Below are positions 1 to 54,876 of a stretch of DNA of 54,876 nucleotides, in pieces. Position 1 is the first letter of the stretch. Each line of letters begins with the position of its first letter. The DNA is from Campylobacterales bacterium (GTDB lineage Bacteria; Campylobacterota; Campylobacteria; Campylobacterales; Sulfurimonadaceae). Position numbers and translations under genes: made by a program. The stretch covers positions 1 through 54,876 of the forward strand of contig JACUTT010000010.1 of NCBI GenBank assembly GCA_014859655.1, given 5' to 3'. The notes below the pieces were generated by a model. It searched no databases. It was given only the letters and a program-made list of their open reading frames with translations, and was not told where the DNA came from.

Positions 1-125
1 CCTGCGGGCGATAGAGAGATGCCCACACTCCGCGTTGCCCCTTCTTGCCTTAGCTATGGCTAAGGCTTCAAAGGGTCGCCTTGATTGTGAACATCTCTCT
101 ATCGCTGAAGGCAACTGGGATTTTT
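1..125. repeat. Nested inverted-repeat element at left edge, downstream of mrp
   Basis: An outer pair of arms (GCGATAGAGAGATG near 7-20 and CATCTCTCTATCGC near 92-105) encloses an inner perfect palindrome, GCCTTAGC-TATG-GCTAAGGC, near 47-66. The element lies 3' of mrp (transcribed leftward), so it could form a large two-stem RNA structure ending that transcript. Its layout resembles the other intergenic structured repeats here (27719, 32934), but the sequence differs. No gene is seen in 1-264. Confidence 0.55.
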
Positions 126-264
126 AGAGGTGCCCTGTAGTAGTTTGGTATAAAGAAGCCTTTTTTTAGAACCCTGATATTATGATGGCAAGAAGTATGA
201 TAAAGAGTGTTTGAGGGAGTTTTTCACAGAAGAAGATAAACTCTCCGAAGAGAGTTTTTATGTA

Positions 265-1443
265 TTAGTGACAGCCGCAGCCTGTACCGCAGCTTCCTGC
301 GTTTTGTTCAGGTGCTGCCTGAGGCTTTGGCGCTGCTGCTGTTGAGCAGGCAGAGACACCGGGAGCGGTGGTAGGCTGGATCGCCTGATTGTCAACCCCG
401 CCCTCTTCGTTGATCTTCTCGATCTTCATCCAGATCGCCTCAGCGGCTTTCATAAAGCGCTTGGCCGTCTCGGAATCGGGTTTTGCGAAGGTGATCGGTT
501 TGCCCTCATCCCCGCCTGTACGGATAGCCGGCTCGATTGGGATCTGCGCGATGATCTCGGTGTTGAACTCTTTTGCCATCGGCTCAGTTGTCCCCTTGCC
601 GAAGATATCATACTCAACGCCCGTATCCGGAGCGATAAAGCCTGACATATTTTCTACGATACCCGCTATCGGGATATGCAGTTTTTTGAACATGTCAAGT
701 GAACGGCGCGAGTCATCGAGTGAAACCATTTGAGGTGTGGTTACCGTTACGCCCATTGTTACCGGAACAGACTGTGCCAATGTAAGCTGCGCGTCGCCCG
801 TTCCCGGAGGCATATCGATGACCAGACAGTCAAGCTCTGACCACAAGATGTCACGCAAGAACTGCTCGATCGCCTTCATGATCATAGCACCGCGCCAGAT
901 CAGCGACTGACCCTCTTCCATCAGCGAACCCATAGACATCACTTCGATGCCGTAAGCTTTCAGCGGCATGACTTTATTTCCCTCAATCTCCGGCTTGATG
1001 CCCTCAAGGCCCAACATGCGCGGTACATTTGGACCATAAATATCGGCATCCAAAAGTCCGACTTTTTTGCCCTGAAGCGCGAGTGCTATAGCAAGGTTAA
1101 CCGATGTAGTCGACTTGCCTACTCCGCCCTTGCCCGAACTTACCATGATAAAGTTCTTGACCTGAGGTGCAATGTTTTTTCCCTTAGAAGAGCTCTCTCT
1201 TGGCAGTTTTGGAGCATTTATACGCACAGTCACATCAGATGCGCCGGCCATTTTCAGTTCCGTTGTTGCCTCGTCTATGATCTGCTGCGCGACTTCAGGT
1301 GCAGAGGATGTTACTTCAACATCAACATTTACCCTTGTGCCCTCGATCTGAATGCTTTTTACAAAACCAAAGGCAACGATATCCTTGGTGAACCCGGGAT
1401 ACTGAACTTTTGACAATGCATCTTTTACGATATTTTCTGTCAT
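265..1443 (-). CDS. mrp: Mrp/NBP35-type iron-sulfur cluster carrier ATPase
   Basis: A 392-residue P-loop ATPase of the Mrp/ApbC/NBP35 family, which binds and transfers [4Fe-4S] clusters to apoproteins in the cytosol. Residues 1-85 form an FSCA/MIP18 (DUF59) domain; the deviant Walker A GKGGVGKST is near residue 104, followed by DADIYGPNVPR and the DMPPGTGD motif. The segment after VENMSGF reads FIAPDTG, so the CxxC that many bacterial Mrp proteins carry there is absent. Instead an Ala/Pro-rich tail ends in CGTGCGCH, a cysteine-rich cluster that might take over cluster binding (inference). An AAGGAA ribosome site precedes ATG 1443. thiC upstream encodes another Fe-S enzyme on the same strand. 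Confidence 0.93.
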   Translation of the reverse strand: MTENIVKDALSKVQYPGFTKDIVAFGFVKSIQIEGTRVNVDVEVTSSAPEVAQQIIDEATTELKMAGASDVTVRINAPKLPRESSSKGKNIAPQVKNFIMVSSGKGGVGKSTTSVNLAIALALQGKKVGLLDADIYGPNVPRMLGLEGIKPEIEGNKVMPLKAYGIEVMSMGSLMEEGQSLIWRGAMIMKAIEQFLRDILWSELDCLVIDMPPGTGDAQLTLAQSVPVTMGVTVTTPQMVSLDDSRRSLDMFKKLHIPIAGIVENMSGFIAPDTGVEYDIFGKGTTEPMAKEFNTEIIAQIPIEPAIRTGGDEGKPITFAKPDSETAKRFMKAAEAIWMKIEKINEEGGVDNQAIQPTTAPGVSACSTAAAPKPQAAPEQNAGSCGTGCGCH

Positions 1444-1530
1444 TTAATTTTTCCTTTTATAAGATTTCCGGCATAAAATGCCGCACTTTTTACGGACGCT
1501 GCCGTTCAAAGCATTTCTTGTCTGCATAAC

Positions 1531-2943
<1,413 letters not shown>

Positions 2944-3093
2944 TTACTAAGGCAATACTACACATCTTATTGTAAGTATTTCGTAATAACAATCATTCAG
3001 CAAAAGCATTTTACCTCTACTTAAGAAAGCCAGATCTGCCTTACATATACAGGCATTGAAAAGTTTTTTATTTCCCTTGCCTATTTTTCGAAA

Positions 3094-3281
3094 TGTAACA
3101 CAAACAAGTTAAAAAAAAGCTTTTTATATGTATAATTTCGTAACACATGTTACAAATAGGAGCAATTTTGTCCGATTTAACACTCATTTTGCTTGCTGCA
3201 GGGAATTCGGCACGTTTTACCTCTCCTGTGAAAAAACAGTGGCTTCGCATTGGTCACCAACCATTGTGGCATTTTGTTACA
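3094..3281. promoter_or_regulatory. Cluster of TGTTACA boxes around the ispDF-regulator promoter
   Basis: Three exact TGTTACA heptamers occur: 3094-3100 (minus orientation), 3148-3154 (plus) and 3275-3281 (plus, inside ispDF). A one-mismatch copy lies at 3139-3145 (minus). A -10 element TATAAT sits at 3131-3136, so the copies flank the predicted transcription start near 3143. The heptamer matches the published H. pylori HP1021 box TGTTWCW, and the second gene of this operon encodes an HP1021-type regulator. Autoregulation is an inference. Confidence 0.6.
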
Positions 3282-4289
3282 AACGAGTTTACAAATTTGA
3301 ATATTTTTTCAAAGGTCATTATTACCGCACACAAAGACGAGATCGCGTACATGCGCTCTTTTTGTGAGCACACCATAGTAGAAGGAGGCCAGACACGTCA
3401 GGCCTCCTTAAAAAATGCACTTTCTCATGTCAGCACCCCTTACGTAATGGTCAGCGACATCGCCAGATCCTGCCCTCCGAAAGATCTTATTATGAGACTC
3501 ATGGGGGCCAAAGAGAAAGCCGACTGCATCATCCCTGTTCTGGGCATGAATGACACGGTCAGTTTTGATGGTCGCACTATCGACAGAGAGAAACTCAAGC
3601 GTATCCAAACACCGCAGCTCTCCAAAAGCTCTGTCTTAAAAGAAGCGCTTAATACGACAGAGGAGTACACGGACGAAAGCAGCGCAATTCTTGCCTTTGG
3701 CAAGACACGCTTTGAGGTAGAGGGTGACGAGTCGGCGCATAAACTCACCCGCATCAGCGACATGAAAAACATACCCTGCCTGCGACCGCCCTCATCCGAT
3801 ACGCTGATAGGAAACGGTTTTGATGTGCATGCCTTTGAAGAGGGAAAACCTATGTTTTTAGGCGGCGTGCAGATCGACTCTAATTTCGGCTTCAAGGCGC
3901 ACAGTGACGGCGATGTCGCCATCCATTCGCTTATTGATGCACTTTTGGGCGCGGCGGGAATGGGTGACATCGGGACACTCTTTCCAGACAGCGACGCGGG
4001 ATATAAAGGTATAGACTCAAAACTTCTACTCAAAGAGACAGTCAATCGCCTGCACCACTGCGGGTTTACTATCGTCAACGTCGATATTACCATCATTGCT
4101 GAAACACCGCGGCTAAGCGAGTATAAGACGCAGATGCGTCGTACTCTGGCAGCTATCTTGGAAATCGAACCGTTTTTATGCAACATAAAAGCAACAACAA
4201 CCGAAGGACTTGGCTTTACAGGCCGCAAAGAAGGCGTTGCCGTACAGAGCAGCGCAAGTGTGAAATACCTCGACTGGACAACTATATGA
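3168..4289 (+). CDS. ispDF: Bifunctional MEP cytidylyltransferase / MECDP synthase IspDF
   Basis: Fused enzyme for steps 3 and 5 of the non-mevalonate isoprenoid pathway, 373 residues from the chosen start. The IspD half begins with LILLAAGNSARF and KKQW (nucleotide-binding loop) and has DIARSCPP; the IspF half starts at GNGFDVHAF with the metal-binding DVH, then HSDGDVAIH. I chose the TTG at 3168 because AGGAG (3158-3162) lies 5 bases before it and because Campylobacter IspDF starts directly before its LIMLAAGNS segment; the in-frame ATG at 3147 has no ribosome site. The stop overlaps the next start (ATGA). Fused ispDF is common in Campylobacterota. Confidence 0.95.
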   Translation: MSDLTLILLAAGNSARFTSPVKKQWLRIGHQPLWHFVTNEFTNLNIFSKVIITAHKDEIAYMRSFCEHTIVEGGQTRQASLKNALSHVSTPYVMVSDIARSCPPKDLIMRLMGAKEKADCIIPVLGMNDTVSFDGRTIDREKLKRIQTPQLSKSSVLKEALNTTEEYTDESSAILAFGKTRFEVEGDESAHKLTRISDMKNIPCLRPPSSDTLIGNGFDVHAFEEGKPMFLGGVQIDSNFGFKAHSDGDVAIHSLIDALLGAAGMGDIGTLFPDSDAGYKGIDSKLLLKETVNRLHHCGFTIVNVDITIIAETPRLSEYKTQMRRTLAAILEIEPFLCNIKATTTEGLGFTGRKEGVAVQSSASVKYLDWTTI

Positions 4290-5173
4290 AAATTTTGATT
4301 ATCGAAAATGAAATCTATCTTGCGCAAAGCATTGCTGCAAAACTCAGCGATCTTGGCCACACCTGTGACCTTGCCTCTACAACAAAAGACGCTCTGCGAA
4401 ACGAGCCTTATGATGTCGTCCTCTTGTCAACAAATATCTCGGGACAGGATTTTTATCCTGTTATCGATGCGTACAAAACTGCCGTCGTTATTCTGATGAT
4501 CTCCTATGTGAGCAACGACACCGTTTCAAAGCCCCTTAAAGCCGGAGCCAAAGACTACATCTTAAAGCCTTTTATGATAGAAGAGCTTATCCGCAAGATC
4601 GACCACTTCCAGGACTACGAACAGCTCAAACGCCAAAACTCCACCTTCAAACGCTATATCGAGCACTCTTTCCAGTCGGTAAATGTGGAGTGCGACTTTC
4701 AAAAAGCGGACCTTCCGATCTTTGTCTTCTCGAACTATCAAAAATATGCAGATGCCTTTGCCTTCAAACTTCTCAGCCGCTGCAACGCGCCGCTGCACTT
4801 TATCTCTTTGGCAACGATGCGCAGCATGGATGAGATCGCAAACCTCAATCCTGAACGTCTGACCTATGTCACCGATTTTCAGACGCTTAAAAAGCAGGAC
4901 AAAAAACCCTTCCTTGATCTGATCGAAGGAAAGAGCGTGATTGTCTCCAGTACGGATATCTTAGAAGAGGTCCCTTACAAGACAGTTGAGATGAAAAGTG
5001 ACAACAAGGTCATCGAACAAGGCGATATCCTTCCGATCGAGGACTATGTCAAATATATTGTGTTAAATTATCAACATAAATTCCCCGACACAGAACTCTC
5101 TAAAAAACTGGGGATATCTCGAAAAAGCTTATGGGAAAAGAGAAAGAAATATGGAATCATCAAGAAAAAGTAA
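4286..5173 (+). CDS. HP1021/Cj1608-type orphan response regulator with atypical receiver
   Basis: A 295-residue two-domain regulator. Residues 1-120 look like a receiver (KILIIENE at the start, KDYILKPF with the conserved Lys near 100), but the phosphoacceptor position in VVLLSTNISG is Ser instead of Asp, and one acidic-pocket residue is Asn, so phosphorylation is unlikely. The C-terminus (ELSKKLGISRKSLWEKRKKYGI) is a Fis-like helix-turn-helix. Length, the missing Asp and the neighbours (ispDF before, Cj1609-like and pgpA after) match Campylobacter Cj1608 and Helicobacter HP1021, a known regulator of oriC and redox genes. ATG 4286 overlaps the ispDF stop, indicating translational coupling. 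Confidence 0.9.
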   Translation: MKILIIENEIYLAQSIAAKLSDLGHTCDLASTTKDALRNEPYDVVLLSTNISGQDFYPVIDAYKTAVVILMISYVSNDTVSKPLKAGAKDYILKPFMIEELIRKIDHFQDYEQLKRQNSTFKRYIEHSFQSVNVECDFQKADLPIFVFSNYQKYADAFAFKLLSRCNAPLHFISLATMRSMDEIANLNPERLTYVTDFQTLKKQDKKPFLDLIEGKSVIVSSTDILEEVPYKTVEMKSDNKVIEQGDILPIEDYVKYIVLNYQHKFPDTELSKKLGISRKSLWEKRKKYGIIKKK

Positions 5174-6341
5174 CGAACTCCATCTTGACAACGAGGCTGC
5201 ATCGGCACTTTGTCTCGTCAAATCCGGTCTGCTTGCTCCTGTAACGGAGCTTATGAATAAGGCACAGACCCTCGAAGTCATCAAGACAGGTCTGATCAAC
5301 GGAAAAACATTTCCCTTCCCTTTTATTCTCTCTCCCAGCGGCAAAAAGAATGAAGAGATTCTGAAAAACGCCAAAAAAGGCGATGAGCTGACACTTGTCG
5401 TTGAGAACGAGCATTTTGGCTACATCATCGTCGAAGAGATCTTTGAGATCAATCCTCGCGAACGCGTGCGCCAGATCTATGGCACAGACGACCTCTCCCA
5501 TCCCGGCGTAGAAAGAACCTTCAAACGTCTCGGAAAGTATGCTATCAGCGGCAAATACGAGATCGAGCACAGAACGCTTGATGAGAGCAAAAAGATCATC
5601 GACGAGTCCAAGGCACGCATCAGTGCGCAGCACACTACAGCTATTATGATGGCGGCAAATCCTCTGCACCGCGCACACGAGCGTCTCATACGCCAGACCC
5701 TCGAAAAGACCGACCTGGTCGTTATCTTTCTGCTCAAACCCTACCATGAAAAAGATCTGCTTTTTGAAACTCGCCATGAGAGTCTGATCTATTTTATCAA
5801 CCACTACTTGCCAAAGAACCGTGTCGTTTTGATCCCTTTGGAGAGCTCGTATGTCTTTGCGGGCTACAATGAGGTCCTGATTGACGCCATCGTCGCCAAA
5901 AACTACGGCTGCAACCGTCTAACGATCGGGCAAAATCACGCGGGTGTGGGAATGTATTATGACCAGAATACCCATAAATCCATTGTCGACAAACTCGTCG
6001 GCATAAATATTGAGATCAATATCTCGGCCGAGTATGTCTACTGCAACGACTGTAAGACTCTTGTCTCCACCCAGACCTGTCCGCACGGGCAGCACCACCA
6101 CATCTCCTACCACTCCGACTCGATTTTAGAGCTGCTCAAACTCGGCCTGCTTCCGCCTGCGGTACTGATGCGTAAAGAGATCTCGGCCCTGATCCTCTCC
6201 AAGCTTTTTCCAAATCGCTTTAAAAACCTTGAAAAGCTCTATTATGACATTCTGCCCATCGCAGGACTGCTCGAAGAGCATAATGAAAAAGATTTCTATA
6301 TCGAACTGATGAAACTCTACCAGACCACCTCACTGACGTAA
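5151..6341 (+). CDS. ATP-sulfurylase-like protein (Cj1609 family) with altered active site
   Basis: A 396-residue protein with the fold and order of prokaryotic sulfate adenylyltransferase: N-terminal PUA-like domain, catalytic domain with NPLHRAHE near 170 and GQNHAGVG near 265, and a zinc-binding CNDC...CPHGQHHH segment. The usual QTRNP signature is replaced by MMAANP, so the Gln and Arg that contact sulfate and nucleotide are lost; the usual GRDHAG reads GQNHAG. It may therefore act on another substrate or serve a non-catalytic role (inference). The start overlaps the regulator gene by 23 bases, as in the Campylobacter Cj1607-Cj1610 cluster. Confidence 0.8.
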   Translation: MESSRKSNELHLDNEAASALCLVKSGLLAPVTELMNKAQTLEVIKTGLINGKTFPFPFILSPSGKKNEEILKNAKKGDELTLVVENEHFGYIIVEEIFEINPRERVRQIYGTDDLSHPGVERTFKRLGKYAISGKYEIEHRTLDESKKIIDESKARISAQHTTAIMMAANPLHRAHERLIRQTLEKTDLVVIFLLKPYHEKDLLFETRHESLIYFINHYLPKNRVVLIPLESSYVFAGYNEVLIDAIVAKNYGCNRLTIGQNHAGVGMYYDQNTHKSIVDKLVGINIEINISAEYVYCNDCKTLVSTQTCPHGQHHHISYHSDSILELLKLGLLPPAVLMRKEISALILSKLFPNRFKNLEKLYYDILPIAGLLEEHNEKDFYIELMKLYQTTSLT

Positions 6342-6361
6342 AACTAAAAAAAGGAATTTTA

Positions 6362-6880
6362 ATGAATTGGTTTTTTCTAACCCTCGGCTATAGCGGGATG
6401 TCACCCAAAGCACCGGGAACCGTAGGCTCTGTTGTCGCCCTCTTGCTAGGCCTGCTTATACTTGCTTTTTTAGACTCGACCACCCTCTTTTTGGGCGCGC
6501 TTCTTGCCACTGTTGCGGGCTACAAGATGGTCAACAGCTATGAGGCCAAAGGCGGCCTACATGACAACAAGCACATCGTCATCGACGAGCTTGCGGGAAT
6601 GTGGATCAGTCTGAGCATTGCGATTTCACCTTTGACGCAGATCCCTTTAGAGGCTTATGCGCAATGGCAAACGCAGTGGACACTCTGGCTCGCGGTTCTT
6701 TTGAGCTTTGTCTTCTTTCGCTATTTTGACATTTTTAAACCCTCTGTCATCGGCCGTATCGACAGGGAAGTCTCTGGCGGAATCGGCGTCATGGGCGACG
6801 ATGTTGTTGCCGGCGTGGCTGCGGGAATATTGAGCGCCTTGGTGATGAAGCTGCTATTTTTATATCTCGGAGCTGCCTGA
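6362..6880 (+). CDS. pgpA: Phosphatidylglycerophosphatase A
   Basis: A 172-residue inner-membrane phosphatase that converts phosphatidylglycerophosphate to phosphatidylglycerol. PgpA signatures are clear: SPKAPGTVGS near the N-terminus, HIVIDELAGMW in the middle and FFRYFDIFKPSVIGRIDRE followed by GGIGVMGDDVVAG. Several hydrophobic segments fit a four-helix membrane protein. AAGGA precedes ATG 6362. The stop overlaps the next start as TGATG. The order regulator / sat-like / pgpA is conserved in Campylobacter. Confidence 0.95.
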   Translation: MNWFFLTLGYSGMSPKAPGTVGSVVALLLGLLILAFLDSTTLFLGALLATVAGYKMVNSYEAKGGLHDNKHIVIDELAGMWISLSIAISPLTQIPLEAYAQWQTQWTLWLAVLLSFVFFRYFDIFKPSVIGRIDREVSGGIGVMGDDVVAGVAAGILSALVMKLLFLYLGAA

Positions 6881-7188
6881 TGGCGCGCCGCAGCCCGAAC
6901 AAAGCCCCCGCCAAAAGTCAAAAAAACACACAGAGTACAAAGAGCAGCGGCTCAGCAGCGGCTATAGTAGAGATTTTTACCGCCAGCTTCTGCCCCCACT
7001 GCCAGGACGCAAAGATCTACATGCAGATGCACAAGATCAAGTTTAAAGAACACAGCCTGGAAAGATCCAGGGACGCAGAAAAGCGCTTTTTAAGCCTCGG
7101 CGGAAAAAAGATCCCGCTTCTGCTTGTCAAAGGAAAGGTTCTGCGCTCGTGGAACCAAGACGCTTTTGAAAAGGTCTATAAGGGCTAA
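6880..7188 (+). CDS. Small thioredoxin/glutaredoxin-fold protein with CPHC
   Basis: A 102-residue protein. A basic, disordered N-terminal tail of about 28 residues precedes a compact thioredoxin-like domain: IVEIFTASFCPHCQDAK carries the CxxC redox pair and KKIPLLLV contains the cis-proline. The CPHC dipeptide is more usual in DsbA- and NrdH-type proteins than in classical glutaredoxin (CPYC). No signal peptide, so cytosolic. Its partner is unknown. It is translationally coupled to pgpA (TGATG) and lies 33 bases before lsrK. Confidence 0.75.
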   Translation: MARRSPNKAPAKSQKNTQSTKSSGSAAAIVEIFTASFCPHCQDAKIYMQMHKIKFKEHSLERSRDAEKRFLSLGGKKIPLLLVKGKVLRSWNQDAFEKVYKG

Positions 7189-7221
7189 TTGTATGAAAAT
7201 AGAAGCAATAAAGGAGATTAC

Positions 7222-8781
7222 ATGGGATATTTTCTGACGGTTGATGCAGGTACGGGAAGCGGCCGCGCTATCATTTTTGACACCCTTGGCACTCAGGTCG
7301 GACTCTGCGCGCAGGAGTGGACGCATCTCGCCGAAGAGGGTGTAAATAATTCCATGGGGTTTGACACCCAGGCCAACTGGAAGATAATCTGCGCATGTAT
7401 CCAAGGTGCGATTGCCAATGCCCGCATAGATGCCCGCCAGATCAAGGCTGTTACTGCCACCAGCATGCGCGAAGGCATCGTTCTCTACGACAAAGAGCAG
7501 AATGAGCTCTTCGCTGTTGCCAATGTCGATGCACGCGCCGACAAAGAAGTCGCCTATCTCAACGCGACTTACCCCGGTTTGGAAAAAGAGTTTTACAGCA
7601 AAAGCGGGCAGACCTTCGCTCTGGGCGCCCTTCCCCGACTGCTCTGGGTCAAAAACAACAAAGCCTCTCTTTATGAAAAGACGGCGCATATCTCCATGAT
7701 AAGCGACTGGGTACTGGCCAAGCTCTCCCATGTCATTGCAACCGACCCCTCCAACGCCGGAACGACGGGCATCTTTTCACTGACAAGCCGCCAGTGGGAC
7801 AAATCCATGGCTACAAAGGTGGGTCTAAACGATGAGATCTTTCCTGTGGTCTATGAGACAGGCACGCCGATCGGCGAAGTGACCGCGCTGGCCTCCGAGC
7901 AGACAGGCCTGGCTCAGGGAACGCCTGTCATCATGGGCGGGGGCGATGTTCAGCTGGGTTCTGCCGGACTGGGCGTCGTAGAAAAAAATCAAGTCGCCAT
8001 ACTCGGCGGCACCTTCTGGCAGCAGCTAGTCAATATGGACAAGCCCCTCACCCATCCGAATATGGATATCCGCATCAATCCCCATGTCATCGAGGGGATA
8101 TCGCAGGCCGAGGGGATCAGCTTTTTTTCCGGGATGGTGATGCGCTGGTTCAGAGACGTCTTTTGCGCGTCTGAGGTAGAAGAGGCAAAAAGAAGGGGCA
8201 TCGACCCTTATGCACTTCTTGAAGAGCTCGCTTCCAAGGTGCCTGCCGGTTCGCACGGCATCCTGCCGATCTTCTCCGATGCGATGCACTACGGCAAATG
8301 GTACCATGCCGCCCCCTCATTTCTAAACCTTTCGCTTGACACCCGGAACTCTTCCAAGGCCGCCATGTTCCGCTCTTTGCAGGAAAATGCGGCCATTGTC
8401 TCTATGCTAAACCTGGAGTCTATTTTTGCCTTTACGGGGGTGCATACCGACACGATTACCTTCGCAGGAGGGGCTTCAAAGGGTCCGCTCTGGTCACAGA
8501 TATTGGCCGACGTCACCCAAAAAGAGATCCGCATCCCGCGTGTCAATGAAGCGACTGCCCTGGGCGGTGCCTTTGCCTGCGGTGTGGCGACGGGCGAGTA
8601 TGACTCCATCTCCCAGGCCGCCAAGGCTTTTGTACAGTGGGAAAAGAGCTACACACCCGATGCCACCAAGGCTCCGCTCTACCAAGAGCTTGCCGGAAAA
8701 TGGAAAGAGGCCTATGCTCTGCAGCTTCAACTCGTCGACAAGAAAATCACCACTTCAATGTGGAAGGCCCCCGGGCTATAA
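7222..8781 (+). CDS. lsrK: LsrK-type autoinducer-2 (DPD) kinase, FGGY family
   Basis: A 519-residue FGGY sugar kinase. Recalled against E. coli LsrK (530 residues) it agrees over the full length: DAGTGSGRAIIFD, SMREGIVLY, MISDW, DPSNAGTTG, GGGDVQLG, LGGTFWQQ, MRWFRDVFC, WYHAAPSF and the C-terminal TTSMWKAPGL. LsrK phosphorylates DPD, the precursor of the quorum signal AI-2, in the cytosol. ATG 7222 was preferred over TTG 7189 because AAGGAG (7211-7216) sits 5 bases before it. An LsrG-like gene follows directly. No Lsr transporter or LsrR repressor is in this window, which is unusual. Confidence is high for the family and good for the specific substrate. Confidence 0.88.
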   Translation: MGYFLTVDAGTGSGRAIIFDTLGTQVGLCAQEWTHLAEEGVNNSMGFDTQANWKIICACIQGAIANARIDARQIKAVTATSMREGIVLYDKEQNELFAVANVDARADKEVAYLNATYPGLEKEFYSKSGQTFALGALPRLLWVKNNKASLYEKTAHISMISDWVLAKLSHVIATDPSNAGTTGIFSLTSRQWDKSMATKVGLNDEIFPVVYETGTPIGEVTALASEQTGLAQGTPVIMGGGDVQLGSAGLGVVEKNQVAILGGTFWQQLVNMDKPLTHPNMDIRINPHVIEGISQAEGISFFSGMVMRWFRDVFCASEVEEAKRRGIDPYALLEELASKVPAGSHGILPIFSDAMHYGKWYHAAPSFLNLSLDTRNSSKAAMFRSLQENAAIVSMLNLESIFAFTGVHTDTITFAGGASKGPLWSQILADVTQKEIRIPRVNEATALGGAFACGVATGEYDSISQAAKAFVQWEKSYTPDATKAPLYQELAGKWKEAYALQLQLVDKKITTSMWKAPGL

Positions 8782-8803
8782 TTTTAAATACAAAAGGACA
8801 GAA

Positions 8804-9091
8804 ATGACAATAACCAAGAGAGTAACATTTATCGCCAAACCTGATGGCATCGCAAAGATGAAAGGACTTTTGAGCGCTATGGTAGCACCTTCAAAAGCCG
8901 AAGATGGCTGCCTCTTTTACGAGATATTTCAGTATGAGAATAAGCCGGAGAAGTTCATGGCCGTAGAGACCTGGAGAGACGAAAAAGCCCTTGACGGCCA
9001 CAAGGCCTCCGCACACTACGCGATCTACAAGTCGAGCTTCGAGCCATACTGCCTTGAAAAGTATACTGACGAGTTGGAAGTCTTAGGCTAA
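8804..9091 (+). CDS. ABM-domain protein, LsrG-like candidate
   Basis: A 95-residue antibiotic-biosynthesis-monooxygenase (ABM) fold protein, a dimeric ferredoxin-like barrel. The AEDGCLFYEIFQ strand and ETWRDEKALDGHKASAHY pattern are typical of the family. ABM proteins range from quinol oxygenases to LsrG, which isomerises phospho-DPD during AI-2 breakdown. Its position 22 bases after an LsrK-type kinase and its LsrG-like size make the LsrG role the best guess, but the fold alone does not prove it. AAGGAC precedes ATG 8804. It overlaps the convergent gene at 9088 by 4 bases. Confidence 0.72.
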   Translation: MTITKRVTFIAKPDGIAKMKGLLSAMVAPSKAEDGCLFYEIFQYENKPEKFMAVETWRDEKALDGHKASAHYAIYKSSFEPYCLEKYTDELEVLG

Positions 9092-9567
9092 GACTTCTTG
9101 TGGCCGCTTCCGCCTTGGCGGCTTAGCAGCTCTTCCATGTGCTCTCCGCCGATACGGTAGGCCTCTCCAAAACCAAAGGTGGCCTCGCCGTAGTCTGTAG
9201 AGAGTTCATAGAGGTTGAAATCCGCCATTCCCATCAGCATGTTCACCATATCTGCTGAAAACCTTGTTTTAAATATTCCCATCACCTCTTCAAAATACAT
9301 ATCATCGCGTCTAATCAGTTGCGAACTGCACTGCAAAGAGATGCGTTTGCGGGCGAAGATCTGTTCGCTCTTTGACTCGTCTTCAATAAAAAGAAGGGAG
9401 GCATTTGGCCGTTTTCTGAGATTTTGGGCATGTTTGGCCACATCGCTGATAAAGATGTAGAACCTATGTTTGTGATGAACGAAGGGAGCATAGGAAGAAA
9501 AAGGGAGTCCCTTCTCGTCCAGTGTCGCTATAGCAGTGCTTTGAAAGTCTTTTATAAAGTCCAGCAT
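9088..9567 (-). CDS. HugZ-like pyridoxamine-phosphate-oxidase-fold protein
   Basis: A 159-residue split-barrel flavin/heme-binding protein. The start (FQSTAIATLDEKGLPFSSYAPFV) and the FGFGEAYRIGG segment near the C-terminus match the HugZ/ChuZ family that degrades or binds heme in Helicobacter and Campylobacter. It is shorter than those (about 250 residues) and lacks their second part, so heme oxygenase activity is uncertain. A short tail with GHKKS may supply a histidine. ATG 9567 follows the aldolase stop with no gap, indicating coupling. Confidence 0.75.
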   Translation of the reverse strand: MLDFIKDFQSTAIATLDEKGLPFSSYAPFVHHKHRFYIFISDVAKHAQNLRKRPNASLLFIEDESKSEQIFARKRISLQCSSQLIRRDDMYFEEVMGIFKTRFSADMVNMLMGMADFNLYELSTDYGEATFGFGEAYRIGGEHMEELLSRQGGSGHKKS

Positions 9568-10743
9568 CTATTTTTTCCTCAACTTCGCCTGCTCGAGTTC
9601 CCAATACTCCATATCGAAGATATCCTTAGGGCTTAGACTCTTCCACCCGCCGAGATTTTGCGCCAGTGTCATCGCATGGATGGTATGGGAGACGATATCA
9701 AAGATGATATCCGTCTCTTTTTCATCTTTTCCGAAAGTCACAAACCCCACTCCTTTGATGATGGCATAGCGCGGCGCGGGGTCGAGCATTATCTCCTCTT
9801 TGGCATGGGCTTTGAAATAGTTTTTGTAACGTTCGACAAAGGCATCCAGACCCTCTTTGATGTTCTCCTCTATGATCGCAGGAAAGGGCTTGGTGCGGAT
9901 GACATGCTCAGGCGTCAAAGGGCCATTTTTAAAGATAGTGTCGAGATTGTCAAGTTTTGAGAAGGTTGAAGCCTCTACGCTTGAACCAAAACGCATCACG
10001 ATCTCACTGCCGCGAAGTTTTTCCACCTCGCGTTTCAGCTCCTCTGTGAACGATTCATCCAGCAGGCAAAAACTTTTTGAAAAACTCAGCACCTGCTTCG
10101 AATTTTGTTTGAGGTACTCTTCTGCTTTCGAGACAAGAGCAATCATCTTCTCATAAGATTTTTTCGCATCATCATCAAAGGTAAAAACGCCGTGGTTAAG
10201 CAGGATGATCCCCTCCAGGGATGACCAGTCAATGCCTTTTGTCTGCTCATAGATCGCCTTGGCCAGAACGAATCCCGGCATGACATAGTCTATCAAGAGC
10301 ATCTGCGGACCATAAAGCTCCTGCAAACGCCTTTTTCCCTCGGGCGTATTGGAGATCGTCACCACGGCGTCCGCATGAGTATGGTCAACAAACGTAAAGG
10401 GGATGATGGCGTGCAGGATCGCCTCTATGGAGGGGTTTGGAGATCTTTTGTCTTTGAGCGCCTCTCTTTGGCGCGCCACCATTTCCGTGTCGCTGAGATG
10501 CTCCAGCCCTGCCATCTCTTGCAGCACCTTCAGGTCAACTGCAGGAAAGCCCGCCTCTTCTATCGTGTCAAGGTTCCAACCGCTGCCTTTGACATAGAGA
10601 TAACCGCCTGTCTTGAGCGAGGTATTTCCGCCGCCGTGCAGTACCAGGTCCATATCCTGACCCAAAAGCCGGGAGGTGTAGACCCGCATCTCAAGGTCTG
10701 TTGTGTGCTTTTTTGCCTCTGTCTCATCAAATCTCGATTGCAT
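9568..10743 (-). CDS. Stand-alone class II aldolase domain (RhaD/YuxG type)
   Basis: A 391-residue class II aldolase/adducin-family protein. VLHGGGNTSLK opens the domain; DHTHADAVV supplies two zinc-binding histidines and LLNHGVFTF a third. The sequence matches the aldolase half of the bifunctional aldolase / short-chain dehydrogenases of the rhamnulose-phosphate type, and it ends at FDMEYWELEQAKL, the point where the dehydrogenase half normally starts. So this is a single-domain version. Substrate is unknown; a phosphorylated ketose is likely. It lies between ppsA and the HugZ-like gene on the same strand, close to lsrK on the other. Confidence 0.82.
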   Translation of the reverse strand: MQSRFDETEAKKHTTDLEMRVYTSRLLGQDMDLVLHGGGNTSLKTGGYLYVKGSGWNLDTIEEAGFPAVDLKVLQEMAGLEHLSDTEMVARQREALKDKRSPNPSIEAILHAIIPFTFVDHTHADAVVTISNTPEGKRRLQELYGPQMLLIDYVMPGFVLAKAIYEQTKGIDWSSLEGIILLNHGVFTFDDDAKKSYEKMIALVSKAEEYLKQNSKQVLSFSKSFCLLDESFTEELKREVEKLRGSEIVMRFGSSVEASTFSKLDNLDTIFKNGPLTPEHVIRTKPFPAIIEENIKEGLDAFVERYKNYFKAHAKEEIMLDPAPRYAIIKGVGFVTFGKDEKETDIIFDIVSHTIHAMTLAQNLGGWKSLSPKDIFDMEYWELEQAKLRKK

Positions 10744-10787
10744 ACTGTAATTTCCTCTTCTATTTGGGAAATGGTAGCATAAGTTTC

Positions 10788-13193
10788 TTATTTCGCTTTG
10801 CCCTCGAGCTCTTTTTCTATCTCAAGTATGACTTGGGTCATCTTCATCAGCGAATCAGGGTTCAAAGAGATCGAGTCAATTTTATTTTCGACCAAAAATC
10901 GGGTGATCTCAGGATAGTCGGAGGGGGCTTGGCCGCAGATGCCGATATATTTGCCCTCTTTTTTACAAGCCTCTATCGCCATTTTCAGCATCCTTCTCAC
11001 CGCCTCATCCCGTTCATCGAAGATATGCGAGACAAGAGTGCTGCCTCTGTCCACGCCCAAAACCAGCTGTGTCAGGTCGTTCGAGCCGATACTGTAGCCG
11101 TCAAAGATCTTCAAAAACTCATCGGCCAGGATAACATTTGAGGGGATCTCACACATCGCGTATACCTCCAGTCCATTAACTCCCTGCACCAGAGCGTTTT
11201 CGTTAAGGATCTCTATCGCCTCTCTTCCCTCTTGGGGCGTACGGACAAAGGGAAACATGATCTTCACATTGTCAAGCCCCATCTCCTCTCGGATGATTTT
11301 CAAGGCCTCGCACTCCCAGCCAAAGGCCTCTTTGTAGCGCTCGCTGTTATAGCGGCTGGCTCCTCTGAACCCTATCATCGGGTTCTCCTCATCTTGCTCA
11401 AAGGCAGCTCCGCCGAGCATATGTTTGTACTCATTACTTTTGAAATCGCTGGTCCGTACGATAACGGGCTTGGGATAAAAGGCCGCGGCAATGGTTCCTA
11501 TGCCTTCGCAGAGTTTGGAGATAAAAAAATCTTTGGAGTCTTTGTAGGCTCTAAAAAGTGCTCTGATCGTCTCTTCCTCTTCGACCTTCTGTGACTTTTG
11601 CAGGGCAACAAGGGCCATGGGATGCGCTTTGACGGAATGGTTAATGATGAACTCCATCCGCGCCAGTCCTACCCCCTCATTGGGAAGCCTCGCCAAAGAG
11701 AAAGCCTGCTCGGGATCGCCGACATTCATGAAGAGCTTTGTTTTAGGCTTTTCTATTCCTTTAAGATCGATCTCGTCTACCTCAAAAGGGACCTCCCCCT
11801 CATAGGCTCTCCCCTCCTCGCCTTCGCAGCAAGAAACCGTCACCTCCATACCGTCGTTCAAAACCTCCGTAGCATTTGCGCAGCCGACAATCGCAGGAAT
11901 GCCTATCTCTCTGGCCACGATAGCTGCATGACAGGTGCGCCCACCTCTGTTTGTCACCAGGGCGGAAGAGATCTTCATAATCGGCTCCCAGTCCGGGTCT
12001 GTGATGTCGGCAACGAGTATATCGCCCTTGTTAAAAAGGTGGAACTCTTCCATCGATCTTATCTGTTTCACCTTTCCAAAGCCTACCTTATCACCGACGG
12101 CTTTTCCGCTGACAAGAACCTTCTTCTCCTCCTTGGGCAGCAGCCTGTAGCTTGTGCGAAACTCATGAGACTTTTGGCTCTGCACGGTCTCGGGACGCGC
12201 CTGGACGATGAAGAGTTTGTGAGAATCTCCATCCTTGGCCCACTCGACATCCATCGCCCGGTAGGTGCCTGCTTTTTTGGAGTAGTGCTCCTCTATCGTG
12301 ATCGCATACTCAGCCAGTTTTATGATCTCGCTGTCGCTCAAAGAGAAACTGTTCAACTCCTCTTCACTTGTCGGCACATTGCGAAGGTCGCTCTCGTCGT
12401 AGATGAGTTTTAGTGTTTTGTCACCGAGCTGGCGTTTTAGAATGGTCTGTTTTCCCTCTTTGAGGGTGGGTTTGAAGACCTGAAACTCATCGGGGTTTAC
12501 CTTTCCGCCGACGATATTCTCTCCCAGTCCCCAGATGGAGTTGATCAGGATTACCCGGTCTGAGCCCGACTCGGTGTCGAGGGTAAACATGATCCCGCTC
12601 GAGGCCTTGTCACTTCGCACCATCTTTTGCACACCCACTGAGAGCGCCACCTTGAAATGATCATACCCCCTGCTGCTTCGATACGAGATCGCCCGGTCAT
12701 TGAACAAGGAGGCGAAGCAGCCAATGACACTCTGCGTGAGTCTTTTTATACCGGAAACATTGAGATAGGAGCTCTGCTGGCCCGCGAAACTGGCATCCGG
12801 AAGGTCTTCGGCCGTTGCCGATGAGCGTATCGCGACATCGGCAACGTCTGCTCCATACTCGCTTGAGAGCTGTTCATAAGCCCTGCCTATCTCTTCTTGA
12901 AGATCAGGCGGAAGTGAGGCATTCTCAATCAGGTCGCGTATCTTTTTTCCCGCGCTGCTCAGCGCCTGAACATCATTGGTATCCAGATCTTCAAGCAAAG
13001 AGCCAATCTCAGCATCAAGATTGTTGTGACGGAGGGTATATCGGTATGCCTCGGCTGTAACTGCAAATCCGTTGGGCACCTCCACTCCCAGAGGCGTCAG
13101 ATAGCGGTACATCTCTGCCAAAGAGGCATTTTTTCCGCCGACACTGCTGACATCCGAGAGTGAAAGTTCATTAAAAAATTTAACATAGCGCAT
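10788..13193 (-). CDS. ppsA: Phosphoenolpyruvate synthase
   Basis: An 801-residue enzyme that makes PEP from pyruvate with ATP, the entry to gluconeogenesis in autotrophs using the reductive TCA cycle. The N-terminal ATP-binding domain has VGGKNASLAEM and IRSSATAEDLPDASFAGQQ; the phosphohistidine swivel domain has GGRTCHAAIVAREIGIPA; the C-terminal TIM barrel has FGSN-type GSNDLTQL and GICGQAPSD. ATG 13193 is chosen because GGAGGG (13199-13204) lies 5 bases before it; two codons upstream starts fit less well. fba at 24814 supplies the later gluconeogenic step. Confidence 0.95.
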   Translation of the reverse strand: MRYVKFFNELSLSDVSSVGGKNASLAEMYRYLTPLGVEVPNGFAVTAEAYRYTLRHNNLDAEIGSLLEDLDTNDVQALSSAGKKIRDLIENASLPPDLQEEIGRAYEQLSSEYGADVADVAIRSSATAEDLPDASFAGQQSSYLNVSGIKRLTQSVIGCFASLFNDRAISYRSSRGYDHFKVALSVGVQKMVRSDKASSGIMFTLDTESGSDRVILINSIWGLGENIVGGKVNPDEFQVFKPTLKEGKQTILKRQLGDKTLKLIYDESDLRNVPTSEEELNSFSLSDSEIIKLAEYAITIEEHYSKKAGTYRAMDVEWAKDGDSHKLFIVQARPETVQSQKSHEFRTSYRLLPKEEKKVLVSGKAVGDKVGFGKVKQIRSMEEFHLFNKGDILVADITDPDWEPIMKISSALVTNRGGRTCHAAIVAREIGIPAIVGCANATEVLNDGMEVTVSCCEGEEGRAYEGEVPFEVDEIDLKGIEKPKTKLFMNVGDPEQAFSLARLPNEGVGLARMEFIINHSVKAHPMALVALQKSQKVEEEETIRALFRAYKDSKDFFISKLCEGIGTIAAAFYPKPVIVRTSDFKSNEYKHMLGGAAFEQDEENPMIGFRGASRYNSERYKEAFGWECEALKIIREEMGLDNVKIMFPFVRTPQEGREAIEILNENALVQGVNGLEVYAMCEIPSNVILADEFLKIFDGYSIGSNDLTQLVLGVDRGSTLVSHIFDERDEAVRRMLKMAIEACKKEGKYIGICGQAPSDYPEITRFLVENKIDSISLNPDSLMKMTQVILEIEKELEGKAK

Positions 13194-13258
13194 CATTTCC
13201 CTCCAATTTTTGTGCCTGTAGTATAACACTTTAAGAGCTTCTAGTGTACACTCACAAA

Positions 13259-13579
13259 ATGGAAAATATTATATTTTTAAGCTTTTCACTTTTATTTTTA
13301 ATCCTGGTCTCAGTCCATGTTTATATAACAAATGCTTTTTTTAGACGCTTGCAGGAGAATCATTCAGAAGTGTGGGAGAGTCTAGGACAGCCCCGATGGA
13401 AGATCCATTTCGGTGATGAGAGTTTTCAGCAGGCGATGAAATACATCCGTCAAAAGAAGTTTACTGATCTGAACGATCCGGTGCTGGAGGGGTATTTTAA
13501 GAGGATAAAACGCGTCGAGTATGCGGCTTTGGCCTTTGCTGTAGCAATCATAGCCATCACCCTGGCCGATGTCTCTTAG
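13259..13579 (+). CDS. Small two-helix membrane protein, UspB-like topology
   Basis: A 106-residue protein of unknown function. An N-terminal transmembrane segment (residues 3-22) is followed by a polar loop with WKIHFGDESFQQAMKYI and a second transmembrane segment at 85-103. The arrangement and the central KYI...F.DL.D pattern recall E. coli UspB, but identity is too low to name it. ATG 13259 has no clear ribosome site; GTG 13244 in frame is an alternative. It lies alone between ppsA (divergent) and the end of the molybdoenzyme operon (convergent, 4-base overlap). Confidence 0.6.
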   Translation: MENIIFLSFSLLFLILVSVHVYITNAFFRRLQENHSEVWESLGQPRWKIHFGDESFQQAMKYIRQKKFTDLNDPVLEGYFKRIKRVEYAALAFAVAIIAITLADVS

Positions 13580-14076
13580 AAGAGAACCGGTTCGAGATCT
13601 TCTTTAGGGTCAAACTCCTCAAAATCGGCCACAATGCGGTCAAACATCTTTTTTGTCTTCTCTGCTTTGAGCGTGTAGCCCTCAAAGATATACTTCGAGG
13701 CCGGAAAACTTTCACCAAGCTCCTGATAGATCGACAAACGCCCGTTGATATGTTTTGAAAACTCTGCAAACGCGGTGCGCAAAAACTCTTTTGTCGTCGT
13801 GTGGCGCATCAGCGACTTGATCATACGCTTTCGCTCTTTGATCGGAAGGGACTCGTCGATCGCTTCGGCCACACGCTTGATGTCAAGACGCGAGAGGTAA
13901 ACACCGGCATGCGCAGGTCCGAGCAGCTTGTCTGCGAGTTCATCTACAAAAGCCGGTGCCTCTTCTTCTCCCTGTTCTTCAGCATCAATCTGTTTTTGCT
14001 CTTCATTGATACAGCGTTCCGTGACAAACTTGTCAAATTCTGCTTTCAAATCGTCCAGGTTGTTAAAATCTTTCAT
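13576..14076 (-). CDS. Unknown soluble protein, last gene of molybdoenzyme operon
   Basis: A 166-residue protein I do not recognise. It has an acidic Glu-rich stretch near residues 30-45, is predicted all-helical, has no signal peptide or membrane segment and no cysteine cluster (a single Cys near 22). Its start overlaps the AroE-like gene by 14 bases, so it is translated with the operon. Position suggests a role in assembly of the molybdoenzyme, but nothing in the sequence proves that. Confidence 0.6.
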   Translation of the reverse strand: MKDFNNLDDLKAEFDKFVTERCINEEQKQIDAEEQGEEEAPAFVDELADKLLGPAHAGVYLSRLDIKRVAEAIDESLPIKERKRMIKSLMRHTTTKEFLRTAFAEFSKHINGRLSIYQELGESFPASKYIFEGYTLKAEKTKKMFDRIVADFEEFDPKEDLEPVLF

Positions 14077-14872
14077 TATTGCTTCCTTTTATCCAGATAG
14101 TGTAATACACGCGTGCAAGCACCTTTGCGTACTGCTCGTTGTTTATGAAATTTGCCCCATATGCTACCGCATACTCGCCTAAGCTGCTCTCGCTTTTGAG
14201 GTCTATCAACAGCGCCTCTTTTTGAATGTTTATCAGCTTCGGCGCACTTGGAGTGGCATTGAAAAACGCATCAAAAGAGGAGAGGTCAATTGCTTCGCCT
14301 TCAGCAGCCCGGTCGATGTCCACATCTATCCCCTCGAAAGAAGCGCCAAAATCCTGAACAAGCTTCAGGCAGGACTCGACTCTGTCATTAAAAAAGACCA
14401 GCTCTTTCACACCGCTCTCTTTTAGGTGCAGAACAAGAGATCTTGCTACTTTTCCGGAACCGAGAACGGCAAGCCTCTGCGCGCCATGCTCTTTTAGAAC
14501 TTCGGCCACCGCACGTCCTGTTGCGACCTCGCCGTAGAGCTCTTTATTTTTGACAATGATCGTATCGCAAAAACCGCAGGTCTCTACCTCGTCGCTCTTG
14601 TATCCTAACTGTTCAAGCACGCCTTCAACATACTCGGCTCCCAGCGCAACGCCATTTAGTTTTGCTTCTTTGAGCGAGTTGATGGTGAAGTAGATATCAT
14701 CGGGTCGGATGTTCATTGGAATACACATCGCGTTGTCGCCCTCTTCTTTGAAGCGGCGGTTCAGCGCTGCACTGAAACGGTTCTGCTGGGCATACTCAGC
14801 CAGGAAGCCAAAGAGAAGCGACTGGGTGTCGATCTCGTTGGCGTCATTCATCGGTGCGTTAAAACTGCTCAT
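14063..14872 (-). CDS. Shikimate-dehydrogenase-like (AroE-fold) accessory protein
   Basis: A 269-residue protein with the two-domain AroE layout. The nucleotide-binding loop reads LAVLGSGKVARSLVLHLKESG near residue 130, followed by FFNDR and FFNATPSA, all AroE-like. The N-terminal substrate site is altered: where AroE has NVTxPxK, this protein has CIPMNIRPDD, so the catalytic Lys is missing and shikimate reduction is unlikely. It is embedded between the ferredoxin and unknown genes of a molybdoenzyme operon, suggesting a recruited role such as a maturation or pterin/nucleotide-binding factor (inference). ATG 14872 starts one base after the ferredoxin stop. Confidence 0.72.
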   Translation of the reverse strand: MSSFNAPMNDANEIDTQSLLFGFLAEYAQQNRFSAALNRRFKEEGDNAMCIPMNIRPDDIYFTINSLKEAKLNGVALGAEYVEGVLEQLGYKSDEVETCGFCDTIIVKNKELYGEVATGRAVAEVLKEHGAQRLAVLGSGKVARSLVLHLKESGVKELVFFNDRVESCLKLVQDFGASFEGIDVDIDRAAEGEAIDLSSFDAFFNATPSAPKLINIQKEALLIDLKSESSLGEYAVAYGANFINNEQYAKVLARVYYTIWIKGSNNERF

Positions 14873-14873
14873 T

Positions 14874-15968
14874 CTATTCAATCCCCCATAATTCTTTGGC
14901 TTCTTCTTCTTCAAGACGGCAGCGGTAACAGGTCACTTCTCCGCCGCGGTAGGTGAAGTAGTTGTCGCACTCGTGGCAACGGCGGATGGTGAATTTTATC
15001 AGCTGCTTCACTTCCGGTTCAAAAAACTGTTTCAGATCAAAGGTCCCAGCCAGCGTGATCGAACCCGGTTCGCAGACATCATGGCACAGATGGCACTTGA
15101 CGCATAAAAAGGGATCAAAGTCGATCTTGGAGTTTTTCATATCCGAAGTAAGCGCTGCTGTCGGGCAGATGCGGTAGCACATCTGACACGCCGTGCAGCT
15201 CTGCTCGTCGAGCTTCTTCATACTGGTAAAGGAGAGCTCTGAGGCATTTATCACATGGTACTGCGACGGCTTGGGTGCGCGTTTTAGTGCCGTAAAAAAG
15301 ATCTTCCGTCTATCCGGTACGCTCTTTTCTTTCAGTCGCGCAATGTCTTTGGTAAAGACCTCATGACGCAGCTCTTCATCGAACTCGACCTCGACCCGGC
15401 GCTCAAAGTCGTGCTTCGCCCTGGCAGCATTTTTAAGGTTGATGTACCTGAAAAACCCGCGTCTGTCATCATTTGCTTCGAGGCTTTGAGGCTCATACCT
15501 TAAGGCTTCGATCTCAACACGCTTAGGCGACTCTATCGCTTCTAGGATAAAGTTTGCCTCTTCGATATTAGCATCGATCTTCGGCTTGAGTTTCCCTGCA
15601 ATCTCGCAGCCCTCACAGTGTCCGATATCACAGACTATCTTCTCTTTTAAAAGTGCCAGCGAGGTCAGATGTTCTACCGACAAGGCAGCGATACACGGTA
15701 CATTCTTCTTGCACGAAAGCAGGCTCTCATCGCTTTGGACAAAATCAAAAAAGAAATTTGTCGGATTGAAGTCATCCAGCGAAAAAGCCTCCGTAGGGCA
15801 AACAGAAACACAGCCGCCACAGCCCACACACTGGGACATATTAAAGGCAGGCAGATGGTTTTCGATGGTGACAATATCTACCGGACAGACATCAACGCAG
15901 TGGGTACACTCGGATGACTTGCCAAGGGCGCGTACACACCGGGTAGGATCTAAAGTTAAACCCGCCAT
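14874..15968 (-). CDS. Ferredoxin-domain protein with four iron-sulfur motifs
   Basis: A 364-residue cytoplasmic Fe-S protein. Two 4Fe-4S motifs lie near the N-terminus (CTHCVDVCPVD, CVGCGGCVSVCP), a central region has further cysteines (CDIGHCEGC), two more clusters follow (CTACQMCYRICP, CVKCHLCHDVC) and the C-terminus has a zinc-ribbon-like CHEC...CYRC pair. No signal peptide. Such multi-cluster proteins accompany Tat-exported molybdoenzymes as assembly or electron-supply factors. It sits 8 bases after the TorD-type chaperone gene. Confidence 0.78.
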   Translation of the reverse strand: MAGLTLDPTRCVRALGKSSECTHCVDVCPVDIVTIENHLPAFNMSQCVGCGGCVSVCPTEAFSLDDFNPTNFFFDFVQSDESLLSCKKNVPCIAALSVEHLTSLALLKEKIVCDIGHCEGCEIAGKLKPKIDANIEEANFILEAIESPKRVEIEALRYEPQSLEANDDRRGFFRYINLKNAARAKHDFERRVEVEFDEELRHEVFTKDIARLKEKSVPDRRKIFFTALKRAPKPSQYHVINASELSFTSMKKLDEQSCTACQMCYRICPTAALTSDMKNSKIDFDPFLCVKCHLCHDVCEPGSITLAGTFDLKQFFEPEVKQLIKFTIRRCHECDNYFTYRGGEVTCYRCRLEEEEAKELWGIE

Positions 15969-15976
15969 GGCGTTTT

Positions 15977-16594
15977 CTACGCTGCCTTACTAGAAGACAG
16001 GTACTCATTATCCGCAAGAATAAACTCCAGGGCCATCTCCGCTGCATCATAATAGATAGGGGTGCGCGCCTCGTACTTGACATTGATCAAGTACATCGGT
16101 GCCCATGCCAAAAGATGCTTGTTCAGAAATGTCTTTTGTGCAAATTGCAGATGCTCTACAGCCTCTTTGTCTCCTGCGTTTTCTGCGGCGATTTCGGCTT
16201 CAATGAGATAGTGCATAAACTCCAGTTCAATACCGATATGATCCGCAGAAATAGCTCTGGCCTTGCCAAAGTCGACAAGGTAATCAAACTCATGGTACAT
16301 CGTCGTCACCGGGTTAGCTCCGCCTGTTTCTATCATCTGATCTTCGCGGGTATAAAATGTCTCGTAAGGAACAAGATGTAGCAAAGAGATATTGGCAAAG
16401 TCGACATTCAAATGCTCATCAAGAAGGGTTTTATTGTCTTCTGTTTCAAGAACTTTCCACTCCTTTAGGCTTGGAAAAAGCTCTCTGACAGCCTGATCGT
16501 TCAAGATCATATTCAAGATCTCATCATCAAGCTCTTGAAGCAAAATACGAGATAAAAGTGCATAAATATTACTACGTGCCTGTGTTTGTTCCAT
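15977..16594 (-). CDS. TorD/DmsD-family molybdoenzyme chaperone
   Basis: A 205-residue all-helical protein of the TorD family (redox-enzyme maturation proteins), which bind the Tat signal of a molybdoenzyme and hold it until cofactor is inserted. Typical features are RSNIYALLSRILLQELD at the N-terminus, LVPYETFYTRED, and HIGIELEFMHYLIEAE (the E-x3-M-x2-L pattern of this family). Placed directly after the large catalytic subunit, whose Tat leader is the expected client. A hairpin at 16702-16725 lies in the gap between them. Confidence 0.85.
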   Translation of the reverse strand: MEQTQARSNIYALLSRILLQELDDEILNMILNDQAVRELFPSLKEWKVLETEDNKTLLDEHLNVDFANISLLHLVPYETFYTREDQMIETGGANPVTTMYHEFDYLVDFGKARAISADHIGIELEFMHYLIEAEIAAENAGDKEAVEHLQFAQKTFLNKHLLAWAPMYLINVKYEARTPIYYDAAEMALEFILADNEYLSSSKAA

Positions 16595-16701
16595 AAAATA
16601 TTCCCTCTGAATAATTGTAAAAACTATCGCAAATTATTATCTGCGATTATAGTAAAAACAGCTTAATGTGGCGTTAGTTTGAGAAGATAACCAAAGAAGG
16701 T

Positions 16702-16725
16702 AAAGAGGAAGAAATCTCCCTCTTT
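16702..16725 (-). terminator. Hairpin between catalytic subunit and chaperone genes
   Basis: On the minus strand two 10-base arms (AAAGAGGGAG / CTTCCTCTTT, one G-U pair) flank a 4-base loop 26 bases after the catalytic subunit's stop. No strong U-tract follows, so it more likely lowers read-through or protects upstream mRNA than ends transcription fully, giving more enzyme than chaperone. Confidence 0.55.
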
Positions 16726-16750
16726 TTGATATAAATAACTCCGAAGGGTG

Positions 16751-19700
16751 TTATTTTATTTTTACTCTGTAGGCAGTCTCTGAAAGAGGCACCCATGGGC
16801 GTTTGATGAACTGAGGTCGACGCCATTTATTCGTTGCATTAAGAGGTCGCGTAAGCTCATCTCTCCATGCTCTGTAGACGCCAAGGTTGTTCTCATAGTT
16901 GACAGAGATGTCACCGATCTTGTCACCCGGCTGGGCTTTGGACAGGATAACTTTTTGGTGCCAGCAGTGCATGCCCGAAATAGGATCCGGGTGCGGCGCT
17001 GCCACAGCATTTTGCCATGAACCTGAAAGACCATCCCACCAGATGTTATCAGAGTCTTTGTTGTAGTCTGCAAAACGCTCAGATTTGAAAGGAACGATTC
17101 CCTGGGTATATTTAAGTCTACCCTCTTTACCGTCCATCTGAAGCTCAGCAGTCGGTACGCCGAAACCGTTGATACCCGTTGTGCCTGAATAATCTTCGAT
17201 CTTGATCTGCGCGCCTTCAGCCCCTGCATTCAGAGGTGATTCTGCCATAAATGCCGGATCGTTCATATTGCGAGCCGCCACACTTGGAGCCACCTTCCCG
17301 TCACTGACACCGTTAGGAATAGTAACGGAGTTGACAAGTTTCCAACGGCCGCCGTGGTGTGAACAGGCCAGTGTACCCGGAAGTACACCCTCCGTCGGTA
17401 CTGCCATAGCAACAAAATAACCTGAACTCAGGCCTGAAAGCGAATCCACAATCTCTACACGAATAGCATCACCGCGTTTGAAACCTTGACGAGCAGCATC
17501 CCCGGTCGAGATCCAGATCGGATCGTGATTTTGCGAGATCTCCATCAGGTGCTTGGAGTTGGCCGAACGCGTATGGATATTGTACGGCAGACGGAAGACC
17601 GTATTGAGTGCGTACGAGTTCTCCTCCGTCATATACATATGATTGACATGAGAGACGATCTCCGGCATGTTCTTCTTCTCTTCCTCATCACGAGGATAGA
17701 AAGGAATCGCATACTCAGGCCATTTCCACTCATCAGAGGCAAACCACTCAGAGAAGAAGTCAAGCTTCTTGTCCATCGTAGCAAAACCTTCCATCTTTTT
17801 ACCGTCGATCTCAATACCGATCGGCTGTTTGCCGTTGGGGTATTTCCATGCATCGCCGTGGGCATCAACACTCATTACGCCGGTGCGCTTGTCTGTGTGG
17901 ACATGCGATTTGTCATATTTATGCCCGTGAACTGTTAAGCTGTTGGCATCCTCTTTGAGTTCGCGCTCTTGCGGAGAGTAGATGTGGTTCTCTTCCATCC
18001 ATGCGCCATGATCTCTCATGTAATCATAGACGGGGAACTCAGAACCTTTATATTTCGGATCCTGAGTTGCTGTACGCTTGAGGTTTGGAAGGTTATCTCC
18101 AAATGCCGCATCATACCATTCAGCAATCGTTACCGGTTTGCCTGGATGGCGTTTTGACTCCCACATAGACTTGATGGTCTTAGTCTTAGAGGCGTCAAGA
18201 TAGAGCTCACCTTTTGGATCGATGTAGTTAACACACATATCGAACCAGAACTCATTCTCTTCCCATACTTCGCCAAGGCCTGCTTTGATGTGCGCCTCAA
18301 GTGTAGCACGGTTAGGATTGTTCGGCTTCCAGCCCGCTTTTTCAAGCGCAACACGCATAACCGGCTGACGGAAAGAGGTCCATCGTGCCGGCATAGTCGC
18401 TTCGGAGTGCTGATCGTGACGCTCTCCCGCAAGTCCGACAGGAAGAACATAGTCAACATACCAGTTAGTCTCAGACCAGACAGGAGAGAGGTTGAAGGTA
18501 AGCTCCATCTTACTCTCGTCTTTAAGCACTTCCAGCCAGCGGAAACCGTCCGGATTGATCCAGACCGGGTTGTACATACGCGGAATCCAGACAGCAAGCT
18601 TGGTAGGAACATTAAGCCCCTTGTTGATCCACTTTTGCTGCCACTGCGTATCACTTAGCAGGTGCGGCAGAAGGTAAGACATCTCGTAGGTCGAAAGAGG
18701 CCATTCAGGAGGCCATGTAAGCTCATTCCAGACATCAACTTTAGGCACCGCAGAACCGCGTGAACCTTGACCGACCGTCGCAGAACCGCCCTTGCCGCCG
18801 ACAGAGATAACGTGCCAGTAGTGGAAGAATGTACCGCCCTTAGGACCGATAGCGCCACGAAGACCGAGTGCGAGATAACCCGTACGTCCCGAAACCCAAC
18901 CACCGCGGTTACCCGCAGCTGCTGCGCGCCAGAAGTAAGACGAGATAGACTCGCCTGCCCAGATAAACATCTCATACAATTTTTCAAGCTTATAAGCCGG
19001 AACATGAGACTCTTTTACCGCATACTCAAGAGTGTAGGGAGCATAAAGCTCTTTCAACATCTCCATATAGGCATTAAAGTCATTCTTTTTTGGAAGTTCT
19101 GCGATGTAACCTTTTTCTACCATAAACTTCAGGTAGTCTTTGTTGTCCATCATCACTTCCCAGTTAAACCACTTCTTCACAAAGGCAGTATTGACCTGGC
19201 CTTCTTGAAGCATTCGCTGAACGAGATAGAGGTAGATAGTCGGTTCAGTACCCGGCCAGGCTGCAATCCAAAGGTCTGCCATACCGGCAGAGTTGGACAG
19301 ACGCGGATCCATAACAACCATCTTTGCGCCTTTTTTACGGGCATCAGCAATGTGACCTGCTGCTTGTTGGAAGTAGTGGCCCGCATCGGCTGCGTGAGAC
19401 GAGTTAAGGAAAACAAGTTTCGCATTCGCCCAGTCCGGAGAGGTGCGGTCATCATTTGCCCACTGGATAGTCGGTGTTCGACCGCCCGATGAACAGATAT
19501 TGGTGTGCGAGTTGAAGGCGTCTGTGCCCAGTGTCTGCCACACCTGACCTGTAAAGCCGTTCTCATTTGGACGGCCGACGTGGAACATAACAGACTTTTT
19601 GGAAAGCTCATCGCCTTTTCGAAGCGTGTCGCCCATCTTCTTGCCGATGGCCGTCATCGCGTCATCCCATGTTACACGTACCCATTTGCCGTCACCGCGC

Positions 19701-20188
19701 TTAGAACCCGGGGCTCTTTTGATTGGGAAGGCAAGACGATCCGGATCATACATCTGAGACTGAACCGCATAGCCCTTGGCACAGTTACGTCCGCGAGAAC
19801 CCGGGTGAAGCGGGTTACCCATATATTTTTTAACCGTGAAGGTCTTTTTGTCAATCCACGCTGTAAGACCGCATGAGGCCTCGCAGTTTGAACATGCCGT
19901 CGGTACGATGGTAAAGTCGTTGACATAGATACCGTCCGGATTCTCTTCTGACTGAACACCTTTACGGTCGATACCGCCGCGTTTCCAGTCGTTTCCGTCA
20001 AGTTCTTTGAAATCTTCCCACTGGTCCAGTGGTGGATAAAATGCCAAAGAATCAGGTGTGTTTGTGAACTTGCTCTCATTGAGAGACTCAGCCAGAACAT
20101 CAGTACTGATTACATTCTTAGCGATTGCAGCGCCTGCAATAGTAAATGCAGCGCCTTTTAGAAATGATCTTCTATTTTCTAAAAACAT
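16751..20188 (-). CDS. Large Tat-exported molybdopterin oxidoreductase catalytic subunit
   Basis: An 1145-residue DMSO-reductase-superfamily enzyme. The leader NRRSFLKGA (residues 5-13) is a twin-arginine signal, so it acts in the periplasm. A [4Fe-4S] motif uses Cys 99, 102, 106 and 136 (C-x2-C-x3-C...C); Cys 232 in TNICSSGGR is the probable molybdenum ligand, as in Psr/Ttr/Arr-type enzymes rather than Ser-type DMSO reductases. It is much longer than PsrA/PhsA (about 760) and closer to TtrA-type lengths. With the NrfD and four-cluster subunits upstream it forms a quinone-linked complex. Whether it reduces or oxidises a sulfur, selenium, arsenic or other substrate cannot be told from sequence. 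Confidence 0.9.
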   Translation of the reverse strand: MFLENRRSFLKGAAFTIAGAAIAKNVISTDVLAESLNESKFTNTPDSLAFYPPLDQWEDFKELDGNDWKRGGIDRKGVQSEENPDGIYVNDFTIVPTACSNCEASCGLTAWIDKKTFTVKKYMGNPLHPGSRGRNCAKGYAVQSQMYDPDRLAFPIKRAPGSKRGDGKWVRVTWDDAMTAIGKKMGDTLRKGDELSKKSVMFHVGRPNENGFTGQVWQTLGTDAFNSHTNICSSGGRTPTIQWANDDRTSPDWANAKLVFLNSSHAADAGHYFQQAAGHIADARKKGAKMVVMDPRLSNSAGMADLWIAAWPGTEPTIYLYLVQRMLQEGQVNTAFVKKWFNWEVMMDNKDYLKFMVEKGYIAELPKKNDFNAYMEMLKELYAPYTLEYAVKESHVPAYKLEKLYEMFIWAGESISSYFWRAAAAGNRGGWVSGRTGYLALGLRGAIGPKGGTFFHYWHVISVGGKGGSATVGQGSRGSAVPKVDVWNELTWPPEWPLSTYEMSYLLPHLLSDTQWQQKWINKGLNVPTKLAVWIPRMYNPVWINPDGFRWLEVLKDESKMELTFNLSPVWSETNWYVDYVLPVGLAGERHDQHSEATMPARWTSFRQPVMRVALEKAGWKPNNPNRATLEAHIKAGLGEVWEENEFWFDMCVNYIDPKGELYLDASKTKTIKSMWESKRHPGKPVTIAEWYDAAFGDNLPNLKRTATQDPKYKGSEFPVYDYMRDHGAWMEENHIYSPQERELKEDANSLTVHGHKYDKSHVHTDKRTGVMSVDAHGDAWKYPNGKQPIGIEIDGKKMEGFATMDKKLDFFSEWFASDEWKWPEYAIPFYPRDEEEKKNMPEIVSHVNHMYMTEENSYALNTVFRLPYNIHTRSANSKHLMEISQNHDPIWISTGDAARQGFKRGDAIRVEIVDSLSGLSSGYFVAMAVPTEGVLPGTLACSHHGGRWKLVNSVTIPNGVSDGKVAPSVAARNMNDPAFMAESPLNAGAEGAQIKIEDYSGTTGINGFGVPTAELQMDGKEGRLKYTQGIVPFKSERFADYNKDSDNIWWDGLSGSWQNAVAAPHPDPISGMHCWHQKVILSKAQPGDKIGDISVNYENNLGVYRAWRDELTRPLNATNKWRRPQFIKRPWVPLSETAYRVKIK

Positions 20189-20201
20189 TTAACAGGCCTC
20201 C

Positions 20202-21101
20202 TTAGCTCATACTTAATAATTGTGGAATCACTAGCCATACGTGTTTACTTACCCACAGACCTGCCAACGCAGATACTGAAGCCAAGGCAAGAAGGCTTGT
20301 TGATTTGTTGGTTACACTCAGTGCAACAAGGACCATAGGAACGATAAAGGCGAAGATCTGGCCTATCCAGAACATTGTTGTATATTCGCCGTTTCCTTTG
20401 ATAAACTCTAGTGTAGCTGCTACCTCTTCGGCTTTCATTGCGCCAAAGATATATTCGCTCATATAAAGAATAAATGCACCAAAGGCCGAAAGACCCAGGA
20501 TGATAGCAAGATCGCGTTTTGCTTCATACGGAAGTTTTCCGCCGATAAGAAGCGTTGTCGCCGAACCTGCCAGCAATGCGGCAAGAATCATCTGTGCTGA
20601 CTCTGTCGGCATCTGCCACAGTTCTCTCGCTGATGACTCCGCCATAAGACCCGCTGTATAAAGCGTAACAGGAATGCCGACAACGACCGTCCATATCAAG
20701 ATCTTGTCAAAGAGCGCATTGTCTTTCTTGATGAAAGAGGCATAGGCCAAAAAGAAGATCAAACCGACATATATTGTTGCCATCCATGCACCGACAGTGA
20801 TCGCCGACATCCAGTGAGGGTGGAAAAAGATATGCCAGAATCTGAACATCTGGTGCAAATCGATAACCGTAAAGAAAAGAAACAGGTGAATAAATACGAT
20901 TGACACCACCGTCAATGGAAAACGAAGATATGCGGCTTCGTTAGGGTACTTCTTAAGCAGGTAGAAAAGGATAAAGATAACACCTGTCCCGATGCTCTTC
21001 GCCCACATATTCATAGTTATGATCCATCCCCATACGATACCCGGAAGGGCTACGTCTAGAGTTACAACTGCATTCGTTGCTTCAAGTGCTATTGCATGCA
21101 T
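20202..21101 (-). CDS. NrfD/PsrC-type membrane anchor and quinone-site subunit
   Basis: A 299-residue polytopic membrane protein with about eight hydrophobic helices, starting GIVWGWIITMNMWAKSIGTG and containing WHIFFHPHWMSAITVGAWM. These match the NrfD/PsrC family that anchors molybdoenzyme complexes and exchanges electrons with the quinone pool. Start codon overlaps the upstream ferredoxin stop (TAATG), and the catalytic subunit starts 13 bases downstream, a typical B-C-A order. Confidence 0.88.
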   Translation of the reverse strand: MHAIALEATNAVVTLDVALPGIVWGWIITMNMWAKSIGTGVIFILFYLLKKYPNEAAYLRFPLTVVSIVFIHLFLFFTVIDLHQMFRFWHIFFHPHWMSAITVGAWMATIYVGLIFFLAYASFIKKDNALFDKILIWTVVVGIPVTLYTAGLMAESSARELWQMPTESAQMILAALLAGSATTLLIGGKLPYEAKRDLAIILGLSAFGAFILYMSEYIFGAMKAEEVAATLEFIKGNGEYTTMFWIGQIFAFIVPMVLVALSVTNKSTSLLALASVSALAGLWVSKHVWLVIPQLLSMS

Positions 21102-21739
21102 TAGTGGTGCCCTCCTACTGGTAGATGCGTTATATTTGTAAAGAGACTGTGACCTTCTGGACGTACTGATGCAAGCGGGTTAAGTGTTACGTTTCCGCCG
21201 CCGACATAGTAGTGATGAGGGTCTGTCCCTTTTTCAGGTTTACGTACCTGGACATTGCCCTGGTGCTCCATAACATAGCGGCTGATGTTTGATGCAGGAT
21301 CATCCATATCACCGAAGATGTTGGCTTCGACCGGACAGGCAACAACACACGCAGGCATAAGGCTAGACGCGATACGGTGCGCACAGTATGTACATTTGTC
21401 TGCTGTCTGTGTTTCGGGATCGATATAGATTGCACCGTAAGGACAGGCCATAACACAGCCGGCACAGCCGATACAACGCTCTTTGTCTATGTTTACGATG
21501 CCGTTTTCAATATAGTGTAATGCACTTACAGGACAAATACGCTCACAAGGAGCATTCGCACAGTGGTTACAACGTAATGGAGTAAATGTTCGCTTTGTCT
21601 CCGGAAAGACACCGACATCTACATACTTAACACGAAGACGCCATGTACTCAATGGCACCTCGTTTTCAACTTTACATGCGATTTCGCAGCCCTTACATCC
21701 CATACAGAGGTGTAAGTCTACTAAGAAGCCTAACTGCAT
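21101..21739 (-). CDS. Four-cluster ferredoxin subunit (PsrB/NrfC/DmsB type)
   Basis: A 212-residue electron-transfer subunit. Four cysteine groups are visible: CMGCKGCEIAC, CNHCANAPCERICP, CIGCAGCVMACP and CTYCAHR...CVVACP, the standard arrangement for four [4Fe-4S] clusters. It carries electrons between the catalytic subunit and the NrfD anchor; it has no own signal and would travel with the Tat-exported subunit. First gene of the operon; GGAGGAG lies just before ATG 21739. Confidence 0.93.
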   Translation of the reverse strand: MQLGFLVDLHLCMGCKGCEIACKVENEVPLSTWRLRVKYVDVGVFPETKRTFTPLRCNHCANAPCERICPVSALHYIENGIVNIDKERCIGCAGCVMACPYGAIYIDPETQTADKCTYCAHRIASSLMPACVVACPVEANIFGDMDDPASNISRYVMEHQGNVQVRKPEKGTDPHHYYVGGGNVTLNPLASVRPEGHSLFTNITHLPVGGHH

Positions 21740-22057
21740 TCATTCTCCTCCTACTTAAGATTATGAACTTATCGTAGCCTGAAATATTGCAGTGCAATAT
21801 CCCTTATTAGCTCAACTAATAGATATCAGAAGTAGCCCTTATTTATCATAAACAGGGAACTTTCTTAGGGGGATGATAGCTTAATTACTCTTATCTGAAA
21901 CTAAATGATTTGCGAAAAAAAATATATTATTTATCAGGTGAGTAAAATAAGGAGGGAGAGAAAAGATATGCGTGTTTATATTGATTTATTTTTGATTATC
22001 AACCGCCTGCTTTTTCCTGGAAAAACGCTTTTGCAAGCGCTCCGGAAACGCCTGGCG
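21740..22057. other. Control region between molybdoenzyme operon and hisD
   Basis: This 318-base stretch holds the leftward operon promoter, the palindrome at 21784-21800 and, near 22012-22031, an imperfect GCTTTTTCC/GGAAAAACGC hairpin that may end hisD. An AT-rich stretch around 21840-21950 could hold promoters. No convincing gene is seen. Confidence 0.5.
21784..21800. promoter_or_regulatory. Perfect palindrome ATATTGCA-G-TGCAATAT, candidate operator
   Basis: Two 8-base arms with a one-base centre lie 45-61 bases before the start codon of the molybdoenzyme operon. This is the size and spacing of a dimeric repressor or activator site. It does not match the FNR/CRP consensus. Confidence 0.55.
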
Positions 22058-23353
22058 CTACTTATTCAGACGCACACGGATAGACTGCTCGTGCGCGCTC
22101 AGGCCTTCGGTACTGGCGATCATAGCGCAGGCTTCGCCGATCTCGTTGATCGCATCGGCAGAAAAGGAGATGATGGAGGACTTCTTCATAAAGTTCTCGA
22201 CCCCAAGAGGCGAGTAAAACTTCGCCGTTCCGCCTGTCGGCAGGGTGTGGTTCGGCCCCGCGACATAGTCGCCGACGGCCTCTGGTGTATTGGGACCGAG
22301 GAAGATGGCACCTGCATGCTTGATGCTCGGAAGCAACTCAAAAGGGTTTTGCGTCACGACTTCGAGGTGCTCCGGCGCGATCTGGTTCATCAGGAAAAGG
22401 GCCTCTTTCATATCCCGGGCAACGATCACCGCGCCACGCTCTTCTATGGACTTTCGCGCAATCTTTTCGCGCGGAAGCTTCTTCAGCCAGGCCTCTACCT
22501 CTATGATCGTTTCATCCGCCACTCTCTGAGAGGTCGTGATGAGTATCGACGAGGCCATCTCGTCATGCTCCGCCTGGGAGAGAAGGTCTATGGCCAGGTG
22601 GCGCGGGTTTGCCGACTCATCCGCCAAAATCCCGATCTCGCTGGGGCCGGCGATCATGTCGATATTGACCTCGCCGAAGACAAGCTTTTTGGCCGTCGCG
22701 ACAAAGATATTTCCCGGGCCCGTGATGACATCTACCTTGGGAATACTCTGCGTTCCATAGGCCATCGCCGCTATAGCAGAGGCGCCGCCGACCTTGAAGA
22801 CATTGGTGACGCCACAGAGGTGACAGGCCGCGAGCAGAAGGTGGTTGGGCTCGTTGTCAGGCGTCGGAGTACAGACGATGATCTCCTCTACGCCTGCGAC
22901 CTGAGCCGGGATGACATTCATCAGTAGCGAAGAGGGATAGGCCGCTTTTCCGCCGGGGATATAAAGCCCTGCCCTGTCGACCGCCGTCACTTTCTGGCCT
23001 AAAATCGTCCCGTTAGCCTCCGTGTCGAACCATGATTTTGGCAGCTGCTTCTCGTGGTAGGCCTTGATGCGGTCATAAGAGAGATGCAGGGCTGCTTTGA
23101 GCTTCTCGTCCAGCGCCTCATAGGCCTCTTTCATCAGCGCCACGTCGATTTTGAGTTCCTCGTCCGTCTGCGGCGTCCAGTTGTCAAATTTGGCAACATG
23201 GCGTTTTAGTGCGCTGTTTTTTTCTGCTTTTATCTCAGAAATAATGCCGCCTACGATGGCTGAGACATGCTCCATATCCATCTTCCCGCGTCCTAAAAGT
23301 TCTTCAAAAGCTGCGCCAAATGCGGCATCGGCAGTAGAAAGGATGGTCATCAT
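22058..23353 (-). CDS. hisD: Histidinol dehydrogenase
   Basis: A 431-residue zinc enzyme that oxidises L-histidinol to histidine in two NAD-dependent steps. Diagnostic segments: VDRAGLYIPGGKAAYPSS, VDVITGPGNIFVATAKK, IDMIAGPSEIGILAD, the catalytic/zinc region LLSQAEHDEMA and the C-terminal GPNHTLPTGGTA. AAGGAA precedes ATGATG at 23353-23348. It stands alone, without other his genes, as is frequent in this phylum. Confidence 0.97.
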   Translation of the reverse strand: MMTILSTADAAFGAAFEELLGRGKMDMEHVSAIVGGIISEIKAEKNSALKRHVAKFDNWTPQTDEELKIDVALMKEAYEALDEKLKAALHLSYDRIKAYHEKQLPKSWFDTEANGTILGQKVTAVDRAGLYIPGGKAAYPSSLLMNVIPAQVAGVEEIIVCTPTPDNEPNHLLLAACHLCGVTNVFKVGGASAIAAMAYGTQSIPKVDVITGPGNIFVATAKKLVFGEVNIDMIAGPSEIGILADESANPRHLAIDLLSQAEHDEMASSILITTSQRVADETIIEVEAWLKKLPREKIARKSIEERGAVIVARDMKEALFLMNQIAPEHLEVVTQNPFELLPSIKHAGAIFLGPNTPEAVGDYVAGPNHTLPTGGTAKFYSPLGVENFMKKSSIISFSADAINEIGEACAMIASTEGLSAHEQSIRVRLNK

Positions 23354-23469
23354 ATGTTCCTTCTATTTAATAATTTTGTGATTATAGCCAAAACTAGATA
23401 ACGCAGTTTTTATGAAGTCAAAAAGTTTCTTTAGAAAGTATTTTTTTGTTCCCATGAGAGGCAGCGTGC

Positions 23470-23475
23470 TATAAT
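23470..23475 (+). promoter_or_regulatory. -10 element of cupin gene
   Basis: TATAAT preceded by GC lies 24 bases before the cupin start codon. No clear -35 box, which is normal for Campylobacterota sigma-70 promoters. Confidence 0.6.
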
Positions 23476-23499
23476 GCTTTTTACACAAAAGGCCACGCA

Positions 23500-23802
23500 A
23501 TGCAGAACCTCTTTTCACCCAATCCGAACGCTCTTCGCAAAGAGCAGTTTGACACCCTCTTGAAAACGCAGTCGGTAAGCATAGAAAAGATCACCTCAAA
23601 CGGCCAGACCTCTTCGCGGTGGTATGACCAGAGCGAAGACGAGTGGGTGGTCATTATAGAGGGCGAAGCCACTCTGCTCTTTGAAGACGGGCGAGAGCTC
23701 CCCCTTCAAAAGGGGGAGCATCTCTATATCCCCAAAAACACCAAACACAAGGTCACCTACACCGCCTCGCCGACGATCTGGCTGGCGGTACATTTCGCCT
23801 GA
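23500..23802 (+). CDS. Small single-domain cupin protein
   Basis: A 100-residue cupin. The two cupin strands are visible as SEDEWVVIIEGEATLLFEDG and LQKGEHLYIPKNTKHKVTY, with His and Glu residues that could bind a metal, although the first motif lacks the usual HxH pair. Cytosolic, no signal. Function unknown; small cupins range from sugar isomerases to dioxygenases. It stands between hisD (divergent) and a nucleotidase gene (convergent). Confidence 0.82.
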   Translation: MQNLFSPNPNALRKEQFDTLLKTQSVSIEKITSNGQTSSRWYDQSEDEWVVIIEGEATLLFEDGRELPLQKGEHLYIPKNTKHKVTYTASPTIWLAVHFA

Positions 23803-23812
23803 GATGCCTGGT

Positions 23813-24721
23813 TTATTTTTTCAATTGATGCAGGGGCGAGCCTGTCTTGTAGGGGACCTTTCCCGAGGGGACGACCTTCGAGGTGTCGTCAAGATGATAC
23901 TCCTGATCATCAAAAAAGATATGGGCGCGGTAGGCTTTGAGTATCTGGTCCTTGGAGAGGCCACCTAGAAAAAAAGCTTCGTCCACATGAACATTCCAGG
24001 TTCGAAGCGTCTGGACGACGCGCTCGTGTGCCGGCGAATTTCGTGCGGTGACTATGGCCAGACGGATAGGTGAAACTTCAAACTGCGCCTGCAAAAAGGA
24101 GAGCGTCTTGAGGAGTTTGGCAAAGGGGCCTTCAGGAAGCGGTTTGTTGACATTGACTTTTTCATGTTCCAAGAAGGCGGCAAGTCCCTGACTTTTGTAG
24201 ATACGCTCGGACTCTTCCGAAAAGATAACGGCGTCCGCATCAAAGGCGATACGTATCTGCTGACTCATGTCGATCTCTTTTGGCGGAGCGTACAAGATAG
24301 CCGCCGCACATCCCGCGTCGATGGCCAGCTGCACGTCCTCTTCTGATTTTGAGAGAAAAAGGTCGACATTAAAGGCCTCGAGATAGTCGGAGAGATTTTC
24401 GCCCCCGCTGAAGGCGGCCCGGGTGATGTCAAGGCCATAATGCGAAATCGAGTTGAAGACGCGCAGCCCCGTGTCCGGAGAGTTGCGCGACATGACGATC
24501 ACTTCGACCAGTTTTTTGCCGCTAAGATCATTGAGCTTCAAAAGCGCTTCGACCAGATGAAAGGCTGCACCCTTGCTCAAGGCGCTTTTTTCGTTGTCAA
24601 GCTGAAACTTTCTGTAGGCCTCCACGCCGCTGCTGTTGAAGATGTCGTTGGGCTCTTCGAGATCGAAAAGTGCCCGCGAGGAGATACCGATGACCAAACA
24701 CTGGCTTAGATCGAGTGCCAT
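23813..24721 (-). CDS. Cytosolic 5'-nucleotidase 1-like protein
   Basis: A 302-residue protein of the 5'-nucleotidase family related to eukaryotic cytosolic IA/IB enzymes (HAD fold). The order LVIGISSRALFDLEE, VVMSRNSPDTGLRV-like VIVMSRNSPDTG, IAFDADAVIFSEESERIY (the DxD nucleophile loop), LAIVTARNSPAHER and FFDDQEYHL is typical. It would dephosphorylate nucleoside monophosphates in the cytosol. Single gene, convergent with the cupin gene and divergent from fba. Confidence 0.88.
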   Translation of the reverse strand: MALDLSQCLVIGISSRALFDLEEPNDIFNSSGVEAYRKFQLDNEKSALSKGAAFHLVEALLKLNDLSGKKLVEVIVMSRNSPDTGLRVFNSISHYGLDITRAAFSGGENLSDYLEAFNVDLFLSKSEEDVQLAIDAGCAAAILYAPPKEIDMSQQIRIAFDADAVIFSEESERIYKSQGLAAFLEHEKVNVNKPLPEGPFAKLLKTLSFLQAQFEVSPIRLAIVTARNSPAHERVVQTLRTWNVHVDEAFFLGGLSKDQILKAYRAHIFFDDQEYHLDDTSKVVPSGKVPYKTGSPLHQLKK

Positions 24722-24775
24722 GCTATTCCTTGAGCCAAGAGGCTTTATTTTGTCAGATATTCTAGCGAAATTTGA

Positions 24776-24781
24776 TATAAT
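24776..24781 (+). promoter_or_regulatory. -10 element of fba
   Basis: TATAAT lies 32 bases upstream of the fba start, leaving a leader of about 25 bases that contains the AGAGGA ribosome site at 24802-24807. Confidence 0.65.
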
Positions 24782-24813
24782 TCCCCCATTACCAATTAAG
24801 AAGAGGATTGTCC

Positions 24814-25887
24814 ATGAAAGTACTAGATGCTGTAAAACCGGGTGTGTTACACGGAGATGATATTCAAAAAGTGTATGCCATTGCCAAGGCCGACGGATTT
24901 GCGCTTCCTGCTGTCAATATCGTAGGAACCGACTCTATCAATGCGGTTTTGGAAGCAGCGGCAAAGGTAAACTCTCCCATCATCATCCAGTTCTCAAACG
25001 GCGGTGCCCTCTACTACGCGGGCAAGGGGCTAAGCAACGAAAACGAAAAAGCGGCTATAGCCGGCGCGATCTCGGGCGCTAAACATGTTCACGCTATGGC
25101 AGAAGCCTATGGCATTCCCGTCATCTTGCACACCGACCACGCAGCGCGCCACCTTCTTCCCTGGATCGACGCGCTTCTCGACGCCGGCGAAGAATTCTAC
25201 AAAAAAGAGGGCAAGCCTCTCTTCTCCTCGCACATGCTGGATCTTTCCGAAGAGCCGCTTGAGCAGAATGTGGCCACCTGCGTCGAGTATTTCAAGCGCA
25301 TGGACAAGATCGGCATGACGATAGAGATTGAGCTGGGCGTTACCGGCGGCGAAGAGGACGGCGTGGACAACAGCCATATCGACAATGCGCTTCTCTACAC
25401 CCAACCCGAAGAGGTCGCCTACGCCTACGAAGAATTGAGCAAAGTGAGTCCGCACTTCACCATCGCTGCCTCTTTTGGAAATGTCCACGGTGTTTACAAG
25501 CCGGGAAATGTTGTCCTCACGCCGATCATCCTGGACAACTCGCAAAAATACATCCAGGAGAAGTTTCACACCGAGCCAAAACCGGTCAACTTCGTCTTCC
25601 ACGGCGGATCAGGCTCAACCGAAGCCGAAATCAAAGAGGCGATCTCGTATGGCGTGATCAAGATGAACATCGACACCGACACACAGTGGGCAACATGGGA
25701 GGGCACTAAGGACTACTACGAAAAGAACAAGGCCTATATGCAGAGCCAGATCGGAAACCCCGAAGGCGAAGAGAAGCCAAACAAGAAGTACTACGACCCT
25801 CGAAAATGGCTGCGTGCCGGACAGGAGACCCTTGTCGCACGCGTTATCACTGCCTTCAAAGACCTCAACGCGATTGGCCGCAACTAG
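24814..25887 (+). CDS. fba: Fructose-1,6-bisphosphate aldolase, class II
   Basis: A 357-residue zinc aldolase of glycolysis/gluconeogenesis. ALPAVNIVGTDSINAVLEAA, QFSNGGA, HTDHAARHLLPW (zinc His), ELGVTGGEEDGVDN, FGNVHGVY and FHGGSGSTEAEI are standard class IIA signatures. ATG 24814 was chosen over TTG 24808 because the AGAGGA site is 7 bases before it and the Campylobacter protein begins in the same place. In Campylobacter fba, a PEB4-type isomerase and nth form a neighbourhood; here the same genes are separated by two extra genes. Confidence 0.97.
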   Translation: MKVLDAVKPGVLHGDDIQKVYAIAKADGFALPAVNIVGTDSINAVLEAAAKVNSPIIIQFSNGGALYYAGKGLSNENEKAAIAGAISGAKHVHAMAEAYGIPVILHTDHAARHLLPWIDALLDAGEEFYKKEGKPLFSSHMLDLSEEPLEQNVATCVEYFKRMDKIGMTIEIELGVTGGEEDGVDNSHIDNALLYTQPEEVAYAYEELSKVSPHFTIAASFGNVHGVYKPGNVVLTPIILDNSQKYIQEKFHTEPKPVNFVFHGGSGSTEAEIKEAISYGVIKMNIDTDTQWATWEGTKDYYEKNKAYMQSQIGNPEGEEKPNKKYYDPRKWLRAGQETLVARVITAFKDLNAIGRN

Positions 25888-25938
25888 GCTCTTTTTTCTT
25901 CACACTCTTTTGCTGTGAAGAAGCTCCCTTTTTTACTA

Positions 25939-26841
25939 TTATCCCCTTCTGCTCTCTTTATGCCTGTACCTCTGCCGCATCGTCTCATTTCCGCTGACGC
26001 CGCCGGTGTGGATGTAGAGTATTGGCGCATCTTCATCAAAATAGTCCAGCAGTTCTATCCAGGTTTTGGGAGCATAGATCAGATCGAAGGTGATGCCGGT
26101 CTGCTTTTCCAGCTCCTGATGCATCTGCAGATACTCGCTATAGGGCTTGGCAAATTTTCTTTTTTTGTCACGCGGAAGAATCTTCGGATAAGGGCCCTTT
26201 GAGAGTCTTTGCCACTGCTGCAGCTGGTAGGTGTCGTCGCCGACCAGTACCGAGGTGTAGAGCCTTATCTCCTTCTCCAGTGCACCTTGAAGATAGAGCG
26301 CGGTGGTTCCGGTTCCACTAGGAAGAACGACATTCAGGTTTTCGATCTTCTCATCTTTTCTCCAGGCGTTGATCTCCTTTGCAAGCTCTTCTATCCCCGC
26401 TTTGGCAATCTCGTCTGCTCCGCCTTGGGAGATAAGCAGAGTTCTCTTCTGCTGAAAAGTCTTCAGTTCCTCTATCTTCTGCTGAAATGCGGCATATTCT
26501 ACCTCATGCAGCTGCATGCCCTGCTCTAGTGCCTGCTCCAGGTTCCCTTCGCGTCTGTTTTCCAGGTAACCGGGCAGTGTTTTTGTGTAGTAGTGAAATG
26601 TCCACCCTTTCAGACGGCACAGGCAGGCAATGGCAAGCATAGCATTGGATTGTACGCCGCCGTAGGAGATGACTGTATCATAGATATCTGAAGAGGTTTG
26701 AAGAAGTGTGTAGAGTTTTCTGTATTTGTTACCCGAGAGGCAGGGGTGGATCAGATCGTCGCGTTTGACATAGAAGGACCTTCCTCTAAATTGAACCCGG
26801 TCAATTCGTGAAGGAAGGCTTAAGAGTAGACTATTTTGCAA
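25939..26841 (-). CDS. PLP-dependent ACC-deaminase / D-cysteine-desulfhydrase-like enzyme
   Basis: A protein of about 300 residues of the fold II PLP family. FYVKRDDLIHPCLSGNKYRKL contains the PLP-binding lysine in SGNKYRK; ISYGGVQSNAML and VVLPSGTGTTA are the phosphate and substrate loops; IHTGGVSG lies near the end. Family members deaminate 1-aminocyclopropane-1-carboxylate or split D-cysteine to H2S; the substrate here is not decided. The 5' end is unclear: the frame stays open into the isomerase gene, TTG 26841 overlaps that gene's stop but has no ribosome site. Confidence 0.78.
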   Translation of the reverse strand: MQNSLLLSLPSRIDRVQFRGRSFYVKRDDLIHPCLSGNKYRKLYTLLQTSSDIYDTVISYGGVQSNAMLAIACLCRLKGWTFHYYTKTLPGYLENRREGNLEQALEQGMQLHEVEYAAFQQKIEELKTFQQKRTLLISQGGADEIAKAGIEELAKEINAWRKDEKIENLNVVLPSGTGTTALYLQGALEKEIRLYTSVLVGDDTYQLQQWQRLSKGPYPKILPRDKKRKFAKPYSEYLQMHQELEKQTGITFDLIYAPKTWIELLDYFDEDAPILYIHTGGVSGNETMRQRYRHKESRRG

Positions 26842-27658
26842 ACGTGATTTTTGCGTTCTTTTTGAGTGTTTCCATCTTGGCTTCCATCTGCTCTTTGAAA
26901 GCTTCAACTTTGAGCTTCTGCTCAATAAAGCCTTTGACCTCGTCAAAAGCAAGATCTTTTGCTTCTTGCTTGTCTGTCACAAGAATAACATGATAACCGA
27001 ACTGGCTCTTTACAGGTGTCTTCGTCATCTCACCTTTTTTCATAGCAAATGCCGCCTCATTGAACGATGGCACCATCTGACCCTCACCGAAGAAACCGAG
27101 ATCTCCGCCCTTAGGTGCACTTGGACCTGTCGACTTTGATTTTGCGACTTCAGCAAATTGTGTAATAAGTGCCGCTCCCTTGAGTGAAGAGAGTTCTTTG
27201 ATGACATCTTTGGCTTCTGATTCTGTTTTTACTAGAATATGGCTTGCGCGTACCTTCTCTTGTTCACTGAACTCTTCAGGATGCGCGCTATAGTAGGCTT
27301 TGATATCTTTTTCGTTGACCTTCACCTTATCGAATTGGCGCTTTTCCCATACTTTTGATGCGAGCTGGACTTCAACACGCTCCATAACCTTTGCCAGTTC
27401 CTGTTTGTACTCCGCAGCCTCAAGAACACCCTCTTTTTTGGCATCGGCATAAATAAGCTCTTGAGAGATCAGCCCGTCAATCACACGCTGGCTAAGTTCG
27501 CTCTGTTTTTCAGGTGGGAGCTGATCATAGCGTCCCTGGGTTCCCTGCATAAGCACCTCTTGCACTTCTGCCTCAGTGATGTTCTTGCCGTTTACCGTGA
27601 CTACCGTTCCGGCATAAACAACAGCGGTTGCTGCCATAGCTAAAATAATTTTTCTCAT
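26831..27658 (-). CDS. Periplasmic parvulin-type peptidyl-prolyl isomerase (PEB4/CBF2 homologue)
   Basis: A 275-residue secreted chaperone/isomerase. The start MRKIILAMAATAVVYAG is a signal peptide; residues 25-120 are the SurA-like helical region (VNGKNITEAEVQEV); the parvulin domain runs from VRASHILVKTESEA through GGDLGFFGEGQMVP to SQFGYHVILV. It helps fold outer-membrane proteins. ATG 27658 is preferred over the further upstream start since AAGGA lies just before it and the signal peptide begins there. The PEB4 gene of Campylobacter has the same neighbours fba and nth. Confidence 0.92.
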   Translation of the reverse strand: MRKIILAMAATAVVYAGTVVTVNGKNITEAEVQEVLMQGTQGRYDQLPPEKQSELSQRVIDGLISQELIYADAKKEGVLEAAEYKQELAKVMERVEVQLASKVWEKRQFDKVKVNEKDIKAYYSAHPEEFSEQEKVRASHILVKTESEAKDVIKELSSLKGAALITQFAEVAKSKSTGPSAPKGGDLGFFGEGQMVPSFNEAAFAMKKGEMTKTPVKSQFGYHVILVTDKQEAKDLAFDEVKGFIEQKLKVEAFKEQMEAKMETLKKNAKITFAK

Positions 27659-27718
27659 TTTTTTCCTTATGATTTTTAAATATTTTTTTATTAGAGAATT
27701 CTTGCAGAACCCAATTAA

Positions 27719-27823
27719 CACGCAAAATGGGAAAAGTCCATTTTTGCTACGCTGCTCGCTCGGGCACTAAAGCTAGCCTCTTGCGAGCCAAAATACTTCT
27801 TGCAGTTTTGCAAGAAGTCTATT
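27719..27823. repeat. Interspersed structured repeat, copy A
   Basis: About 105 bases nearly identical to the copy at 32934. Shared blocks are CACGCAAAATG, CTACGCTG, GCACTAAAGCTAGCCTC with TTGCGAGCC, and a perfect hairpin ACTTCTTGCA-GTTT-TGCAAGAAGT at 27795-27818. It lies between a kinase remnant and the isomerase gene on the minus strand. A partial inverted copy is at 39929. Confidence 0.8.
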
Positions 27824-27877
27824 CTCAATTTTTCAAAGCACATTATTATACAGAAGAAGACTTAATTTATTTCTAAA

Positions 27878-28141
27878 TCAAGATATTGCCTCAGGACCGA
27901 CTCCAGTTTTTCCCACTCGAAAGGGCTCATTGTCTGTTTTGTGGAGGATATAAAAGCTGAAACGGCTTCCCTTCTTGAGTTCAGTCGCTACTTTCAGCCT
28001 GCTCTGCATCATCTTTGTCAACTTGTGGCAGAGCAAAAGGCCTATGTCCAGGCCATCTTTGCACTGACTCTGGTTCTCTTTGGCCGATAAGATCGAAAAG
28101 CTTTTGCGCACATTCGCTTCCGCTTTGAGGCAGATACTCTT
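27878..28141 (-). pseudogene. Histidine-kinase ATPase-domain remnant
   Basis: A reading frame of about 87 codons contains GLDIGLLLCHKLTKMMQSRL and ATELKKGSRFSF, which match the G2 box and last strand of a GHKL ATPase domain (normally GxGLGLxI...GKGSxFxF). The first glycine pair is damaged (GLDIGL), no kinase upstream is in frame, and a second frame just upstream (from an ATG near 28153) runs into it and stops. It starts 24 bases after the intact hybrid kinase. Reading: the 3' end of a second sensor-kinase gene lost by deletion and frameshift. Confidence 0.6.
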
Positions 28142-28165
28142 TCAGGTCCTGCATTTCAAGAAGCT

Positions 28166-30133
28166 TTAAAAAACCAAACGAAGATGTTTTTGCAAGACGT
28201 ACTCAAGTTTTTCTCGCGTCAAGGGCTTGGAGAGGTAGTCATCCAGGCCCTCTTCAAGAATATGTTCTCGATCACCCTCCATGGCCAAAGCCGTCAGAGC
28301 GATGATGGGCATGTTTGAGATCTGCGCGGGTGTTTGCTGCTGTTTGATCTCCTGGGTTGCCAAAATGCCGTCTTTAATTGGCATATCGATATCCATAAAG
28401 ACGATATTGTACTCATTAGTACGGCAAAGATTGACCGCCTCTTCACCGTCACCTGCTGTCGTGACCTGCAGATTGTACTCTTGAAGAAGGATCTTGATCA
28501 GACGCTGGTTGATCAGGTTATCCTCAACGACAAGCGCCTTTATCGCATCTTGGCGTGTCTGCGGCTCCTGCAGGGCGGGCGCTGATTTTGGCAGACGGAA
28601 TATCTTTGCCAAATGGTTGGCGATCTTGGAAGGGAGCATCGGCTTGACGAAGGTGTGGTCTATGATGTGTGCCATTTTGGCCTCGACCTGCTCGTCCGGG
28701 TTGATGAGCAAAACCGTCTTTCCTCTTTTCTTGAAGGTTGAAAGCTTCAGCATCCAGCCCGGTTTCTCCTGTGATGCCACCAGATAGATCAGGTCTGTAT
28801 TGTCATATATCTTCTCATCGATCTGATTTACCTTGATGACATTCATCGAAAAACTGCGCAGATACATGGTAAGCTGATTGGCATCTTCGACACGGGACTC
28901 ATCCAGAAGAACGACCTTTGCCGTACGGTTTTGGACCACCTGAAAAGATTGTGCTTCCGAGCAGGAAAAGCTCAAGGCAAAGGTAAATGCCGACCCTTTT
29001 TCAAGTTCGCTTTGAATCCTCAGGTCTCCACCCATCATCTTGATCAGACCATGCGAAAGGCTCAGGCCCACACCCAAACGGTTGTCTGCCTGGTCACCGG
29101 CAACAAAGGGCTGGGTGATCAGGGCTAGATGCTCTTTCAAGATACCTTTTCCGGTATCTCTGACACCAAAACCTATGGTGCATGTGCCATCATTGTTGCG
29201 CTGAACAAGCTTTACCTCAACCGTTACTTTGCCGCTGCGTTTGGTAAACTTAAGCGCATTATTGATCAGGTTGTTTAGAATCTGTTTGAGCTTGCGAAGG
29301 TCACCCGTCATGTACTGGGGGAGTTTGGGGTCGATGAAGAAGTAGGTCTGAATCCCTTTGTTTCTGCCTTCTACCGCATACAGACGTGCAAGCTCTTCCA
29401 TCTCGGCGATAGGATTGAACTCGCTCTCGTTGAGCTTGAGCCGCCCGCCCTGCATCTGCGCAAGGTCCAACAGGCTTTCGATATTGAACATCAGGTTGCG
29501 TGCGGAGATATTGATCATCTGAAGATACTCACTCTGCTGATTATCGACGTTGTTTTTCTCCATCAGCTCGATAAAACCGAGGATACCGTTCATCGGGGTC
29601 CTGAACTCGTGTCCGATATTGGAGAGGAACTTGCTTTTGAGCCGTTCCACCTCCTGCGTTTTCAGACGTGCCTCTTCGAGCTCGGAGATATCCTCAAGTT
29701 CCAGAACATAAAGATCTTTTCCGTTTTGGCGGATCTTGCGCGCTTTTACGCGGCAGGGGACATCTCTGTTCTGTTTGTCTTGCAGTACAACTCTGTAGCC
29801 ACTCTCTTTGTGGATGCGGATATAGTCAAGCCACGATTTGTCATACTCCGTAAAGACCTCTTCGCTCTCTTGTGTAAAAAGCTCTCGTATACTTTCATGT
29901 TTTTGTCGAAAATCTTCTATATTGGTAAAATCGAACCGATTAAAAAAGGCTTTGTTGGCCCCGATCCATCCCCCATCTTTGGTAAAAAACAAGATCACAT
30001 TCGATTCAAGATCAAGTATCTCGTAAAAGAGCTCTTTGGAGACATAGCCATCTTTTTCCATCGATGCAGAGATCGATGCTGTCCCTCCTTGGTCTTTGAA
30101 ACGGGAGCCTAGCCATGAAAAGAGTGAAGCCAT
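28166..30133 (-). CDS. Hybrid sensor histidine kinase (PAS-HisKA-ATPase-receivers)
   Basis: A 655-residue soluble hybrid kinase. A PAS domain (about 28-155) precedes HisKA with SNIGHEFRTPMNGILGF (phospho-His near 194), an ATPase domain with NLINNALKFT (N box), GVRDTGKGI (G1) and VGLSLSHGLIKMMGG (G2). A degenerate receiver (about 405-505, TAKVVLLDES...) and a true C-terminal receiver follow: LVVEDN, phospho-Asp in MDIDMP, LSKPL. No membrane segment, so it senses an internal cue. No cognate output gene adjoins, which suits a phosphorelay. AAGGAA precedes ATG 30133. Confidence 0.9.
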   Translation of the reverse strand: MASLFSWLGSRFKDQGGTASISASMEKDGYVSKELFYEILDLESNVILFFTKDGGWIGANKAFFNRFDFTNIEDFRQKHESIRELFTQESEEVFTEYDKSWLDYIRIHKESGYRVVLQDKQNRDVPCRVKARKIRQNGKDLYVLELEDISELEEARLKTQEVERLKSKFLSNIGHEFRTPMNGILGFIELMEKNNVDNQQSEYLQMINISARNLMFNIESLLDLAQMQGGRLKLNESEFNPIAEMEELARLYAVEGRNKGIQTYFFIDPKLPQYMTGDLRKLKQILNNLINNALKFTKRSGKVTVEVKLVQRNNDGTCTIGFGVRDTGKGILKEHLALITQPFVAGDQADNRLGVGLSLSHGLIKMMGGDLRIQSELEKGSAFTFALSFSCSEAQSFQVVQNRTAKVVLLDESRVEDANQLTMYLRSFSMNVIKVNQIDEKIYDNTDLIYLVASQEKPGWMLKLSTFKKRGKTVLLINPDEQVEAKMAHIIDHTFVKPMLPSKIANHLAKIFRLPKSAPALQEPQTRQDAIKALVVEDNLINQRLIKILLQEYNLQVTTAGDGEEAVNLCRTNEYNIVFMDIDMPIKDGILATQEIKQQQTPAQISNMPIIALTALAMEGDREHILEEGLDDYLSKPLTREKLEYVLQKHLRLVF

Positions 30134-30282
30134 AAAGTTTTCCTTCGAGAGTGTGCCCAGGGCTGTAAAAAAGGCTCTCTGAGGCGAATTTATACATTAT
30201 CATATATTATAATTAAAAGGGAGTTAAAACTCTGCTCTTTTCAGCCCTTAAGGGTATCAAGAGTTACACAGATACTCTTTGA

Positions 30283-30288
30283 TAGAAT
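30283..30288 (+). promoter_or_regulatory. -10 element directly before nth
   Basis: TAGAAT lies 7 bases before ATG 30296, with no ribosome site between them; transcription would start at or next to the start codon (leaderless mRNA). Confidence 0.5.
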
Positions 30289-30295
30289 GGCGCCC

Positions 30296-30943
30296 ATGAA
30301 AAAAGCAACCAAACTAGAGATCGAACACATCAAAGAAGAGTTCTTAAAACGCTACGATGAGGCCGTGACCGAGCTCCACTACCACAACGCCTATGAGCTT
30401 GTCATCGCCGTTGCGCTCTCTGCGCAGTGCACCGACAAACGCGTCAATATCATCACCCCCGCACTTTTTGAGAAGTATCCTGATGCGCTTTCTCTGGCCA
30501 ATGCCGATCTTGACGAGCTCAAAGCCCTGCTGAACACCTGCTCCTTTTTCAACAACAAGGCAAAAAACCTTATTGCCATGGCGCAGCGCCTGATCGAGGT
30601 TTATGAGGGTCAAGTCCCTCTGGATGAAAAAGAGCTGATCACCCTGGCCGGAGTCGGACAGAAGACGGCCCATGTCGTCCTGATCGAGTACACCCAGGCC
30701 AACCTGATGGCGGTCGACACCCATGTTTTCAGGGTCTCACACCGTTTAGGGCTGAGCGATGCCAAAACGGCCACAAAAACCGAAGAGGAGCTGGTCAAAA
30801 AGTTCAAGACCAACCTGCATCAGCTCCATCAGGCCATGGTGCTTTTCGGGCGCTACATCTGCACCGCCCAGAGCCCGAAATGCGACAGCGACTGTTTTTT
30901 ACAGGAGTTCTGCAAAACGACGAAGTCGTTTAAACCCGGCTAA
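30296..30943 (+). CDS. nth: Endonuclease III
   Basis: A 215-residue DNA glycosylase/AP lyase that removes oxidised pyrimidines. ALSAQCTDKRVN, the helix-hairpin-helix LAGVGQKTAHVVL with catalytic Lys, and VDTHVFRVSHRLGL with catalytic Asp are all present. The C-terminal cluster cysteines read C-x6-C-x3-C-x5-C (CTAQSPKCDSDC...FC), one residue longer in the middle than the E. coli pattern C-x6-C-x2-C-x5-C. ATG 30296 was preferred to ATG 30287, which lies inside the -10 box. Convergent by 4 bases with the lipoprotein gene. Confidence 0.95.
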   Translation: MKKATKLEIEHIKEEFLKRYDEAVTELHYHNAYELVIAVALSAQCTDKRVNIITPALFEKYPDALSLANADLDELKALLNTCSFFNNKAKNLIAMAQRLIEVYEGQVPLDEKELITLAGVGQKTAHVVLIEYTQANLMAVDTHVFRVSHRLGLSDAKTATKTEEELVKKFKTNLHQLHQAMVLFGRYICTAQSPKCDSDCFLQEFCKTTKSFKPG

Positions 30944-31323
30944 ATATATTTCTCCATTTTTTTGAGCAACAGACGGCTCTGCTTCTCGTCTCCTATAGCA
31001 CCGATGCGCATCCCCAGCGTTGCCTGCCCTTCGCTGTTATAGTAGATGTGGACCTTTATCTTTTTGCCCGCCTCTGATTCTCCTGTGATATCGGCATCTT
31101 TTGTACTGTTTGTCACCGAAAGAAGACGTATGCCTTCCTCTTGAAAGGTGTAGAGCGTGACCTCGTAGAGATGGCGGATCGAGACAGGGTAAGGGCAAGA
31201 ACTTCGGATCTCTCCGGTGACGTAGTAGGTGCTTCCTATAGCAGCTACCGCGCCTACACCTACAACGGTACAGCCGCTGCCAAAAAGAAGCAGCAACACT
31301 GTCAACACTATTTTCAACGTCAC
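30940..31323 (-). CDS. Small lipoprotein, DUF3568-like
   Basis: A 127-residue protein with a lipoprotein signal (VLLLLFGSGC, modified Cys near 18), then a glycine-rich hydrophobic stretch (VGVGAVAAIGSTYYVTGEI) and a compact alpha/beta domain. Similar proteins of the DUF3568 group are short envelope lipoproteins of unknown role. The GTG start overlaps the pepD stop (ATGTGA), so it is coupled to pepD. Confidence 0.72.
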   Translation of the reverse strand: MTLKIVLTVLLLLFGSGCTVVGVGAVAAIGSTYYVTGEIRSSCPYPVSIRHLYEVTLYTFQEEGIRLLSVTNSTKDADITGESEAGKKIKVHIYYNSEGQATLGMRIGAIGDEKQSRLLLKKMEKYI

Positions 31324-32603
31324 ATACTCTCCCTTACTATCTCTTCTAATGCGCGGTAGACCCGCTGCACCGAAGCGATCTGCACCGATTCGCGCGAGGA
31401 GTGGGGCTCATGAATGGTGGGGCCGATAGAGGCGATCTGTAAATGGGGAAAGTGGCTCTTTAAGACAGCGCACTCCAATCCGGCATGGATCGCCATAAAA
31501 TCAGCCTTCTCAAAGTGCTTTTGGCAGACATTCTGCACCTGCAGGGCAAAGTCATTGAGCTCGGGTTTCCAGGCAGGATAGCTCCCCTCGCTCTTTGCCG
31601 TAAACTCAAAAGCCCTGAAAAAAGTGAGCGTCTCGTCAACCAAAAGCAGAAGCTCTTCGCTGTCCATCGAACGTGCGCTCAGCGTCACACGCATCTCTTT
31701 TTCATCTATCTCGATCAGCGCCAGGTTGATGCTGCTTTGCACAATGCCGAGTTCGTTGTTCATTGCGCGCACTCCCTGGGCAAAGGCATGGATCATCTCG
31801 CTCACCCTGTGTCCCTGCACGATCATCCGGTCATGGCACGCATCAAGTTTTATGATCTGTATACCGTCCACACCTGCATCGGGCATAACGCCCGAAGGCA
31901 CGCTGATCACGGCGCGCGCACGCCTGGGGATAGAGTTTCGTCTCTCCCCGCCTTCGATGGAGATGAGATAGTGCGGGATGTGGACGAGATAGCTTGCGAG
32001 TTTTTTGATGGCTGAGGGGATATTTTTATGGATATCTACCCCCGAATGTCCGCCGGGAAGCCCATCCACAACTATCTCATACGAGACAACCTCCTCATCA
32101 ATCGTCTCAAAGCGCAGCGTCTGTGTCGCGATGACGTCAGAACCGCCCGCACAGCCGATGTAGACGTAGCCTTCCTCTTCCGTATCGAGGTTAAGCATCA
32201 GCGTCTCTTTGATCTTCAGTTCCAGTCCCTGTGCACCGAGCAGCCCCACCTCCTCGTCTGCCGTGAAGAGACAGGAGACTCTCTTCTTTTCGCTCATCAA
32301 CGCAAGCATCATCGCCACGCCGATCCCGTTGTCCGCCCCCAGAGAGCTCTCCTTGGCTTTGAGCCACCCATTCTCCTCATAAAGCTCCAGTTCGGGTGCA
32401 CGGCCGATGCAGACCATATCGTAATGCGCCTGCAAGATCAGTCTCGCCTCCGGATGCGAACAGAGAATATTCCCGACCTTGTCGCTGCTCACTTCGTACC
32501 CGAAGCGCTTTGCCTCGTCTAAGATGTAGGACTTCAGACCCTGGGCGTGGTGCGAGCAGTGGGGGATGGCGCAAATCGTTTTAAAGATCTCTATAACATG
32601 CAT
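31320..32603 (-). CDS. pepD: Aminoacyl-histidine dipeptidase PepD (M20)
   Basis: A 427-residue metallopeptidase that splits dipeptides such as Xaa-His in the cytosol. The zinc ligands fit M20C: LQAHYDMVC, SLGADNGIGVA, TADEEVGLLGA, LNLDTEEEG and LPGGHSGVDIH, with a final THEPH-like TIHEPHS. It is somewhat shorter than E. coli PepD (485). The lipoprotein gene follows with overlapping codons. Divergent from the small lipoprotein gene at 32659. Confidence 0.93.
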   Translation of the reverse strand: MHVIEIFKTICAIPHCSHHAQGLKSYILDEAKRFGYEVSSDKVGNILCSHPEARLILQAHYDMVCIGRAPELELYEENGWLKAKESSLGADNGIGVAMMLALMSEKKRVSCLFTADEEVGLLGAQGLELKIKETLMLNLDTEEEGYVYIGCAGGSDVIATQTLRFETIDEEVVSYEIVVDGLPGGHSGVDIHKNIPSAIKKLASYLVHIPHYLISIEGGERRNSIPRRARAVISVPSGVMPDAGVDGIQIIKLDACHDRMIVQGHRVSEMIHAFAQGVRAMNNELGIVQSSINLALIEIDEKEMRVTLSARSMDSEELLLLVDETLTFFRAFEFTAKSEGSYPAWKPELNDFALQVQNVCQKHFEKADFMAIHAGLECAVLKSHFPHLQIASIGPTIHEPHSSRESVQIASVQRVYRALEEIVRESM

Positions 32604-32658
32604 TCTCTTCCTTGGTACTGTTTTTGCTTCTGTCTGGATAACTTATCGGGGAAATCTT

Positions 32659-32916
32659 ATGTACAAGAGTATCATATTTTCAATTATTACCGTCACCCTT
32701 TTTAGCGGTTGCATGAACAAACGCGGCATCTCTTCAAAATACTATAATAACTGCCGAGAATATTACGATGCCAGCGGCTACTATCACAAGACATGCGATG
32801 ACAATCTTATCGAATTTTCCGAGCTCAAAGAAGGGACGCTCAAGGCCTACGAGTCGGCCAAAGCAGTCATCACCCACGAAGAGCACAAAGAGCCTAAACA
32901 CAAGATCGTCTGGTAA
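32659..32916 (+). CDS. Small secreted lipoprotein of unknown function
   Basis: An 85-residue protein. IIFSIITVTLFSGC is a lipoprotein leader with the modified Cys near 18. The mature part is short and polar, with NNCREYYDASGYYHKTC holding two cysteines that could form a disulfide, and a His/Lys/Glu-rich end. GGGGAAA precedes ATG 32659; the longer upstream frame lies inside pepD's start and is not used. No family recognised. Confidence 0.65.
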   Translation: MYKSIIFSIITVTLFSGCMNKRGISSKYYNNCREYYDASGYYHKTCDDNLIEFSELKEGTLKAYESAKAVITHEEHKEPKHKIVW

Positions 32917-32933
32917 TACTAAAACTCTATTTA

Positions 32934-33036
32934 CACGCAAAATGAGCAAAGCCCATCTTTACTACGCTGGCCGCTAAGGCACTAAAGCTAGCCTCTTGCG
33001 AGCCAGAAGACTTCTTGCAGTTTTGCAAGAAGTCCA
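32934..33036. repeat. Interspersed structured repeat, copy B
   Basis: Second near-identical copy of the element at 27719, same orientation. It contains GACTTCTTGCA-GTTT-TGCAAGAAGTC (33009-33034, 11-base arms). It sits between two convergent genes, so its hairpin may act as a two-way terminator. Confidence 0.8.
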
Positions 33037-33038
33037 TT

Positions 33039-33749
33039 CTATTTTCTGGCGATAAAGGTTTCGAAATTCACCCATTTGAAGATGCTGTCGCAATAGGAAA
33101 ATCCCGCGTCAGAAAGCATCCGCCTGTTCTCCTCTTCGGTATAGGGGATCAGGACATTTTCCAGAGCCTCGCGCTTTTGCACGATCTCATACTCGCTGTA
33201 GCCTTGCGCTTTTTTGTAGTCGTAGTAAGTGTCTATCATCTGCTTGTTGAGTGCTTTGTCTTTGGAAATCACCTTTTCGCTGAAAATGAAGAGTCCTCCC
33301 GGTTTCAGGGCATCATAGATCTTTTTGACAAAATCAGCACGCACAGGCGGACGGACAAACTGCAGGGTGTAGTTGCTGCAGATCACCGCCGCCTCTTCGT
33401 AGGCATAGTTCAAAATATCGCCGTTGCACAGCTCTATCTTTGAGTTGAAGGCATGCAGCTTCTTTGATGCCTGCTCAAGCATGGCCGATGAGTTGTCGAT
33501 GCCGATGAGTCGTATGGCTGCATTCGATCTGCGTTCGATCTCCAAAAGCAAGGAGGCGGTCGAGCAGCCGAGGTCATAGATTCTCTCTTTCTCTTTGACA
33601 TTGATGCTGGCAAAATGCGCCGTCAGCTTCATCGCCTCGTCATAAAAAGGGACAGAGCGCGAAAGCATATCGTCAAAGACGACGGCGACCTCTTCGTCAA
33701 ACTCAAACTGCTTTTTTATCGGTTTGTTAAATACATTGTCTGTTTTCAT
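33039..33749 (-). CDS. cmoA: Carboxy-SAM synthase CmoA
   Basis: A 236-residue SAM-dependent enzyme that makes carboxy-S-adenosylmethionine from SAM and prephenate for cmo5U34 modification of tRNA. Start MKTDNVFNK and [22 protein letters not shown] are hallmarks; [11 protein letters not shown] is the SAM loop, [10 protein letters not shown] and CSNYTLQFV follow. ATG 33749 is chosen because the family begins here and a TATAAT box lies only 6 bases upstream. No cmoB is in the window. Confidence 0.94.
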
Positions 33750-33755
33750 AAAGGG

Positions 33756-33761
33756 ATTATA
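33756..33761 (-). promoter_or_regulatory. -10 element directly before cmoA
   Basis: TATAAT (extended as TGGTATAAT) on the minus strand, 6 bases before the cmoA start codon. The transcript would be nearly or fully leaderless. Confidence 0.6.
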
Positions 33762-33848
33762 CCAAATCCCGCTAAGCATGCGTTCATCTTGAGCTTTGTC
33801 AATGTTGAATATTGAAAATTTCACTATACTTTAAAAAAGGAGTATCTT

Positions 33849-34466
33849 ATGCACTATCCCGACTTTTTCGATGCCGTCCCCCGCATCACTCTGAACGATC
33901 CGCTCTGTGAACTTTTGGGCACCTTTGTCCAGGGGGAATTTGATATCTCCTACCTTGATGTCGTCAAAGGCTCCGGACACAGCTGTCCAACCGTTGCGGG
34001 TGCTTATCTAATGAGCTACCACGCGCTCAAGGCTCTCTATGAGGATGAGCGGGCCCTGCGCGGGCAGATAAGGGTTGAGTTTTCGCAGGCAGTGGACGAG
34101 GGCACGACCGGCGTTATTGCCAATGTGATCTCCTATATCACCGGGGCCACCGAGATCAGCGGTTTTAAAGGGCTGGGCGGAAAGTTTTCAAGACAGGCTC
34201 TGATGGCCTTTAAGCAGGCTGTTCCTTCGGTCCGTTTTACGAGAATAGAGGCAGATCAGGGTGTGGGAAAAAGCGTGGATCTATTTTATGATCCCAGCAG
34301 CATATCGCCCAATCCCGCCTTGATGCAGCTGATGCCTCTTGTATTAAAAGGAAGCGCATCCCCGCAGCAAAGAGCGGAGTTTGCCCGGCTATGGCAGGAA
34401 CGCGTAAGGCGCATACTGATCGAGAATTTTGAAAACCAGGAGATAATCCGGGTGGAAGAGGTTTGA
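33849..34466 (+). CDS. FmdE-like domain protein
   Basis: A 205-residue cytosolic protein of the FmdE family (formylmethanofuran dehydrogenase subunit E-like). The family signature SGHSCPTVAGAYLM is present near residue 43, with His and Cys that may bind a metal. Bacteria with this gene do not make methane; here its role is unknown, with metal handling or molybdoenzyme maturation as candidates. AAGGAG precedes ATG 33849, and TATACT at 33825-33830 may be its -10. Confidence 0.75.
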   Translation: MHYPDFFDAVPRITLNDPLCELLGTFVQGEFDISYLDVVKGSGHSCPTVAGAYLMSYHALKALYEDERALRGQIRVEFSQAVDEGTTGVIANVISYITGATEISGFKGLGGKFSRQALMAFKQAVPSVRFTRIEADQGVGKSVDLFYDPSSISPNPALMQLMPLVLKGSASPQQRAEFARLWQERVRRILIENFENQEIIRVEEV

Positions 34467-34478
34467 TACCATTCGCTA

Positions 34479-35033
34479 CTAACCTCGGTTAAGCCACCAC
34501 ATCAGCGCATACATCGTGCCGGGGGTCTTACTTTTTGATTCGTCGAGGATAAAAGTATGGGCTTTCTCCTTTTCCAAAAAGACAAGCTCGATCTCTTCGC
34601 CGTGAACGCCGCCACCTGCATTAACCCGCATCTGCTCATCCACTTCACAGTAGTAAAGCGTCTGTTTCGAGCCGGCAAAACCTACAGCCGTGTAAAAGGA
34701 GGTGACGCGTTCTATCTTCTCTCGTGCGACCCTATAGCCGCACTCCTCCTCGATCTCCTCAATCGCGATCTGCTCGAGGCTGAGAGATTTGTCGACGATG
34801 CCCGCACAGAGCTCGTAGGTGAAGCCCTGCGTATTGTGAAGATAGACCGGCGGACGGAACTGTTTGACAAGGACAAAGGCATTTTTATCTACGTGGTAGA
34901 TCAGTACGGCGACGCTGTCGTGTACCTGCACCACGTCCCAGCTCTTTTCTATCCCCTTCTCGCGATAATGCATCCGCTGCGTCTTGACGAACTGTGAGTC
35001 GGTGCATTCGCTAAATCTGATGTCGCCTATCAT
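34479..35033 (-). CDS. Nudix hydrolase, NUDT14-like UDP-sugar diphosphatase
   Basis: A 184-residue Nudix protein. The Nudix box runs from AGIVDKSLSLEQ to EEIEEECGY; the usual Arg is Glu, but Glu residues needed for metal binding are present. Unusually, the flanks (MHYREKGIEKSWDVVQVHDSVAVL, LVKQFRPPVY, YTAVGFAGSKQT in short stretches) resemble human NUDT14, a UDP-glucose diphosphatase, more than bacterial ADP-ribose hydrolases. The gene overlaps the mgtE stop by 4 bases. Confidence 0.85.
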   Translation of the reverse strand: MIGDIRFSECTDSQFVKTQRMHYREKGIEKSWDVVQVHDSVAVLIYHVDKNAFVLVKQFRPPVYLHNTQGFTYELCAGIVDKSLSLEQIAIEEIEEECGYRVAREKIERVTSFYTAVGFAGSKQTLYYCEVDEQMRVNAGGGVHGEEIELVFLEKEKAHTFILDESKSKTPGTMYALMWWLNRG

Positions 35034-36382
35034 AAAATAAGACTTGCCAGACCCAAAAAGCTGAAAAAGCCCAGGACATCGGTCGCGGTTGTCAGCAGCA
35101 CCGTCGAGCCCACAGCCGGATCGACATTAAGGCGTTTTAAGAGCAGAGGAATCAGCGCTCCGAAAAGCCCAGCCACCATAAGATTGAAGACCATCGCCAG
35201 GGCGATTACAAGCCCCAAAAGCTCGATCTTGAACCAAAAATAGGCCACAAAACCGATCACAACAGCAAAGAGCATGCCATTGAAAAGGGCGACCATAAAC
35301 TCTTTTTTGATCGCCTCCTTGGCATTCTCTGCGTCGATATCGCCCAGCGCCATCTGGCGCACCATGACCGTCAGGGTCTGCGTTCCCGCATTTCCGCCCA
35401 TAGAGGCGACGATCGGCATCAGTATGGCCAGCGGGATAAAGGCCGCCAGCGTCTGGTCAAACAGACCGATGACGATCGAAGCCAAAATCGCCGTTATCAG
35501 ATTGAGCCCCAGCCAGGAGGCGCGTTTTTTGAAGACGCCGAAGAGCTTCTCCTCATACTCGGCGTCATCATTGACCCCCGCGAGGTTAAAGATCTGCTCG
35601 GTCGCTCTTTCTTCGATGACATCATAAATATCATCCGAGGTGATCCGCCCTATGAGTTTTCCCTGCCAGTCCAAAACCGGCAAAACGGAAAGGTCGTACT
35701 GCTCAAACATCTTCGCGACCTCTTCGATCTCAGCTGTCGCTTCTACTGAGAGAAAGTAGTACTCATCTTCGGCCAGGATGTCTTTGAACCTGCGCGAAAA
35801 ATCCATAATGATAAGATCTTCCAGCGATATCCCTGCGAGCAAGCGGTTGTTCTCATCCACCAAGAAGAGCTGGTAGATGTTTTCCAGTTTGCCCTCTCCT
35901 TTTAGACGGCGCAGTCTGTCGATGGCCTCCTGTACGCTCTCTTCAAGCCTGGCATCAAAAAGCTCGGTCTGCATCCAGGCACCGGCCTGATCTTTATTAT
36001 AGCGGCGGAGCTTGTCGATATCGACCCGGTCTTCTTCGTCCAAACAGGCGACAACCGCTTCGGACTTCTCCTCATCCAGATCATCAATGTCTTGAAGAAG
36101 GTCGGCCGCATCGTCTGACTCAAGATGCTCTATCGCGTCGGCAAGCTCTTCACTGCTGAGTACTTCGATCGCCTCGTCTTTGATCTTTTCGGGAAGCTCG
36201 AGCAGGACATCACCCAGAACATCATGCGGGACTCTTCCCAGAAGCTCTAGAAAAGCCTCTTTTGTCTCTTTTTTGCGGATCTTTTTGAGCAGATAGGCGA
36301 TATCGCTGGGGTGTATACTGTTCTCTTCGGGGTCATAAAGATACATCTCAAACGAGTGCATCATCTCGTTAAATCTGTGCAT
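35030..36382 (-). CDS. mgtE: Magnesium transporter MgtE
   Basis: A 450-residue inner-membrane Mg2+ channel. An acidic helical N domain (about 10-125, rich in LESDDAADLLQDID-type repeats) precedes two CBS domains (about 135-255) that sense Mg2+, then about five transmembrane helices from residue 285, with MGGNAGTQTLTVMVRQMALG and PLLLKRLNVDPA in the pore region. Start overlaps the cell-shape peptidase stop by 14 bases, so csd3, mgtE and the Nudix gene form one operon. Confidence 0.94.
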   Translation of the reverse strand: MHRFNEMMHSFEMYLYDPEENSIHPSDIAYLLKKIRKKETKEAFLELLGRVPHDVLGDVLLELPEKIKDEAIEVLSSEELADAIEHLESDDAADLLQDIDDLDEEKSEAVVACLDEEDRVDIDKLRRYNKDQAGAWMQTELFDARLEESVQEAIDRLRRLKGEGKLENIYQLFLVDENNRLLAGISLEDLIIMDFSRRFKDILAEDEYYFLSVEATAEIEEVAKMFEQYDLSVLPVLDWQGKLIGRITSDDIYDVIEERATEQIFNLAGVNDDAEYEEKLFGVFKKRASWLGLNLITAILASIVIGLFDQTLAAFIPLAILMPIVASMGGNAGTQTLTVMVRQMALGDIDAENAKEAIKKEFMVALFNGMLFAVVIGFVAYFWFKIELLGLVIALAMVFNLMVAGLFGALIPLLLKRLNVDPAVGSTVLLTTATDVLGFFSFLGLASLIL

Positions 36383-37589
36383 TCTGTTCTTCGCCTCGCG
36401 CTAAAGGCTGAAAGGTCTGGGGATCGAGATAATAGACTTTTTCAAACTCAGCTTCGCAGACGGCCTGTGTCTTGGCAGCCAAATGAAGCTCTATCATCTT
36501 GTTATACTCTTCTTTTAGGGTGTTGAAGGCCTGAAGATTGTTGCCTTGAAGCTTGTTAGTCGTTATGCGGATCACACGGGCAGGATTTTGAGGCTGTCCA
36601 TTTTTATAGAGGCCGAAATGCAAGTGCGGACCGGTAGATAGCCCTGTCGTACCGACATATCCTATCACTTCCCCTTTTTTGACATATTTGCCTCGTTTTA
36701 TCCCTTTTCTAAAGGCTTTTTGATGGGCATAGAGGGTCATGTAGCCGTCACTGTGCTGGATCTTTATCAGGTTTCCATAGCCCCGGTTATAGCCGGCATA
36801 AATCACCCGTCCTCCCCCTGCTGCCATAATCGGCGTTCCCGGACGTGCCGCATAGTCCACGCCAAGATGGGCTCTGTACTTTTTGAGTATGGGGTGATAG
36901 CGGCGCGGTGTAAAACCTGAACTCAGACGGGCATTTTTTACCGGACGGTTCAGCATAAAGCCCTCTGCTTCTATCCCTTTTTCGTCATAATATCGCTTGT
37001 CTGTATGCAGATAGATATAGTGTTTTTTCTTATTCATCTCTATCATCGCCACCTGCAGGTCAGGCATGCTGAAGGGTTCTCCCCAACGATACTTTTGCTC
37101 ATAGACCATAACGAGGCGATCACCCTTTTGCAGATCGCGGCGGAAATTCAGAGAGTTTTTAAAGGCATTGACAAACTGATGGGCCAGTTTCTTTGAGCCC
37201 GTCGATTTGATGATGTCGTAATACGGAGAGTTCTCTATACTCACGCTAAATGCTTCTTGTTTTTTGGCGTAGATGATGGGGATGGACTCGAACTTGTAGG
37301 TTTCATCTTCTTTATCTTTATACAGGTGCAGTTGCAGTTCACTGCTTACGGGGATAAGCACCTGTTCTACGGTATTGTTGGCATCTCTCAGTATCTGTAC
37401 GTTGACTCCGGCGTAGATCTCTTCGGTGATCGTCTGCTCGTCTTTGTCAAGATTGTAGTAAAGCTTTTGCGGGAGTTTGTGATTTTCCAAAAAGTTCAAA
37501 AATGATTCACCGCTGTTCCATTTTGTAAATTCGACTTCGGAAGCAAAAATAGTACAGGGTATCAAAAGAGTCATAAAAAATTTATACAT
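36369..37589 (-). CDS. csd3: M23 peptidoglycan peptidase, Csd3/HdpA type
   Basis: A 406-residue periplasmic metallopeptidase. A signal peptide (MTLLIPCTIFAS) is followed by an N-terminal inhibitory region, and a LytM/M23 domain with HLGVDYAA and HLHFG zinc motifs near 240 and 325. H. pylori Csd3 (about 400 residues) is a DD-carboxypeptidase/endopeptidase that helps set helical cell shape. The same gene neighbours (PgbA-like, glcD) occur in Helicobacter and Campylobacter. ATG 37589 opens the signal peptide; the longer GTG start is unlikely. Confidence 0.88.
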   Translation of the reverse strand: MYKFFMTLLIPCTIFASEVEFTKWNSGESFLNFLENHKLPQKLYYNLDKDEQTITEEIYAGVNVQILRDANNTVEQVLIPVSSELQLHLYKDKEDETYKFESIPIIYAKKQEAFSVSIENSPYYDIIKSTGSKKLAHQFVNAFKNSLNFRRDLQKGDRLVMVYEQKYRWGEPFSMPDLQVAMIEMNKKKHYIYLHTDKRYYDEKGIEAEGFMLNRPVKNARLSSGFTPRRYHPILKKYRAHLGVDYAARPGTPIMAAGGGRVIYAGYNRGYGNLIKIQHSDGYMTLYAHQKAFRKGIKRGKYVKKGEVIGYVGTTGLSTGPHLHFGLYKNGQPQNPARVIRITTNKLQGNNLQAFNTLKEEYNKMIELHLAAKTQAVCEAEFEKVYYLDPQTFQPLARGEEQNAQI

Positions 37590-37696
37590 GATAAAAATAC
37601 CTAAAAATAAAATTATGAAAGGGTACCTAATCTTCACTTATCCGCCGATAAATCTTAAAAACATGAATCCTAATTAGCCTTTAATTGTATTGGAAG

Positions 37697-37702
37697 TATA
37701 AT
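37697..37702 (+). promoter_or_regulatory. -10 element of the pgbA-like / glcD operon
   Basis: TATAAT 25 bases before ATG 37728; a GAGGG ribosome site follows at 37719-37723. Confidence 0.6.
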
Positions 37703-37727
37703 CCTCCATCAATTTAACGAGGGTACT

Positions 37728-38519
37728 ATGCGTCTTCTACTACTAATCACTATTTTTACCACCTATCTTTTTGCTTTGACAAGCTCTCCTTTGCGCACGC
37801 AGATCTCGACTATAAATGAGAACATACTCACGGCAGAAACGCCTGAGGGTGCGCTGCCGGGCATGTATGGCATACTTCTTCGCTGGTTTAATGCAGAGCA
37901 CTCGGTTGCACTTTCCTGGGTAGAGGTCACCACGATCGAAGATGACGTGACTACACTGAAAATGATTCCTAATTATGCCCTGGAGCAGAGTGCGCTGCCG
38001 AGTGGAACATGGACAGCGCAAGTCGGTGACGAGCTCATCTTAGGCTACAATTATCAGCGTGCACTGCTGATTGCGCCCAATGCAAGCGTCTATAAAAAGA
38101 TCACCCAGCTTCACAGCGAACGCGAGTGGATCCATCCGGATATATTTGCGACTCTGTTGTCCTTTCGCGGCCACCCTACTCCCTTGCGCGAAGACTTTGC
38201 CTATGCCTGCACTACCAACAATATCGGTGTGCTCACTTTTGCCTTTGAACAGTCTGTCCTCACCCTCGACTGCCAAAGCTTCAAGATCTTGGACAACAGA
38301 TCGAGCACGCTAGCAAGCAGTGAGGAGCAGTTGCCTTTTTACTCCAGAGTACCCCATATCCAAGCCAACTGGTTCGGCAAAGGTAGCAGCAGGCTCAAGG
38401 AGTACACCTCCTACTACATCGAGCTGATTGCTGAAAACAACCCCGAAAATGCGTGGATTCAAGCCTATAAAAAGCAGCGCGAAACAGACAAAAAAAATGA
38501 CAACAAGGAAGATGAGTAA
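37728..38519 (+). CDS. PgbA N-terminal-domain-like exported protein
   Basis: A 263-residue exported protein with a signal peptide (LLLITIFTTYLFA). The body matches the domain found at the N-terminus of H. pylori PgbA, once named plasminogen-binding protein, judged mainly by position: in H. pylori and C. jejuni the equivalent gene lies between the Csd3-type peptidase and glcD. The C-terminus is Lys/Asp-rich and charged. Plasminogen binding should not be assumed here. Its stop overlaps the glcD start (TAATG). Confidence 0.7.
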   Translation: MRLLLLITIFTTYLFALTSSPLRTQISTINENILTAETPEGALPGMYGILLRWFNAEHSVALSWVEVTTIEDDVTTLKMIPNYALEQSALPSGTWTAQVGDELILGYNYQRALLIAPNASVYKKITQLHSEREWIHPDIFATLLSFRGHPTPLREDFAYACTTNNIGVLTFAFEQSVLTLDCQSFKILDNRSSTLASSEEQLPFYSRVPHIQANWFGKGSSRLKEYTSYYIELIAENNPENAWIQAYKKQRETDKKNDNKEDE

Positions 38520-39901
38520 TGGAAAAAAAACATTTTGATCATTTTAGAAACATCGTCGGAAAAGAGAACATCTACGAAGACAAGGCCCATCTGATCGCCT
38601 ACTCTTACGATGCGACGCGCGAACATTTCGAGCCCGATGCGGTCATCTTTCCCCGTCACGAAGAGGATGTCTCCAAGATCTTGAAGTACTGCAACGAGAA
38701 CAGGATCGTCCTTGTTCCCCGCGGTGCGGGCAGCGGTTTTACCGGCGGTGCTATTCCCTCCGAGGGCGGGATCATCCTCGCTTTTGAACGCCACATGAAT
38801 AAGATACTCGAGATAGACATGCAAAACATGGTCGCCGTGGTGCAGCCGGGTCTGATCAACATGGACCTTCAGCGCGCCGTTGAGGCCGTGGGACTTTTCT
38901 ACCCGCCGGACCCTGCAAGCCAGGACTACTCGACCATCGGCGGAAACGTCAATGAAAATGCGGGCGGCATGCGGGCGGCAAAATACGGGATCACCAAAGA
39001 CTACGTCATGGCCATCCGTGCCGTCCTTCCCAACGGTGATGTCATCAAGGCAGGCAAACGCACCATCAAAGATGTCGCGGGCTATAATATCGCAGGCATT
39101 CTCATCGCCTCCGAGGGAACCCTGGCCGTTACAACTGAGGTCACCCTGAAACTTCTGGCCAAACCCAAAAAGACGAAGACCGCCCTGGGCATCTTCCCGA
39201 CAGTATCACAGGCCATGGAAGCGGTCTACAAGACGATGGCCAGCGGTGTCACTCCCGTAGCAATGGAGTTTCTGGACAACCTCACTATCCGCGCGGTCGA
39301 GCAGACCTTTCACAAGGGACTGCCGATAGATGCGGGCGCTATTTTGGTCACCGATGTTGACGGAAACCTTGATGATGACCTCGACTTTCAGCTAAACCAG
39401 ATCGAAAAGGTCTTTAAAGAGAATGGCTGCTCTGAATTCAAGCGCGCAAAAGACAAGGCCGAGGCTGCCGATCTGTGGTTTGCACGTCGCAATGCGAGCC
39501 AGTCGCTCTCTATCTACGGAAGCAAAAAACTCAACGAGGACGTCACCGTTCCGCGTGCCGCCCTGCCCGAGCTGCTTGAACGTTTCAATGCCATCGCGCT
39601 GAAATATAAGATCAATATCCCTTGTTTCGGCCATACCGGCGACGGTAATGTGCATACCAACGTCATGGTCGACGGCTCCGACCCTGAGCAGGTCAAGATC
39701 GCCTACCAGGCCATCGAAGAGGTCTTTCAGGCCACTATCGATCTCGGCGGTACTCTCAGCGGAGAGCACGGCATCGGCATCGCCAAGGCACCCTATATGT
39801 CAATGGCCTTCAGCCCCGAGGAGATGAACCTCTTCAACGCGATCAAAAAAGCATTCGATCCCAACAATATTCTAAACCCGCACAAGATGGGCCTGAACTA
39901 A
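38519..39901 (+). CDS. glcD: Glycolate oxidase FAD-linked subunit
   Basis: A 460-residue FAD oxidoreductase (VAO/PCMH family) that oxidises glycolate or D-lactate. The FAD-binding region has VPRGAGSGFTGGAIP and PDPASQDYSTIGGNVNENAGG; the C-terminal substrate cap has CFGHTGDGNVHTN and LSGEHGIG. It is coupled to the PgbA-like gene, as in Campylobacter and Helicobacter. No glcE or glcF is adjacent. Other members of the family use different 2-hydroxy acids. Confidence 0.92.
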   Translation: MEKKHFDHFRNIVGKENIYEDKAHLIAYSYDATREHFEPDAVIFPRHEEDVSKILKYCNENRIVLVPRGAGSGFTGGAIPSEGGIILAFERHMNKILEIDMQNMVAVVQPGLINMDLQRAVEAVGLFYPPDPASQDYSTIGGNVNENAGGMRAAKYGITKDYVMAIRAVLPNGDVIKAGKRTIKDVAGYNIAGILIASEGTLAVTTEVTLKLLAKPKKTKTALGIFPTVSQAMEAVYKTMASGVTPVAMEFLDNLTIRAVEQTFHKGLPIDAGAILVTDVDGNLDDDLDFQLNQIEKVFKENGCSEFKRAKDKAEAADLWFARRNASQSLSIYGSKKLNEDVTVPRAALPELLERFNAIALKYKINIPCFGHTGDGNVHTNVMVDGSDPEQVKIAYQAIEEVFQATIDLGGTLSGEHGIGIAKAPYMSMAFSPEEMNLFNAIKKAFDPNNILNPHKMGLN

Positions 39902-39915
39902 ACCCTACACTTTGC

Positions 39916-39921
39916 TATAAT
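39916..39921 (+). promoter_or_regulatory. -10 element of yihY-like gene
   Basis: TATAAT in the context TTTGCTATAATAGC. The partial repeat copy at 39929 would lie in the leader of this transcript. Confidence 0.55.
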
Positions 39922-39928
39922 AGCCACT

Positions 39929-39976
39929 CTGCCTCGCAAAAGAGGCCGGCACCGCAAAGATGGGCTTGCTCATTTT
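39929..39976. repeat. Partial inverted copy of the structured repeat
   Basis: CTCGCAAAAGAGGCC and GCAAAGATGGGCTTGCTCATTTTGC are the reverse complements of the TTGCGAGCC and CGCAAAATGAGCAAAG blocks of copy B, with the middle and the strong hairpin deleted. Confidence 0.6.
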
Positions 39977-39996
39977 GCATGTTAATAAGGATGGCT

Positions 39997-40935
39997 ATGT
40001 TCAAACTGAAAAATTTCTCCCTCTCGTACAAGATCATACGGACCTACTTTCTCTCTTTGCTTGACAGAGAGCTTACCTATTACGCCTCCAGCCTCAGTTT
40101 TTATACCCTCTTCACCCTTGCTCCAGTGATGCTGATTGTGCTCTCGATCTCGACCTCACTGAGCAGTTTTGATGCTTTTTACGGCAATATCAAAGCCTTT
40201 ATTATGGACAATATCCTTCCGGTCTCCTCTGAGGCCTTCAGCAACTTCATCGACACCTTTATGCAAAACTCGATGCAGCTGAGCATTATCGGGATCGTCT
40301 CCGTCATCATCTCGTCCATGCTCTTTTTTCAAAACTTCGAGTACATCGTCAATAAGATTTTCAAGACAAAACCCCGCGGTTTTTGGCAGTCACTGACAAT
40401 CTACTGGACGCTGATCACACTCACACCAATTGCCCTTGTCTTCTCTTTTTATCTCTCCAAGGAGTTTCAGGTACTCTTAGGTGCACATGAATATACCAAG
40501 GCGCTCAATGTCCTGGATCTTTTCCCCTATCTTGTTATCTGGTCGCTTTTCTTTCTGATCTACAAAATCTCTGCCAATATTGAGATCTCAAACCGCGCGG
40601 CCGGCATCAGCTCTTTTGCCGTCTCGCTCGCCTGGTATCTTGCCAAAGTGGGCTTTGTCTCTTATGTGCTTCATAACCAGAGCTACGCGACGCTATACGG
40701 CTCTTTTTCAACGCTTATCTTCTTCTTTTTGTGGATCTATCTCTCGTGGATTATCTTTATCTACGGCCTAAAACTCTGCTACACGATAGAGAAAGTAGGC
40801 CAGGAGAGTGAAGCAGAAGAGGCCCAAAAGCGCGAAGATGAAGCGGCTGAAGATAGCCGCGAGACTCAGAAAGAGATAAGAAAGAAAAACCCAAAAAGGG
40901 ATCAAGAGCTCGATGACGGTGATCTTCAGAGCTAG
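39997..40935 (+). CDS. YihY/RNase-BN-family inner-membrane protein
   Basis: A 312-residue membrane protein with about six hydrophobic helices (ELTYYASSLSFYTLFTLAP at the start, GSFSTLIFFFLWIYLSWIIF near the end). The family was once called RNase BN, but nuclease activity belongs to another protein; function is unknown. The last 45 residues are highly charged (EAEEAQKREDEAAEDSRETQ) and are encoded opposite the comEC end. ATG 39997 is preferred, with AAGGA before it. Campylobacter has the same order comEC / rbn / glcD. Confidence 0.88.
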   Translation: MFKLKNFSLSYKIIRTYFLSLLDRELTYYASSLSFYTLFTLAPVMLIVLSISTSLSSFDAFYGNIKAFIMDNILPVSSEAFSNFIDTFMQNSMQLSIIGIVSVIISSMLFFQNFEYIVNKIFKTKPRGFWQSLTIYWTLITLTPIALVFSFYLSKEFQVLLGAHEYTKALNVLDLFPYLVIWSLFFLIYKISANIEISNRAAGISSFAVSLAWYLAKVGFVSYVLHNQSYATLYGSFSTLIFFFLWIYLSWIIFIYGLKLCYTIEKVGQESEAEEAQKREDEAAEDSRETQKEIRKKNPKRDQELDDGDLQS

Positions 40936-42039
40936 AAGATAGTGCAAGACGAAGTCCAGCTGTGTGCCTTGGCCGATAAGATGCAAGAAAAGCTCCAGCG
41001 GATAGAAGAGGATAAAGAGCATCGTCAGCAGCGGTGAGAAAAGCTGGTGAAGGGAAAATGCGCCGTAAAAGTAGTGGACAAAAGGAAGCATTGCCACATA
41101 TACCCACAGATGCAGCAGGAGAAAACTCTGCCACGGCCTGAGGGCCTGCATGTGGTGCAAAAACAAAAAGATAAAAAAGACCCCCGCGACCGAAAACCAA
41201 AATCCCAAAGAAAACAAAAGTGCCGGCCAGAGTGCTATCAAAAATGAGATCACCAAAAAAAGCGATGAAAAAGAGAGTATCTTCACGCCCCGGTCATAAA
41301 GAAGATAGGCAAAGACCGACATCGTAAAGGCGCGTGTCAGCGAAGGCGTAAAATCTAAAAAATAGAGATAGAAAAAGAGGAGAATCAGAACAAGCGCCAC
41401 GCTCTCTCTGTTGCCGTGGCGATAGGGAAAATACCTCCCCTGGATAGGCCGATAGAGCGTTTTAATGACAAAAAAGAGCACAAAACTAAGCACCCCAACG
41501 TGAAAACCGCTGATAGCCAGAAGATGGCTGATCCCCAAAGCCGAGAGACGCTCGCGTATCGGTTTGGGAAGAGGGCCCGCAAAGAAGAGTGCACTGAAAA
41601 GAGGTGCTATAGCATCATCGTGCAAGCTTTCGAGTTCGCGCATAAGCTCATAGCGCTTCTGCATACGCGGATAAAGGGAGAGTATGGTGCTGTGCGCATA
41701 AAACCCTTTCACATAAGAGAAAAAGTCCACGCTCTTGGTATAGAGCCTGATTTCTACGGTATAACCATCCAGAGGCTTCAGGTCTTCTTTGCTTATCGTA
41801 TAAAACGAGAGCCCCTCGGAGCTTTGCAGCTTGAGTACCCAGTGGCCGTTCTTCATATACTGTTTTTCCACCCAGGCATTCGTCGTGTAGTCGCTAAACT
41901 GCGTAAATTTTTGGTAGTCCTGGTATTTGAAAAAAACAGAGGTGAGAAAAAGTAGAAAAAGGAGGCCGTAGACAGCGATCTGCTGCTTGTAGGTCTCAAA
42001 AAGTGGTGTCTTAGATAGTAGGGAAACTGATGCTTTCAT
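40768..42039 (-). CDS. comEC: ComEC/Rec2-family membrane protein
   Basis: A 423-residue polytopic protein of the ComEC family, the channel that passes single-stranded DNA across the inner membrane in natural transformation. HLLAISGFHVGVLSF is the diagnostic motif; FTPSLTRAFTMSV and about ten hydrophobic segments follow. It lacks the C-terminal metallo-beta-lactamase domain of long ComEC proteins. ATG 42039 overlaps the dnaB 3' end. Its last 56 codons overlap the opposite-strand YihY gene by 168 bases. Confidence 0.87.
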   Translation of the reverse strand: MKASVSLLSKTPLFETYKQQIAVYGLLFLLFLTSVFFKYQDYQKFTQFSDYTTNAWVEKQYMKNGHWVLKLQSSEGLSFYTISKEDLKPLDGYTVEIRLYTKSVDFFSYVKGFYAHSTILSLYPRMQKRYELMRELESLHDDAIAPLFSALFFAGPLPKPIRERLSALGISHLLAISGFHVGVLSFVLFFVIKTLYRPIQGRYFPYRHGNRESVALVLILLFFYLYFLDFTPSLTRAFTMSVFAYLLYDRGVKILSFSSLFLVISFLIALWPALLFSLGFWFSVAGVFFIFLFLHHMQALRPWQSFLLLHLWVYVAMLPFVHYFYGAFSLHQLFSPLLTMLFILFYPLELFLHLIGQGTQLDFVLHYLLALKITVIELLIPFWVFLSYLFLSLAAIFSRFIFALLGLFCFTLLAYFLYRVAEF

Positions 42040-43459
42040 TGTTGATTTCCATTCGTGCATCGGTGTTCTGAACATTCTCATAAGAGATTTCAACACCGCC
42101 AAATGCCGGACCGTCGACAAATCGCGTCAGTTTTTTCTGGAATACAAGTTTTACGTGTCCTGTCGGGCCGTTACGCTGTTTTCCGATGATGATCTCCGCC
42201 TCCTCTTCCTCTTTTTCGATATAGGTCGAGTTAAACTCTTTTCCATCCGCCTTGGCCGCCTTCTCGCGCTCCTTCTCCTCTTTGTAGAGGTAGACATCGT
42301 CACGGTAGACAAACAAGATGATGTCCGCATCCTGTTCGATCGCACCCGACTCACGGATATCCGAGAGCATAGGACGCTTGTCGTTGCGCCCTTCAAGCCC
42401 GCGGTTGAGCTGAGAGAGCGCAATGATCGGCATCCCGAGCTCACGCGCAAGCATCTTCAGTCCGCGCGAGATTTCCGAGACCTCGGCCTGTCTGTCGCCG
42501 CGTCCCGCCGAGCTCATGATCTGAATATAATCGATCACGGCCATCTCTATCTCAGGATGCTGGGATTTAAGTTTTCGCAGTTTTGAGCGGAGCTGGTTGA
42601 TGTTGATAGAGCCGCCGTCATCGACAAAAAGCTTGGCATTGTTCATCATATCCAGGCTTCCGTTAAGCCGGCTCCACTCCTCATCATTCAAGTCGCCGAC
42701 ACGCAACTTCTGCAAGAAGATAGAGGTGTGCGCAGAGAGCAGGCGAAGCATCAGCTGTTCTGCAGGCATCTCCAGCGAGAAGAAGGCAACCCCTTTTCCA
42801 AGAACGATCTGGTTGAGCACGATGTTAAGCGCAAAAGAGGTCTTTCCCATAGCGGGACGTGCCGCGATGATGACAAGGTCCCCTTTTCCAAATCCCGTTG
42901 TCATTTTGTTAAGTTCGGCAAAACCGGTGTCGACGCCGACCAGGACCGTGTTCCCGCGGGCCTTCATCTCTTTGATGTACTCCATCGTATCGTAGGTGAC
43001 CGTTTTTGAGCTTTTGAAATCATCGTTTTTATTAGACTGGGTGATCTCGTAGAGCTTCTTCTCTACCACGTCGATAACCTCGGAACTCGGAAGGTCCTCT
43101 TCCATCGTCACGCGCTTGATCTCCGTTGTCAGGGTCAAAAGCTTGCGCTTGATCGCCTTGTCTTTGATCTCGTTGACATAGGCCAGGGTGTTTGAGATCG
43201 GGTTTGACGAGAGGATGTCGAGCAAAACGGCCTCGTCAAAACGCTTTTTCGCATTGAGGCGTTTTTTGATGAACTCTTCGTCGATAGGCTGGTCTTCTCG
43301 GTGAAGATCCGTCATCGCCGTGTAGATCTCCTGGTGCGCCGGCAGGTAAAAATCGTCTACCTGCAGTTTTGACTCGACATCTTCAAACTGCGAGGGCTCG
43401 AAGATGATGGAGTTTAAGACAGAACGCTCGATATTGATGTTGTAGAGGGTCTCTTCCAT
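42011..43459 (-). CDS. dnaB: Replicative DNA helicase DnaB
   Basis: A 482-residue hexameric helicase. The N-terminal domain (ERSVLNSIIFEP...) precedes the RecA-like domain with Walker A ARPAMGKTSFALN near 200, Walker B MAVIDYIQIMS, and LNRGLEGRNDKRPMLSDIRESGAIEQDAD. No intein. It follows ispG by 3 bases and overlaps the comEC start. Confidence 0.96.
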   Translation of the reverse strand: MEETLYNINIERSVLNSIIFEPSQFEDVESKLQVDDFYLPAHQEIYTAMTDLHREDQPIDEEFIKKRLNAKKRFDEAVLLDILSSNPISNTLAYVNEIKDKAIKRKLLTLTTEIKRVTMEEDLPSSEVIDVVEKKLYEITQSNKNDDFKSSKTVTYDTMEYIKEMKARGNTVLVGVDTGFAELNKMTTGFGKGDLVIIAARPAMGKTSFALNIVLNQIVLGKGVAFFSLEMPAEQLMLRLLSAHTSIFLQKLRVGDLNDEEWSRLNGSLDMMNNAKLFVDDGGSININQLRSKLRKLKSQHPEIEMAVIDYIQIMSSAGRGDRQAEVSEISRGLKMLARELGMPIIALSQLNRGLEGRNDKRPMLSDIRESGAIEQDADIILFVYRDDVYLYKEEKEREKAAKADGKEFNSTYIEKEEEEAEIIIGKQRNGPTGHVKLVFQKKLTRFVDGPAFGGVEISYENVQNTDARMEINNESISFPTI

Positions 43460-43462
43460 ATG

Positions 43463-44530
43463 TCAGTTCTTCTCACTTTCCAGGGCTGCTTTTTCGACTT
43501 CTTCTATAAAACGTTTCACCAGATCTTTTTCATCCAGACGGGCAACGACCTCGCCCTTGACCATGATCAAACCGCTGCCTTTGCCGTAGGCGATCGCCAC
43601 ATCGGCATGTTTCGCCTCGCCTATGGCGTTGACCACGCAGCCCATGACCGAGACGTCAAGGGGCGCTTTGATGTGTTTGGTCTTCTCTTCTATCTCGCTG
43701 ACGGCAGAGACAAGGTCCGCTTCGATGCGTCCGCAGGTCGGACAGGAGATGATGTTGAGGCCGTCTTTTGCCGCGCCGCTGTCTTTTAGGATCGCGCGTC
43801 CGACTTTGATCTCCTCTTCGAGTTCGCCCGTGATGGAGATGCGCATCGTATCGCCGATGCCATCAAGCAGCAGGGCACCCAGGCCGATAGCACTCTTGAT
43901 CGTTGCATGGAAGATCGTTCCCGCCTCGGTCACGCCAAGGTGAAAAGGGTAGTTATTTTTGGGACGGAGCATGCGGTAGGCATCCACGGTGCGTCCGACA
44001 TCCGAGGCCTTGAGCGAGACCTTGATGTCCTCAAAGCCCAGGTCTTCTAAAAACTTGATGTTGTACTCTGCCGAGGCCACCATCCCCTCTGCGCTCTGGC
44101 CGTAGCGCTGCTCAAACTCTTTTTCCAGACTTCCCGCATTGACGCCGATACGGATCGGAATATTGCGTTCCTGACAGGCTTTGACGATGTCTTTGACACG
44201 TGATTTTTCGCCGATGTTTCCGGGGTTGATACGGATGCAGTCCACACTCTGCGCCGCGATAAGTGCCAGCTTGTAGTTAAAATGGATATCCGCCACCAAA
44301 GGGAGCGAGATCTGTTTTTTGATCTCTTTGAGGGCGAGTGCGTCTTCTTCGTTCGGCACGGCAACGCGGACGATGTCGCATCCCGCAAAATGCAGGCGGT
44401 TAATCTGCTCTACCGTTGCGGCGACATTGGCCGTTTCGCTATAAGTCATCGACTGCACGGAGATGGGCGCATCCCCGCCTATAGCAACATTTCCGACATA
44501 AATTTTTTTAGTTTCGTAGCGTTTTATCAT
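43463..44530 (-). CDS. ispG: HMBPP synthase IspG (GcpE)
   Basis: A 355-residue Fe-S enzyme of the non-mevalonate isoprenoid pathway, acting after the IspDF steps. [12 protein letters not shown] opens the TIM barrel; the cluster cysteines are in SCPTCGR and [13 protein letters not shown]. First gene before dnaB in a leftward operon; priA ends about 117 bases upstream with a strong terminator. Confidence 0.95.
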
Positions 44531-44620
44531 AAAAAGATTTTATCTTTTTTCAGGTAAAAACGAGCTTCATTTCCCTCTTTTTATATAAAACTAGCCGTGG
44601 CGGTTTTACGCAGTAAAAAG

Positions 44621-44656
44621 TTTCTCTGAAAAACATGCAAATGTTTTTCAGAGAAA
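44621..44656 (-). terminator. Strong hairpin terminator overlapping the priA stop codon
   Basis: Perfect 16-base arms (44621-44636 and 44641-44656) with a 4-base loop. On the minus strand the stem begins inside the last codons of priA, and ACTTTTTAC follows as a short U-tract. It ends priA before ispG. Confidence 0.8.
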
Positions 44657-46486
44657 GTCCAGCGGGTCCATGTCAACTTCGCAGAGTGCGTTTTTGCTGC
44701 TTTTGATCGCGCGGATCAGGTCTGTGCTCTTGTCGGAACGCAGGAGGATCTGAAAACGGAACTTGTTGGCGATCTTCTCTATCGGCGAGGCACCGTGGCC
44801 CACGATCTCGATGTTTGTACATTGGCGCAAACGCTGCAGCACCTCTTCCATCTTGGCATTTGCATTTTGCTGTTTCACATGTGCAAAATTCAGACGTGCG
44901 AGCTTCTTGTAGGGAGGGTAGAGCTCTTTTCTAAACTCCTTCTCCTCTTCCAAAAAGTTCTCATAGGCATTGACGTAAGGATCGAAAAACTCCTTGTAAA
45001 AACTCTGGACAAGCACTATCGCGTCTTTTTTCCGGCCGCTTCGCCCCGCGATCTGGATTAAGAGCGAGAGCGCTTTTTCGCGTGCGCGAAAGTCGCTCAT
45101 TTGCAAGATATTGTCAATCCCCTGCACCACCGCCAGGGTCACATCATGGTAGTCATGCCCTTTTGAAAGCATCTGCGTACCGATGAGCAGGTCGATCTCG
45201 CCTGTGTTGAAAGCATCCAGAAGTGCTTTTAGTTTCTTCTGCGTGGTAATGACATCACGGTCAAACTGAGCGACTCTGATCTGCGGGTACTTCTCTTTGA
45301 AGTGCTCGACCGCTTCAGCCGTTCCGAGTCTGCTGGTCTTAAGTATGCCCTGATGGCACTCGGGACACCCCTCAGGGATCGCCTCTTGAAAATTGCAGTA
45401 ATGGCACTTCACCCGCCGCGCGAACTTGTGCAGGCTCATCCCGACATCGCAGTAGGGGCATTTGTAGGTGTAGCCACAACGCTCGCAGATAAGGTACTTA
45501 AAATTCGCCCGCGTCGGCAGAAAAAGCATCGTCTGCTCTTTTTTGGCAACCGTCTTGGTCACGGCCTCTTCGATAAGCGGCGTGATCTCTTCGATGTGCG
45601 GCTCATAGACAAAACGCCTGTTCTGATTGAAATAGCCGCCTTTCAAACGCACAAAAGGAAACTTGACATACGAAGAGAGCGAGGGGGTGGCACTTCCCAA
45701 AAGTACAGGGATCTTCAACAGCGACGCATAGTAGATCGCCATATCGCGCGCATGATAGCGCGGGCGCGAAGAGGCCTTGTAGGAGTCGTCATGCTCCTCA
45801 TCCACAACGATAAAGCCCAAATCTTCTATGGGCAGAAAGAGCGCCGAACGCGCACCCGCTATGACCCGCGCCGAACCGTCGTAGATCTTGGCCAGACTCT
45901 TCTCTTTTTGCTTTTTTGTCAGTTTGGAGTGCCACATCACGACACTTTCGCCGAAATGCTCCTTCAGCCTGTTCTGCATCTGCGGGGTCAAAGAGATCTC
46001 CGGCATCAGCATCAAGACCCGCTTGCCTTCGCTCAAGATCTTCTCGAAATATTTCATATAGATCTCTGTCTTGCCCGAACCCGTGTCGCCAAAAAGCAGA
46101 GATACCCTGTGCTTTTGCAGTTCGCTCAAAGCGTCCGCCTGCCTTTGCGATAGTGCTATAGTGGTTTCAGCGAGCCTTGCAGCCGCAGATATTTCGGCAG
46201 GCGAGTAAGGCGTAAACAGACTAAAGGCATCGCCCAGAGAGCAGAAGTAGTACTCGGCAATAAACTTTGCAAAGGCATACTGTTTTTCACTCAAACAGAA
46301 GCCGCCGCTTTCTACGATCTCGAGGGTCTCAAACTCAGGTTTGTCAACCTCATCCAGGAGAACCCCCTCTTTAAGAGTCGCGTGAAAAGGAACGGTGACG
46401 ATCTGCAGTTTTTTCTGCTTTTGTGAAGAGGCATAAGTGAGAGGCTCCAGAGGGGAGCCCGTGAGTGAGACAGTGTAGTAGTGCAA
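44648..46486 (-). CDS. priA: Primosomal helicase PriA
   Basis: A 612-residue 3'-5' helicase that restarts stalled replication forks. Walker A is LLFGDTGSGKTEIY near 130, VVDEEHDDSYK is the DEAH-type motif, and CERCGYTYKCPYC...CHYC...CPEC is the double zinc element. The start is TTG 46486, directly after the pilin-like gene's TAA; Campylobacter PriA begins with the same HYY. The order priA / pilin-like / small genes / uvrB matches Campylobacter Cj0680-Cj0684. Confidence 0.94.
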   Translation of the reverse strand: MHYYTVSLTGSPLEPLTYASSQKQKKLQIVTVPFHATLKEGVLLDEVDKPEFETLEIVESGGFCLSEKQYAFAKFIAEYYFCSLGDAFSLFTPYSPAEISAAARLAETTIALSQRQADALSELQKHRVSLLFGDTGSGKTEIYMKYFEKILSEGKRVLMLMPEISLTPQMQNRLKEHFGESVVMWHSKLTKKQKEKSLAKIYDGSARVIAGARSALFLPIEDLGFIVVDEEHDDSYKASSRPRYHARDMAIYYASLLKIPVLLGSATPSLSSYVKFPFVRLKGGYFNQNRRFVYEPHIEEITPLIEEAVTKTVAKKEQTMLFLPTRANFKYLICERCGYTYKCPYCDVGMSLHKFARRVKCHYCNFQEAIPEGCPECHQGILKTSRLGTAEAVEHFKEKYPQIRVAQFDRDVITTQKKLKALLDAFNTGEIDLLIGTQMLSKGHDYHDVTLAVVQGIDNILQMSDFRAREKALSLLIQIAGRSGRKKDAIVLVQSFYKEFFDPYVNAYENFLEEEKEFRKELYPPYKKLARLNFAHVKQQNANAKMEEVLQRLRQCTNIEIVGHGASPIEKIANKFRFQILLRSDKSTDLIRAIKSSKNALCEVDMDPLDFL

Positions 46487-46924
46487 TTATCGTGTTAGGT
46501 TAAGACAGAGTGTGTTTTGGCTTGCTGAACCGGCCGTTGTCGAGCAGTTAAAAGTTCCGTTTACGTCGTTGTAGACGAAATCGAGTGCGGTTTGTCCAAG
46601 ATAAAACTTGTAGAGTGTTTCACTTGACTTCGTCCAACCCCCGCTCTTTGCGGCAGGCCTAATCGGTGACTGCAAGATTGTTCCAAACAACTCTGTATCT
46701 CCGCCCAGACTTGCGGTATAGGCACTGTCACCACGAAACATTCTTCCCTGACGCTCGGCAATAATCCCCGAACGTATCGCCAAAATATTGGCACGACCCT
46801 TTGCAATATGTGCATCGTCTCGCGTTGCCGCCAGTTTTGGTATGGCAACCGCAGCCAAAATACCCAAGATAACGATGACAAAGACAAGTTCTACCATCGT
46901 AAATGCTTTTCTGCTAGTATGCAA
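46487..46924 (-). CDS. Type IV prepilin-like protein 1 (pseudopilin)
   Basis: A 145-residue protein with a class III prepilin leader: RKAFTMVELVFVIVILGILA, cleaved after the Ala/Gly-like position before Phe with Glu+5. A 20-residue hydrophobic helix and a globular C-terminus with a pair of Cys (NCSTTAG...LCLN) follow. Likely part of a type II secretion or competence pseudopilus; the nearby ComEC gene would fit DNA uptake (inference). Its stop abuts the priA TTG start. Confidence 0.85.
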   Translation of the reverse strand: MHTSRKAFTMVELVFVIVILGILAAVAIPKLAATRDDAHIAKGRANILAIRSGIIAERQGRMFRGDSAYTASLGGDTELFGTILQSPIRPAAKSGGWTKSSETLYKFYLGQTALDFVYNDVNGTFNCSTTAGSASQNTLCLNLTR

Positions 46925-47050
46925 GATATCTTCCTTAATTGTATAAAATTCGAGACGTTATAAACGCTATCAAAAGCTTCTTTTTGTAATTAGAATATTA
47001 AAATTATAATTAAAAAATGAAGTTTTATGTCAGCAATGATTTTAAATGCT

Positions 47051-47076
47051 CAGAAGGGCATAAACTGCCACTTCTG
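47051..47076 (-). terminator. Hairpin after prepilin-like gene 2
   Basis: On the minus strand CAGAAGTGGCA / TGCCCTTCTG pair with one bulge around a 5-base loop, starting about 27 bases after the stop. Only a weak U-run follows. Confidence 0.55.
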
Positions 47077-47103
47077 AACTGCATGCCTTAAGATCTCAGA
47101 TAT

Positions 47104-47580
47104 CTACCAGACGACAGATGTTCCGCCTAAGGTGACAGAAATGTTTTGATCATCTTCAGTTAAGCCCATACGGTTATTAACAGCCTTACAAATAGGATCT
47201 ACGGTAGCATCAGTTGCTATTGTTGTTAGTGTTTTTGGATCAACATTAGGACCACTATACACAACTCTCCCACAAGTTACTGCTGTCTGGGCACCGTTCT
47301 TATAAATAAATTCATTAGGCGTTGCAAAATCTGTTTCATTAGGTTTGTGGGCTACGTTTGTAACTACTCTCCATTGTTCTGGGGTTGAAACATTCAATTC
47401 ACCTGTCGCTGTGTAACGTGCTGTCGCATCACTAATTACTTGATTGATGTTTGTTGCCAAGGCAGCAATTTTTGCATCATCACGTGTAGCGGCAAGTTTT
47501 GGAATGGCAACTGCTGCCAAAATACCTAGAATAACGATAACGAAGATCAGTTCGATCATAGTAAAACCACTTCTTTTCAT
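47104..47580 (-). CDS. Type IV prepilin-like protein 2 (pseudopilin)
   Basis: A 158-residue paralogue of the gene at 46487. Leader KRSGFTMIELIFVIVILGIL is a canonical prepilin site (Gly-Phe cleavage, Glu+5), and the AAVAIPKLAATRDDA helix end is the same as in protein 1, while the globular parts differ. Two cysteines (TCGRVV, PICKAV) may form a disulfide loop. AAGGAG precedes ATG 47580, and a hairpin follows. Confidence 0.87.
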   Translation of the reverse strand: MKRSGFTMIELIFVIVILGILAAVAIPKLAATRDDAKIAALATNINQVISDATARYTATGELNVSTPEQWRVVTNVAHKPNETDFATPNEFIYKNGAQTAVTCGRVVYSGPNVDPKTLTTIATDATVDPICKAVNNRMGLTEDDQNISVTLGGTSVVW

Positions 47581-47724
47581 GGCTTACTCCTTGTTTTAAA
47601 ATATGGGTCACTCTAGCAACCTTAGATGCAGTATAAATTATATTTACTTATTTATTACTGAAAGAGATTGGCAAATAACGTTAACCGTTTGTTGGCTATT
47701 TTAGGCTAATTGTGAGAGAAATAC

Positions 47725-47937
47725 CTAGAGTTTTTTCATCATGTTTTTGAGTGTTTTTTCCGCTTCGTAAAGCTCATGATTTTTTTTGACATAGGCCTGA
47801 AGAAGTGTTTTGATGTCATTGTTGCCGTGGATATTAAAACTCTTCTCCAGCTCTTTTTCTACATAGCCCGCAAAACCCTCTTCCAGATCGATGTCAAATC
47901 GGCTTCCATTGACGGTCAAGGTTATTTTTTTGCCCAT
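47725..47937 (-). CDS. Small conserved protein, possibly ZapA-like
   Basis: A 70-residue protein: a short strand pair (KKITLTVNGSRFDIDLEEGF) followed by a helical, Lys/Glu-rich coiled end. The beta-then-helix layout loosely recalls ZapA, the FtsZ-ring factor, but the match is weak. It follows a coiled-coil gene by 4 bases, and the pair sits between the pilin-like genes and uvrB in Campylobacter too. Confidence 0.6.
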   Translation of the reverse strand: MGKKITLTVNGSRFDIDLEEGFAGYVEKELEKSFNIHGNNDIKTLLQAYVKKNHELYEAEKTLKNMMKKL

Positions 47938-47941
47938 TGTT

Positions 47942-48163
47942 TTAGCCGAGAGCCGATTCGATCTTTTTGACTATATCTTCTATCTCCATATCTTTCATCG
48001 TGTTCTCTTCTTCAAGTTTGGAGATCACGCCATCTTTAGCTTCACTCTCGGCCTTAAGGTTCAGTAGTTCATGACGCAGTGCCTCATTCTCGTTTTTCAT
48101 GCTCTCATAGCGACTGAGCATCGCATCTATTTTGTCGTTCAGCTGTTCAAAAGTTGTTTGCAT
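47942..48163 (-). CDS. Small coiled-coil protein (ZapB-like)
   Basis: A 73-residue protein that is almost entirely heptad coiled coil (FEQLNDKIDAML...NENEALRHELLNL...KLEEENTMKDMEIE), without signal peptide or cysteines. Its size and form resemble ZapB, a division-ring partner, so the adjacent gene may be its ZapA-like mate; this is an inference from form and pairing. Confidence 0.6.
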   Translation of the reverse strand: MQTTFEQLNDKIDAMLSRYESMKNENEALRHELLNLKAESEAKDGVISKLEEENTMKDMEIEDIVKKIESALG

Positions 48164-48224
48164 TTTTTTCTACTTTAGTGTGTTATTTGCTTAGAAACGG
48201 CGCCTTTGTTTGCGCGGCCCATAA

Positions 48225-48331
48225 ATCGCCATAATTCTAACACTATTTACCCTAAAAGACAACGCCGATGGCAAAACTTCACCACAAACCCTCATCGCCA
48301 TCAGACATATCGCCATCAAATCAGCTATAAT
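48225..48331 (+). promoter_or_regulatory. uvrB promoter with iterated ATCGCCAT
   Basis: TATAAT at 48326-48331 lies 7 bases before the uvrB start, so the mRNA may be leaderless. The octamer ATCGCCAT occurs at 48225, 48294 and 48309; the last two are ten-base direct repeats (ATCGCCATCA) 15 bases apart, placed where a regulator would cover the promoter. Confidence 0.55.
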
Positions 48332-48338
48332 TCCAACA

Positions 48339-50321
48339 ATGAAAAAAACTAACAAATTTCAACTCAACTCCGCCTATCAGCCCGCAGGGGATCAGCCTGA
48401 GGCGATCAGGGTACTGACCTCGAGCATCCAGGCCAAGCACCGTTACCAGACCCTTGTCGGTGTCACGGGAAGTGGCAAGACCTACACTATGGCGCAGGTT
48501 ATCCAGACTATGCAAATACCGACGCTTATCATGACGCACAACAAGACCCTGGCGGCGCAGCTCTACTCCGAGTTTCGGGGTTTCTTTCCTAACAACCATG
48601 TGGAGTATTTCATCTCCTATTATGACTACTATCAGCCGGAGGCTTACATTCCCCGTCAGGACCTTTTTATCGAAAAGGACAGCTCCATCAACGAAGAGTT
48701 GGAACGGCTGCGTCTCTCCGCAACGGCCAATCTTCTCTCCTATGATGACGTCATCTGTGTCGCTTCAGTCTCAGCCAACTACGGACTGGGCGATCCCGAA
48801 GAGTATGTCAAGATGGTCCAGGTGCTGGCCATTGGCGACAAGCTCAACCAGAAACAGCTGCTGATGCGTTTTGTCGAGATGGGCTACACCCGAAATGACA
48901 ACTTCTTTGACCGCGGGAACATTCGCGTCTCGGGAGACGTGATCGACATCTTCCCCGCCTACCACGAAGACGAGGCGATCCGCGTGGAGTTTTTTGGCGA
49001 CGAGGTCGAGGCGATCTATAGCATCGACACCCTCGAAAACAAAAAGATAGAGAGCTTCGAGAAGGTCACCATCTATGCCACCAGCCAGTTTGCCGTCGGA
49101 AACGAGAAGCTCAGCCGCGCGATCAAACGCATCGAAAAAGAGCTTGACGAACGGCTCAACTACTTCTCCAAAGAGGAGAAGGCCGTGGAGTACCAGCGCA
49201 TCAAACAGCGCACCGAGTTTGACCTGGAGATGCTCGAGGCGACGGGGATGTGCAAGGGAATAGAGAACTATTCGCGCCAGCTTACGGACAAGAAACCGGG
49301 TGAGGCACCCTTTACGCTTCTGGATTATTTTGCCCAGCGCCACGCGGAGTACCTTGTCATTGTGGACGAGTCGCATGTCTCGCTTCCCCAGTTTCGCGGG
49401 ATGTACGCAGGCGATAGAAGCCGCAAAGAGGTTCTGGTCGAGTACGGTTTCAGGCTCCCCTCCGCGCTGGACAACCGCCCCTTCAAGTTCGACGAGTTCA
49501 TCAACAAGGCACCCTACTACCTCTTTGTCTCTGCGACGCCCAATGAGGTGGAGCTGGAGCTCTCCTCGGCCATAGCGCATCAGATCATCCGTCCTACCGG
49601 CCTTCTCGATCCGCTCATCGAGGTCAAACCCTCGACAAACCAGGTCGAAGACCTGCATGATGAGATCAAAAAAATCATTGCCAAAAATGAGCGTGTTCTT
49701 GTAACGACGTTGACCAAAAAGATGTCCGAGGCCCTGACCAAATACTTGGCTGATCTTGGCATCAAAGTGCAGTATCTGCACTCCGACATCGACGCTATAG
49801 AGCGAAACCAGATCATCCGCGGACTGCGTCAGGGCGAGTTTGACGTGCTGATCGGGATCAACCTCCTTCGAGAGGGGCTTGACCTTCCCGAAGTGAGCCT
49901 GGTCGCAATCCTCGACGCCGACAAAGAGGGCTTTTTGCGCTCTGAAACCGCGCTGATACAGACTATGGGACGTGCGGCGCGAAATTCAGAAGGCCGCGTC
50001 ATCCTCTACGCGCAAAAGATCACGAAGTCGATGCAAAAAGCGATGGATATTACGCTTTCACGCCGCGACGTGCAGCAGAAGTACAACGAAGAGCACGGCA
50101 TCACCCCCACAACCGTCATCCGAAAGCTCGACGCGAACCTCAAGGTCGAAGATGCCGCCGAACTCTACAACAAGAGCAAAAAAGCCGACAAAATGCCCGC
50201 GAGAGAACGCAAAAAACTCCTCGACGAGCTTAATGCCAAGATGAAACAGGCAGCGAAGATGCTGGAGTTTGAAGAGGCGGCGCGCCTGCGTGACCAGATC
50301 GCGAAGATCAAAAAGCTCTAA
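48339..50321 (+). CDS. uvrB: Excinuclease ABC subunit B
   Basis: A 660-residue DNA-repair helicase. Walker [11 protein letters not shown] near 45, the beta-hairpin [45 protein letters not shown] and the C-terminal UVR motif ([16 protein letters not shown]) are complete. It pairs with UvrA and UvrC in nucleotide excision repair. Transcribed away from the small coiled-coil genes. Confidence 0.97.
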
Positions 50322-50343
50322 TCTCAGCGAAATAGTTTTTTGC

Positions 50344-50349
50344 TATAAT
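50344..50349 (+). promoter_or_regulatory. -10 element of ppk1
   Basis: TATAAT preceded by TGC (extended -10), 34 bases before the ppk1 start. Confidence 0.6.
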
Positions 50350-50383
50350 AATCAACTTTTAAAATGACACGAATGGATATATT

Positions 50384-52477
50384 ATGATAAATTTGAAAGA
50401 TCCTAAATACTATTTAAATCGCGAACTCTCCTGGCTTCAATTCAACACGCGTGTCCTTCAGCAGGCACAAGACGAATCCCTTCCTCTGCTTGAGCGGCTC
50501 AAATTCCTGGCCATCTACGGCACCAATTTGGACGAGTTTTATATGATCCGCGTGGCGGGTCTTAAAAAACTTTTTACAGCAGGCGTGATCGTCTCGGGAG
50601 CGGAGAGACTCACCCCTTTGCAGCAGCTGCGCGAGATCCGAAAGTACCTTCATCAGGAGAAAGAGGTCGTCGAGTATACGCTGATCCACATTTTCAAAGA
50701 GCTTGAACGCGAGAACCTCTTTGTCAAAGAGTACAAACATGTCGGGCCCAAAGAAAAGCGCGAGCTCGATCTCTATTTTGCCAGCCATATCTACCCGGTC
50801 ATCGTCCCCATCGCCGTGGACAACACCCACCCTTTTCCGCACCTGAATAACCTCAGTTTCGGACTCATCGTCCAGCTCACCGACAACGATACTCGCGAGA
50901 TGCGCTATGGCCTGGTGCGTATTCCGCGTATGCTCTCTCGTTTTATCGAGCTTGAAAACGGCACTTACGTCCCCATCGAAACGGTCGTGGCGGAGCATAT
51001 CAGCGAGCTCTTCCCGGGCTTTACCCTCAACAAGTACTCCTCTTTCCGTGTGACGCGAAACGCCGACATCACCATCGAAGAGGAGGAGGCGGATGACTTT
51101 ATGGAGATTCTTGAAGAGGGGCTTCGTTTGCGCAAACGCGGCGAGATGGTTCGGCTTGAGCTCGGTGCCAACTCGAATGAGGACCTTATCAACTTCTTCA
51201 ACCGCCACGCCCATGTCTTCAAAGAGGACATCTACTACTTTTCGACCTGGCTCAACCTCGGCAGTCTGTGGCAGATCGTCAGCAACAAAAGGTTTGCCCA
51301 CCTCACTTCGCCCGGTTATAAGCCGCGGACTCTTCCGCCTTTTGAGAACAGCGAAAATATATTTTCTGTTCTGGACAAGCAAGACGTCATCCTCTACCAC
51401 CCCTTTGAGAGTTTCGATCCGATCACGCAGCTGATCCAACAGGCCGCCAAAGACCCTGACGTTTTTGCCATCCGCATGACGCTCTACCGCGCCGGGGCTA
51501 ATTCCCCAATAGTCAATGCCCTCACCGCAGCCGCAGAATCGGGCAAACAGGTGACGGTCATGGTCGAGCTGAGGGCGCGATTTGACGAAGAGAACAATCT
51601 GATCTGGGCGAAGCAGCTCGAACAGTCGGGCGCGCACGTCATCTTTGGTATCCGCGGCTTCAAGGTCCATGCCAAAGCAGCGCTTGTGACCAAAAAGGTC
51701 GGCGATACCCTGCGCCAGTACGCTCACATCGGAACGGGCAACTACAACGCCACGACGGCAAAGATCTACACTGACGTCTCCTACCTCACCTCGGACAAGG
51801 CGATCACCAATGATGTGACGCGATTTTTCCACTTTTTGACCGGTTTTTCCAAAAAAGGGAAGCTAAACACTCTCTATATGGCACCGACACAGATGAAGCC
51901 GAAAATCCTCTCTATGATCCAAAACGAGGCGAAAATGCTTGAAAAGGGACACATTATCGTAAAAGTCAACTCACTGGTCGACGATGATGTCATCCGCGCA
52001 CTCTACAAAGCCTCTCAAGCAGGCGTCAAGATAGAGATCATCGTGCGCGGCATCTGCTGTTTGCGTCCAGGCATCGAAGGGATCAGTGAGAATATCCGCG
52101 TCATATCCATCATCGGCAAGTATCTCGAGCATGCGAGGATCTTTTACTTCAAGCACGCCACGCCGAAACTCTACATCTCCAGCGCAGACTGGATGCCGCG
52201 AAATCTCATCCGCCGTATCGAGCTTCTTACCGGGATAGCGGACGAAGAGAGCGCATCCAAGCTTCTACAGATACTGCAGCTTCAGTGCAGCGACAATGTG
52301 CTTGCCTATGAGCTAAAAAGCGACGGTGGCTATGTTAAAATACCGACCAACAAGGCAAAGATCATCAATAACCAAAAGCTGATCGAAACTCATACCGAAA
52401 AAGTCTACAAAGCAGTAAGAAAAGAGAACCCGAACTACATACAGCAGCTAGCCACACGTCTGTTTAGTGAGAGTTGA
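50384..52477 (+). CDS. ppk1: Polyphosphate kinase 1
   Basis: A 697-residue enzyme that builds polyphosphate from ATP. The N domain (YYLNRELSWLQFNTRVLQQA), the head domain, and the two PLD-like catalytic domains are complete: VKVNSLVDDD, and the phosphohistidine site within GFKVHAKAALV near 425, followed by YAHIGTGNYN. First gene before a carbonic-anhydrase-like gene 14 bases downstream. Confidence 0.96.
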   Translation: MINLKDPKYYLNRELSWLQFNTRVLQQAQDESLPLLERLKFLAIYGTNLDEFYMIRVAGLKKLFTAGVIVSGAERLTPLQQLREIRKYLHQEKEVVEYTLIHIFKELERENLFVKEYKHVGPKEKRELDLYFASHIYPVIVPIAVDNTHPFPHLNNLSFGLIVQLTDNDTREMRYGLVRIPRMLSRFIELENGTYVPIETVVAEHISELFPGFTLNKYSSFRVTRNADITIEEEEADDFMEILEEGLRLRKRGEMVRLELGANSNEDLINFFNRHAHVFKEDIYYFSTWLNLGSLWQIVSNKRFAHLTSPGYKPRTLPPFENSENIFSVLDKQDVILYHPFESFDPITQLIQQAAKDPDVFAIRMTLYRAGANSPIVNALTAAAESGKQVTVMVELRARFDEENNLIWAKQLEQSGAHVIFGIRGFKVHAKAALVTKKVGDTLRQYAHIGTGNYNATTAKIYTDVSYLTSDKAITNDVTRFFHFLTGFSKKGKLNTLYMAPTQMKPKILSMIQNEAKMLEKGHIIVKVNSLVDDDVIRALYKASQAGVKIEIIVRGICCLRPGIEGISENIRVISIIGKYLEHARIFYFKHATPKLYISSADWMPRNLIRRIELLTGIADEESASKLLQILQLQCSDNVLAYELKSDGGYVKIPTNKAKIINNQKLIETHTEKVYKAVRKENPNYIQQLATRLFSES

Positions 52478-52491
52478 CATAAGGAAAACAT

Positions 52492-53019
52492 ATGATCTAT
52501 CCGTACAAATCGTGGAGTCCCGTGCTTGGTGACCGGAGCTGGGTAGCGCCTTCGGCCGATGTAATCGGGGACGCGCAAATGGGAGATGATGTCTCCATCT
52601 GGTTCGGCTGCGTCGTGCGCGGCGATGTACACTCTATCCGCATCGGCGACCGCACCAATATCCAAGACCTTAGCATGGTCCATGTGACCCACTACAAAAA
52701 CGAGGACAGAAGCGACGGCCATCCGACCATCATCGGCAGTGACGTCACCGTAGGACATCGCGTCATGCTGCACGGCTGCACCATAGAGGACGCCTGCCTG
52801 ATCGGCATGAGCACGACGATACTCGACGGCGCCGTCATCGGAAAAGAATCCATCGTGGGTGCGGGGGCGCTGGTGACGAAGAACAAGGTCTTCCCACCGC
52901 GTTCATTGGTCATGGGAAGCCCCGCCAAGCTTGTGCGCAGCCTTAGCGACGAGGAGGTTGAAGAGCTATATGCCTCAGCCGCGCGCTATGTCGCTTTCAA
53001 AGAAGAGTACCGAAATTAA
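52492..53019 (+). CDS. Gamma-carbonic-anhydrase-family hexapeptide protein
   Basis: A 175-residue left-handed beta-helix protein with hexapeptide repeats (IGDAQMGDDVSIWFGCVVRGDVHSI...). Metal-binding histidines are at VHVTH and GHRVMLHGC, the positions used by gamma-class carbonic anhydrases; YrdA/CaiE-like relatives often lack activity. AAGGAAAA precedes ATG 52492, and the gene follows ppk1 closely. Confidence 0.88.
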   Translation: MIYPYKSWSPVLGDRSWVAPSADVIGDAQMGDDVSIWFGCVVRGDVHSIRIGDRTNIQDLSMVHVTHYKNEDRSDGHPTIIGSDVTVGHRVMLHGCTIEDACLIGMSTTILDGAVIGKESIVGAGALVTKNKVFPPRSLVMGSPAKLVRSLSDEEVEELYASAARYVAFKEEYRN

Positions 53020-53085
53020 AACCATGCCACCCGCGGCAGAAAATGAGCAGATGCGCAGCACTACTTCACGCCAAGAGAGCCTCTG

Positions 53086-53700
53086 ATGGATCTCTTTTTT
53101 ATCGCCGATATCATCGGTATCATCGCCTTTACCCTCAGCGGCTATCTTGTAGGCATACGCAACAACCTTGATCTTTTGGGTATTTTGATCGCCTCGTTTC
53201 TAACGGCTTTGGGCGGGGGGATAGTGCGCGATGTCATTCTGGACACAACACCGTTTACCTTCAGGGAGTATTATCCCGCAACGACCGTGCTGATCGTCAT
53301 TGTGCTCTCTTCGCTCTTTAGGCTCTACAAAAAAGAGCGCATCGAGCGCAAACTCTTTTTTGTCATCTCTGACACCATCGGTCTGGTCGCCTTCAGTATC
53401 ACCGGTGCTCTGCTCGCGCTTGATGCCGGTTTCAATATCTTCGGCGTTGTGATTGTAAGCTTCTTGACGGCCGTCGGCGGCGGCTTGAGCCGCGATATCC
53501 TGATAAACAAGGTCCCCGATGTGCTGGTCAGCGACTTTTACGGCTCTATTGCCCTGCTGGTAGCGCTTCTGCTGGCCTGCTGTGACAGCCTTGGCTTCCT
53601 TAACGAACTCTCCATTTTTGCCATCTCCGTTTTTGCTATAGCCCTGCGCCTGGTCGCCTACTTTAAAGGGTGGCGTCTTCCAAAAATAGCTCAGGATTGA
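53086..53700 (+). CDS. TRIC-family (UPF0126) cation channel-like membrane protein
   Basis: A 204-residue membrane protein made of two similar halves of three helices. Each half has a glycine kink motif: SFLTALGGGIVRDVIL and SFLTAVGGGLSRDILI. Bacterial relatives are homotrimeric K+-permeable channels of the trimeric intracellular cation channel family; some were listed as glycine transporters. ATG 53086; the 3' end overlaps the M23 remnant by 38 bases on the other strand. Confidence 0.88.
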   Translation: MDLFFIADIIGIIAFTLSGYLVGIRNNLDLLGILIASFLTALGGGIVRDVILDTTPFTFREYYPATTVLIVIVLSSLFRLYKKERIERKLFFVISDTIGLVAFSITGALLALDAGFNIFGVVIVSFLTAVGGGLSRDILINKVPDVLVSDFYGSIALLVALLLACCDSLGFLNELSIFAISVFAIALRLVAYFKGWRLPKIAQD

Positions 53701-54436
53701 CCGCGATTCCCTTGAGATAAACGCTCCAGTGCAGATGCGGCCCGGTGACGCGGCCGCTTTTGCCCACCTCACCGATAAAATCTCCCTGCTCCACCCAGGT
53801 TCCGCCGCTCTTGTAGATCTTGTCAAGATGCGAATAGGCACTGATCAAGCCTTCGCCGTGATCGATCAGCATCATATTTCCGTTATAGAAGAGATCGCCG
53901 AGGATGATGACGCGGCCCGCCAGAGGCGCTTTGATCTTGTCGCCGACTTTTCCCGAAAGATCAATACCGCTATGGGGGCTTTTAGCCACCCCGTTAAAAA
54001 ATCGGCGGCGGCCGAAGTCATGGCGCAGCGGCGAGTCGAGAGGTTTTATCATCCTCAGTTCTTTGAGCTCCAGAAGGCTGTTTGTGGAAAGGCTTTTACT
54101 CTTAGCCAGACTTTCCCGCCTGATGCGCTCAAGCGTCTTTTCCGAGGCCTTTACATACTCTTTGTTGCTGACGCTAAGGTGCTGCTCCGCATAGGCTTTG
54201 GGGACTATGTTTATGCTATGCGTGCGGGTTTGAGAGAGTGTTTTTGAGACAAGCTTCAGGCCTTCGGGCTTTCTTTCCAAGGAGAGCGGTAGCAGGACCA
54301 TCCAGTCATTTTCGCGCTTTTGCACGAAGATATCCTGTTTTTTGCTGCCGATAAATATCTCGGGTTTTTCGTCAAAGTGGAGTTTTATGATGCCGCCGGG
54401 AGAGAGCTCTTCGCGAGGATAGGCGAAGAGCGTAAA
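53663..54436 (-). pseudogene. M23-family peptidase gene lacking its 5' end
   Basis: The frame encodes a LytM/M23 domain with HSGIDLSG and HLHWSVY zinc motifs near the C-terminus, preceded by a linker and an all-beta region. It stays open to 54436, reading [14 protein letters not shown], i.e. the end of a signal peptide, then meets TAA in foreign DNA. The start codon and most of the signal peptide are therefore missing. The GTG at 54325 could give a cytosolic, probably useless product. The break coincides with the RHS/IS3 mosaic. Confidence 0.75.
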
Positions 54437-54735
54437 TTATTATTGATACAAGTATTAGAGTTGTCTAAATAGTTTTTTCCATCATTAAAGAAATTATAGA
54501 GTTCATAAAGTGCATACAATCCAAGCACCGCCTGTGGAGCCCATAACCCCTCAGGATCAATAAAATTAACAGGATCATTCAAAACATACCCATAAAGTGA
54601 AGTATCCCCACCATCAAATCCAATAGGATCCTTAGCCGTCCACTTTCCAGTTTCGGCATCATAGTCACGATAACCAAACTGATCTGTCAACACTTTATGA
54701 GACACAGAATAAGAATTGTTAAGCACCCATTTCAT
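54385..54735 (-). pseudogene. RHS-repeat protein C-terminal core fragment
   Basis: Encodes the RHS core end: [13 protein letters not shown] followed by [31 protein letters not shown] proteins are very large polymorphic toxins or surface proteins; only the core end and a short tail survive, joined upstream to a transposase end and downstream to an M23 gene in another frame. So no complete RHS gene is here, and the apparent ATG at 54735 lies in transposase DNA. Confidence 0.75.
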
Positions 54736-54828
54736 TTAGTAACAACTCTTTTTCAAAATCAACAGGTGACATGTAATTGTTACTAGAGTGCAACCTTTGA
54801 CGGTTGTAAAACACTTCAATATATGAGC
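54719..54828 (-). pseudogene. IS3-family transposase C-terminal fragment
   Basis: Reading leftward the frame gives YIEVFYNRQRLHSSNNYMSP then VDFEKELLL and a stop at 54719, the typical end of an IS3-family OrfB integrase domain. The upstream part is cut by the terminal repeat at 54829, and no right-end repeat follows the stop. Confidence 0.75.
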
Positions 54829-54876
54829 TGGACCCCAAAAACTGAACAACAATGCAGTAAAATTAAGGTGTAACTG
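54829..54876 (+). mobile_element. Left end of an IS3-family element running off the window
   Basis: TGGACCCCAAAAACTGAACA is a typical IS3-family terminal repeat and starts exactly where the transposase fragment is interrupted. The rest of the element lies beyond the window, so this is an insertion inside an older insertion sequence. Confidence 0.65.

Follow-up and report, generated by a model that had tools for sequence, protein, structure and literature searches.

A possible quinone-linked sulfur-compound oxidoreductase with a separable accessory gene set in Sulfurimonadaceae and other Campylobacterota

The polysulfide/thiosulfate reductases PsrABC and PhsABC of W. succinogenes and S. enterica combine a Tat-exported, Cys-ligated MopB subunit with a four-cluster B subunit and, in PsrC, an NrfD anchor. 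The tetrathionate reductase TtrABC has a long catalytic subunit and is encoded in the order ttrBCA in Hafnia, while arsenate reductase ArrAB and arsenite oxidase ArxAB also use a Cys ligand, and arx genes follow the order ArxB2-A-B1-C-D. In Acidianus, the sulfur reductase SreABC has accessory genes D and E behind its three subunits. The sulfite dehydrogenase SoeABC consists of a cytoplasmic MopB subunit, an Fe-S subunit and an NrfD-like anchor (PMC8076601), and a seemingly novel lineage sister to TtrA/SrdA was noted by Wells et al. (PMC10100899). Sulfurimonas and its relatives dominate many marine redoxclines and vents; a PSR homologue has been reported in every sequenced Sulfurimonas, close to that of Sulfuricurvum, with that of S. 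autotrophica close to Nitratiruptor (Han and Perner, PMC4584964), and psrABC is expressed by Black Sea Sulfurimonas (PMC9122950).

The locus described here belongs to a Campylobacterales bacterium of the family Sulfurimonadaceae (contig JACUTT010000010.1), and was analysed within a stretch of 54,876 nucleotides, hereafter the window. The source genome comprises 2.17 Mb in 85 contigs; its closest named relatives are Sulfurimonas- and Sulfuricurvum-type genomes, nearly all of them MAGs, and some near relatives stand under other labels (e.g., Arcobacter sp. NORP14). As originally predicted, the ORF list contains seven genes, all on the minus strand, at positions 13576-21739 of the window (Table 1), and the domain searches agree with the labels given to them, placing MopB on A, NrfD on C, and Fer4 on both B and the polyferredoxin. 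The genes form two modules, B-C-A and then TorD-ferredoxin-AroE-like-Unk; the spacing is tight within each, as had been claimed, but not between A and TorD, which are 156 bp apart. For the AroE-like gene the probable start is ATG 14872, a single base past the ferredoxin stop, rather than 14914. The locus is conserved at 60-88% identity over many genomes, which excludes chance. The neighbourhood in the window also holds hisD and PEP synthase, which say nothing on the substrate.

Table 1. Features of the locus, in window coordinates.
Feature	Position	Strand	Description	Basis
B	21101..21739	-	electron-transfer subunit, 212 aa; 16 Cys in four groups = four [4Fe-4S] clusters	Cys positions
C	20202..21101	-	NrfD-type membrane anchor, 299 aa; ~8 TM segments (8 hydrophobic segments), predicted quinone site	PF03916, hydropathy
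A	16751..20188	-	Tat-exported molybdenum catalytic subunit, 1145 aa	domains, alignment, tree
Intermodule gap	16595..16750	-	156 bp; two terminator-like hairpins (16725-16702 and 16647-16626), consensus matches only, 15 being found in the region vs 8.1 expected	
TorD/NarJ-type chaperone	15977..16594	-	205 aa	PF02613
Polyferredoxin	14874..15968	-	364 aa	Fer4-type Cys groups, CxxC-CxxC end
AroE-derived protein	14063..14872	-	269 aa from ATG 14872; ORF-list start TTG 14914	
Unk	13576..14076	-	166 aa, predicted all-helical	no family, no fold match

A MopB subunit with FS0, a four-cluster subunit and a membrane anchor are encoded together here, which is the composition of a CISM. The Tat leader and Cys ligand first read from the DNA letters are both found on A: the leader reads RRSFLKG, and in the alignment C99/C102/C106/C136 provide the FS0 cluster and C232 occupies the Mo-ligand column. 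A is also, as had been remarked, far longer than PsrA/PhsA (1145 aa vs 757-813 aa in the comparison set, where TtrA measures 996-1021 aa), although about 40 aa near residues 960-1000 belong to an insert carried by this lineage, and A measures 1090-1121 aa in the remaining half of its family. The AlphaFold model of A has a mean pLDDT of 49.6 and was set aside. Against the curated models, A stays below the cut-off for PhsA (126.7 bits, cut-off 694), TtrA (50 bits, cut-off 1750) and ArrA/ArxA (68.9 bits, cut-off 1600). The best NCBIfam match of B is TtrB, at 202 bits and under the cut-off of 416, and its top scores are against the TtrB and ArrB models, while C scores 40.6 bits against PF03916 (cut-off 25.8).

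Two quick ML trees, with SH-aLRT support only, were anchored with PhsA, PsrA-like, TtrA (including Hafnia), ArrA-like, ArxA (ORIO) and DmsA sequences, and with no certain SoeA, SreA or SrdA among them. A and its relatives outside Campylobacterota group outside all of these anchors with support of 99-100, and in both trees A lies outside the PsrA/PhsA and TtrA clades. It is outside the ArrA/ArxA clade as well, ArrA/ArxA and TtrA being the nearest anchored clades. The membership of the Psr/Ttr/Arr-like group given in the original prediction is supported, and A falls inside none of the anchored PhsA, PsrA-like, TtrA, ArrA-like and ArxA clades.

Set against the described systems, the locus shares with PsrABC and PhsABC its exported Cys-ligated A, its four-cluster B and its NrfD anchor, but A is 300-380 aa longer, belongs to another clade and has different residues round the Mo loop, and the genes run B-C-A with a dedicated accessory tetrad. 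With TtrABC it has in common the Hafnia gene order, a long catalytic subunit and a B closest to TtrB, but it has no TtrSR, and A scores far under the TtrA model cut-off and lies outside the TtrA clade. ArrAB and ArxAB occupy the same larger branch of the tree and have the Cys ligand, whereas A forms a separate clade, the gene order differs from that of arx, and no ars genes are present here.

When plasmids were searched with tblastn, full-length relatives of A from beyond Campylobacterota (34-38% identity) turned up in several haloarchaea, in Rhodococcus jostii RHA1 and in Thermomicrobium roseum; that of Azoarcus KH32C is more distant. A and the Thermomicrobium, RHA1 and haloarchaeal proteins have in common the Mo-loop signature SHTN[IV]CS[SA]G[GA]R as well as a pair of histidines (H265 and H271 in A); in the alignment these occur in no Psr, Phs, Ttr, Arr or Arx anchor, and in one divergent member from Campylobacterota the loop is SHSNVCSAGTR. 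None of the relatives in Thermomicrobium, RHA1 and haloarchaea has a Tat leader, and their B and C are fused. RHA1 has TusA, DsrE and an MBL-rhodanese protein as neighbours, two haloarchaea have a TauE/SafE exporter and a rhodanese, and Thermomicrobium has a CsoR-type repressor; in three of these non-Campylobacterota loci, Mrp/NBP35 Fe-S carriers lie 3' of A. Neighbours of the TusA, DsrE, rhodanese and TauE type serve aerobes in detoxifying sulfide and persulfide, with sulfite and thiosulfate as end products, and so speak for oxidation over respiratory polysulfide reduction.

The reading I favour, with rather less than even confidence, is that B-C-A is a membrane-bound molybdoenzyme whose clade in the Psr/Ttr/Arr group is uncharacterised and, as judged against the PhsA, PsrA-like, TtrA, ArrA-like, ArxA and DmsA anchors, separate, and that it acts as a quinone-linked sulfur-compound oxidoreductase, likelier oxidative, with a dedicated maturation tetrad. 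A and B would work in the periplasm, with electrons passing between them and menaquinone at C. The substrate is presumed to be a sulfur compound that is more likely oxidised than reduced, either sulfite to sulfate or a persulfide or polysulfide to a more oxidised form, and quinone would receive the electrons, in the manner of the cytoplasmic SoeABC. The proposed function and the subunit plan are both like those of SoeABC, and the Tat-less Rhodococcus, Thermomicrobium and haloarchaeal relatives match it in likely location and sulfur context; unlike SoeABC, the Campylobacterota A is Tat-exported rather than cytoplasmic, and the likeness is one of description and not of SoeA sequence. My leading guess, by analogy with these relatives, is that the exported form may carry out the same chemistry on the periplasmic side. 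The sulfur neighbours are found only at relatives with 34-38% identity and no Tat leader, so that the substrate may differ, and this counts against the proposal, as does the locus of Natrinema halophilum, which has no sulfur genes among its neighbours. In a wider version, the clade would be an unrecognised CISM family, exported by Tat in sulfur-oxidizing Campylobacterota and Tat-less in aerobic actinobacteria, Thermomicrobia and haloarchaea, that oxidises a sulfur intermediate and reduces quinone; in Campylobacterota it would depend on the polyferredoxin, an AroE-derived pseudoenzyme and the helical Unk as a new assembly pathway. This version I consider conceivable yet doubtful.

Within Campylobacterota, A is present in 46 of 60 near relatives, in practically every genome of its own family, and in 28 of the 200 genomes of a phylum sample, spread over several Campylobacterales families; in this sample its members score 1890-2220 bits and all other molybdoenzymes less than 100. 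Counted as raw genomes, uncorrected for shared ancestry, PhsA over the cut-off occurs in 0 of the 28 genomes with A (52 of 200 overall) and full-length TtrA likewise in 0 of 28 (33 of 200 overall); part of this exclusion may come from shared ancestry. A tie to Sox thiosulfate oxidation was rejected, SoxB being found in only 16 of the 28 genomes with A and in a further 14 without it, partial matches counted. The idea that A replaces sulfite dehydrogenases of the SUOX type (the SorA/SoxC family) was likewise discarded, as both are present in 16 of the 28; these proteins also leave less need for another sulfite dehydrogenase, and so count against the oxidative proposal.

The distribution of PSR in PMC4584964 resembles that of A, so B-C-A is very probably the published psrA or psrABC of Sulfurimonas, Sulfuricurvum and Nitratiruptor, an identification by distribution and not by sequence match. 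The original prediction did not know the gene set as a described respiratory system; the B-C-A core has very probably been listed in papers, and the tetrad I have not found described. The enzyme family is real, conserved and largely unstudied, under a generic label. That label is nevertheless a strong rival: B-C-A could be a periplasmic polysulfide or sulfur reductase, matured by the tetrad. In that case C would oxidise menaquinol and A would turn polysulfide into sulfide, the electrons coming from H2 or formate. The subunit plan is that of PsrABC, B scores best against TtrB and ArrB, a PSR homologue is published for all Sulfurimonas (PMC4584964), psrABC transcripts are present in the Black Sea (PMC9122950), and a periplasmic psrA1B1CDE set has been put forward as the sulfur reducer of a Sulfurimonas isolate (PMC10045233). 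Against this, A lies outside the PsrA/PhsA clade and is without its active-site neighbourhood, so the name PsrA finds no support in the tree; its relatives live in aerobic actinobacteria, Thermomicrobia and haloarchaea; and genomes with PhsA over the cut-off or full-length TtrA have no A. I consider polysulfide reduction possible but somewhat unlikely. The point matters because psrABC transcripts have been used to infer sulfur reduction (PMC9122950), and if the set is separate and probably encodes an oxidative enzyme, the conclusions drawn from them change. Sulfurovum indicum has four psr genotypes, which were also considered and set aside as a match to A: they are without a Tat motif and have the conserved Cys at 171, 247, 183 and 195 (PMC10045233), where A has a Tat leader and C232.

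Action on another oxyanion (arsenite/arsenate, selenate, tetrathionate or thiosulfate) would agree with ArrA/ArxA and TtrA being the nearest anchored clades, and with the distant Azoarcus KH32C operon, which adjoins arsA/arsB and a trio of PhnD, histidine kinase and sigma-54 genes resembling arx regulation, and which has a full-length homologue of the polyferredoxin (1e-28). The KH32C A, however, has neither the signature nor its histidines, groups outside the signature clade and is missing the third FS0 Cys; no arsenic or selenium genes were seen beside the closer relatives, and near-universality in Sulfurimonadaceae suits a core energy substrate better than arsenic. I regard this reading as improbable, and retain the oxidation of a sulfur compound as the tentative preference.

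The labels given to TorD and the ferredoxin in the original prediction were confirmed. TorD reaches 60.1 bits against PF02613 (Nitrate_red_del; gathering score 22.2) and is encoded beside a molybdoenzyme, as befits a TorD/NarJ chaperone (REMP), while the polyferredoxin has Fer4 domains with four Cys groups, five more Cys in mid-protein (86, 92, 113, 118, 121) and a CxxC...CxxC end. Accessory genes behind the three subunits are, by description, a likeness to the sulfur enzyme SreABC of Acidianus. Counted likewise by raw genomes, the ferredoxin occurs in 42 of the 46 near relatives with A (beside A in 34, on another contig in 8, not found in 4) and in 0 of the 14 without; most of the 4 lacking it are incomplete or fragmented. 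In the phylum sample it is present in all 28 genomes with A and in 2 of the 172 without; both of the latter genomes are fragmented, and their genera otherwise carry A. Other families show the same gene order, B-C-A-TorD-Fd-AroE-Unk, and so does a plasmid of Sulfurovum mangrovi in which A is divided between two frames. Homologous loci contain the last two genes, as the original prediction needed them to. The seven genes do not form a fixed operon as first read: in Sulfurimonas proper the last four are an intact, compact operon away from B-C-A, and so constitute a separable module. The tetrad is one conserved set that goes with A, linked or not.

Another Campylobacterota locus, with a type-II-like molybdoenzyme, encodes paralogues of TorD and of the ferredoxin in the same plan, with distant Unk homologues and Mrp nearby, which supports a role in molybdoenzyme assembly; it differs in a catalytic subunit of another family (~966 aa), a 374-383-aa beta subunit and the lack of a visible NrfD anchor. 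That the tetrad is instead a general molybdoenzyme or Fe-S assembly operon, beside B-C-A in some lineages only, would fit its unlinked state in Sulfurimonas proper and these homologues at a different molybdoenzyme, but is improbable too, since the paralogues of that locus are its own and distinct from the tetrad genes (28-38% identity), and the ferredoxin orthologue tracks A almost perfectly, being absent from genomes without A that are rich in other molybdoenzymes.

The tetrad would be dedicated to the maturation of A. TorD would guard the A leader and aid cofactor insertion in the cytoplasm, the polyferredoxin may supply or reduce Fe-S centres ahead of export; the AroE-derived protein and Unk would be enzyme-specific assembly factors, not metabolic enzymes. 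I have not found this module described, nor helpers of the latter two kinds, which makes them candidate new molybdoenzyme maturation factors. Unk was rightly called an unknown protein: it gave no domain or family match, and its predicted all-helical structure, of moderate confidence (pLDDT 73.5, pTM 0.64), matches no PDB fold at E 0.001. The AroE-like label stands only in part. The protein aligns to shikimate dehydrogenase, but its Shikimate_DH match is under the curated Pfam cut-off, and when it is aligned to 2hk9, other residues stand in place of the motifs VPFK and NTD. The catalytic Lys and Asp which, with an NADP-binding Rossmann domain, characterise AroE are thereby lost, and the protein is not a working dehydrogenase. 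One of the two candidate factors would then be a shikimate dehydrogenase without its chemistry and, in Sulfuricurvum, without its cofactor domain: in 15 Sulfuricurvum-type loci the protein is ~148 aa long and retains only the N-terminal domain, in which the motif IPMNIRxDD is found, followed by a short tail, and the loss of the Rossmann domain makes dehydrogenase activity impossible there.

The accessory polyferredoxin of the window carries five extra cysteines (residues 86, 92, 113, 118 and 121), located between its two ferredoxin pairs, and these mid-protein cysteines are present in homologues too. The way they are arranged may resemble FlpD/MvhD-type domains.

At L177, L179 and L205, loci from several lineages, gene pairs that appear von Willebrand-type (BatA/BatB-like) on reading by eye adjoin the accessory tetrad of TorD, ferredoxin, AroE-like protein and Unk, a predicted all-helical protein. 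Relatives of the window genome (L174, L175, L176) possess a further molybdoenzyme locus, which is type-II-like, with Mrp encoded upstream of it alongside an Unk paralogue. Genes for SoxB and for two SUOX-type molybdoproteins of the SoxC/SorA family are likewise present in the window genome (contigs C51, C20 and C11).

The distant relative on the Azoarcus KH32C plasmid pAZKH (L298) adjoins arsA/arsB and a PhnD/histidine kinase/sigma-54 trio, and its catalytic subunit A lacks the third cysteine of the Fe-S cluster site FS0. In Sulfurovum mangrovi, the plasmid-borne A gene is divided between two reading frames and carries no annotation; it is either a pseudogene or the product of a sequencing error. 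A 1155-residue TtrA-like protein (L300, genome G086) contains a ferredoxin-like stretch close to its N-terminus.

Positions and gene content of the loci described
Feature	Source	Position (strand)	Content
Accessory ferredoxin	window	14874-15968 (-)	364 aa
Type-II-like locus	L174, L175, L176		rhodanese-like protein, ~966-aa A, 374-383-aa beta, gamma-like, TorD, ferredoxin paralogue
Distant relative operon	L298, pAZKH		B-C-A-TorD-three hypotheticals-ferredoxin
Split A gene	L292, S. mangrovi plasmid	7600-11200
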